Positions 1 through 42,477 are shown, counted from the first letter of the stretch. The stretch is 42,477 bases of DNA from Verrucomicrobiota bacterium (GCA_013820875.1 JACDHS010000031.1:1-42477); one strand, 5' to 3'. Made by a program: numbers and translations. The notes: a model not told the origin generated them from the sequence alone.

Positions 1-33
1 ATCCCGGCCTTGCCTGCAGCCGGTTGGTTATGC
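1..33 (-). other. attC site of cassette 6 (cut by window start)
   Basis: The R'' box GCATAAC (27-33, minus) is the complement of the first bases of this cassette (GTTATGC at 259-265). The following arm matches the corresponding part of the attC at 1105-1197 almost base for base. The R' half lies outside the window. The TAA stop of the cassette ORF is embedded in the R'' box. Confidence 0.85.
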
Positions 34-246
34 TGTCGCCATCTCATACGCAACAAAACCGTGCTCTCCTCCGCTGAACGTCCGTTCGCGACAGCGAACA
101 AACGAACCCGATGCGAACTGCCAATGCTCGTCTTCCGGTTGCCTGCCGATAATCCGAAACACACCCTCGCGCACCTGCTCCGCCTCCACGGGACGCCACA
201 CTTGGGTCCCTTCATCAACGAGCTCTATATAAATCGTGGTGCTCAT
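28..246 (-). CDS. Cassette 6: small conserved hypothetical protein (72 aa)
   Basis: A 72-residue acidic soluble protein with no signal peptide or membrane segment. It begins MSTTIYIELVDEGTQVWRP and has a GSFVRCRERTF segment near the middle. The start is supported by an AAGAGGT ribosome-binding site ending directly before the ATG, and by the cassette boundary 18 bases upstream. From memory, small proteins with an 'LxDEGTxVWRPVEA' opening are common as stand-alone hypotheticals in bacteria, but no function is known to me. It is the sole ORF of its cassette, and its stop codon lies inside the attC R'' box. Real gene: likely. Function: unknown. Confidence 0.8.
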   Translation of the reverse strand: MSTTIYIELVDEGTQVWRPVEAEQVREGVFRIIGRQPEDEHWQFASGSFVRCRERTFSGGEHGFVAYEMATA

Positions 247-258
247 ACCTCTTCCGCA

Positions 259-353
259 GCATAACGTTCCGCATCACTGACCCCGCGCCAGTGATCCTCA
301 AATTGAAACCACAGCGCTATCGCGGGGTTCGGTGCATGCGGTTTGTTCGACGG
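259..353 (-). other. attC site of cassette 5
   Basis: The R'' box CGTCGAAC (345-353) complements the start of the cassette (GTTCGACG at 693-700). The R' point is G265. The two arms (CCGCATGCACCGAACCCCGCG versus the complement of CGCGGGGTCAGTGATGCGG) form the imperfect palindrome with unpaired extra bases expected of attC. It differs at only three positions from the attC at 694-787. Confidence 0.92.
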
Positions 354-361
354 TCCTCGTG

Positions 362-685
362 TCATTTATCTGAATAGTCCAGTGAGGGTGCGAGCTTAGC
401 AATAACGTCATCCCAAGTCTTGCATGTGCCACACTCGTCGAGAAGCGCACCAATTTTCTGACGTATGGCGCTCCAATCAAACTCTCGAAACTCCAATGCC
501 GGCTGGTGCTCCGACTGCGACTTGCCAGTCGAACACGCGAAAAACTGGAACACCTCGTAACCACGGTGAAAGCGCTGAGAAACCGAGACCTGCATGAATA
601 CAGAAAAGTCACGAACATCATCTGGCTGGCCAGAAGATGGCTTATCCAAATCAGGACTCCAAATGTCGTCAATTTTCAAGCGCAT
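362..685 (-). CDS. Cassette 5: Imm8-like immunity protein
   Basis: The 107-residue product starts MRLKIDDIWSPDLDKP and continues with a segment reading F..FMQVSVSQ, then YEVFQFFACST. This order (basic strand, 'I.SPDL' motif, proline-rich acidic turn, 'F.F.VC' strand) matches what I recall of the immunity protein 8 (Imm8) family of polymorphic toxin systems. Such proteins bind and neutralise a cognate toxin in the cytoplasm. The ATG at 685 was chosen over the longer frame because the cassette begins at 699; the longer frame would run through the recombination junction. No toxin gene is next to it, so it would be an orphan immunity gene, a typical cassette cargo. The Imm8 assignment rests on motif memory, not on a profile search. 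Confidence 0.7.
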   Translation of the reverse strand: MRLKIDDIWSPDLDKPSSGQPDDVRDFSVFMQVSVSQRFHRGYEVFQFFACSTGKSQSEHQPALEFREFDWSAIRQKIGALLDECGTCKTWDDVIAKLAPSLDYSDK

Positions 686-693
686 GGCGAGCC

Positions 694-787
694 GTCGAAC
701 GTTCCGCATCACTGACCCCGCGCCAGTGATACTCGAATTGAAACCACAGCGCTATCGCGGGGTTCGGTGCATGCGGTTGGTTAGGCC
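694..787 (-). other. attC site of cassette 4
   Basis: The R'' box GGCCTAAC (780-787) is the exact complement of the cassette start (GTTAGGCC at 1104-1111). The R' point is G700. It is nearly identical to the attCs at 259-353 and 1445-1537. Confidence 0.93.
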
Positions 788-793
788 ACATAT

Positions 794-1087
794 TCATGAT
801 CTACTAAAATACCAAATCGAAACCCCTGCAATGCCAATCACTGCGAAAGTGGTCAAGAGTCCAACAAGCGTAGTCGCGTCCGCCGTCAAGTAAACCTGCT
901 GTCCTCGCAAATGGTAAAAACCGCCCCATTTGATTTTCTTTTTTTTCTTCTTCGGAATATCTCGCAACAACTGATCGCATTTCCAGCGACCAAACGAGAT
1001 GATTGGTACAACAATGGTTCCGACACCGTAAACCAGAGGGTGAACGATCATCTCAAACACAATCTCTCCGATGAAACTCGATGGCAT
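794..1087 (-). CDS. Cassette 4: small two-helix membrane protein
   Basis: A 97-residue protein starting MPSSFIGEIVFEMIV. Hydrophobic stretches at about residues 8-31 and 73-92 suggest two membrane helices. Between them is a strongly basic stretch with six consecutive lysines, then KWGGFYHLRG. The start at 1087 lies 23 bases inside the cassette boundary; the upstream in-frame ATG at 1147 would be in the neighbouring cassette's attC and is therefore not credible. The run of lysine codons creates a long T/C homopolymer-rich tract on the plus strand (about 930-952), which could be prone to slippage. Function unknown. Confidence 0.75.
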   Translation of the reverse strand: MPSSFIGEIVFEMIVHPLVYGVGTIVVPIISFGRWKCDQLLRDIPKKKKKKIKWGGFYHLRGQQVYLTADATTLVGLLTTFAVIGIAGVSIWYFSRS

Positions 1088-1104
1088 ACGGTGCGCGTGA
1101 TGTG

Positions 1105-1197
1105 GCCTAACGCCCCGGCTCAGGCAGGCCGGGCCAATGATGTTCAATTGTCAACCGAGACGCGATCCCGGCCTTGCCTGCAGCCGGCTTGTTCGCC
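1105..1197 (-). other. attC site of cassette 3 (second attC subfamily)
   Basis: The R'' box GCGAAC (1191-1197) complements the cassette start (GTTCGC at 1446-1451). The R' point is G1111. The arms, AAGCCGGCTGCAGGCAAGGC and the complement of GCCTGCCTGAGCCGGGGC, are a different sequence from the attCs at 259, 694 and 1445, but match the partial site at 1-33. Confidence 0.92.
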
Positions 1198-1222
1198 AAT
1201 AAGATCTCGATCTGCATACTCG

Positions 1223-1435
1223 CTATCGAAAAAGGAAAATAAGCGATCCAACACACGCCAAAACCAGCAGTGGCCCCAGCCAACGCAACGGGCGCTGGAA
1301 CTTCGGGTTCCACCGCAAACCTCCGACTATCTTTGGACCAACCGTTCCATATGCGAAGGCTATGCCCCACAGTCCGATGATCAAAAAGATGATCGAAGTG
1401 AGAATCTCAAAAACTTGGGCAAAGGCAATCATCAT
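1223..1435 (-). CDS. Cassette 3: small membrane protein (70 aa)
   Basis: A 70-residue protein made largely of two hydrophobic segments (about residues 9-30 and 51-69) joined by a loop that contains the segment GGLRWNPKFQRPLRW. Two ATGs lie in tandem (1435 and 1432); either could be used. The cassette boundary is 15 bases upstream. No catalytic motif is visible. Small two-helix membrane proteins are common integron cassette cargo, but no function can be assigned. Confidence 0.72.
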   Translation of the reverse strand: MMIAFAQVFEILTSIIFLIIGLWGIAFAYGTVGPKIVGGLRWNPKFQRPLRWLGPLLVLACVGSLIFLFR

Positions 1436-1444
1436 GCACTTGAT

Positions 1445-1537
1445 GGCGAACGTCCCGCATCACTGACCCCGCGCCAGTGATACTCGAATTGAAACCACAG
1501 CGCTATCGCGGGGTTCAGTGCATGCGGTTGGTTCTGC
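1445..1537 (-). other. attC site of cassette 2
   Basis: The R'' box GCAGAAC (1531-1537) would predict a cassette start GTTCTGC, but the cassette starts GTTATGC, one mismatch. The R' point is G1451. The site differs at two positions from the attC at 694-787. The mismatch may reflect a point mutation, or recombination of this attC with another cassette. Confidence 0.9.
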
Positions 1538-1553
1538 ATTGTGGGTGTTCACC

Positions 1554-1892
1554 TTATTCGTCTTGAGGGAAAATTTGAAGGATCTTCCCGTCGATACACC
1601 GCCCCGCCAATCTTCGACCTTTGAATGTACCTTCCCAGTGGTGCACAAGCGCTTCGCGCGGTACTGACTCAAACTCTTCGATCCACTTGGTGAGAAACGG
1701 AACCATCCGATTATTCTGGTCTCTCAGTTGACAACCACGTAAACGGCCACGAAGAATCGCAAGCTGATGGTCACGAGCGTAGAAGGGTTGCCCATGCGCA
1801 TCCGTGTCGACTCGACTCTGCTCAATCGTTAGATCGGCAACACTGTGGTAGCCCGCCGCCTCCAGTTTCTCAGAAAGCGCATCTGTGTTCAT
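1554..1892 (-). CDS. Cassette 2: hypothetical soluble protein (112 aa)
   Basis: The product begins MNTDALSEKLEAAGYHSVADL and has no membrane segment or signal peptide. It includes a charged stretch rich in arginine around residues 44-62 and ends KILQIFPQDE. I do not recognise the family. The start at 1892 lies 12 bases inside the cassette boundary (G1905/T1904), as expected for cassette genes with very short leaders. The ORF occupies most of its 454-bp cassette, and its stop is 16 bases before the R'' box. Confidence 0.72.
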   Translation of the reverse strand: MNTDALSEKLEAAGYHSVADLTIEQSRVDTDAHGQPFYARDHQLAILRGRLRGCQLRDQNNRMVPFLTKWIEEFESVPREALVHHWEGTFKGRRLAGRCIDGKILQIFPQDE

Positions 1893-1898
1893 GGATTC

Positions 1899-2025
1899 GC
1901 ATAACGTGCGAGGTCAGACACAGAGCCCGTGAGCGCCGCGCGGCCTGCAACGAGAACAATAGAAAACCGAAAGCCGTAAAACTGCAAGCGCGGGGCTCTG
2001 TTGTCTGCACCGATTTTGTTAGCCC
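1899..2025 (-). other. attC site of cassette 1 (long form)
   Basis: The R'' box GGGCTAAC (2018-2025) exactly complements the start of cassette 1 (GTTAGCCC at 2533-2540). The R' point is G1905. At about 120 bp it is longer than the other sites. The outer arms GTGCAGACAACAGAGCCCCG and the complement of CGGGCTCTGTGTCTGACC pair imperfectly around a long variable centre. The TAA stop of the cassette ORF sits in the R'' box. Confidence 0.9.
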
Positions 2026-2525
2026 TCTTTGCCCTCATAGTATGGTGGAAACAACTTGCCCGACGGCGGCTTGGGGAGTTGGCCGAGGCGCTGCAACTCC
2101 TCAACTTGGTGCCTGCGACAAAAGACCCCTAACGTAGACGCTCGCTCTTCACACCCTTCGGCGCGACACTTGTCCGAAGAGGGTGTGAAGGGCCGCAAAT
2201 GATAGTCAGCCATCATCGCGGTATAGATCATCATCGCCGCAGGCTGCTGATAGTGCTCACGCTGCCACTCCTCGGCAGTGATGGCGGGAACGCGGAAGAG
2301 ATACTCTTCATTTGCGAAATTCCACTCGCGTCCGGACTGCCACACCTCACCGCACAGCGGGCATCGGAATAGCGAAATCCCAAGCTCAACATCCTCATTA
2401 AGGATCTGTAGTCGCTTCTTGAGCGCCTTCGATTGCTTGATCCGCTTGGAGATAGCGTTCCTATCGAGCGTCAAGTGAGGATAGCTTGCACAATCGCATC
2501 CCTCGGATTTTGAAAACGGCCACAT
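2019..2525 (-). CDS. Cassette 1: hypothetical Cys-rich (zinc-binding?) protein
   Basis: A 168-residue product from MWPFSKSEGCDC. Cysteine pairs at CDCASY, a CPLCGEVW motif, and a C-terminal C..xGC...(x8).FCRRH pattern suggest one or two zinc-binding sites, with a helical C-terminal segment and a proline-rich end. The 177-residue frame starting at 2552 was rejected: the extra residues would be read from DNA outside the cassette, across the G2540/T2539 junction. The chosen ATG is 14 bases inside the cassette. It is the first (most recently inserted or platform-proximal) cassette. The family is not recognised. Confidence 0.72.
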   Translation of the reverse strand: MWPFSKSEGCDCASYPHLTLDRNAISKRIKQSKALKKRLQILNEDVELGISLFRCPLCGEVWQSGREWNFANEEYLFRVPAITAEEWQREHYQQPAAMMIYTAMMADYHLRPFTPSSDKCRAEGCEERASTLGVFCRRHQVEELQRLGQLPKPPSGKLFPPYYEGKEG

Positions 2526-2532
2526 GCTTCTT

Positions 2533-2552
2533 GGGCTAACCATATGATTCAC
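2533..2552 (-). other. Platform-side junction of the cassette array (attI-like)
   Basis: The minus strand reads ATATG-GTTAGCCC, and cassette 1 begins at the first T after the G (position 2539). No palindromic L'/L'' partner is visible in the next 100 bases to the right, so this is not an attC. It is where attI, or a secondary insertion site, must lie. Confidence 0.6.
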
Positions 2553-2997
2553 AGGTAGATTTGCCCTGATAACATGATATTAGACCGGGTTTTCGGGCGG
2601 GACTATCTGATTGCCTTAGGTGGGCGTCTGGGGCAAAAACCATTTGACTGAACCTTGAATTGTTACGAGGGAAAGTCAAGCCAACAGCGTGATCCAAGAC
2701 AGTCCGAAATTGCTATTCCAAATTCGCTCGAACGATGTTCATGAATTAAAACGATCTGCAAAAAACTGAGACATGCCATTCGACGAGCAAGGCCCGGGTA
2801 AACCGGGACGAGAAATCCTGAACTCTGTCAGTGCGACACAACTTTTCGCAACGGCTCCTCGTCATGGGATTGAGAGTTTCGTCCGGGAACGGAATCTTCT
2901 CCGAAAGATTCGTCTGCAGAAGGGTCAGCCCACCGAGCGCGGCAAGCAAAACGTCGAAACCTCTGCAAAATCGCTAAAAACGTTTCGCGGAATTGGC
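2553..2997. other. Gene-poor stretch right of the cassette array
   Basis: About 445 bases. No ORF with credible coding character, no integrase fragment and no RNA gene is recognised. The only longer frame (2773-3135, plus) reads into the 41-bp repeats and is not convincing. Confidence 0.5.
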
Positions 2998-3240
2998 TTT
3001 CTGATGTCAGAAAGTCCAAAATTTCCGGAGTTTTCCACTTTCTGGCGTCATAAATGCCGATATTTCCGGGGATTTCGACTTTCTGACGTCATAAAGCCCG
3101 ATATTTCCGGGGATTTCGATTTTCTGACGTCATAAAGCCCGATATTTTCGGAGTTTTCCAGTTTCTGACGTCATAAAGTCTAAAATTTCCGGAGTTTTGG
3201 CCTTTCTGACATCAAAGGTCATTCCGGGATTTCAAAATCG
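2998..3240. repeat. 41-bp tandem repeat array (six units) with TGACGTCA palindrome
   Basis: Units start at 2998, 3039, 3080, 3121, 3162 and 3203, a constant period of 41 bp; the last unit is degenerate. The core is TTTCTGACGTCATAAAG followed by a TTTCCGG(G/A)G block. TGACGTCA is a perfect 8-bp palindrome, present in three units and altered in the flanking ones. The period is not a multiple of three, so the array does not encode a peptide repeat. It lies upstream of the gene at 3528. Confidence 0.93.
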
Positions 3241-3527
3241 GCGCCAGCGAGCTATCGCCGGTTTCATAATGGCCACCCTCCAACCATCCTCAAAACGACG
3301 CTTCCGCTGACAAAAAAACGGTCGTTTTTGAAAATAAATTTCCGCCTAACCTGGCCGTTTTCCTGTAAGTGCCTGTCAGTCAACAAGAAGGGAAATAAAA
3401 AATAATTTACGAAAAAAAATTGGTCCGACACTAGGTGACGGAGTGGCTGTGAAATGATGGTCTCGTTCTTTTTAACAATTCCGTTAACAGGAACGAGTAA
3501 ACAAATAAAACGAAAGAGATAGTAAAC
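3241..3527 (+). promoter_or_regulatory. AT-rich leader with nested inverted repeat
   Basis: The region before the gene at 3528 is A/T-rich. At 3463-3500 a CTCGTTC / GAACGAG pair encloses an inner TTAAC-AATTCC-GTTAA pair, so a nested stem-loop or an operator is possible. The start codon follows at 3528 with a weak AGAGAT ribosome-binding site. Confidence 0.4.
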
Positions 3528-4442
3528 ATGAAAAATGACCTACAACTACCCATCCCTCGCATGCTGACGCTGGGCGAGTCGGTGGCAAACGGCTACGACC
3601 TCCATGGCGTGGCGATCGGTATCACCCGCAACACCGGCGCGTTGACCCGCGCGGATGTCGCGGCGGCGGAACTGGCTCGGGACATTTACGAAGTCGGCGC
3701 CCAGGCGGCGCGGGATCGGAACGGAGAACTCCAGGTGCTCAGCAAGGAGGCTTATGAATACGGGTTGCTCTCCCGCGACATCCTCAAGCCGATTCTCGGA
3801 AAGCGGTATTCGGCGGCTTGGAACCAGACGGGCCTGGTCGGGTCACTGAAAATTCCGAGCAACCACGAAGATCTGCAGGGATTAATGCAATCCATGCGGA
3901 CGTTCTTCACGAATAATGCGGCGTGGGAAGCGGCCACTCAGAATGTTACGGCGGCACGGGCGGAGGACTTGCGGTCCGGCCTTTCCAGCAAGCGCGCGGA
4001 AGTGCAGGCGGCGGCGGGGGAGAGGAAGACGCTGATGAACCTGCGCGATCAAAAGGTAACGGCCTTGCGTGATCGTCTGCGTCTTTTCATCCTGGAAGCG
4101 GGCGAAAAGATTGGTCCGTTGGATCCCCGGTGGGTTGCCTTTGGATTAAATATGCCGGGTGCCCGGGCCACTCCGGATGTCCCGCAGAATGTCAGGGCCA
4201 TTCTGATCGGTAATAACGCGCTCTCGGTGAAGTGGGACAAAGCGGCTCGCGCGGAGTATTACCGGGTCTGGGCGCGGGTGGTGGGTTCGCAGGAGGAGTT
4301 GGTGATCATGGGGAGTCCGGGGGACATCGACTTCACGATCGAAGGTTTGCCTTCGAACGCAACGGTGGAGATTGCGATCTCGGCGATCAATAACGGCGGC
4401 GAAAGTGCGCGGAGCACTGTGCTGGTGGTGTTGACGACGTAA
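3528..4442 (+). CDS. Fibronectin type III domain protein, function unknown
   Basis: 304 residues without a signal peptide or membrane helix. Residues 1-210 are mostly helical, with a charged segment around 150-180 that could form a coiled coil. Residues about 218-304 have the pattern of a fibronectin type III domain: 'P.NV.A', 'LSVKWDKAARAEYYRVW', 'IEGLPSNATVEIAISAINNGGES'. Such domains mediate protein or carbohydrate contacts. The N-terminal part is not recognised. The ATG at 3528 was kept because it follows an AGAGATAGTAAAC leader. It stands alone: a strong hairpin follows the stop, and the next gene belongs to a different functional group. Confidence 0.85.
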   Translation: MKNDLQLPIPRMLTLGESVANGYDLHGVAIGITRNTGALTRADVAAAELARDIYEVGAQAARDRNGELQVLSKEAYEYGLLSRDILKPILGKRYSAAWNQTGLVGSLKIPSNHEDLQGLMQSMRTFFTNNAAWEAATQNVTAARAEDLRSGLSSKRAEVQAAAGERKTLMNLRDQKVTALRDRLRLFILEAGEKIGPLDPRWVAFGLNMPGARATPDVPQNVRAILIGNNALSVKWDKAARAEYYRVWARVVGSQEELVIMGSPGDIDFTIEGLPSNATVEIAISAINNGGESARSTVLVVLTT

Positions 4443-4460
4443 GATGTGGGGGCGAACAAA

Positions 4461-4490
4461 ATTGGGGCAGCTTCAGGGCTGCCCCAATTG
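4461..4490. terminator. Perfect 12-bp hairpin after the FN3 gene
   Basis: AATTGGGGCAGC pairs perfectly with GCTGCCCCAATT around a six-base loop, 18 bases after the stop at 4442. There is no T-run on the plus strand; on the minus strand TTTTG follows. It may act as a terminator or as an mRNA-stabilising hairpin. Confidence 0.6.
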
Positions 4491-4651
4491 CGTGTACAGA
4501 TGTGAGCATGAGCAGGGGGGGAGGGGGAAATTGAGGGATTGGGAAAACCCCAAAACGCCTTTTCAGTTGCTTTCCACCGGCAACTCTTTACTACTCTTTT
4601 ATCCAAAGCCCACTCGTAATGGGCTGATTATCAAACATCCGAACTGCAAAC

Positions 4652-5491
4652 ATGGCTTATACCGCTGAAATCAGTCGCGCCAATCCCAGTGCATTCATTT
4701 TCCTGATTGACCAATCCGGTTCCATGCTCGAACCGATCGCCGGCAGTGCCGAAGGAAAACGCAAGTGCGACAGTGTTTCCGATGCCATTAACCGTCTGCT
4801 GCATAATTTGATCATTAAATGTGCGCGCGGCGAAGGGGTGCGGAATTTCTATGATGTCTGCGTGATCGGCTACGGCGCGCAGGTGGTGCCCGGGTTCAGC
4901 GGCAAATTGGCAGGACGGGATCTGGTTCCAATCAGCGACATCGCCAATGCACCGGCCCGCGTCGAAGAACGCACCAGGCAGGTCGAGGATGGCCAGGGTG
5001 GAACCGTCACTCAGAAAGTTAAATTTCCGATCTGGTTTGAACCGGTGGCCAAAGGCACCACGCCGATGGGTCAGGCCTTGAGCATGGCGCATCATATTTT
5101 GGAAGGCTGGGTGGGGCGGCATCCGAATTCTTATCCGCCGATCGTCATCAACATCACCGATGGTGAAGCGACCGATTCCGGCCCGGCGCCGCAAGCGGAA
5201 GCGCTTTGCTCGCTCTGCACCAATGACGGTCCGGTGTTGTTGTTCAACTGTCACATCTCGACTAAACCGCTGGAACCGATTGTTTTTCCAGACAGCGACG
5301 ATGATTTGCCGGATTCCTTTGCGCGCACGCTTTACCATTCGTCGAGCCTCCTTCCAGATGGGTTACGCGATCTGGCGCGCGCCGAGAATCTCGATTTCGG
5401 CACTGAAACGCGCGGGTTTGCTTTTAATGCAGACCTTGTGGAATTGATTCGCTTCCTCGACATCGGCACCCGTGCCAGCAATCTGCGGTAA
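4652..5491 (+). CDS. von Willebrand A domain protein (TerY-like) of a VWA/PP2C/kinase triad
   Basis: 279 residues forming a single cytoplasmic VWA domain. The metal-ion-dependent adhesion site is intact: D20-Q-S22-G-S24, a threonine in KGTTPMG (136/137), and D170 in NITDGEATD. The product resembles TerY-type VWA proteins, which in the known TerY-phosphorylation triads occur with a PP2C phosphatase and a protein kinase; the next two genes are exactly these. It probably acts as a protein-binding scaffold or substrate of the pair. The ATG at 4652 follows a CGAACTGCAAAC leader with no clear ribosome-binding site. A 9-bp hairpin (5564-5584) lies in the 188-bp gap before the phosphatase. Confidence 0.88.
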   Translation: MAYTAEISRANPSAFIFLIDQSGSMLEPIAGSAEGKRKCDSVSDAINRLLHNLIIKCARGEGVRNFYDVCVIGYGAQVVPGFSGKLAGRDLVPISDIANAPARVEERTRQVEDGQGGTVTQKVKFPIWFEPVAKGTTPMGQALSMAHHILEGWVGRHPNSYPPIVINITDGEATDSGPAPQAEALCSLCTNDGPVLLFNCHISTKPLEPIVFPDSDDDLPDSFARTLYHSSSLLPDGLRDLARAENLDFGTETRGFAFNADLVELIRFLDIGTRASNLR

Positions 5492-5563
5492 AAACTTCGT
5501 GAGAAAGCACGCATCTACGCGAATAGACCGGACGCGAGGGGCGGGCTGGTTTTGCATAATGCG

Positions 5564-5584
5564 CTGCCAGCGTCCCGCTGGCAG
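5564..5584. other. Hairpin between VWA and PP2C genes
   Basis: CTGCCAGCG and CGCTGGCAG pair perfectly around a three-base loop. There is no T-run. It could set the relative expression of the upstream and downstream genes. Confidence 0.4.
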
Positions 5585-5679
5585 GGTTTCCCAGTTGGAC
5601 ATTGATCTCGATAATGTAAGCGATTTCATCCGGCAGTTCCCTTCTGCCGACGAGACGCCGACAGCACCCTAAACACAAC

Positions 5680-6450
5680 ATGCAACCTTCTGCCAAAGCG
5701 TTCTGGGTTCCGAAAGCTGGCAACAGCGTGGAGGAATACGAAGACGCCTCAGCGCATTCGGACCATCGGTTTGCCATTGCGGATGGCGCCACGGAATCTT
5801 CCTTTTCCGAACGCTGGGCGCAAGAGCTCGTCAAGCAGTTCGTGGTGCAGCCGCCGGAACACATTCGCAATTCCAAAATCCCGCTGAAAGAATGGCTTGA
5901 TCCGCTTCAGAAACAATGGCACGCCAGCATTCCATGGCAGCGACTCCCCTGGTATGCAGAAGAAAAAGCGCGCAACGGTGCGTTTACATCTTTTCTCGGA
6001 GTTGAAATAACTCCCGCGCCTTCCCGCTTCCGGTTGTTCGATTTGTTCCGCCGCCGCAAAGGCACGCAGTGGCACGCCTTTACCGTGGGGGACAGTTGTT
6101 TCTTTCAAGTGCGGAATGATGCTGTGTTGAAATCGTTTCCATTCGATAAATCGGAGCAATTCAATAACCGACCTCTTTTGATCTCCAGTAATCCGAGTCG
6201 CAATAAATCTGTATGGAAGCATATAAAGCAGACAGAAGGCGCCTGCGATGTTGGCGATCTGTTTTTACTCATGACAGATGCGCTCGCGCTCTGGTTCATG
6301 AAGGAAAATGAAGCCGGACGGAAGCCATGGAAAACGCTCCTGGAAATCAATACCGATAAAGCGTTTGCGAACTTTGTCGAAACCATGCGCAAGAGTTCAG
6401 CCCTGCGCAATGACGACACCACTTTGCTGATCTGCCACTGGAAAGATTGA
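5680..6450 (+). CDS. PP2C-family serine/threonine phosphatase
   Basis: 256 residues. The PP2C metal-binding motifs are visible in order: E21-D22 (EEYEDASAHS), D35-G36 (FAIADGATES), G137-D138 (FTVGDSCFF), T199-D200 (LLMTDALALW) and D245-D246 (RNDDTTLLI). This supports a Mn/Mg-dependent phosphatase that would remove phosphates placed by the kinase encoded next. No membrane segment, so it is cytoplasmic. The kinase gene starts three bases after the stop, so the two are almost certainly translated from one message. The PP2C/kinase/VWA set matches the TerY-phosphorylation triad described for bacteria. Confidence 0.93.
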   Translation: MQPSAKAFWVPKAGNSVEEYEDASAHSDHRFAIADGATESSFSERWAQELVKQFVVQPPEHIRNSKIPLKEWLDPLQKQWHASIPWQRLPWYAEEKARNGAFTSFLGVEITPAPSRFRLFDLFRRRKGTQWHAFTVGDSCFFQVRNDAVLKSFPFDKSEQFNNRPLLISSNPSRNKSVWKHIKQTEGACDVGDLFLLMTDALALWFMKENEAGRKPWKTLLEINTDKAFANFVETMRKSSALRNDDTTLLICHWKD

Positions 6451-6453
6451 CGT

Positions 6454-8745
6454 ATGAATTGGCCCTCTCACACCGATTACCAGGACGCGATGCAGAATCC
6501 GTCCATGTGCTTTCACGATCCCGAGTTGAAGTCCGGCGAAGCCAAGACCGACATGCTGGGTTTGCCCCGCGTGATGTCCGGAAATTTCGCCAGTGTTTAC
6601 GAATTGCACTGCGGTGACCACCGTTGGGCCATTCGTTGTTTTGTTCGGCAGGTTCCCGGTCAGCAGGGTCGCTATGCCCGTTTGAGCCAGCATTTGAACA
6701 GCCTCACTTTGCCGTGTCTCGTGGGCTTCGACTACATTTTGAAAGGTCTCCTGGTCAAGGGCGAAGGCTATCCTGTTGTAAAGATGCAATGGGTCGAAGG
6801 CATGCCATTGAACACCTGGGTGGAAGAGCATTTAACCAATCCGGAGGCTCTCAAGAAACTCGCCGCAGGCTGGCGCGCCATGATGAAAGACCTTGCGCAA
6901 CACAAACTGGCGCATGGCGATTTGCAGCATGGCAACGTGATGGTCACGCCGGAAGATGAACTGCGCCTGGTGGATTATGACGGCATGTACGCGCCAGTGT
7001 TCGGTCGTGGACGCGCACCCGAGCTTGGCCATATCAACTTTCAACACCCACGCCGCACCGCTGATTTTTACCAGGAGGATCTCGATAATTTTTCCGCCGT
7101 GGTGATCTACACGAGTTTGCTCGCGTTGGCATCCGAGCCGGAGCTTTGGGACAAGTATTACACGGTTGATAACCTGGTGTTCACCTCTGCGGATTTCAAA
7201 AATCCGCTGAATTCACCACTCTTTGAGCGATTGCACCAAAGCAAAGATCCACAGGTGCAACAACTCGCCAAATTGCTGGAAAAATGCTGCCTCGCCCCGG
7301 TGGAAAATGTGCCGGACTTTTTGGTGGCGATGGAGGCCCTGGACCAGGGCACGTTGGAATGTCTGCCAATGAAAACGCCGGCTCCGGCAGCGAGCATCTC
7401 GTTTTCACGGCCAGCCCCGGAAACAACCGGCGCAACAGGCAGCGGACTCCCCGCTTCCCGTCCGGCCCCGGCAGCCGCTGGGAAAAAAGCGTCGAGATCC
7501 TCCTACGAACAGATGCCAGATGTGGCCACGCAATCGCTGAAACAGAGTCGTCCAGCCCCACAGGGGAGTCGCTCTGCGTATGAGGTTCCCGAAGAAAAGA
7601 GCGCCGGAATTCCCTGGTGGGCCTGGGGTGTTGTGGGACTTCTCGTTGCGGTGATCGGCGCTTTGATCATTATTGTGAATCGTCCGCAAGATCCCATGGA
7701 ATCCAACCACGTTGAACGGATTCGTCCTGCGGCTCGTTCTTCATCTCGCGTGGAAGTTCCTCCTGCCGAACTGGAGGAGCCAATCCAATCTGTTCAGGCA
7801 TCCACTCCTGTGGCCGCACGCGATTTGCCCAAAGCCCGCGGGAGCAGCTTGAAAATTATTCCACTCGGCTCCATGAAAGGGCATTCGGCCAGCGTCGATG
7901 TGCTGACGTTTTCTCCGGATGGCAAATGGCTGGCCAGCGGCAGCGCTGATAAAAGCATCAAAATTTGGGACGCCCAATCCGGCCAGCCGAAACGAACGCT
8001 GAGTGCCCAGGGTGAAACCATGGTTGCACTGAGATTTTTGTCGGAAGGCAAAATCGTTGCCGGAGTGGGAGCCGATAATTCGATTCGTTTCTGGGATGCG
8101 ACAACGGGCGATCTGCAGAAGAAAATAGACGACTATAAAGATAACCTGTTTGCAGTGGCGCTTTCGCGAGATGGGCAGACGATTGCCACAGGGCTTTCGA
8201 GTGATCGCAAAGCCGTTCGCCTGGTGGATATCTTTCTCGGATCGGTGAAGCGTTCGTTTCCCAATCACGAGAGCTGGGTGCGGTCTGTGAATTTTTCCCG
8301 CAACGGGAAGATGTTCGTCAGTGTTTGTCACGATGACAGCGTGAACATCTGGGACATTTCCAGCGGACAGAAAATCCAGTCGTTCTCTGTTCCGGGGAAT
8401 AACATCGAAACACCCGTCTTCTCTGCGGACAATCGTTTCCTCGCCACCAGTAGCGAAGGCGTGGAGATGAAGATTTGGGATGTGCAAACCGGGCGGATCG
8501 TTCACACGCTCTCGGGACATGCTGGAGAGATCAAAACGTGTGCCTTCTCTTCAGATGGCAAATGGCTCGCCACAGGCAGTGCGGATCGCACGATCAAAAT
8601 CTGGGATGTCGCCTCTGGCACAGAAAAGCAAACTTTGTCGGGGCACACAGACGCTATCAACGCACTGACTTTTTCCGGGAACAACACTCTCCTGGTCAGC
8701 GGCAGCGCAGATCAAACGATCAAGTTGTGGGAAATCCAACGCTGA
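6454..8745 (+). CDS. Membrane-spanning protein kinase fused to a seven-bladed WD40 propeller
   Basis: 763 residues. Residues about 40-295 form a protein-kinase domain: a loop at SGNFASVYE, WAIRCF in the place of the usual VAIK strand (arginine instead of lysine), the catalytic loop H154-GDLQHG-N161 and a metal-binding VDYDG at 173-177. The HGDLQ/DYDG pattern is typical of the kinase of VWA/PP2C triads. Residues 305-385 are a Pro/Ala/Ser-rich linker, 387-409 (WWAWGVVGLLVAVIGALII) one membrane helix, and about 476-763 seven WD repeats ending in IKIWD-type strands, which should close one propeller. With the kinase inside, the propeller would be periplasmic. This suggests a receptor-type kinase opposed by the adjacent phosphatase. 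Signal and target are unknown. Confidence 0.9.
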   Translation: MNWPSHTDYQDAMQNPSMCFHDPELKSGEAKTDMLGLPRVMSGNFASVYELHCGDHRWAIRCFVRQVPGQQGRYARLSQHLNSLTLPCLVGFDYILKGLLVKGEGYPVVKMQWVEGMPLNTWVEEHLTNPEALKKLAAGWRAMMKDLAQHKLAHGDLQHGNVMVTPEDELRLVDYDGMYAPVFGRGRAPELGHINFQHPRRTADFYQEDLDNFSAVVIYTSLLALASEPELWDKYYTVDNLVFTSADFKNPLNSPLFERLHQSKDPQVQQLAKLLEKCCLAPVENVPDFLVAMEALDQGTLECLPMKTPAPAASISFSRPAPETTGATGSGLPASRPAPAAAGKKASRSSYEQMPDVATQSLKQSRPAPQGSRSAYEVPEEKSAGIPWWAWGVVGLLVAVIGALIIIVNRPQDPMESNHVERIRPAARSSSRVEVPPAELEEPIQSVQASTPVAARDLPKARGSSLKIIPLGSMKGHSASVDVLTFSPDGKWLASGSADKSIKIWDAQSGQPKRTLSAQGETMVALRFLSEGKIVAGVGADNSIRFWDATTGDLQKKIDDYKDNLFAVALSRDGQTIATGLSSDRKAVRLVDIFLGSVKRSFPNHESWVRSVNFSRNGKMFVSVCHDDSVNIWDISSGQKIQSFSVPGNNIETPVFSADNRFLATSSEGVEMKIWDVQTGRIVHTLSGHAGEIKTCAFSSDGKWLATGSADRTIKIWDVASGTEKQTLSGHTDAINALTFSGNNTLLVSGSADQTIKLWEIQR

Positions 8746-8748
8746 GGC

Positions 8749-9411
8749 CTATCTCAAGAACTTCACCGTAACAAATCCCGCAATTCCCAGCACGAGAAGT
8801 ATCCAGGCGAACACATCGAAATATTTCTCCACAAGCGTTTTCACTTTTGCGCCAAAGAAATAAATCACACCGCCAACCAGGAAGAACCGGGCGGAACGTC
8901 CGATCGTTGAAGCGGTGAGGAACGTCAAAAAGTTCACATCGAATACGCCCGCTGCAACCGTGAAGACTTTGTAGGGAATCGGTGTAAAAGCAGCCACCAG
9001 GATCGCGAGAAACGCGTTGCCCTGGTAATAACCTTTCACCACTTCAAAAACTTCCTGCGAGAAAACGTAAGGAATGAACCAGCCCTGCACCACGTGCCAC
9101 GCACTCATCCCAATCCAGTAACCCACCATTCCGCCAACGACAGAACCAGCGGAACAAATCAGCGCAAAACGAAACGATTTCTTCGGTGCTCCCACGCATA
9201 AGGCGAGCAGCAGGACATCGGGTGGGATCGGAAAAAAGGATGATTCCAAAAGGGCGAGAAAGAACAGTGCCCAGGCGCCGCCGGGCCGATCCGCCCAACT
9301 GATTGTCCAGTTGTAAAGTCGGCGCGGACAACCGATTGTCCAGTTATAAAGTCGGCGCAACAAGCCAGGCTTCTTGGATGGCGTTTCGTTGGGTGAAACT
9401 TCTGTATTCAT
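8749..9411 (-). CDS. YqaA/DedA-like VTT-domain membrane protein
   Basis: 220 residues with several membrane helices. ALLESSFFPIPPDVLLLALCVG and the later AFTPIPYKVFTVAAGVFDVN are the paired 'E..FFPIP' / 'TPIPYK' re-entrant motifs of the YqaA branch of the SNARE-associated/VTT (DedA-like) family, some of whose members act in lipid translocation or membrane-potential maintenance. The N-terminus carries an 11-residue tandem duplication (RRLYNWTIGCP then RRLYNWTISWA, DNA about 9292-9357), which is unusual for the family. It converges with the kinase gene, the stops being three bases apart, and lies 84 bases after the pseudopilin gene on the same strand, so it may be the last gene of that operon. 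Confidence 0.88.
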   Translation of the reverse strand: MNTEVSPNETPSKKPGLLRRLYNWTIGCPRRLYNWTISWADRPGGAWALFFLALLESSFFPIPPDVLLLALCVGAPKKSFRFALICSAGSVVGGMVGYWIGMSAWHVVQGWFIPYVFSQEVFEVVKGYYQGNAFLAILVAAFTPIPYKVFTVAAGVFDVNFLTFLTASTIGRSARFFLVGGVIYFFGAKVKTLVEKYFDVFAWILLVLGIAGFVTVKFLR

Positions 9412-9495
9412 CGGAGCGGAAAGAAAACCACTGGTCTGGACGAGTGTCCAATTAAAATGCGTTCCGAAGGGGTTGAAACGACGTTTGGATTTCCG

Positions 9496-10413
9496 TTACT
9501 CCAGCCTCAGGATCTGTGGAGACAATCTTCCGAGGAGATGATTGCGCAAGCGTTTATCTTCCGTGCCCGGTTCCGGCTTTTCGCGCCCAACATGGCCATC
9601 CACGAAAACCACATTGGCCGTTTCCTGGTGTCGGAAATGAGCCGTGCGTTCGGTAGCATTGGTGCTGACGTAATACCACTCCTCAATCATCGGATTCTGC
9701 CACGATGCGGGGTATTGCCAGGTATTGATTTGCGCTGAGTCTGCGAGAAATGCGGTTTGAGCAGCATTTTTGAGTTTCTGAACGTTTACTGGCGGTAACA
9801 GACCCGCAAAGGAAAGATGAATGTTGTAGCCGTAACCGTAGGCCGCACCGGTGGCTTTGAGCTTCAACAAAGGATCATCGTAATTGAGTGACGGACAGAC
9901 TTCCACACCGCGCCCCAACAAATAGGAGTATAAAGCACCTTGCCGCGCATCGAATTCTCGCTTTCCTTCTGCTCCATTCTGCAGCCAGCCAAACCAGAAT
10001 AGAACGCCATCGCCGGAAGCGCCGACCCGATACGCAAACGAACGCCCCTTGTTGTCATCCCAATACATTTGCCCGGCCAACCCAAGCTGCCGCAGGTTGC
10101 TGATGCACTTGGCCTGATGCGCTTTCGCTTTGGCTTTGCTCAGCGCGGGGAGAAACAACCCGGCGAGAATCGCAATGATTGCGATGACGACGAGCAATTC
10201 CACGAGAGTGAAAGCTTTTCGCCTCCTATCCGCATTGAGAATTTTCTTGAAACGTTGCGCCGCAACCTTGTCGGCAAGACAGCGCGGGCAAAGACAATCT
10301 TTGCCCGCCTCAACCATATCCAGAGGCGCCAATTCAACGCACCAGCAAAGCCCCGACTTCGGGCCAATGCCGCACTCAAACCCTGCACCGCAATCTGAAC
10401 AGGTTTTCTGCAT
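9496..10413 (-). CDS. CWC domain fused to an H-x9-DG type pseudopilin
   Basis: 305 residues with two parts. Residues 1-60 contain C-x2-C, CWCVEL and CLCPRC motifs, the pattern of the Cys-rich CWC family (probably zinc-binding). At about 65 follows [20 protein letters not shown], a complete class III prepilin cleavage/methylation motif plus helix. Then comes a large C-terminal domain ending in [15 protein letters not shown], the H-x9-DG motif found in many verrucomicrobial and planctomycete pseudopilins. Pilin leaders are normally 5-25 residues, so a 65-residue leader is odd. An internal ATG (residue 33) would still leave about 35 residues. The frame is continuous, so it is a fusion or two overlapping translation units. 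It follows the riboswitch-controlled secreted protein by 188 bases. Confidence 0.82.
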
Positions 10414-10601
10414 TTAATCAGCATCCTTTACAACACCACATAGCACACTGCGCGGAGAGGAGCACGATTCACGAATTCAGACGAAAGCAGGGCCTTTGGA
10501 ATGCGGGAATTCCGATTCGTAATCCGAGTAAACGAAGCAGTTTCTTCAACTCGTGAATAATTCGTGCAATTCGTCTAAAAAAACGCGTGTTCGTGGTTCG
10601 C

Positions 10602-11588
10602 TTATGGTAGTTTCATCACCCGATAATATCCATTCCCGCTCACCGGGCTGCCATCCTGCAAAACCAATCTTGGGCTCACCGCCAATTCGGTATCCACATC
10701 GCTCCACGTTTGGAAATCCGTCGTTCGCTGCAGCACATACGTGTGGCCGGGTTGGCAATACACTTCCGCGCGCCAAGTGTCGGCCGATTTGTGCAGCTTG
10801 ACTGTCCCGAGCGTTGGCGCCGGAGTGCTGACCACGATTCGATCAATGATTCCATGTGCCAGAATCGACCCTGCCCACAATGGATTCTGCCCTTCATCGC
10901 TGTAGCTTGAAATCGCCACCGTATCGACCTCGAAGTCAGAAAACGATGCCGCCGACGCCGGGATCACCACCGAGGATTCCAAAGCATTGGTGCCGTTATG
11001 CCTCACCACCGTCGCAAGTGTCTGGTCGTGAGCGGTGTAGAGCATTTGAATTTGGTATGTCTCGTTCAGCTCAAATTCGAATCCCCGGAAACCTGCTGCG
11101 AATTGATTGTCGCGCGAAATGATCACGGGGCTGACGCTCTCCCCGAAACCGGTGTCATGAAAATAGTTGAACTCCACCACATTCGGCGAATCGAAGCCGG
11201 TTCCACGGTAGTAGTTGGCATTCGTTGCCTGAGCGAGATTGATAAAGCCAACCGCCACCTGCATGGCACCCAGCTTCTCTCCCTGCGAGGCGATACTCGA
11301 CAGAGTGAGATCAAACGAGACCCAGAAAGTGTTTGACCGGTTCAGTGTCATCCCGAGCGGTTGGTGAAAGAAGCTGTTCGGCTTGGAGGAATCCCACGTA
11401 ACTTCCAGGTGTCCCGCAGCGGAATTCCATACAAACAGATTAGTATCACCCACCGCACTCCAACCGCGCGCGAAAGGATTTCCGCCCAAGCCGCCCGCAC
11501 TGAAGTTTTCCGTAATGACAATGGCGTGCGACGACGAAACGAGGGTTCCGCCCAATAGAATAGCTGATAATAAACGAACAATTTTCAT
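10602..11588 (-). CDS. Secreted protein downstream of a cobalamin riboswitch
   Basis: 328 residues with a signal peptide (MKIVRLLSAILLGGTLVSSSHA). The central part (about 25-255) looks like a beta-sandwich: 'NFSAGGLGGNPFARGW', 'FWVSFDLTLSS', 'VEFNYFHDTG' and repeated hydrophobic strands recall concanavalin-A/LamG-like folds. The C-terminus has 'YVLQRTTDFQTW ... GNGYYRV', a tail motif common in secreted Verrucomicrobia proteins. No catalytic residues can be picked out. The ATG at 11588 is preceded by GAG within a stem-loop arm and by the riboswitch at 11825-11970. B12-responsive control suggests a role in uptake or storage of cobalamin, or in a B12-replaceable function, but this is inference only. 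Confidence 0.8.
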   Translation of the reverse strand: MKIVRLLSAILLGGTLVSSSHAIVITENFSAGGLGGNPFARGWSAVGDTNLFVWNSAAGHLEVTWDSSKPNSFFHQPLGMTLNRSNTFWVSFDLTLSSIASQGEKLGAMQVAVGFINLAQATNANYYRGTGFDSPNVVEFNYFHDTGFGESVSPVIISRDNQFAAGFRGFEFELNETYQIQMLYTAHDQTLATVVRHNGTNALESSVVIPASAASFSDFEVDTVAISSYSDEGQNPLWAGSILAHGIIDRIVVSTPAPTLGTVKLHKSADTWRAEVYCQPGHTYVLQRTTDFQTWSDVDTELAVSPRLVLQDGSPVSGNGYYRVMKLP

Positions 11589-11590
11589 GT

Positions 11591-11648
11591 ACTGGTCTCA
11601 TTTTCTGTTCTGCCAAAAGACAGAACGGTGTTGCATTAGGAGACCAGT
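11591..11648 (-). promoter_or_regulatory. Stem-loop covering the ribosome-binding region of the secreted-protein gene
   Basis: ACTGGTCTC and GAGACCAGT (9 bp, perfect) enclose an inner GTTCTG/CAGAAC hairpin. The 3' arm ends two bases before the ATG and contains the only Shine-Dalgarno-like bases (GAG, 8 nt before the start). Translation would be blocked when it is folded. Confidence 0.55.
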
Positions 11649-11742
11649 TCGGAGGTGCGGGAATTGAGATGCGCGAAAGACGAAAGTGGTGCGCAAGAGC
11701 ACCTCCGGCAAATCGGCAGAATGAAGGCATTCAGAAACGAAT

Positions 11743-11765
11743 CCTGCTGAAAACAGATCAGCAGG
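11743..11765 (-). other. Leader hairpin between riboswitch and start codon
   Basis: CCTGCTGA pairs perfectly with TCAGCAGG around a seven-base loop, followed on the minus strand by ATTCGTTTCTG. It is a candidate part of the expression platform (weak terminator). Confidence 0.4.
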
Positions 11766-11824
11766 CCTGGCCTCATCCTTCTCTTTGACGGAGAAGTTGA
11801 TCGCGGTGAAGCGATCAGGACGAG

Positions 11825-11970
11825 CACGATAAAACCGGTATCCTGACTTTCGGGCCTGACCTCGCTCCCGCCTTCCCGTTCTTTACGAACAGTGGCATTG
11901 GGAGTTTGTATCCCGTCACAGTGGCGCAACCGTTCCGGAGTTTAACCGGATTCCCTGGCATTTAATCGTG
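11825..11970 (-). ncRNA. Cobalamin (B12) riboswitch aptamer
   Basis: The minus strand shows the conserved elements in order: a closing P1 stem CACGATTAAA / TTTTATCGTG, CAGGGAATCCGGT, CCGGAACGGTTGCGCCACTGT, ATGCCACTG, GGGAAGGCGGGAGCGAGGTC, CCCGAAAGTCAGGA and the B12-box end TACCGG. The order and sequence match the cobalamin riboswitch consensus as I know it. The first gene downstream is the secreted protein at 10602-11588, after a 236-nt leader with further hairpins. No B12 transport or synthesis gene is nearby. Confidence 0.92.
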
Positions 11971-12084
11971 GTGAACGGATTTTTTCCGTTCTTTTCGTTT
12001 TCAAAGAGCAGGTGACAAATAGAGCAACCACGAAAATTTCCAAGTTTTAAATTCATCTTAGCAGTTCCAAAATCGTCGGCAACA

Positions 12085-12437
12085 CAGTGTGTCGGCCACT
12101 CTGAAACTGCAGCAACGACGCCCGCACAGTGTGTTGTCCACTTTGAAACTGCAGCAACGACGTCCGCACAGTGTGTTGTCCATTTTGAAACTGCAGCAAC
12201 GACGTCCGCACAGTGTGTTGTCCACTTTGAAACTCCAGCAACGACGTCCGCACAGTGTGTTGGCCACTTTAAAACTGCGGCGACGACGTCCGCACAGTGT
12301 GTTGGCCACTCGGAAACTGCGGCGACGACGTCCGCATAGTGTGTTGGCCACTTTGAAACTGCAGCAACGACGACCGCACAGTGTGTTGTCCACTTTGAAA
12401 CTGCGGCGACGACGTCCGCATAGTGTGTTGGCCACGT
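12085..12437. repeat. 42-bp tandem array, family A (about eight units)
   Basis: Units recur at 12085, 12127, 12169, 12211, 12253, 12295, 12337, 12379 and a partial at 12421, period 42. The core is TTGTCCACTTTGAAACTG, then CAGCAACGACGTCCGCACAG; the palindromes CTGCAG and GACGTC recur. It sits between the B12-regulated gene (minus) and pgi (plus). Because 42 is a multiple of three and the unit has no stop codons in several frames, it produces long spurious ORFs on both strands. Confidence 0.95.
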
Positions 12438-12512
12438 TCCGGGGAACACAAAACTCTGTCGCCGTGGTATGCGGGTAAAAACAATTTTGTCCAATAATCC
12501 CTATTCACTTAA

Positions 12513-14138
12513 ATGAACGGCTTCGCTACTGTCGCGCACATGACTTTCACGAAAGAACAGCTTTGGGAGCGGTTTAAACAATTCTACTTCGAGTTTCCTT
12601 CCATCGACCTCGCGGTGGACATCAGCCGCGTTCATTTTCCCGAGAACTATTTAGATAGCATGAAAACGCCGATCCAAAAGGCGTTCATTGCGATGGCGGA
12701 ATTGGAAAAAGGCGGCATTTCGAACCCGGACGAAAAACGGATGGTCGGGCATTATTGGTTGCGCAACCCAAAGCTTGCACCGACGAAAGCCATCGAGAAC
12801 GAGATCAACACGATGATCGCCGATGTGAAAACGTTTGCGAGCGAAGTGCATGAGGGGAAAATCCGAGGAGAACGAGGCGAGGCCTTCAAGAATGTGCTCG
12901 TGATTGGCATTGGCGGTTCCGCGCTGGGGCCCCAATTCGTCGCGCATGCCCTGGGCAATCCAACCACGGATAAGATGGATATTTTCTTCTTCGATAACAC
13001 CGATCCCGACGGAATGGACAAGGTGTTGTCGAAAATTATCACCGAACTCGGCCAAACGTTGTGCCTGGTGATTTCGAAATCCGGCGGCACCAAAGAAACC
13101 CGCAACGGAATGCTCGAAGCCCAGACCGCCTATCAAAAAGCGGGGCTTTCCTTTCCAAAACATGCCGTGGCCGTAACGGGTTTAGGCAGCGAGTTGGACC
13201 AATATGCAGAGAAAAATGGTTGGATTCGACGTTTTCCCATGTGGGACTGGGTCGGTGGTCGCACCAGCGTTCTTTCGGCGGTCGGTTTGTTACCCGCTGC
13301 GCTGCAAGGGGTTGCGATAAATGAGATTTTGACAGGTGCGAAATATTGCGATGAGGCGACACGAAGTAATAACGTTACCGATAACCCTGCTGCCCTCCTT
13401 TCTCTCATGTGGCACGCTATCGGTAACGGTAAAGGCGAGAAGGATATGGTGGTTTTGCCCTATAAAGATCGTTTAGAGCTGTTTTCGAAGTATTTGCAGC
13501 AACTTATCATGGAATCGATCGGGAAAGAATTTGATCTGGATGGCAACATCGTGAACCAAGGCATCGCGGTGTATGGAAACAAAGGGAGCACCGATCAACA
13601 TGCCTACGTCCAGCAATTGCGGGAAGGAATCCACAATTTCTTTGTCACTTTTATCGAGGTTTTGAAGGATCGCAATGGTGAATCGATCGAAGTCGATCCC
13701 GGGGTGACTTCTGGAGATTATCTCAGCGGCTTCTTTCTCGGCACACGCGAAGCATTGTTCGAGAAGGGTCGGCAATCGATTACGCTGACGATTGGTGGAG
13801 TGTCGCCACGATCCGTCGGAATGCTGATCGCGCTGTTCGAACGGGCGGTTGGCCTATACGCCTTCCTGGTAAATATTAATGCCTACCATCAACCCGGCGT
13901 GGAAGCTGGAAAGAAAGCGGCTGGCGCGGTCATTTCCATCCAGGCAAAGGTGTTGAACTATCTTCGCGACAAGAAAGGACACCCGCTGAGCTCTTCACAG
14001 ATCGCGAGCGGGATCGGGGCGCATGATGCTTTCGAAACGGTCTTCAAGATTTGCGAACACCTTTCAGCCAATCCGGATCGCGGAGTGAACAAGACTCCAG
14101 GCAAAACACCATTTGAATCTACCTATCAGCTAGCGTAA
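12513..14138 (+). CDS. pgi: Glucose-6-phosphate isomerase
   Basis: 541 residues, a normal length for the enzyme that interconverts glucose-6-phosphate and fructose-6-phosphate in the cytoplasm (glycolysis/gluconeogenesis). Family features: the phosphate-binding region [28 protein letters not shown], the signature [16 protein letters not shown], and the [15 protein letters not shown] segment containing the catalytic histidine region. Two ATGs are possible: 12513, used here, or 12540 ([12 protein letters not shown]), which fits the usual N-terminus better; neither has a strong ribosome-binding site. mnmG starts 13 bases after the stop, so the two genes are probably co-transcribed. A 42-bp repeat array lies just upstream. 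Confidence 0.96.
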
Positions 14139-14151
14139 GTTCCGCCCCCGA

Positions 14152-16197
14152 ATGTTTGTTTACCCCAGGCAATATGACGTGATCGTAGTCGGCGCTGGCC
14201 ATGCTGGTGTCGAAGCGGCATTGGCGTCTGCCCGAATGGGTTGCCAGACGCTGTTGCTCACAATCAATGCTGATGCCATTGGGCAAATGTCATGTAATCC
14301 CGCTATCGGTGGCCTAGCCAAGGGGCATTTGACCCGCGAAATCGACGCGCTCGGTGGTGAAATGGGAAAATGCACGGACATGACCGGGTTGCAGTTCCGG
14401 ATGCTGAACACGAAGAAAGGGCCATCGGTTTGGGCTCCCCGCGCGCAGTGTGACAAGAAAGCATACCAGTTTCGCATGAAATGGATTTGCGAACGGGAAC
14501 GGAACCTGGATATGAAACAGGGGCAGACGATGAAACTTCTCCATAAGGAAGGCGAAGTCTACGGAGTCGAAACCTCGCTTGAGATCCAGTACTTGGGAAA
14601 AACGGTTATCATCACGACGGGAACATTCCTTCGAGGACTGATGCACGTCGGGAGCAACCAGCAACAGGGCGGTCGCTTGGGCGATGCTGCTTCCATGGGA
14701 TTATCAGGGTCGCTGAAAGAAGTCGGACTGGAACTCGGCCGACTCAAAACCGGGACACCGCCCCGCCTCCTGAAGAGTTCAATCGATTTTTCCAAGACTT
14801 TGATTCAACCCGGCGACGAGCCGCATCCGTATTTTACCTATTGGAAAGATGATTTGTTCCACGTGGAACAAACCGTTTCCCCGGGAATCGAGGAGCGCGA
14901 CTACGACCGATACTTTCGAGTGGCGGGACAAGGAAAGTTCCACGTGGAACAAAAACCTCGTTCGGAAAGCCAATTGCCCTATGCGCCGGGATCGGTTCTG
15001 GAACAAATCGGCGGACAGCTCCCTTGCTATATTACCTACACCAGCGAGAAGACTGCGGAGATTGTTCGCGCGAACATTCATAAGTCGCCGATGTATTCCG
15101 GGGTGATCGAAGGAGTGGGGCCGCGGTATTGTCCTTCGATTGAAGATAAGATCGTGCGGTTCGCCGAAAAGGAGCGTCACCAGATTTTCCTCGAACCGGA
15201 AGGGATTGCCACGGATGAGATTTATGTAAACGGTTTTTCGACGTCGCTCCCATTCGATGTGCAGTATGAGTTGGTTCGAACAATCATCGGTTGCGAGAAC
15301 GCGGAAATTCTGCGCCCGGCTTACGCCGTGGAATATGATTTTTCTTTTCCGACCCAGCTTTATCCATCTCTCGAAACCAAGCCGTGCCGCAATCTGTTCC
15401 TCGCGGGGCAGATCAACGGAACCTCGGGATATGAGGAAGCCGGCGCCCAAGGGTTGATGGCGGGGATAAATGCAGCGCGCCGCGTTCAGGGGAAAGAACC
15501 GATCGTGCTGCGACGCGATCAGGCTTATATTGGCGTGTTGATTGATGATCTCGTGACGAAGGGAACGAGTGAGCCTTACCGAATGTTTACTTCTCGAGCC
15601 GAATACCGGTTGCTGCTTCGCCAGGACAATGCCGATCTGCGCCTCTCGGAACTCAGCTATGAGGCCGGGTTGTTGCCGGAACGGAATTACCGGAAATTTT
15701 GTGAAAAGAAAATAGCGATTGAATGTGAGTTGCAGCGGTTGGAAAAAACCCGGTCGGGGCCTGATCTTCTCGCCCAACTTCTGCGCCGTCCAGAAGTGAG
15801 CTACAAGGATTTGCCCAATGCGCGAACCGATCTGAGCGAGGAAGTGATTCAGCAGGTGGAGATTATGCTGAAGTATGCCGGGTACATTGATCGTCAGGAG
15901 ATCGAAGTCGCCCGATTCAAAACTCTCGAGGACAAACAGATTCCGGAGAGCTTTGATTACGCGATTGTCCCAAGCCTGCGGACAGAGGCCCGCCAGAAAC
16001 TTTCCAAAATTCGACCTGCCACGATTGGCCAGGCTTCCCGCATTTCCGGGGTGTCACCATCCGACGTTGGGATCCTGATGATTTGGCTCAAGCGCGGAGC
16101 GACGAAGAAAGCGGAGCCACCGATGGCCAGGGATTCTGACGTGTGTGCCGCTGCCGAACATCTGGATGAAACGCCGCCGTGCTGTGGTGATTTGTAA
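14152..16197 (+). CDS. mnmG: tRNA uridine-5-carboxymethylaminomethyl modification enzyme MnmG
   Basis: 681 residues, about 50 longer than the usual 620-630. The FAD-binding GAGHAG (14-19), the MSCNPAIGGLAKGHL motif, the GTFLRGLMHVG segment and the C-terminal ATIGQASRISGVSPSD are those of MnmG (GidA), which with MnmE modifies the wobble uridine of several tRNAs. Compared with what I recall of the E. coli protein, residues about 230-285 are an insertion between the FTY and QLPCYIT segments; it contains FHVEQ twice, each codon block being a parS-like palindrome. The C-terminus ends in a non-conserved tail with CC. No mnmE, rsmG or parAB is adjacent, although these are frequent neighbours near replication origins. 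Confidence 0.97.
   Translation: MFVYPRQYDVIVVGAGHAGVEAALASARMGCQTLLLTINADAIGQMSCNPAIGGLAKGHLTREIDALGGEMGKCTDMTGLQFRMLNTKKGPSVWAPRAQCDKKAYQFRMKWICERERNLDMKQGQTMKLLHKEGEVYGVETSLEIQYLGKTVIITTGTFLRGLMHVGSNQQQGGRLGDAASMGLSGSLKEVGLELGRLKTGTPPRLLKSSIDFSKTLIQPGDEPHPYFTYWKDDLFHVEQTVSPGIEERDYDRYFRVAGQGKFHVEQKPRSESQLPYAPGSVLEQIGGQLPCYITYTSEKTAEIVRANIHKSPMYSGVIEGVGPRYCPSIEDKIVRFAEKERHQIFLEPEGIATDEIYVNGFSTSLPFDVQYELVRTIIGCENAEILRPAYAVEYDFSFPTQLYPSLETKPCRNLFLAGQINGTSGYEEAGAQGLMAGINAARRVQGKEPIVLRRDQAYIGVLIDDLVTKGTSEPYRMFTSRAEYRLLLRQDNADLRLSELSYEAGLLPERNYRKFCEKKIAIECELQRLEKTRSGPDLLAQLLRRPEVSYKDLPNARTDLSEEVIQQVEIMLKYAGYIDRQEIEVARFKTLEDKQIPESFDYAIVPSLRTEARQKLSKIRPATIGQASRISGVSPSDVGILMIWLKRGATKKAEPPMARDSDVCAAAEHLDETPPCCGDL
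14855..14870. other. parS-like centromere site 1
   Basis: TGTTCCACGTGGAACA, a perfect 16-bp palindrome matching the ParB-binding parS consensus (TGTTtCACGTGaAACA and its CC/GG variant known from pseudomonads). It is inside mnmG, encoding L-F-H-V-E-Q. Confidence 0.85.
14936..14951. other. parS-like centromere site 2
   Basis: AGTTCCACGTGGAACA contains the full 14-bp palindrome GTTCCACGTGGAAC. It lies 81 bp from the first site, in the same reading phase, encoding K-F-H-V-E-Q. Confidence 0.83.
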
Positions 16198-16227
16198 GAT
16201 CTGGTTCGTTGTTGCCGGAAGTAGTCT

Positions 16228-16242
16228 CGGCTTGTCCGAGCA
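16228..16242. other. Short hairpin in the mnmG-DUF1338 gap
   Basis: CTCGG and CCGAG pair around a five-base loop in the 213-bp gap after mnmG. No T-run follows. No promoter or RNA gene is recognised in the rest of the gap. Confidence 0.25.
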
Positions 16243-16410
16243 CGAACAAAGCTTTCCCATACCAGATGCATCCGCCTCCTGTAATTCCCTCCCGTAACCT
16301 TTGCGCGAAAGTTGTTTGCAAAAGTTCAATAAACAGTAATTTTATTTTAGGAGCAAAACCACAGGCGCACACCGATAAGCGCCAATGTTTCTGCCTTTTT
16401 GATTCATTTT

Positions 16411-18102
16411 ATGAACGCGTCATTTGCCGATAAAATCGCAATGCAGAACAGGTTGTTCTCTGAACTCTCCCGCATGTTTGGCAAAGAGGTTCCGCTCTAT
16501 GACAAATCTTTGTTGGTGAACAAAGAATGCAACAAGGCGGTTTGCGCATTGCTTGGCCAGATGTATTCCGGGTTCAACCTCTCCGATGAACAACTAAATA
16601 AAACCAGTGGCGAACGGCACGGCGCCATTCGCATTGGAAGACCGGATGAGTATCGTTGGATCGCTGGATTTTTCGCGGCATTCGGGATGGAGCCGCACAA
16701 CTATTATAACATGACGGACGTCGGGAGCAAAAGCCAACCGATTGTGGCGACCGCATTTCGATCCCGAATCAATCCAGAGCATCGCGTTTTTTGTTCACTT
16801 CTGATGACCGATTACTTTGACCCGCAAACCAGGGAGAGAATCGAAGCGCTACTCGCCACTCGACAAGTGTTCTCCGACCGAGCGAAAGAGTTGGTTGAAA
16901 AGAATGCAAGCCATGGAGGATTGGATTCTGCGGATGCCGAGGAATTAGTCAGAGAAGGCACCAATCGCATTTTCAAATGGACAGGTAAAGCGCGGAATTT
17001 CCAACTGTATGAAGATCTGTCTAAAGCCGGTTTTAAGATTGCCGCTGATATCGCCTGCTTTGAGTCGCATCATCTTAACCATCTGACGCCCAACACGTTC
17101 TGCATGGATTTGTACACGGGTGCCATGAAGTTTTGCTTGGGCGAGCTTGATGCGGCCACGTTTCGGATGCGTTCCATAGACGCATTGAATCAGTTGCTGG
17201 AATTTGCCGATCTGGACTACATGAAGTTGCACTTCAAACATATGACGGCGGACGATATCCAGGGATTTACGTCCCGCAAGATCTCAGTCGAGGCGATTAG
17301 CACATTGGCTGACGAGTTGATTACCAAGTTACAGGAACTGGGTTTCGACTTGGGTAAATTGAAGCATTCCGGATTCAAAGACTTCACGGAAGGCCCTGCG
17401 GGAGATACCCCGATTTTGCTGCGTCAGGACGCTTACAAGGCGTTGACGGAGCCGGTTACATTCGTTCAAGCGGACGGATCGAAAGTGGAAACGGTTCATA
17501 CTGCCAGGTTTGGAGAAATCGAACAACGTTTCTACGCCACAACTCCAGTTGGGCGAGAGTTGTATGATCAATGCCTGGCAGCGGCCGAAGTGATGAAAGA
17601 AAAGAACCCCGGGCTCATCAAGCAGGATTTTAGCGCTTATCAAAAAGCCTATGCCGAATGTTTCGCTCCTTTCCCCAAGAAGCTTTCCGAGTTGCTGGCG
17701 CAGAAGTTGGTCTATGGCCGATACACTGTGACTCAGGCGGGACTGGCTGCAGCCAAAGAGAAAAAGGTTGATGTCACAGAGCTTTGCGAATTGGTGAGAC
17801 GCGGCTACTTACGTGCGGAAGGTCTTCGCTATGAAGACTTTCTGCCAATCAGTGCCGCTGGTATTTTCGCGTCGAACCTCGGCCAATACGGCACCAAATC
17901 GACGGCTGCAGAGAAACCGGTTTATCGTCAGGAAGCGTTGGAAGAGGTCATGGGCAGAAAGGTTATCGTTTCAAACCTGACATACCGCGGCTTGCAAGCC
18001 GGTTCCATTTTAGAGTCTTACGGAGATCTCGGGGTGATTGAACAAATTCCGAGCGAGGAACAAAGCCAACTCCGGGAGGCTGCGGCAGCATGTCCGGCTT
18101 GA
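16411..18102 (+). CDS. DUF1338 / 2-oxoadipate dioxygenase-decarboxylase (HglS/YdcJ-like)
   Basis: 563 residues from the ATG at 16411 (a TTG lies 12 bases upstream). The segments ERHGAIRIGRPDEYRWIAGFF and ESHHLNHLTPNTFCMD are the conserved histidine motifs of DUF1338, a vicinal-oxygen-chelate fold whose characterised member HglS converts 2-oxoadipate to D-2-hydroxyglutarate in lysine breakdown using Fe(II). With this start the first motif histidine is residue 70, the position I recall for a metal ligand in HglS. The protein is longer than HglS (about 460). No other lysine-catabolism gene is nearby, so the substrate here is uncertain. No strong ribosome-binding site is visible. Confidence 0.85.
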   Translation: MNASFADKIAMQNRLFSELSRMFGKEVPLYDKSLLVNKECNKAVCALLGQMYSGFNLSDEQLNKTSGERHGAIRIGRPDEYRWIAGFFAAFGMEPHNYYNMTDVGSKSQPIVATAFRSRINPEHRVFCSLLMTDYFDPQTRERIEALLATRQVFSDRAKELVEKNASHGGLDSADAEELVREGTNRIFKWTGKARNFQLYEDLSKAGFKIAADIACFESHHLNHLTPNTFCMDLYTGAMKFCLGELDAATFRMRSIDALNQLLEFADLDYMKLHFKHMTADDIQGFTSRKISVEAISTLADELITKLQELGFDLGKLKHSGFKDFTEGPAGDTPILLRQDAYKALTEPVTFVQADGSKVETVHTARFGEIEQRFYATTPVGRELYDQCLAAAEVMKEKNPGLIKQDFSAYQKAYAECFAPFPKKLSELLAQKLVYGRYTVTQAGLAAAKEKKVDVTELCELVRRGYLRAEGLRYEDFLPISAAGIFASNLGQYGTKSTAAEKPVYRQEALEEVMGRKVIVSNLTYRGLQAGSILESYGDLGVIEQIPSEEQSQLREAAAACPA

Positions 18103-18226
18103 TTGATTTCTTTTATTTTCTTTCTTCTGATCTCACTTCCGGGTAATCAGCGGCTGGCCAATACGTGAATCACAACCATTTCACGCCCTCGACTCGACAG
18201 CTTCTATTCAGCTCTTTCGCATCCCT

Positions 18227-19489
18227 ATGAAAAACCGAATAACGCCAGTGAAGCAGTTGGCATCATCCCCTGCGCTGAAGTCTGTATGGAGAAGGGTTGG
18301 GTTCTCCGTTATTTGCGTTGGCATAGGTGTTTTATTGGGCTGGTTGTTCGCCAAAACCGAATCGGACCCCCAGCCAATTTCTGTAAATACAGATACTAAT
18401 CGGATATTCAGCTTGAAACCAGGACCGTGGGGCGATTTGGAATGCATTCGTATCAGTATCGAAATCCCGACCGATTTGCTCACAGTGGCAGACTATACCG
18501 AACCGGTTGAATGGCTTTTCAAAGATCATTCACGCGAGGCTGTCATGGAAGTTTTCAGAAAGGCTGACCTTTCGCCGGAACAGTTTCGGGAAGTTTCTCT
18601 GGATCGATATTGGAGTAAGACTGAAGCTGGTTACATAGTGCGCCCCACCTTTGACCTGATCGTCGGGTTGCAACCGGAAGCGCGTAGTGTCATTTACAAT
18701 CTACTCGGACGTTTTCCGGAGAACAGAGCGCATTACTCCAGTTTTCTCCTGAGACAGAACCAGATCGATGAGCTCAACATCGAAAGTGGTTTATCAGAAG
18801 AGATCATCGCCTTGTTCAAAAAACTGATCTATGGCGAAGGGGATCTGCTCGTTTTCAACGACGCATCGACCATTCTTTCCACTTTGCCTGATGAGCAAAA
18901 GCAGTTGCAGTTCCTGAAACTGATTTCTCGTCGATCTACTTTCCTCATGAAACTGAAGATCAACCAGGACTCTGATATTGAAAAGCTGGTTTCCTACTGG
19001 GGCGGTGGTCGGCGCGCGAAGGATATACGGCCACTTTTAGAATCCTTGCAACGTGTCCCCGGAGGCTGCGCCATTGATGTGGCCCATCTCGTTCCTTTCT
19101 TCGCTCGCAAACGTATGTACACTTACCCAATGCCTGAAAGGGGATCTTCGGCGACTCGGGAAAACTGTCACTGGTCTGCGCTCAACTTCTTCAATGATCC
19201 GCCCGATACACGAATGCTCGATCCCGACCGCGTCGAAGGTGAGTTGAAGAAGAACTACCGAAAGATATCAGGGAATCCTCAAATGGGAGACCTCGTTCTG
19301 TTCCGCCAGCAGAATGGTGAAGTAGTGCATTCAGCGACTTACATCGCTGAGGATGTTCTTTTCACCAAAAACGGAGAAGGAGTTTATCAGCCATGGCTTT
19401 TGATGAACGCAACAGATGTCATCGGTATTTATCGCAATCTGCACGGGGAAATCTCAGCCTCACTCTATCGCCATCGCGATTGGGATTAA
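18227..19489 (+). CDS. Membrane-anchored NlpC/P60-like (Cys-His) protein
   Basis: 420 residues. A basic N-terminus is followed by one membrane helix (about residues 24-42), placing the rest outside the cytoplasm. The middle (60-300) is not recognised. The C-terminal part has ENCHWSALNFFN with C314, then GDLVLFRQQNGEVVHSATYI with H368: a cysteine ahead of a helix and a histidine after a 'GDLV' strand, the arrangement of NlpC/P60-type cysteine peptidases, which cut peptide bonds in cell-wall peptides. Whether it is active cannot be judged. The ATG is the first in frame; the gene appears to stand alone before dnaK. Confidence 0.65.
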   Translation: MKNRITPVKQLASSPALKSVWRRVGFSVICVGIGVLLGWLFAKTESDPQPISVNTDTNRIFSLKPGPWGDLECIRISIEIPTDLLTVADYTEPVEWLFKDHSREAVMEVFRKADLSPEQFREVSLDRYWSKTEAGYIVRPTFDLIVGLQPEARSVIYNLLGRFPENRAHYSSFLLRQNQIDELNIESGLSEEIIALFKKLIYGEGDLLVFNDASTILSTLPDEQKQLQFLKLISRRSTFLMKLKINQDSDIEKLVSYWGGGRRAKDIRPLLESLQRVPGGCAIDVAHLVPFFARKRMYTYPMPERGSSATRENCHWSALNFFNDPPDTRMLDPDRVEGELKKNYRKISGNPQMGDLVLFRQQNGEVVHSATYIAEDVLFTKNGEGVYQPWLLMNATDVIGIYRNLHGEISASLYRHRDWD

Positions 19490-19565
19490 TTACTTCTTCA
19501 GATGAATTGTGCCATTGTGCGCAAATCATTGTGCCATATTGGCGCGGTGGCGCAAAGGGTGCTTC

Positions 19566-19593
19566 CTTGAAAAATTGCAGAAAGCCAATGTTT
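19566..19593 (+). promoter_or_regulatory. Possible heat-shock (sigma-32-like) promoter of dnaK
   Basis: CTTGAAA (19566-19572), then 12 bases, then CCAATGTT resembles the CTTGAA / CCCCAT pattern of heat-shock sigma-factor promoters about 100 bases before dnaK. The -10 match is partial. No CIRCE element is visible. Confidence 0.3.
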
Positions 19594-19685
19594 TAGCTGT
19601 TTTGATCTCGGGCACCGCTCCGGCATTGCAGTAGCTATAAAGAAACCAGACGACCTTTGTGTCGTTCTGAAAGGAACCAATTTTT

Positions 19686-21635
19686 ATGGCTAAAGTTTTA
19701 GGTATTGATTTAGGCACGACCAACTCGTGTATGGCGGTGATGGAAGGCGGAGAACCGCTCGTGCTGGAAAATTCTGAAGGAAAACGTACTACCCCTTCAG
19801 TCGTGGCTTTCACGAAAAGCGGTGAACGGCTGGTGGGTGAAGCTGCCAAGCGGCAGGCTGTCACCAATTCCCGTAACACTGTTTATTCGGTCAAACGTTT
19901 CATGGGACGTAAGTTCGACGAAGTTCAGGAAGAGCTGAAACGGGTCCCCTACAAAGTAGTCAAAGCGTCCAATGGCGATGCCGTGGTGGAAGTCGAAGTG
20001 GACGGAAAGCCGAAGCAATTCACTCCACCGGAAGTATCCGCGATGATCCTGGGCAAGCTCAAGGCGGATGCAGAAATGCGTCTGGGAGAGAAAATCACCC
20101 AGGCCGTGATTACCGTTCCTGCCTACTTTAACGATTCCCAACGCCAGGCTACGAAAGACGCCGGAAGGATTGCCGGACTGGAAGTTCTCCGTATCATCAA
20201 CGAGCCAACCGCAGCGTCCCTCGCTTACGGCCTTGATAAGAAAAAGGACGAAAAGATCGCCGTTTACGATTTGGGCGGTGGCACATTTGATATTTCAGTT
20301 CTGGAAATCGGTGACGGCGTGTTTGAAGTCAAGGCGACCAATGGCGATACCCATCTGGGTGGCGATGATTGGGACAATCGGTTGATGGATTGGATCCTTG
20401 ATGAATTCAAGAAGGAACAAGGCATGGACCTGCGCAAGCAGCCGGATGCCTTGCAACGCATCAAGGAAGAAGCTGAAAAAGCGAAGATCGCTCTCAGCTC
20501 CTCTCAGCAGTATGACATCAACCTGCCATTCATCACCGCTGATGCGAGTGGACCAAAACATATTTCCACCAAGCTGACCCGTGCGAAAATGGAGCAGCTT
20601 TGCGAGGATCTCTTTGAGCGCACCATCGGTCCGGTGAAAGCTTGCTTGAAGGATGCTGAAATCAGTGCGGAGAAAATCGATGAACTCGTGCTCGTCGGTG
20701 GTATGACCCGTATGCCGCGCGTGGTTGAGGTGGCGAAAACATTGGTCAGCAAACCGCCTCATCAAGGTGTCAATCCGGACGAAGTCGTCGCCATCGGCGC
20801 CGGCATCCAGGGCGGCGTCCTGAAAGGCGAAGTCAAAGACGTGCTCTTGCTCGATGTGACTCCGCTCTCGCTCGGCATCGAAACCAAAGGCGGATTATTT
20901 GTTAAGCTCATTGAGCGAAACACCACGATCCCGACGCGCAAATCGGAAATTTTCTCAACCGCTTCAGACAATCAACCGGGCGTCGAGATTCATGTGTTAC
21001 AGGGCGAGCGCCAATTCACCCGTGACAACAAAACGATCGGAAAATTCCACCTGGATGGAATCCCGCCAGCTCCAATGGGCATGCCGCAAATCGAGGTCAC
21101 GTTTGATATTGATGCGAACGGTATCCTGCACGTCAACGCGAAAGACCTTGGCACCGGCAAGGAACAAAAAATCACGATCACGGCGAGCAGCGGTCTCTCG
21201 AAGGATGAGATTGAAAAGATGCGGAAAGACGCCGAATTGCACGCGGAAGAAGACAAGCAAAGACGCGAAGAGATTGAAACGCGCAACGAAGCGGACAACA
21301 CGGTTTACCGCACGGAGAAGCTATTGAAAGATAGCGGCGATAAAATCTCTGCCGATGGAAAAGCTAAAATCGAAGGCCCTCTCAATGAAGTCAAGGAAGC
21401 GCTCAAAGGCAGCGACTCCGCAGCGATCAAGTCGGCCAGCGAAAAATTAAATGCCGCATGGCAGGAAGTTTCCACCGAGCTTTACAAAGCCGCAGCCGAA
21501 CAAGCTCAAGCAGCGGGACAACCCGGTGGTCCTCAACCCGGCGCCCAGGAAGGTCCTGGTCCGCAGCCCAGTGACGAAAAGAAATCGGAAGAGGGTCCAA
21601 TCATCGACGCCGAAGTGGTGGACGAGAAGAAATAA
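19686..21635 (+). CDS. dnaK: Chaperone DnaK (Hsp70)
   Basis: 649 residues, standard length. The ATPase domain opens [17 protein letters not shown], with [34 protein letters not shown] and [15 protein letters not shown]; the substrate-binding domain follows from about residue 390 ([17 protein letters not shown]), and the tail is Gly/Gln/Pro-rich, ending [11 protein letters not shown]. It is the ATP-dependent cytoplasmic chaperone acting with DnaJ and GrpE, neither of which is encoded here. The start is supported by the AAAGGAACC ribosome-binding site. groES-groEL follow after a hairpin, so the major chaperones are clustered. Confidence 0.98.
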
Positions 21636-21641
21636 ATCAGC

Positions 21642-21673
21642 GCCCCTGCCCGTCTGAAGGATGGTGCAGGGGC
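21642..21673 (+). terminator. Hairpin after dnaK
   Basis: GCCCCTGC pairs with GCAGGGGC around a 16-base loop, six bases after the dnaK stop. It is followed by TAAAAAC rather than a T-run, so termination may be incomplete. Confidence 0.5.
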
Positions 21674-21755
21674 TAAAAACAATTTCCCGTTCGCGAGTGC
21701 GACGGGGTCTTTTGATCCGTTAATAAATCGAAACAGTAAAAGGAAAAAATAAACT

Positions 21756-22049
21756 ATGGCACTTAATGTGAAACCAATCGGTGACCGCGTCCTTGTGGAA
21801 GCCGTTGAAGAAAAAGAAGTAAAAAAAGGCGGCATTATCATCCCTGATTCCGCTAAAGAAAAACCAACCGAAAGCGTCATCCGCGCTCTCGGCACCGGCA
21901 AAGTGGACGACAAAGGGAATAAAATTCCTTTCGAAGTCAAAGTCGGCGATCGCGTTTTGACCAGCCAATACGGCGGTCAAACCATCAAAGTTGACGGCAA
22001 GGAATACAAAATCCTCAGCTCCGAAGATATCCTCGCGGTTCTCGCATAA
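21756..22049 (+). CDS. groES: Co-chaperonin GroES
   Basis: 97 residues, the full length for the 10-kDa lid of the chaperonin. [33 protein letters not shown] is the family signature with the mobile loop, and the C-terminus [13 protein letters not shown] is typical. It forms a heptameric cap on GroEL. A clear AAAAGGA ribosome-binding site precedes the ATG; groEL begins 33 bases after the stop, a classical groESL operon. The 120-bp region after dnaK contains no CIRCE operator that I can see. Confidence 0.98.
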
Positions 22050-22076
22050 CCAATTTTTCTGAACGAAAGGAACTAA

Positions 22077-23729
<1,653 letters not shown>

Positions 23730-23759
23730 GCCGAAATTCGGAGGAATCGAAAACACAAG

Positions 23760-23793
23760 CTCCGCTGGCGCAAGCCAGCGGAGTTTTATTTTT
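23760..23793 (+). terminator. Intrinsic terminator of groESL
   Basis: CTCCGCTGGC pairs perfectly with GCCAGCGGAG (10 bp) around a GCAA tetraloop and is followed by TTTTATTTTTT. Confidence 0.95.
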
Positions 23794-23914
23794 TAACCTC
23801 TAAGCAATTGCCCTGATTTACCCTAAAAACGGCAGTTAAACCGCGAATCGCAGGCGGTCAAAAAACTACACTATCGAAAAACAAAGGGTTTTCTGCTTAG
23901 AGACGCCCGGAACG

Positions 23915-24245
23915 TGGGCTGGACGGTCTCCAGCCCACTTCCGGATCATCCTGAAACCGTCTGGATGGTCTCCAGTCCACTTTCGGATCATCCGGAAACG
24001 GCCTGGATGGTCTCAAGCCCACTTTCGGATCATCCGGAAACGGTCTGGATGGTCTCAAGCCCACTTTCGGATCATCCGGAAACGGCCTGGATGGTCTCAA
24101 GCCCACTTTCGGATCATCCGGAAACGGCCTGGATGGTCTCAAGCCCACTTTCGGATCATCCGGAAATGGCCTGGATGGTCTCAAGCCCACTTTCGAATCA
24201 TCCGGAAACGGTCTGGATGGTCTCCAGCCCACTTCCGGATGATTT
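23915..24245. repeat. 42-bp tandem array, family B (about eight units)
   Basis: Units start at 23935, 23977, 24019, 24061, 24103, 24145, 24187 and 24229 with an exact 42-bp period. The core is CCACTTTCGGATCATCCGG, then AAACGGCCTGGATGGTCTCA; CGGAT-C-ATCCG is a palindrome in each unit. It lies between the groEL terminator and the YihY gene. The long ORFs in it are a by-product of the period. No gene is seen in the rest of 23794-24472. Confidence 0.95.
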
Positions 24246-24472
24246 TAAAACCACCGGATAGCGCGCCAAGGGAAAGTTGAACCTATGGCTGAAACGGTTG
24301 CACTTTTACTTTCATTCAGCGGGTGAAAGCAAAAAAGTTACCTTATCCAATCTTCTCCTTTTGTTTTTGCGCCTTTTGCGTTCTTTCGCGGCTATTAACT
24401 GCCGTTTTAAGGTTTACAGGGAATCAACCCGGCCTATGCTGGAAAGGACTTTAAAGTGATTGGGCAGAAGAC

Positions 24473-25312
24473 GTGGATATCAAACAAGCTTTCAGATCTG
24501 TATGGGGGACGACGGTCCGCGCTTTCCGCAAGTTCTCAGCGATCAGTGGAGACCAGGGTGCCGCCGCCTTCGGGTTCTACGCTTTCTTTTCCATTTTTCC
24601 GCTCTTGTTGCTGTTCATTACGATCGGCTCTTTATTCATAGATCAACAAGCCGCAACGTCGCAGATCCTGGGCTATGCGGAGAACTATCTGCCGATGAAC
24701 GCTGAGTATAGGGGGGTTATATCGGAAACCATTGAAGGGTTGATTGAGAATCGCGAAGGAGTGGGAATAGTTGCATTCGTGACTCTGGTGTGGGGGGCGA
24801 CACGCTTTTTTCGCGTGCTGGTGCACGCAGTGAACCAGGGATGGAACTGCGAGGAATACAGTTGGTGGAAACTTCCGCTGCAGAACTTCATGATGCTGGG
24901 CATTCTTGCGAGTGCGTTGGTCCTGGGGATAATCACGCCTGCCATTCTGCGTGCTGTCAGGGACTGGTTGCCGATCCAAACAGTGGTGTTTTCCTTTTTG
25001 TTTGATGTCGCCCTTTGGCTCATTCCGTCGGCGGTGCTGTTTTACGGGTTCAGCATGCTCTACAAGCTGGCTCCTCGACGGTCCACCAGGTTTGCCGAAA
25101 TTTGGAAGGCGAGTTTGCTGGTAACCATTCTCCTCCAAGTAGCGCAACTCTGTTTCGTTTTCTACCTGCAAAATTTCGGCAACTTCAATGCCGTCTATGG
25201 AACGTTCGGTGGAATCATCGCACTGCTTCTGTGGATATACATCTCCGGTGCGATCGTGATCTTCGGTGGGTGCGTCTGTGCCGCTCAGAACGAGAAGAGG
25301 CAACCAGCTTGA
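24473..25312 (+). CDS. YihY/BrkB-family inner-membrane protein
   Basis: 279 residues with about six membrane helices. GDQGAAAFGFYAFFSIFPLLLLF near the N-terminus, WGATRFFRVLVHAVNQGW in the middle and YGTFGGIIALLLWIYISGAIVIFGG near the end are the conserved blocks of the YihY (BrkB-type, formerly mis-annotated as ribonuclease BN) family, whose function is not settled. The start is a GTG at 24473 (no good ATG in frame upstream); GGGCAGAAG could serve as the ribosome-binding site. It is a single gene, converging with the PQQ-propeller gene. Confidence 0.9.
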   Translation: MDIKQAFRSVWGTTVRAFRKFSAISGDQGAAAFGFYAFFSIFPLLLLFITIGSLFIDQQAATSQILGYAENYLPMNAEYRGVISETIEGLIENREGVGIVAFVTLVWGATRFFRVLVHAVNQGWNCEEYSWWKLPLQNFMMLGILASALVLGIITPAILRAVRDWLPIQTVVFSFLFDVALWLIPSAVLFYGFSMLYKLAPRRSTRFAEIWKASLLVTILLQVAQLCFVFYLQNFGNFNAVYGTFGGIIALLLWIYISGAIVIFGGCVCAAQNEKRQPA

Positions 25313-25347
25313 CGATCAGTTTCCTGGGCGCATTTCGACGGGTGTCG

Positions 25348-26649
25348 TTACTTCTTTCCGATGCAATACAGGGTTTCTGCAGTGCGAATGAACAGATTTC
25401 CATGTGCGGCGACAATTGAAGAGCGGTTCGGGAAATCACCCATTTCGATCTTGGAAAGAATTTTGAATTCATCTCCGGCACTCAGGACGACGACGGTGCC
25501 GCGTTCGCTCATGCAATAGATTTTGTCATCTGCGCCTGTAGGTGAGGATTTAAAAACTTCACGAACTCCAAGGTCGCCCCGCCAGATTTCTTTACCGGTT
25601 TTCGGATCGAGGCAGGTCATGACTTTTTTATCACCGTCGAGCACGAACAGCTTGCCTTTGTAAACCAACGGGGTGCAGACATCGGGCGTGTTCTCCGTCA
25701 ATCGCCAGGAGATGTGGCTTTCTGTGATGTCGCCGTTGCCGCCTTCTTTGATGGCGAGGAGCGGCTCCTTTTTGGGGGCGCTGGCAAAAATAAATCCATC
25801 CACTGCGACAGGCGAGGTGACGATACGCCACCATTGGCTTTTCTTGGCATTCAGACTGCCGCAACGCCACAATTCTTTACCGCTTTTCGGATCGTGCCCG
25901 GTTACGTAATCACCACCCACTACGATGATCTCTTCCCGCTTCTTGCCTTTGTAAGGCAATGGTGTGGCGTAGGACTCCATTGATTCAGCGAGGGCATCGG
26001 TCTCGCGCACCTGGCGCCAGATGTCTTTCCCGGTCTTGGGATCAACGCAGAGAAGGAAAGATTCGCGTTCCGGCTTGTCGTCCAAAGCATGAGCGTAGGT
26101 CGGAGGGTTGCGCTGCAAGACGGAAATATACAAACGATCCTTGTAGAGCAAAGGACTGGCACCATAGAGCCACATGTGAGCCAGCTTACCGAAATCCTTG
26201 CCGAGGTTCCGTTTCCAAATTTCTTTACCGGAAAAATCGTAGGCGGCAAGGTCACCCGTTCCGAACATCGCCCAAACCATTTTGCCGTCGGTCACAGGCG
26301 AGGCTGACGCCATATTATTCTTTTGATCTGTTGGCCGGTCTCCGAACCCGACGGTTTGTTGCCAGAGAACCTTTCCGTCTTTTCGGTCCAGGCACATCAG
26401 GAGGAGGTTCTTTTGGGCATCAGCCGTGGACATGAAAACTTTGTCCCCCCAGACAATCGGAGTGGCGCCGCTCAGGCCCGGCATCGGCACCGACCAGATG
26501 ACATTTTCGGTTTTGCTCCAGGTTTCCGGAAGATTTTTTTCTGTGGTGGAGCCGTTGAAGAAAGGACCGCGCCATTGCGCCCAGTTTTCGGCAAAAGCGT
26601 TTCCGTTAACAACGAGTAACCCGATCAAAGCCAGAATGCGAAATTTCAT
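25348..26649 (-). CDS. Secreted PQQ-like beta-propeller protein
   Basis: 433 residues. A signal peptide (MKFRILALIGLLVVNGNAFA) is followed by NWAQWRGPFFNGSTTEKNLP, a typical opening of planctomycete/verrucomicrobial PQQ-like propellers. Repeats of 'G..LW', 'D.KTGKDIWR', 'DPKSGKELWR' and 'DPKTGKEIWRG' mark the blades, and the ring should close at the C-terminus (LFIRTAETLYCIGKK). No cysteine-pair or calcium/PQQ ligands typical of alcohol dehydrogenases are seen, so it is probably a binding or scaffold propeller in the periplasm (BamB-like fold) and not a dehydrogenase. It is a single gene, convergent with the YihY gene. Confidence 0.88.
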   Translation of the reverse strand: MKFRILALIGLLVVNGNAFAENWAQWRGPFFNGSTTEKNLPETWSKTENVIWSVPMPGLSGATPIVWGDKVFMSTADAQKNLLLMCLDRKDGKVLWQQTVGFGDRPTDQKNNMASASPVTDGKMVWAMFGTGDLAAYDFSGKEIWKRNLGKDFGKLAHMWLYGASPLLYKDRLYISVLQRNPPTYAHALDDKPERESFLLCVDPKTGKDIWRQVRETDALAESMESYATPLPYKGKKREEIIVVGGDYVTGHDPKSGKELWRCGSLNAKKSQWWRIVTSPVAVDGFIFASAPKKEPLLAIKEGGNGDITESHISWRLTENTPDVCTPLVYKGKLFVLDGDKKVMTCLDPKTGKEIWRGDLGVREVFKSSPTGADDKIYCMSERGTVVVLSAGDEFKILSKIEMGDFPNRSSIVAAHGNLFIRTAETLYCIGKK

Positions 26650-26833
26650 AAAGCAGAGTCACTTTCCTATAGCAGGCAAAGCGAATTCTAACAAGGGCAT
26701 TCCAACCGGGTGCGGGGCGGCAGTTCTAACCCGCATGGGGAGAAAGTTGCTCAGTAAAGGCGTGTCCAAAGCTAGAAGATTGAAGGGTTGCTGTGATAAA
26801 AGCGGTGCAGGGCGTTATGAAAATCAAAGAAAA

Positions 26834-26860
26834 CGGCGACCGGAGAAAATCCGGTCGCCG
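26834..26860 (-). terminator. Intrinsic terminator of the hsp20 pair
   Basis: CGGCGACCGGA pairs perfectly with TCCGGTCGCCG (11 bp). On the minus strand it is followed by TTTTCTTTGATTTT. A second small hairpin, CGTGCT-T-AGCACG, lies at 26864-26876. Confidence 0.88.
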
Positions 26861-26889
26861 CATCGTGCTTAGCACGCTGGTTGTGTTAT

Positions 26890-27264
26890 TTAATCCGCAA
26901 TTGCGATCTTCCGAGGTTTCACTTTCTCCAACTTCGGCAGCGTCAAAGTAAGGACACCTTGATTCACCTGCGCCTCGATACGACCCGTATCGATCGCGGG
27001 GTCTAACTCGAAAGTCCGACGATAATCCGCCAATCGGCTTTCTCGATAGATCACCTCAGCTGAGGGAGCTTCATCTGCCCGATGTCCTACAATTGTGAGT
27101 TCATTTCCTTCCAGGGTGATCTCCAAACCATCCTTGTTGACTCCCGGCATTTCTGCCTCAAGCAGGTACTTGTCCTTACTTTCGAAGATGTTTACTTCCG
27201 GCGAAACGAAGTTTTTTGCCCTCGTCGAAACCGCACCCTGATCTTGTTGAGCTACAGCGTTCAT
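26890..27264 (-). CDS. Small heat-shock protein (Hsp20/alpha-crystallin family) B
   Basis: 124 residues. The alpha-crystallin domain spans about residues 22-115: VNIFESKDKYLLEAEMPGV, LEITLEGNELTIVGHR and the closing GVLTLTLPKLEKVKPRKIAI, which contains the conserved A-x-x-x-G-V-L pattern (AQVNQGVLTL). It prevents aggregation of unfolded proteins as an oligomer, ATP-independently. An AAAGGAGAA ribosome-binding site lies before the ATG at 27264. It follows its paralogue by 15 bases, so both are on one message. Confidence 0.96.
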   Translation of the reverse strand: MNAVAQQDQGAVSTRAKNFVSPEVNIFESKDKYLLEAEMPGVNKDGLEITLEGNELTIVGHRADEAPSAEVIYRESRLADYRRTFELDPAIDTGRIEAQVNQGVLTLTLPKLEKVKPRKIAIAD

Positions 27265-27279
27265 ATGTTTCTCCTTTCC

Positions 27280-27735
27280 TTATTTCACCTGCACTTCGAT
27301 CTGTTTCGGTTTCGCTTCCTCCGCTTTGGGCAACGAGATCGTCAAAACGCCATCTTTATAACTGGCGGAAACGTTGTTGCCCTGCACCTTCGTTGGAAGA
27401 GTGACCGTCCGCTGGAACTTTCCATGGAACCGCTCGGCGCGATGGGCTGAAGCGTCCTTCTTCTCTTCAACGCGTTCTCCCGCGATCGTCAATGCCCCCT
27501 CATGCAGCGAAACTTCTATATTCTCCTTCTTCATCCCGGGTAGTTCCGCTTTGACGATTAGGTTGTCTTTGTTCTCGTATAGATCTACCGCAGGAGCCCA
27601 CTCATTGAAGAAGCGTTGACCAGCTAATTCACCCAGTGGGAACTCGAACAGGCGATCCATTTCATCGCGCAATTGCGCAAGACCCTGGAATCCAGTCCAA
27701 GGCGTTTCACGTTTGTTTAATCGTATTAATGCCAT
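27280..27735 (-). CDS. Small heat-shock protein (Hsp20/alpha-crystallin family) A
   Basis: 151 residues from MALIRLNKRETPWTG. This start has a strong AAAGGAG ribosome-binding site; the longer frame to 27921 has no such site and a non-conserved extension. The alpha-crystallin domain covers about residues 45-150: AVDLYENKDNLIVKAELPGM, IEVSLHEGALTIAGER, and KDGVLTISLPKAEEAKPKQI. It is the first gene of a two-gene hsp20 operon. Its sequence upstream contains TTGGCA and TTTATA boxes that could be an ordinary promoter. Confidence 0.96.
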   Translation of the reverse strand: MALIRLNKRETPWTGFQGLAQLRDEMDRLFEFPLGELAGQRFFNEWAPAVDLYENKDNLIVKAELPGMKKENIEVSLHEGALTIAGERVEEKKDASAHRAERFHGKFQRTVTLPTKVQGNNVSASYKDGVLTISLPKAEEAKPKQIEVQVK

Positions 27736-27930
27736 AGTTGACTCCTTTCTTTTTTCTCTACCCCTATAAATAAAGCTTTGGAAATGCCAAACTGACCGCA
27801 CCAAATCCACCTGAAATAAACTCCACGGATTCAAGCGGTTACAATCATTCGGCTGGAACATCAGAACAAATGGCTGTGCCAATATGGCCCAATGGCGCTC
27901 GATTGGTTGCCAAATTGTCATTTGAGTACA

Positions 27931-27956
27931 TAAAAAACGGGAGCCGAAGCTCCCGT
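27931..27956 (-). terminator. Intrinsic terminator of the aldolase gene
   Basis: ACGGGAGC pairs with GCTCCCGT around a four-base loop; on the minus strand TTTTTTA follows. It separates the aldolase gene from the hsp20 operon. Confidence 0.93.
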
Positions 27957-27986
27957 TTGCGAGATAATTAATTCAGTTCGAATGGA

Positions 27987-28952
27987 TCAATCGAAAGCAT
28001 GCCCGGAGCAGCAAAGAACATTGCGCACCTTGTGGCGAACCAGTTCTTTGACCTTTGTGCGAGCAGGCCCGAGGAACTTACGAGGATCGAATTCCTTCGG
28101 GTTTTCGAAAAAGGCCTTGCGGATGGCGGCGGTCATTGCCAGGCGGAGGTCGGTATCGATATTCACCTTTGTGCAACCGATGCGGCGCGCGACTTCGATA
28201 TCCGCTTCAGGAACACCAGCGGTGTCTTCGCCCATCTTGCCGCCGTATTTGTTGATCTCGCAGACGAGATCGTGCGGAACACTGGAGGCACCGTGCAGAA
28301 CCAGTGGATAATCGCCCAGACCTGCTTCGGAAAGAGCTTGTTTGATGGCTTTGAGGCGTTCGAGGTCAAGGTGTTGTTCACCTTTGAATTTGTAAGCACC
28401 ATGCGAATTGCCGATGGCAACGGCCAGGGAATCGCAGCCGGATTCTTTAACAAATTGAACAGCTTCTTCCGGGTTGGTGTAATGACCACTGGTGGAAAAA
28501 TTGCCGCCTTCTTCACCTTCGTCGAACTGGGCGCCAACCAAGTGGCCGAGCTCAGATTCCACGACGCAGTTATGCTTGTGAGCGTATTCGACTACTTTGC
28601 GGGTGATCTCCACGTTTTTTTCGAACGGTTCGTGTGAAGCATCAATCATCACACTGGTGAAACCTTCATCGATGCATTCTTTGCAGAGATCAAAGGAATC
28701 GCCGTGATCGAGGTGAACTGCGATAGGAATGTGTGAAAGGCTGACGGCAGCTTCGATCAATTTCTTGAGGTAAACCGGGTTGGCGTATTGGCGGGCGCCT
28801 TTGGAGATCTGGAGCATGACCGGGGCTTTTTCTTCTTCACAGGCTTCGATGATCGCCTGAAGGAGCTCCATGTTGTTTACGTTGAAAGCACCGATGGCAT
28901 ATTTGCCTTTCAGAGCTTTAGCAAACAGATCAGTAGTATGAGTTAATGGCAT
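27987..28952 (-). CDS. fba: Class II fructose-bisphosphate aldolase
   Basis: 321 residues. IPIAVHLDHGDSFDLCKECI contains the zinc histidine, followed by FTSVMIDASHEPFEKNVE, ESELGHLVGA, AIGNSHGAYKF and VLHGASSVPHDL, the Zn-ligand and phosphate-binding segments of class II aldolases. It splits fructose-1,6-bisphosphate to triose phosphates in glycolysis or joins them in gluconeogenesis. Length and start (ATG at 28952) fit the family. It is monocistronic, with its own terminator. With pgi, it is one of two glycolytic genes in the window. Confidence 0.97.
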   Translation of the reverse strand: MPLTHTTDLFAKALKGKYAIGAFNVNNMELLQAIIEACEEEKAPVMLQISKGARQYANPVYLKKLIEAAVSLSHIPIAVHLDHGDSFDLCKECIDEGFTSVMIDASHEPFEKNVEITRKVVEYAHKHNCVVESELGHLVGAQFDEGEEGGNFSTSGHYTNPEEAVQFVKESGCDSLAVAIGNSHGAYKFKGEQHLDLERLKAIKQALSEAGLGDYPLVLHGASSVPHDLVCEINKYGGKMGEDTAGVPEADIEVARRIGCTKVNIDTDLRLAMTAAIRKAFFENPKEFDPRKFLGPARTKVKELVRHKVRNVLCCSGHAFD

Positions 28953-29279
28953 AGTTTTGTAGAAGTTGCAGATGTTTCTGCGAAACGAGGGTGAAACTTA
29001 GTAGGGCGCACCTAAAAAGGGAAATGATTTTTATTCACAGGGGCGTGGGTGAAATTAAAGACTCGTTGTTCCCGGCACCATGTCAGGCTCGACCGGAGAT
29101 CAACATGCCCGTTTGCACCGGAAAGCTCCAGCGGATGACATCTGCACCTCCAACTGATGCTTGCTGTGGCTTGAAACCGTTCGGATACCGACAGTTCACC
29201 TCCTGTCTCAACGGCTTCAGGCGCTCTTTCAGAGACCTTTCCACCTTTACAATACCACATGTTTCAACTGCTCCTAAGA
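28953..29279. other. Gap upstream of fba
   Basis: Contains the fba leader (right of 28952). A 66-residue frame (29083-29283, minus) is open but has no ribosome-binding site or recognisable family, so I do not call it. No RNA gene or strong hairpin is seen. Confidence 0.4.
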
Positions 29280-29702
29280 TCAAACCTTTTTCAGGAAAAC
29301 CACGCGCGAAATGGCAATAATTACAGGCGGTTGACGGCGCTGTTTTAGTGCCTCGGGCTCAGCAGTGCTCCCAGTCACTTCGTGCAGACCGGTGTAAAAC
29401 CATTTGCCGCCTTGTTCACGCCTGACATAAACCGGAATCGTACCCTTTGCTTCGGCAAGCTTGACTCCCCATTTGATAAGATCCTCTTTATTCCCAACCC
29501 AGATCTCAGCCGGATCGCTTTCGGCGCGCGGATGCCACATCAGGCCCACGCACACACCAAGAATGACGCCATCGCGGTGAATCACAAAATGCGGTGCGGC
29601 ATATTCCCCACCCAAATGTTTGCGAATAGCATCGAATTCATAGCCTCCTCCAACGACGTGTGGCGGCGAGGCAGGTTGAGGCGCGGACGGTTGATCAGTC
29701 AT
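29280..29702 (-). CDS. Hypothetical protein, unrecognised domain
   Basis: 140 residues from MTDQPSAPQPASPPHVVGGG. After a Pro/Ser-rich start, the body (about residues 20-140) is compact: EFDAIRKHLGGEYAAPHFVI, IWVGNKEDLIKWGVKLAEAKG, IPVYVRREQGGKWFYTGLHEV, ending RVVFLKKV. The alternating strands and the 'W..G....K' pattern suggest a small alpha/beta domain. No function is assigned. The longer frame to 29831 adds a Cys-rich N-terminus without conserved features; the shorter start was chosen for composition, not for a ribosome-binding site, so the start is uncertain. Confidence 0.6.
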   Translation of the reverse strand: MTDQPSAPQPASPPHVVGGGYEFDAIRKHLGGEYAAPHFVIHRDGVILGVCVGLMWHPRAESDPAEIWVGNKEDLIKWGVKLAEAKGTIPVYVRREQGGKWFYTGLHEVTGSTAEPEALKQRRQPPVIIAISRVVFLKKV

Positions 29703-29969
29703 TACCGGTAAACAAACAGGCGTTCCATTCGACGTCAACAGGCATTCGACGTTTAACTCGGAGTGAAGCGCATCCCCTTTTTGCAAAACATCGCAAGTTG
29801 TGGAGCGGAGCTGGCACCGGGACTGCACCAAAACTGGCAGACGGGATCCCCGGGGCCTACAATGCGTTTAGCCGTTCCATTATAAGCTGTGGGTTCACTG
29901 GGCGTTCCGCCTGATGTTCAGGAAATTCAGACGCACTGCAAGAAACTGAGATACGCTTGCAAAGACACT

Positions 29970-30281
29970 CTATCGATCTGAAGAATCCTGCGTGCGATCA
30001 ATCAGGAACCAATCTTCCACTTTGGCCCTGGCCCAGGGTGTTTTCCGCAAAAATGTAAGACTCGATTTAACGTCCGGGTTGTAGAGAAAACAGCGGACCG
30101 GAATACGACGTCCCATCTCCGCCCATCCATAACGCTTCACCAAATATTTTATAATACTCTCCAGCGTCACGCCGTGCAGCGGATCGCGCGGATGCTCTCG
30201 TTTCTTTTGTGGAGCCGAAGCTTTTACCTCCGGCACGTTGTTAACGATCTTTGCTGAATCCTTTTCCGACTCGGATGACAT
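29970..30281 (-). CDS. VF530 (DUF2132) family protein
   Basis: 103 residues. From about residue 33, [55 protein letters not shown] is the signature of the VF530/DUF2132 family, small proteins of a helical fold suspected to bind DNA; no cellular role is established. The N-terminal 30 residues are charged and probably disordered. It starts eight bases after the engB stop, so it is in one operon with engB. Confidence 0.9.
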
Positions 30282-30289
30282 AAGAATAA

Positions 30290-30886
30290 CTAAGCTGGCG
30301 CAATCGTTCCATCAATGGCGGTAAGCAACTCGTGCAGGCCATGTCGGGTCACAGAAGAACAGGTGAAAATTTCCGGCAATGTCTCGAACCATTCCGCCAT
30401 GGTCGCCTTGAAGGCTTCGACGTTCTCATGCACTTTCGCAGGCGATCCCTTGTCCGTCTTCGTGAACACCAGCACCAGGGGAACACATTGGCCGCCGAGC
30501 CAATGCACGAACTCCAAATCGATTTTCTGCGGAGGCAGCCCGGAATCGATCAGGACAAAAACGCCGGCGAGATTGTCCCGTTCTGTCAGGTATTCGTTCA
30601 CCGCATCGTTGAACCTCGCTTTGTCATCCCTCGCGACCTTCGCAAATCCGTAACCCGGCAAATCAACGAGGCGCCACGTGTTGTTAATCATGAAAAAGTT
30701 GATCAACTTGGTGAAGCCCGGCGTATCTGAAACTTTGGCCAACCCTTTTCTCCCGGTAAGCGCGTTCAGCAACGAAGATTTGCCGACATTTGACCGACCA
30801 ATGAAAGCGAACTCAGGCACTGCGTCCGGCGGACACGAGTCCAAATCGGGAGCGCTGCATTGAAAAACAGAGGAGGTAATTTTCAT
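30290..30886 (-). CDS. engB: Ribosome-biogenesis GTPase EngB (YsxC/YihA)
   Basis: 198 residues, standard length. GTPase motifs: G1 [14 protein letters not shown] (from residue 30), switch/G2 region [14 protein letters not shown]3 [11 protein letters not shown]4 VFTKTDKGS and a late SSV (G5). It acts in assembly of the large ribosomal subunit. The ATG at 30886 follows GAGGT. The next gene on the strand (VF530 family) follows by eight bases. Upstream lies a 480-bp region without a recognised gene. Confidence 0.97.
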
Positions 30887-31366
30887 GATCTTAAAACTCT
30901 ATTGGCCTGAAACTAAAAACCTTATTTATTTAGAACTCTCTCAACAACATGCGACGACGATATGCGTTGAGGTGCGGCGGAAGGCTAAGCCATTGGGCGC
31001 AGCCACGCAACCACGAGCACTGGCTGACCCAGGAGACCGGCCGCATCTCAATTTCTAAACACCGGGCAGAAACGGCGGCGGTCCCCCCTGCGAGTTCAGC
31101 GGCCGTCCCCGCCGGTTGTTCAGGAAATGGGATTCCCTGCGAGAAGTGAGGTGCGCCGTCAGGAAGTCACCGCCATCCTGAGAGGAAATTCTCCCCCAGG
31201 GAACCAGCCAAAGCTGCCAATTCTACTCCAAACAGTGGCGGCAACGCGGAGAGAACCGCTTCTTTCGACAGCATACAACCGCAGGGCACGGTGAGGCTCT
31301 CGGAAGAAAACCTTGAAACGGAGGCCATAATCGGATGGACTCTGGCTTGCCTGAGTCCAGTCAAAA
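30887..31366. other. Divergent intergenic region between engB and the sulfatase
   Basis: 480 bases. Short open frames (30949-31149 plus; 31167-31364 minus) show no family features or ribosome-binding sites. It must hold the engB promoter (minus) and the sulfatase promoter (plus); neither can be placed with confidence. Confidence 0.4.
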
Positions 31367-32833
31367 ATGAAAAGTTCGATTTCTCAACCCACGGTTAAAA
31401 TGAAACTGTTCACAGTCGCAGCCACCGTTCTGCTCGGAACTCTTTTCAGTTCAATCACCACCGCGCAGATTAACACTGCGGCACCCACCATACGCCCCAA
31501 CATTGTTTTCGTGCTGATGGATGACCAGCGCTGGGATGATTTCGGCTTTATGGGACATCCCTTTGCGCGCACGCCTCACATTGATCGCATCGCCCGGGAA
31601 GGCGTTCGCTTCAACAATGCTTTCGTTACCACCCCGCTGTGCTCGCCGAGTCGCGCCAGTTTTCTGACCGGCCAATACGCCCACACCCACGGCATCCTGG
31701 ATAATGTCGCGCGCAATGAAGCGAGCCATCAACTCGTTACCTGGCCACGTCTCCTGCGCGAGGTCGGTTACACCACAGCTTTCGTTGGCAAATGGCACAT
31801 GGGCAATGATGACACCCCGCGTCCTGGCTTCGATCATTGGGTGAGCGTCAAAGGGCAGGGCGAATATTTTAATCCGGAGCTGAACATTGACGGTAAACGC
31901 AAGCAGATCAAAAATGACTATATCACCGACGTTTTCACCGATTACGCCGTGGATTTCCTGAAGCGCGATTACGATCGGCCAATCTGTTTGTTTCTGGCCC
32001 ACAAAGCGGTGCATCCTGATTTGACGCAAAATCCGGATGGCAGTTTGTCCGACCCGAGCGCCGGAAAGTTTACACCGGCGGAACGTCACCAGAAACTCTA
32101 CGCAAACCAACCCATTCCGCGCCGCCCGAATTTTGGTGCGCCTAAAGCGAAGCCGGCTTTGCAACGTCCTCTCCCTGGATTGCCACCCTTGAGCGAGAAA
32201 ACGGCGACGGATGACGAAACGGTGCGCAACCGGTTACGCATGCTGGCGGCGGTGGATGAAAGCGTTCAGCGCATCTTCGAAATCCTTGAAGACACTGGCA
32301 AACTCGATAACACGCTTTTCATTTTCACAAGTGATGGAGGTTATTTCTATGGCGAACATGGCTTGAGCGTGGAACGGCGTCTTGCTTACGAGGAATCGAT
32401 TCGCATTCCCTTGTTAATGCGTTTTCCGAAGTTGATCCAACCGAGCACTGGGGTGGATGCGATGGTGCTCAATATTGACATCGCCCCGACGGTTCTCGAA
32501 CTTGCCGGAGCAAGGATCCCGATGCAGATGCAGGGCCGTTCGCTATTGCCGATTTTGCAAGGCAGCCAGGTTTCATGGCGCCAGTCTTTTCTGATCGAGT
32601 ACTTCTCGCAAACCGACAACGTTTTTCCGCGCGTGCAGAACCTTGGCTATCAGGCGGTGCGCACCGATGGTTGGAAATACATCCACTATACGAACATTGA
32701 TAACGCAGATGAACTTTACGATCTGCGTCGGGATCCGTACGAGCAGAAGAATCTTTTCTGGGAGCCGGGCGCACAAGGTCCGCTCCTGAAGATGCAGATG
32801 GAACTGGTGCAGCAGGTGAGAGAAACCAACTGA
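31367..32833 (+). CDS. Secreted sulfatase (formylglycine-dependent)
   Basis: 488 residues with a signal peptide (hydrophobic stretch FTVAATVLLGTLFSSITTAQ; the start may be the ATG at 31367 or 31400). RPNIVFVLMDDQRWDDFG contributes the calcium-binding aspartates; PLCSPSRASFLTGQYAHTHG contains the C-x-P-x-R motif whose cysteine is converted to formylglycine. GKWHMG and TSDGGYFYGEHGL are further active-site blocks of family S1 sulfatases. It would cleave sulfate esters from polysaccharides or glycans outside the cytoplasm; which substrate is unknown. It would need a maturase, not encoded here. A hairpin follows the stop. The sulfate-assimilation operon lies 4 kb downstream on the other strand. 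Confidence 0.95.
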   Translation: MKSSISQPTVKMKLFTVAATVLLGTLFSSITTAQINTAAPTIRPNIVFVLMDDQRWDDFGFMGHPFARTPHIDRIAREGVRFNNAFVTTPLCSPSRASFLTGQYAHTHGILDNVARNEASHQLVTWPRLLREVGYTTAFVGKWHMGNDDTPRPGFDHWVSVKGQGEYFNPELNIDGKRKQIKNDYITDVFTDYAVDFLKRDYDRPICLFLAHKAVHPDLTQNPDGSLSDPSAGKFTPAERHQKLYANQPIPRRPNFGAPKAKPALQRPLPGLPPLSEKTATDDETVRNRLRMLAAVDESVQRIFEILEDTGKLDNTLFIFTSDGGYFYGEHGLSVERRLAYEESIRIPLLMRFPKLIQPSTGVDAMVLNIDIAPTVLELAGARIPMQMQGRSLLPILQGSQVSWRQSFLIEYFSQTDNVFPRVQNLGYQAVRTDGWKYIHYTNIDNADELYDLRRDPYEQKNLFWEPGAQGPLLKMQMELVQQVRETN

Positions 32834-32863
32834 GGTTACGTTTCGAGTTCCCTCTCTATTCAG

Positions 32864-32894
32864 ACGCCGCTTTCAGCAATGGAGGCGGCGGCGT
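32864..32894 (+). terminator. Hairpin terminator between sulfatase and response regulator
   Basis: ACGCCGC pairs with GCGGCGT around a 17-base loop, followed on the plus strand by TATTTTAATTT. The genes converge here. Confidence 0.7.
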
Positions 32895-32904
32895 TATTTT
32901 AATT

Positions 32905-33552
32905 TCAATCCCCATTTCCAGGACTTTCCCATTCGGGATAAACCTCGGGACGAATTTCACCACGCCGGATCAGTTCCTGTAGATCGCGGATAATCGTTTT
33001 CCGGGCAACCCGAAATTTGCGGGCCAGGGCAGAAATGTTCGGGCGGGTTTTTGATTTGCCCACCAGTTGCTTGAGTTGCGTTTGTCGGCTTAAACGATCG
33101 GTGGAACGGCTTAGCAATTCGATCGCATCGATGCGCTTGGAACGTTCCAACGCTTCGAACTGCCGAATCACCTCTGTCTCGCCGCATTCGTTGAGTGCCG
33201 TGGCGACTGTCTTTTTTAATTCGTAAATATCAACCGGCTTGGGCAGGCAGAAGTGGGCGCGCCGGGGACCTTGCAGCGCATGAATCTGTTGATGCACCTC
33301 GAGCGCGCCGGACACGACTATAATCGGAACAAAAGGGAGCAATTCTTTTAGCTCCGGCAGAAAATCCAACCCTCGTTCACCTTTGTCGAGAATGTGGTCG
33401 AGAATGATGAGATCCGGAGGGCTGTGGGCGGCCAGGAGCAACGCATCGCTTCCAGTGGTTGCCCTGAACAATTGATACTTCGCCAATGCATCCTCGTAGA
33501 TTTCATATTGGAAATCGTCATCTTCAATTATGAGGACGGCTTGTTGTTTCAT
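32905..33552 (-). CDS. Response regulator with C-terminal helix-turn-helix
   Basis: 215 residues. The receiver domain spans residues 1-120: acidic D11-D12, phosphoacceptor D52 (LIILDHIL), S81 (VVSGA) and K105 (LPKPVD). The second half carries a helix-turn-helix-like segment at about 168-200 (NISALARKFRVARKTIIRDLQEL) resembling DeoR/MarR-type DNA-binding modules, but not the usual winged helix of OmpR or the NarL type, so it is an atypical output domain. The gene overlaps the upstream sensor kinase gene by 29 bases, so the two are translated together and form a cognate pair. Confidence 0.9.
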   Translation of the reverse strand: MKQQAVLIIEDDDFQYEIYEDALAKYQLFRATTGSDALLLAAHSPPDLIILDHILDKGERGLDFLPELKELLPFVPIIVVSGALEVHQQIHALQGPRRAHFCLPKPVDIYELKKTVATALNECGETEVIRQFEALERSKRIDAIELLSRSTDRLSRQTQLKQLVGKSKTRPNISALARKFRVARKTIIRDLQELIRRGEIRPEVYPEWESPGNGD

Positions 33553-36500
33553 GGTTTGTTTTTTTAATTGTGGATTCGACAGAATTCGAGTGTTGGGGAA
33601 TCTCCGCGCCGTCCCGGGAATCTATTGGAGTATCCGCTCCTGAGTTTTTCACCGGAATAATAACTGTAAAGGAACTGCCTTTGCCGAGAACTGATTCAAC
33701 GGACAAACCGCACCCCATCTCTTTGGCCAACTCATAAGCCATGGAGAGACCAAGCCCTGTTCCGCGACGTGATGATAAAGCTTTTGTTGTGAAGAACGGC
33801 TCAAAAACCCGCGGCAACATCTCCGATGAAATGCCGCAACCGCTGTCGCATACTGAAATCGCGACGTAATCCTGGGCCTCTTCGGGCAAGAGCACCGGGT
33901 TCGGCGGTAACTCACGAGCCTGCGCCACGCGGATTTCTATTTTGCCTTTTCCATCCAGCGCATCGGCAGCATTAAAAATAAAGTTCAATAAAATCTGCTG
34001 AATCAAATTCGGTGACTTAAAAACATCCGGCAGAGATTGCGACGGGGTGAACATCACTTGGATGTCGCGTTCGAACCGATCGCCAAGAAGTTTGATCGTG
34101 TCCGATATGAGGCGGTTCAGATCGCACCGCGCCGCGTCGTTATCAGCAGGCCGGCTAAACCCGAGCATTGCCTTGATGACTTCGGAGCCCTGCTCCACGG
34201 CTGTTTTGATGCGTTCGGTCCGGATCTTGATTTTCGTGCGGTCGCTAAGATTCGCTTCAATGATTTGTGCAGACCCTTTGATGATAGAGAGAATGCTGTT
34301 GAAATCATGTGCAACACCGGCGGCGAGAGCGCCCAGGGCAGTCATTTTCTGGCTGTGCAAAAGCTGCGCATTGGCTTGTTCCAACTGTTTGGTTCGGAGC
34401 GCGACAATCTTTTCAACCTCAGCGTAACTGCGCTGCAATCGCCGATGACGATTAAATGCGAGGCTGGCAAAGAACACCGCCACCCCCAAACCAGCCAAAG
34501 TAATAAGCACCAACCGGGTTTCCTGGTACCAGGGAAGTCTCACCTCGAAGTCGAGCAGGGCAGGTTGAGGATCAATGTTCCGGTTCCGATCCATCGCCCG
34601 CACCTGGAAATAATGTGTCCCTGCAGAAAGATTGTGAAATGACACCGTCCGTTCTGGCGAGAATGGCGACCATTCCTTCTCGTCCAGGCGATGGGAGAAG
34701 AGCAATTGCTCTGGAGTGGTGACCTTCCATCGGTCCGCACCACCGAAAGAGATCGTCACAGAGTCCTCCTGGCCAGTTTCAATCTTAGTGATAAAGCTGC
34801 GCGGTTCATCCATATCTGAGCGGGGGAGAAAAATGGCAGCACCCCTTGTGGCGCCAGCCCAGATTTGCCCGGTGCGATCTTCAAACACATCAGTGATCGC
34901 ATTGGAGGGCAATCCGTCTTGAGCAGCATAGTCAGTCCACTCCCCCTGCTGGAAACGAAAAAGACCACCATTGGAAGCCACCCATACAATACCGTCGCGA
35001 CTTTGGGTGATGGCGTTTACCCGGTCAAACCCGGTCCGCAAAATACCCCAGGTCTTGCCATCGAATTCCCAAATTGAATCACGTGTTCCACACCAGATTT
35101 TTCCATTGTTCATTTCAACGAAGCAAGTTGCCCATTCAGGAGCAGAGTCGATTTCTGCCAACTGCCAATTCCCTTTCGTATAGCGTGCAAGCCCAGAATC
35201 AGAGCTGAGCCACATCTCTCCGACAGTTGTCGCAAATAGAATCAGCAATCCGGTCTTTGCCGGGAAGGGAGGCTCCGGAAACTCAGCAGCGGAAAAACGC
35301 TCACCATCAAAGACCTCCAGACGCAATGTCTCCTCAGTTTCCATGACTTGCACACATAGATTTCTATTCCCCAACAAACCGAGTGGTTTCAATGGCGCCC
35401 CTGAGGGATGTCGCCTGGTGGAGTATGTTCTGGCGACTGGATCAAGACACAGAAGGTTTCCATCCACGCCGGTGACGAGTTTCCCGCTTTTAAGAGGAAA
35501 GATGAATTCGCCTGACCTGAACGGTTGCTCCGGAATTTCAGGAAATGGGAGGGAATGCCATGTTTGGCCCTGGCGAACAGTTACTCCTTCCGCTGAGGCC
35601 ATCCAGATTGACCCGTCGCTACGTTCTCCAATCGAGCGAATAGAAGATACATTGGGACGCAAACCTGTCGGCGATTGCCAGAGCGCCGGCGAGTGACGCA
35701 GCAAACCTTCCGATGTGGCCAGCCAGAAAACTCCATTCGCCTCTGTGGCTACATCAAAAAACTGAATGGCCGGAACGTCGCGGTCTTCCCCCCAGGTTCC
35801 GTCCCATTCCTGCCGCAAAAGCGAATTGATGCTCACTGCCCAAAACCTGCCATCAGGAGTTTTCCACGCCTGTCGAATGCGATGATTTCCAGGCGACACG
35901 GTGAACCAGCTTTCTCCATCAAAATGAACAATAACTTTGCGCCCGGTCGCAGTTGATTCAGCCACCGCAGTCAAACCGCCGGCATCGTCCGCGAAAGCCT
36001 GCTGCAAATCCTGCGCTTCTAGTGCCGGATCGATCAGAAATTCTTCCCACACACTTTCGTCAGTGATGCGCTGGCTGCTGGCGAGCCGCAAAATTCCGTG
36101 TTTCCCGATGATCCAAAAGGTTCCATCCCGGCCAAGTGTCATATCGGAAAATTTCTCTAACCGGGTCTGGCTCACATGGCGAAGCGTCTTTGTTTCGGAT
36201 TGAGGCGGCCATTCATTCTTGAATTCCATCAATTGATCGAACAGCAAAAAAAGAACATGCCCCTGTCTGAGCGGGATAATCGGGATGGACCGGACATTGC
36301 GAATCATGGTGGTCTGGAATTCCTGGCGGATCTCATCAACAGGATATCTGATCCACATCCCATTTTTAAATTCCTGCAACCCCTCCGTATGCGCTGCCCA
36401 GAGCTGGCCGGAGCGGCTTTCATGGATGCGATAGGCGCCGCGGTGCGGCCCGGGAATCGTTCGCGTTCGATACCCATTTAAATGGCTGACCGCGTCAGCA

Positions 36501-36673
36501 TCGAAATGCTTCACCCAAACGTTTGATCTCTGGCCGACGGAAACGGAGGTAACGAAGGATTCAGCAAGCCCGTCAGAAACCTTGAAGGTGCGCCAATCAG
36601 ACGATCTTTGCGCCCAGGCAGAAATTGCCGTGGCAAATGCGAGTACCAAAATGATCCCACGAACTTTCCGCAT
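33524..36673 (-). CDS. Large propeller-type sensor histidine kinase
   Basis: 1049 residues from MRKVRGIILVLAFATAISAWAQ, a signal peptide (the longer frame from a TTG at 36757 lacks support). Residues about 25-640 carry repeats of the regulator-propeller type ('DG..W..S..GL.R', 'DRTGQIWAGATRGAAIF') that should form two seven-bladed periplasmic propellers. Next comes a Y_Y_Y-like domain (FSHRLDEKEWSPFSPERTVSFHNLSAGTHYFQVRAMD), one membrane helix, a coiled-coil, a dimerisation/phosphoacceptor box (LAAGVAHDFNSIL) and an ATPase domain with N, G1 (DSGCGIS) and G2 (GTGLGLSM) boxes. It lacks the C-terminal receiver and regulator of hybrid systems; the response regulator is the separate overlapping gene. 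The signal is unknown, but relatives sense carbohydrates. Confidence 0.92.
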   Translation of the reverse strand: MRKVRGIILVLAFATAISAWAQRSSDWRTFKVSDGLAESFVTSVSVGQRSNVWVKHFDADAVSHLNGYRTRTIPGPHRGAYRIHESRSGQLWAAHTEGLQEFKNGMWIRYPVDEIRQEFQTTMIRNVRSIPIIPLRQGHVLFLLFDQLMEFKNEWPPQSETKTLRHVSQTRLEKFSDMTLGRDGTFWIIGKHGILRLASSQRITDESVWEEFLIDPALEAQDLQQAFADDAGGLTAVAESTATGRKVIVHFDGESWFTVSPGNHRIRQAWKTPDGRFWAVSINSLLRQEWDGTWGEDRDVPAIQFFDVATEANGVFWLATSEGLLRHSPALWQSPTGLRPNVSSIRSIGERSDGSIWMASAEGVTVRQGQTWHSLPFPEIPEQPFRSGEFIFPLKSGKLVTGVDGNLLCLDPVARTYSTRRHPSGAPLKPLGLLGNRNLCVQVMETEETLRLEVFDGERFSAAEFPEPPFPAKTGLLILFATTVGEMWLSSDSGLARYTKGNWQLAEIDSAPEWATCFVEMNNGKIWCGTRDSIWEFDGKTWGILRTGFDRVNAITQSRDGIVWVASNGGLFRFQQGEWTDYAAQDGLPSNAITDVFEDRTGQIWAGATRGAAIFLPRSDMDEPRSFITKIETGQEDSVTISFGGADRWKVTTPEQLLFSHRLDEKEWSPFSPERTVSFHNLSAGTHYFQVRAMDRNRNIDPQPALLDFEVRLPWYQETRLVLITLAGLGVAVFFASLAFNRHRRLQRSYAEVEKIVALRTKQLEQANAQLLHSQKMTALGALAAGVAHDFNSILSIIKGSAQIIEANLSDRTKIKIRTERIKTAVEQGSEVIKAMLGFSRPADNDAARCDLNRLISDTIKLLGDRFERDIQVMFTPSQSLPDVFKSPNLIQQILLNFIFNAADALDGKGKIEIRVAQARELPPNPVLLPEEAQDYVAISVCDSGCGISSEMLPRVFEPFFTTKALSSRRGTGLGLSMAYELAKEMGCGLSVESVLGKGSSFTVIIPVKNSGADTPIDSRDGAEIPQHSNSVESTIKKTNHETTSRPHN

Positions 36674-36775
36674 CGGTAACAAAGTATCCGGCAAGCCGAA
36701 GCCACACGCAATCAAAAGCCCGAATGTGCGTACAGAAGCCCAGAGAAAAACCTGCAAGCAAAACCTAAACCAAAG

Positions 36776-36803
36776 AAGGCGTTCACTTTCCAGTGAACGC
36801 CTT
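36776..36803 (-). terminator. Terminator of the sulfate-assimilation operon
   Basis: AAGGCGTTCACT pairs perfectly with AGTGAACGCCTT (12 bp) around TTCC. On the minus strand CTTTGGTTTAGGTTTTG follows. It lies after the cysNC stop at 36826. Confidence 0.85.
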
Positions 36804-36825
36804 GTCTAAACTTGGCTCGTTAAGT

Positions 36826-38721
36826 TTAAATGGAGACCTGCGAATCGGAATCGCGCAAATCGAGATACTCCACAATTTTTGCCACACATTCCTGCACCGT
36901 CAGTTCATCGGTGCGAACTTCCAACTCCGCTTTTTCCGGTGCTTCGTAGGGAGCAGATATCCCGGTGAACTCCTTGATCTCGCCAGCGCGTGCCTTGGAG
37001 TAGAGACCTTTGGGATCGCGCTGTTCGCAAACTTCCAGCGGAGCGTTGACGAATACTTCGATGAATTGTCCAGCAGGGACGAGTTGGCGCACCAATTCAC
37101 GGTCTTCGCGGTAAGGCGAGATGAATGCCGTGATGCAAATCGCGCCAGCATCAGCCACCAATTTCGCCACTTCACCGATACGGCGGATATTTTCTTTACG
37201 ATCTTCCGGTGAGAAACCGAGGTCTTTGTTCAACCCGTGACGAATGTTGTCACCGTCCAAAATGTAAGTGTGTTTGCCGAGATTAAAGAGCTCGCGCTCC
37301 AGATCGACAGAAATAGTGCTCTTACCGGAACCGGACAAACCCGTGAGCCACACCACATACCCGGAATGGCCATTACGCACGGCGCGTTGCTGAGGGGTCA
37401 CTTTGCCGTCACTCCAAAAAATGTTTCCGCTCTTGTGCAGGGAATCGGAGGTGCGACGCGGATAGTTGTCGGCAGCAATGATTCCACCGCCGCTCACATC
37501 GAAACCATCCACAATCACAAAACGACCTGTCGGGATAATTTCAGAATGTGCATCGAATGCGACAGGACGCTTGGTGCGAAGGGTTAGTTCAGCCACTTCA
37601 TGCCTGCCGATCGCGAGTTCTTTGCCTTCACGATGAATTGTTTCCAGGGTGGAAGCATCAATGATCTTTTCAATGTCATCGATGTGACACTCAACTTCCT
37701 GGGTTCCAAGTTTCAGCTTGTAGGGTCTCCCCTTTTTGAACGGAGCCCGGCCAAGCCAAAACAAGCGCGCTTTGAACTTCGTAAGTTCATATGGAGGCGC
37801 AGTTTCCAAAGCAGCAACAGCGCCACGTTCCACAAAAATCTGTTCAGTCAGGGTGATGCCAATGGATTCGCCAGCCTGGGCAGAATCGCTTTGCGGCGCG
37901 CTCCAACGCTCGATCGTCTTGACGGTCGAGACCTTGTTGCTGGGAGCAAAGAGCAATTTGTCACCGACCTTGATGGAACCAGCTTCAACGCGACCCGCAA
38001 GGATGCGGCGTTCATCAAAACGATAAACGTCCTGAATCGGGAACCGAAGCGGTTGGTTCAAAGGACGATCGGTCACCTCGAATTGATCGAGAATGTCAAC
38101 GACTGTAGAACCATTCCACCAAGGCATCTTGTCGCTTTTGGTGGCAATGTTCTGGCCGTGATAAGCGGAGATTGGAATAAAAACTTTTGGCGTAACCCCA
38201 ACCGTCGTCAGGAATTCCCGATATTCCTTCTCGATTTCATCAAAACGTTCCTGCGAATAGTTCACCAGGTCCATCTTGTTCACGAGCACAGCGATTTGGC
38301 GGATGCCGAGCAGGTTCAGCAAATAACCGTGACGACGAGAATTTTCCTGGATGCCTTCGTTGGCATCGATGAGGAGCAGGGCGGCTTCAGCATTGGCCGC
38401 GCCGGTCACCATATTCTTCAAAAACTCTTTATGACCCGGGGCATCGATGATGACGTATTGCCGTTTTTTGGTGCTGAACCAGATTTGCGCGGTATCAATC
38501 GTGATGTTCTGGTCGCGTTCAGCCTGGAGCCCGTCCATGAGGTTGGCCCATTCAAAGGGCACACCGCGGGTTTCAGCAATTTTCTTCAACTGGTCGAGCT
38601 TACCATCCGGGAGCGAGCCGGTGTCGTTGAAAAGTCGTCCGACGAAGGTTGATTTGCCGTGGTCAACGTGACCAACGATAACGATCTTAAGTTGTTCAGA
38701 GGGTGCTGATAAACCTTTCAT
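36826..38721 (-). CDS. cysN: Sulfate adenylyltransferase large subunit fused to APS kinase (CysNC)
   Basis: 631 residues from [14 protein letters not shown], chosen because an AAAGGAAC ribosome-binding site precedes it (the frame to 38772 does not have one). Residues about 10-430 are the CysN GTPase: GHVDHGKST (G1), DAPGHKEF (G3), NKMD (G4). From about 455, the APS kinase: P-loop GLSGSGKST near residue 461, [15 protein letters not shown], and [13 protein letters not shown]-type lid. CysN with CysD makes adenylyl sulfate (APS) at the cost of GTP; the kinase then makes PAPS. Fused CysNC (NodQ-like) is a known architecture. It is the last gene of the operon, 47 bases after cysD. Confidence 0.97.
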
Positions 38722-38768
38722 AAATTCTGTTCCTTTAACGATTTTATCGCGAATGAATACAGTGCGGA

Positions 38769-39581
38769 TCACATATAACCATCGCGGCGCAGTTTCTCGA
38801 ATGCATCTTCGCTCTCCTTATCCTGAGCGCGGCCGGAACGTTCTGAAATTTTCGTAGTGCGAAGTTCCTGGATGATTTCTGCTACGTTGCTGGCGTTTGA
38901 TTTCACCGGGAATGTGCAAGGGTAGCAACCCAGGCTGCGGTAACGTTCGCCCTTTTCGTTCGCGTAATACAGTGGACTGACCGTGATGTTTTCGCGCTCG
39001 ATGTATTCCCAGACATTCAGTTCGGTCCAATGGAGCAACGGATGGATGCGGATGTGTGTTCCCTTTTCGTAATCAGTCTTGAACTGGTCCCACAATTCCG
39101 GCGGCTGATCTGCGACGTTCCACTCCATGTTTTTGTCGCGTGGACTGAAATAACGTTCTTTGGCGCGGGTCGGATCTTCGTCGCGGCGCACTCCGACGAT
39201 CACACCGGTGTAATTGTGCTTATCGAGAACAGCTTTCAAGCCATCCTTCTTGAGCATCCCGCAGCATTCGACGCGGGTGGCTTTTCCATTCGGATAAGTG
39301 CGACCTTCATCGAGCACTTCCTTATTTTGCCCAACCACGAGTTGAAGATTCCAATCTTTCACAAGCTTATCACGGTACTCGATCATCGAAGGAATTTTGT
39401 AGCTCGTATCCACGTGAACCAGGGGAAATGGCACGTGGCCGAGAAACGCTTTGCGCGCGAGCCAAAGCAGCACGGTGGAATCTTTGCCAATGGACCAAAG
39501 CATCGCGAGGTTTTCAAATTTGTTGAACGCCTCGCGCATGATGTAGATGCTCTGGTTCTCAAGTTTGGATAGGTAGTCCAT
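38769..39581 (-). CDS. cysD: Sulfate adenylyltransferase small subunit
   Basis: 270 residues, family length. The PP-loop S-I-G-K-D-S is at residues 30-35 ([20 protein letters not shown]), followed by [25 protein letters not shown] and [20 protein letters not shown], the APS-forming active-site segments. It supplies ATP activation of sulfate and pairs with CysN encoded next. Gap to cysH: 23 bases. No strong ribosome-binding site is visible; it may be translationally coupled. Confidence 0.98.
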
Positions 39582-39604
39582 AGTTTAGGAAATCGCCTGT
39601 AAGG

Positions 39605-40378
39605 TTAGATCTGAAAATCAACTTTCTTCGACATGAAGGTGTGAATGCCGCACTCCACTTTATTGAACCCAGTCCAGCGGCCCGCTCGTTCGTTCTCGCC
39701 CGACCCGGATTTCTGGGTGCATGGAGCGCAACCGATGGAGCGATAGCCCTGGTCGTGCAACGGGTTGTAAGGAATCTTGTGTTGCTGGATATACTTCCAA
39801 ACATCTTCCCTCGCCCAGTTTGCCATCGGGTTTAGTTTGATGATGTCTTTACCCGCCGCTTCATCGAAGGCGTAGAGCTCAATGATACCAATGCTGGAGC
39901 GCGTGTCCGATTGTTGGCGGCGCAGACCGGTGATCCAGCAATCCAGATCGCTCAACTTGTCGCGCAACGGCTGCACTTTACGCATCGCGCAGCACAAATC
40001 CGGATTGGTTTTCCAGAGTTCAGGTCCCTGCGCCTCCTCCTGCTGTTCAACGGTTAAATCAGGAACCAGCGACTCGATTGAAAACCCAAAAAAGCCTTCC
40101 AAACGCTTCTTTAAATCCAGCGTTTCAGGGAAAAGCAATCCGGTGTCCAACGTAAAAACTGGAAACTGAAGTCCACACTCTTTAGCAATGTGCATCATCA
40201 CCAGGCCAGCCCCCTGGAAGCTGGTGCCAATTCCGGCGCGCTCACCGAATTGTTTCCAACTCCACGCCAGGATCTCCGCAGTGGACGAAACGTTAAACGC
40301 CTCATCCAACTCGCTGATAGCAGTTGGCGTAAACGCCAACACTGGCTGGGCTGCAATCATATTAAAACCAGTCGGCAC
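39605..40378 (-). CDS. cysH: Adenylyl-sulfate (APS) reductase, Fe-S type
   Basis: 257 residues. C129-C130 (DLCCAMRKV) and C217-x2-C220 (GCAPC) form the CC...CxxC set that binds a [4Fe-4S] cluster in APS-type reductases, and C243 in VECGIHTF is the catalytic cysteine. The cluster cysteines favour APS over PAPS as substrate, unlike E. coli CysH. The start is a GTG at 40378, six bases after the sir stop, or an ATG at 40360 (MIAAQPVL). It converts APS to sulfite, which the next-door sir product reduces. In the operon this makes the fused APS kinase dispensable for sulfite formation. Confidence 0.95.
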   Translation of the reverse strand: MPTGFNMIAAQPVLAFTPTAISELDEAFNVSSTAEILAWSWKQFGERAGIGTSFQGAGLVMMHIAKECGLQFPVFTLDTGLLFPETLDLKKRLEGFFGFSIESLVPDLTVEQQEEAQGPELWKTNPDLCCAMRKVQPLRDKLSDLDCWITGLRRQQSDTRSSIGIIELYAFDEAAGKDIIKLNPMANWAREDVWKYIQQHKIPYNPLHDQGYRSIGCAPCTQKSGSGENERAGRWTGFNKVECGIHTFMSKKVDFQI

Positions 40379-40384
40379 GTTGGC

Positions 40385-42088
40385 TTAGCTTTGAGCAGGA
40401 ACCGTTTCTTTCCACAAAACGCGCTCAACCCAATCACCGAAACGTTCGCCACTGGCCCGCTCGCTCGAGTAGCGTGAAAAGAGGGGACGAAGTGCGCTCT
40501 CGATCTCGTCGTTCTTCACGTTTTCTTTGAACAACTTGTTCAAACGGGTGCTCGCTTCATTACCGCCCAGGTAGAGCTGATATTTGTTGGGTGCGCGACC
40601 GACGAAAGCAATTTCCGCCATGTAAGGACGAGCGCAGCCATTGGGGCAACCGGTCATGCGAATGACAATTTCTTCGCCAGCCAGGTTAGTCTCGGCCAGC
40701 AAGCCCTCAATGCGGGTGATGACTTCCGGCATGACCCGTTCCGATTCCGACAAAGCCAGACCGCATGTCGGCAAAGCCGGGCAGGCAATCGAAGCCAGAC
40801 GTATCGCAGACCCTTGATTTTCCGTGGCGATCTTGTGCTCCGCGAAAAGTTTATTGATGCCATCGCGCTGTTCAGGCTGGACGTTCGTCAGAATTAAATT
40901 CTGCGAGGGGGTTAACCGAACTTCCGGACGAAATTCAGCCACCACTTTCCGCAAAGCCGTCTTAAGCTGCCAGGTTTCTGTGTCCTTGATGCGACCATTT
41001 TCCACGAACAATGTGAGGAAATATTTTCCATCGAGCTGTTTGTGCCAGCCGTATTGATCCCCCTGTTTCGTGAATTTGTAAGGACGTGCCGTCTCCAATT
41101 TGTATCCAAGACGGGTTTCCAGTTCGTTGCGGAACCATTCCACACCGCGCTCTTCGATCACATATTTTAAACGAGCATGTTTGCGGTTCGTGCGATCCCC
41201 GAAATCGCGATGCACAGTGAGAACACCTTTGGAGACTTCGATCAACTGTTCCGGCGTAATGAAGCCGAGCAAATCGCCCACGCGAGGATAGGTTTGCGCG
41301 TTCCCATGGCTCATCCCGAGACCGCCCCCAACGATTACGTTATAACCAAGGAGTTGATCTCCTTCGACAATCGCCACGAAACCGAGGTCATTCGTAAAGA
41401 CATCCACGTCATTCAAGGGCGGAATTGCGAACGCAACTTTGAACTTTCGCGGCAGGTAGGTTTTGCCATAGAGCGGATCAACGAACGTTTTGTTTTCTTC
41501 CGCCAGGTTGAGCTCAACTCCTTCGACCCAGATCTGATGATACGCTTTGCTCTGGGGCAGGAGGGCGTTCGAAACGTCCCTGGCATGTTGCTGCACCAAT
41601 TCGATGACCGGGCTGGTTGCCGGAGTCGGGGCGGCCATGACATTGCGGTTTACATCGCCGCAGGCAGCAATAGTGCTGCACATGGAATCGTTGATTTTCT
41701 TCATTAACGGCCCGAGTCCGCTCTTCACAACTCCATGAAACTGAAAACTCTGGCGGGTGGTAATGCGCAAAGTGTTATTGGCATAGCGGCAGGCAATGTC
41801 GTCAAAGGCAATGTATTGATCTGCCGTGACGATGCCGCCCGGCAACCGACCGCGAATCATAAACTGATAAGTCTTGCCAGTCTTGCGCAGATCCCGGTCA
41901 TCACCCTGGTAGATGCCATGGAACTTCAGAAACTCGTAATCGTCCTCTGAAAAGCGATCCACGTTCGGATCATTCAATGTGGATAGAATATTGCCGGAAA
42001 GTGTCGGAGAATTCTCCTTTAACCCCTCGTTACGTGTAGGCGGCTTGCCGACAGGAGCGGCTTCTGGGTTGTTCTCACTGTTAATCAT
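40385..42088 (-). CDS. sir: Assimilatory sulfite reductase hemoprotein subunit
   Basis: 567 residues, in the range for CysI/ferredoxin-type sulfite reductases. Conserved 'RITTRQSFQFHGV', 'GDVNRNVMA' and 'VIVGGGLGMSH' blocks are present, and the siroheme/[4Fe-4S] ligands C436-x5-C442 ... C481-x3-C485 are all intact. It reduces sulfite to sulfide using siroheme. No flavoprotein partner (CysJ) is encoded here, so electrons may come from ferredoxin or a subunit elsewhere. It is the first gene of the operon (sir-cysH-cysD-cysNC). The start at 42088 is the first ATG in frame. Confidence 0.96.
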   Translation of the reverse strand: MINSENNPEAAPVGKPPTRNEGLKENSPTLSGNILSTLNDPNVDRFSEDDYEFLKFHGIYQGDDRDLRKTGKTYQFMIRGRLPGGIVTADQYIAFDDIACRYANNTLRITTRQSFQFHGVVKSGLGPLMKKINDSMCSTIAACGDVNRNVMAAPTPATSPVIELVQQHARDVSNALLPQSKAYHQIWVEGVELNLAEENKTFVDPLYGKTYLPRKFKVAFAIPPLNDVDVFTNDLGFVAIVEGDQLLGYNVIVGGGLGMSHGNAQTYPRVGDLLGFITPEQLIEVSKGVLTVHRDFGDRTNRKHARLKYVIEERGVEWFRNELETRLGYKLETARPYKFTKQGDQYGWHKQLDGKYFLTLFVENGRIKDTETWQLKTALRKVVAEFRPEVRLTPSQNLILTNVQPEQRDGINKLFAEHKIATENQGSAIRLASIACPALPTCGLALSESERVMPEVITRIEGLLAETNLAGEEIVIRMTGCPNGCARPYMAEIAFVGRAPNKYQLYLGGNEASTRLNKLFKENVKNDEIESALRPLFSRYSSERASGERFGDWVERVLWKETVPAQS

Positions 42089-42327
42089 AAGTTATCCAAT
42101 TATGTTACTTATTTTATTCGGGGTTTGCGGATTGTCAATGGCATTCTCTTTGGCAGAAAGAGCAGCAATCATCGGTTAGGCTTTACCGGATGACAAACGA
42201 ATTTTGAGAGTAAAGCCGCCGGTTACCGAAAGAATGGGTTCGTTTTGCCCTTCTGCTTACCTGCACCCCTTCCGCACCCAGAAGGGCGAACAACACCCCA
42301 ACTTGACGACAATTTCAAAATTTAAGA
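42089..42327 (-). promoter_or_regulatory. Upstream region of the sulfate-assimilation operon
   Basis: About 240 bases with an AT-rich segment (42090-42120) suited to a promoter. A long-loop inverted repeat (GCCCTTCTG at 42247-42255 / CAGAAGGGC at 42279-42287, extended by GTTCG/GAAC) lies further up. No SAM or other riboswitch consensus is recognised. Confidence 0.45.
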
Positions 42328-42477
42328 GTGGCCAACACACCCGTGTAGTCGTCGTTGCTGCAGTTTCAAAGTGGACAACACACCGTGCGGACGTCGTTGC
42401 TGCAGTTTCAAAGTGGACAACACACTGTGTGGACGTCGTTGCTGGCGTTTCAAAGTGGACAACACACTGTGTGGACG
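42328..42477. repeat. 42-bp tandem array, family A, second locus (inverted, cut by window end)
   Basis: Three and a half units of the array at 12085-12437, in reverse complement (GTGGACAACACAC, then CTGCAGTTTCAAA), with starts at 42328, 42371, 42413 and 42455. The first unit is 43 bp, the others 42 bp. Like the first locus, it lies upstream of a metabolic gene (here sir). Confidence 0.95.

Follow-up and report, generated by a model that had tools for sequence, protein, structure and literature searches.

A cassette array that appears to have lost its integrase gene and kept attI, among probably multiplied integron platforms in a Verrucomicrobiota genome

Introduction

Integrons are usually described as one integrase gene (intI) and one attI site feeding one array. 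The DNA analyzed here, referred to as the window, is the whole of contig C18 (G000:C18:1-42477; 42,477 bases), and its start had been read in an earlier note as an integron cassette array without an integrase. The question raised by this locus is how such an array came to stand without intI. Clusters of attC sites without intI are termed CALIN, and off-target insertion, loss of intI, and rearrangement have been proposed as their origins (PMC8618304); CALIN counts are given in PMC9024848, and the Verrucomicrobiota are among the phyla listed with integrons (PMC8618304).

The source genome G000 is a draft MAG of 5.70 Mb in 239 contigs, 98.99% complete and 2.2% contaminated. In kinship searches, G000 fell into the order that contains genome G069, and G069 and a named Verrucomicrobia MAG (QHPA01000078) have identical integrases. 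These relatives therefore assign the window to the phylum Verrucomicrobiota, in agreement with the Verrucomicrobia-like chromosome suspected earlier.

Results

Gene cassettes and attC sites of the window

The region 1-2540 of the window contains six gene cassettes, with ORFs all located on the minus strand and split by attC sites (Table 1). Five attC sites are complete, and the sixth is cut by the contig end; since base 1 of the window sits inside this site, the array runs on past the contig end. The sites have the standard attC layout: the RYYYAAC-like R'' box and a spacer lead into two stems, the first containing an unpaired G and the second lying past a 2-base bulge, and the site closes with a GTTRRRY-like R' box.

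Table 1. Features at the array end of the window.
Feature	Position	Strand	Details
attC 0	1-33	-	Site cut by contig end; cmsearch 20.6 bits, cut off 3'
attC 0 R'' box	27-33	-	GCATAAC; complements start of cassette at 264
Cassette 6 (outermost seen)	1-264	-	ORF 28-246, 72 aa; no Pfam match; G^TT boundary 265|264
attC 1	259-351	-	111.1 bits; in model training set
Cassette 5	265-699	-	ORF 362-712, 116 aa; Imm8 immunity-protein family PF15586, E 5.7e-8, above cut-off
attC 2	694-786	-	110.0 bits
Cassette 4	700-1110	-	ORF 794-1087, 97 aa; no Pfam match
attC 3	1105-1197	-	100.2 bits; sequence divergent, fold same; DNA fold z -3.4
Cassette 3	1111-1450	-	ORF 1223-1435, 70 aa; no Pfam match
attC 4	1445-1537	-	110.6 bits; sole window site with R'' not matching cassette start
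Cassette 2	1451-1904	-	ORF 1554-1892, 112 aa; no Pfam match
attC 5	1899-2025	-	Long type, of attI-proximal cassette; 23.9 bits; outside training set
Cassette 1 (attI-proximal)	1905-2539	-	ORF 2019-2552 as listed; no Pfam match
attI core	2538-2600	+	Crossover 2539|2540; 80-86% identity to sequence upstream of intact intI, Desulfobacterota
Remainder of attI-side repeat, family A unit	2601-2732	+	195-bp repeat from crossover, many copies
Scar at expected intI place	2733-2880	.	Without homology to intI
intI 3' flank	2880-3259	+	83% to sequence directly after intI stop codon on C237

A covariance model, which had been suggested as a check on the sites, was trained on four window attCs and one from contig C69. 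It recovered every site in the window, a result that is partly circular for the four training sites and not circular for the site at 1899-2025 and the contig-end fragment, neither of which was used in training. The model gave at least 79 matches at E≤1 in its own genome, of which at least ~76 are credible; they lie on some 35 contigs, on the strand expected from the neighboring attI. In 72 matched sequences, 95.1% of the stem cells pair (mean of 69.8% in shuffles, with 0 of 500 as high; 32-36% in a control with the partner slid), and changes on both sides occur in 19 of 21 pairs compared to 13.8 in shuffles, values that are biased in favor of the fold because the structure guided the alignment, which also contains a small number of matches on the reverse strand, and that serve as support and not as independent proof. 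The six small ORFs separated by imperfect palindromes, as first described, are confirmed. The single-strand DNA fold z-scores of individual window sites were modest (-1.1 to -3.4), and no attC was reported for the window by Rfam at gathering thresholds.

Contigs C27 (L155) and C217 (L154) carry a second type of attC, marked by long runs of A7 and T7, with the pattern CTAAC-AAAAAAA-GGAATG...CATTCC-TTTTTTT-GTTRRRY. Only a truncated form of it terminates the distal junction common to arrays that is described below.

Cassette boundaries, contents and mobility

With insertion at G^TT, the R'' box must complement the bases at which its own cassette begins, despite the intervening sequence. In the window, this complementarity was confirmed for five of the six cassettes, as claimed in the earlier note (exact over at least 4 variable bases; five pairings were computed and the one at the contig end was read from the sequence). 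The R'' box of attC 5, GGGCTAAC, matches TTAGCCC at 2533-2539. Genome-wide, 33 of the 53 testable cassettes agree at each of the four variable bases, compared to a mean of 5.8 and a maximum of 14 in 5000 shuffled pairings. The longest ORF lies in the canonical direction in 55 of 62 cassettes examined. For cassette 1, a start inside the cassette, at ~2523, is more likely than the listed one at 2552.

One whole cassette of ~437 bp is present with 98.6% identity in the arrays of C220 and C69, which belong to different platforms; its neighbors differ, and it is cut exactly at G^TT at both ends. At 17 platforms with an array side, the first cassettes share nothing beyond the attC, though the attIs are up to 100% identical, and attI copies identical over 88-146 bp carry different first cassettes. 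These patterns and the R''/cassette-start pairing indicate that cassettes are indeed mobile in the G000 genome.

Most of the 56 cassette proteins scanned had no Pfam match, and the few families matched include DUF1877 (three proteins), Imm8 (window 362-712), SUKH, and DUF3885, among others. PADLOC gave a single weak model match among the cassette proteins. Because of this lone match and the large share of proteins without a Pfam family, we do not claim a role in defence. Several cassette proteins are of immunity type (Imm8, SUKH), and no toxin was seen alongside these or DUF1877.

The attI site and the loss of intI

The array ends at 2539|2540, and the repeat at 2538-2732 starts exactly at this crossover. 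In Desulfobacterota and other phyla, many intact intI genes are preceded at 56-210 bp by a same-strand counterpart of the attI. Since the first ~60 bases of the window repeat match the sequence upstream of intact intI, they represent a true attI. The other side of the missing gene was identified by means of contig C237, where a fragment encodes the last 29 residues of IntI (...QIYTHLLSKPGLGVRSPLD) and the sequence directly after its stop codon aligns at ~83% with window positions 2880-3259. As the window keeps both attI, from the 5' side of intI, and the sequence from its 3' side, intI would have been lost by deletion at 2733-2880, a reading drawn from the order of the pieces.

No intI was found in the 42-kb window, and its platform side, which the earlier note had likewise described as free of intI, consists of attI, then the scar, and then the intI 3' flank. 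With both the attC sites and the attI recovered, the reading as a cassette array without an integrase stands. The note had left the choice between a CALIN and a relic; both descriptions hold, and judged from its sequence, the array is a CALIN with attI intact, made by the loss of intI, and not an off-target cluster.

Tandem repeats of 41 bp around an 18-19-bp palindrome were observed inside the intI 3' flank (window ~2996-3220). Repeats with 41-bp units also occur at C237:1199-1583 and in the right flanks of C20, C9, C156, C200, C69, and C220. They contain three unrelated palindromes, CTTTCTGACGTCATAAAG, CTCCAAAATGTTTTGGAG, and CTCGGTTACGTTTACCGAG, all adjoining integron platforms, and at least one palindromic 41-bp repeat family occurs elsewhere in the genome too. 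On C237 (L015, 1-1800), the IntI C-terminal fragment and the 41-bp repeats adjoin an apparent RecA/ImuA-like SOS gene.

Integrase fragments in the genome

A search of genome G000 with TIGR02249 returned fragments only, namely three N-terminal stubs and one C-terminal stub. The N-terminal stub of 72 residues occurs on C69, C56, and C220; the three copies are 95-97% identical at the DNA level, break off at one and the same codon, and continue into a common sequence. The four tyrosine recombinases of the genome were considered as IntI candidates and rejected; the two intact recombinases that resemble IntI score as XerC/XerD type. A search for an intI acting in trans, as proposed in the earlier note, was thus carried out, and no intact gene was found among the genome matches listed. 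An assembly gap in the 239-contig draft may contain an intact intI.

Copies of the platform in the genome

Searches by sequence and by pattern recovered the attI again and again, and the attI sequence model gave at least 21 matches in its own genome. At least eight attI loci are clearly separate, located on C20, C9, C237, C220, and C21, and at three positions of C69 (near 1.5, 40.8, and 89.5 kb); these attIs are internal to long contigs, and the sequence differs on both sides. At least 10 different right flanks of attI were distinguished. The window appears to be one of about 20 integrase-less attI platforms in the genome, some of which, on contigs that break off within attI, may be strain variants of a single locus.

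The platforms fall into three families, distinguished by the sequence after attI. In family A, attI is followed by a ~330-bp unit that is found only with attI; in family B, attI passes at base 151 into a dispersed repeat of ~560 bp, which also occurs alone; and in family C, attI is accompanied by the intI stub of 72 residues and by repeats of 41 bp. A common distal junction was identified in at least nine arrays, with each of the three families represented; it is a long-type attC without R' fused to a sequence termed D, beyond which the further-out sequence differs between arrays. We rejected sequence D as a mobile cassette because its copies carry the same attC without R' box, and a shared dead end therefore fits better. 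Sequence D was not found at C20, C9, C237, or C69b. The ends of the platform units are shared but ragged on both sides. No terminal repeats, transposase, or empty sites were identified around the platforms, and a non-systematic look gave no target-site duplications. Recombination between the dispersed repeats that flank the platforms on either side is a conjectural route of spread.

attI, attC and IntI in relatives

Complete IntI was found in 23 of the 78 genomes of the order, several of which have attCs in the canonical adjoining position, and attCs of the window's type were found in 41 of the 78. The attI was matched six times in G001 (same family) and seven times in G012 (another family of the same order); among the other genomes scanned, 54 gave no match and G005 a single weak one. 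Most attIs of G001 and G012 have attCs on the correct side and correctly oriented; intI was detected next to none of them. A scan of genome contigs for the attI pattern, with own and near-own records left out, gave no match.

On contig C655 of G001 (L133, 2530-3326), two tandem attIs flank a VOC/glyoxalase-like gene without attC, forming an attI-bounded cassette. On contig C120 of G012 (L174, 2229-3512), an IntI with an N-terminal extension has LGL in place of the LGH motif and lacks the usual catalytic histidine; the seven attI copies of this genome lie elsewhere in it.

Discussion

It is highly probable, in our assessment, that a sedentary chromosomal integron is represented at the start of the window by its attI-proximal part, that intI was deleted from it while attI and the array were kept, and that its platforms multiplied within the genome. 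The common distal junction, combined with differing cassettes, makes it simplest that a whole integron with its dead end was copied and that the cassettes were then turned over; the absence of sequence D at four platforms leaves this account incomplete. The ancestor, an integron made up of attI, an array, and a dead distal end, would have multiplied within the genome, after which IntI would have inserted and shuffled cassettes at the copies, partly in trans, by recombining attCs, as folded bottom strands, into attI. In the known copies, intI would have been truncated before the multiplication (families B and C) or alongside it. Unless IntI is supplied by an unseen source, the system has probably come to a complete or near-complete standstill.

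A less likely idea is that of a distributed integron, in which integrase-less attI-array repeats have spread and are filled and shuffled, now or recently, by IntI in trans at ~20 docking sites. That such a system is still active, with all attI copies served in trans by an intact IntI that is missing from the assembly or sits on a plasmid outside the bin, we regard as unlikely. It would account for the different first cassettes at identical attIs and for the exact-ended cassette common to two platforms, and intact IntI is common in the same order; but the matches listed contain only IntI fragments in an assembly of 98.99% completeness, and the nearest full recombinases are of XerC/XerD type.

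Strains with different arrays at one attI might instead have been merged in the metagenome bin, an explanation that we consider improbable. The contamination of 2.2% and the number of different right flanks speak against such a mixture, as do the three attIs of C69, which are 39 and 49 kb apart on a single contig, the internal attIs of C20, C9, C237, C220, and C21 with both sides different, and the several attIs in G001 and G012 as well. A mixture would nevertheless agree with array contigs whose end (C68, C149, C155) or start (C137, C90, C193) falls within the attI repeat, and with the right flanks that the family B copies on C20, C200, and C156 have in common up to the contig ends. An ordinary CALIN, formed by a foreign IntI inserting cassettes off-target (attG), is very improbable: there is no intI nearby and the route is a known one (PMC8618304), but the cassettes sit at a conserved attI, with the intI 3' flank beyond it, and not at a random site, so that the attI match largely refutes it. 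Chance palindromes among ordinary small genes, which the modest fold z-scores might suggest, are refuted by the covariation, the R''/start pairing, the exact-ended common cassette, and the attI match, and their probability is negligible.

The integron proposed here agrees with sedentary chromosomal integrons in its attI, its tandem single-ORF cassettes, and its folded attCs with R''/R' boxes, as well as in attCs that are near-identical within the genome and an attI of the type found upstream of Desulfobacterota intI; it differs in having no intact intI at the platforms examined and ~20 attI copies instead of one. Like a CALIN (PMC9024848, PMC8618304), the window has at least two attCs and no intI nearby (six attCs in 42 kb), and loss of intI is a proposed origin of CALIN, whereas here attI is recognizably kept and the cluster belongs to a multiplied platform family. 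An early survey reported about a third of intI genes as pseudogenes, many by intragenomic duplication (Nemergut 2008, PMC2426708). Truncated intI and intragenomic duplication are likewise seen here, but the comparison there is between a functional and a dead copy, whereas here there are only stubs and the attI-array part is repeated ~20 times. Cassettes of the Delta-attI type, with attI in the attC position as in the attI-VOC gene-attI unit of G001, have been described in mobile class 1/2 integrons and not in dispersed chromosomal platforms; efficient excision has been reported for attI-bounded cassettes of class 1 integrons (PMC12901181).

We found no report of attI in ~20 dispersed copies in the open-access literature, and the arrangement of integrase-less attI arrays in such numbers appears new to it. 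With ~20 attI arrays without intI in this genome and fewer in two relatives, one of another family, a concrete route for the origin of CALIN is given, and attI can multiply apart from intI. To our knowledge, genome surveys rarely look for attI, and this phylum is hardly covered by integron studies. The system also makes testable whether one integrase serves many attIs in trans, and it adds a mostly uncharacterized cassette pool with a few immunity-type families.

Other features of the window

The ORF at 3528-4442 encodes a ~300-aa protein with a C-terminal fn3-like domain, which belongs to a paralogous family with at least 50 matches in this genome and at least 81 in G001. A gene of this type lies beside attI in both the window and G001; it was dropped as evidence of an orthologous position, given a family of ~50-80 copies per genome. 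The region 4652-8745 contains a row of genes encoding a VWA domain, a PP2C-type phosphatase, and a WD40 protein with a kinase-like N-terminal part, possibly a phosphorylation-signalling cluster, with the kinase-like part read from sequence. The only Rfam match at gathering thresholds in the window was a cobalamin riboswitch at 11816-11980 on the minus strand (86 bits).
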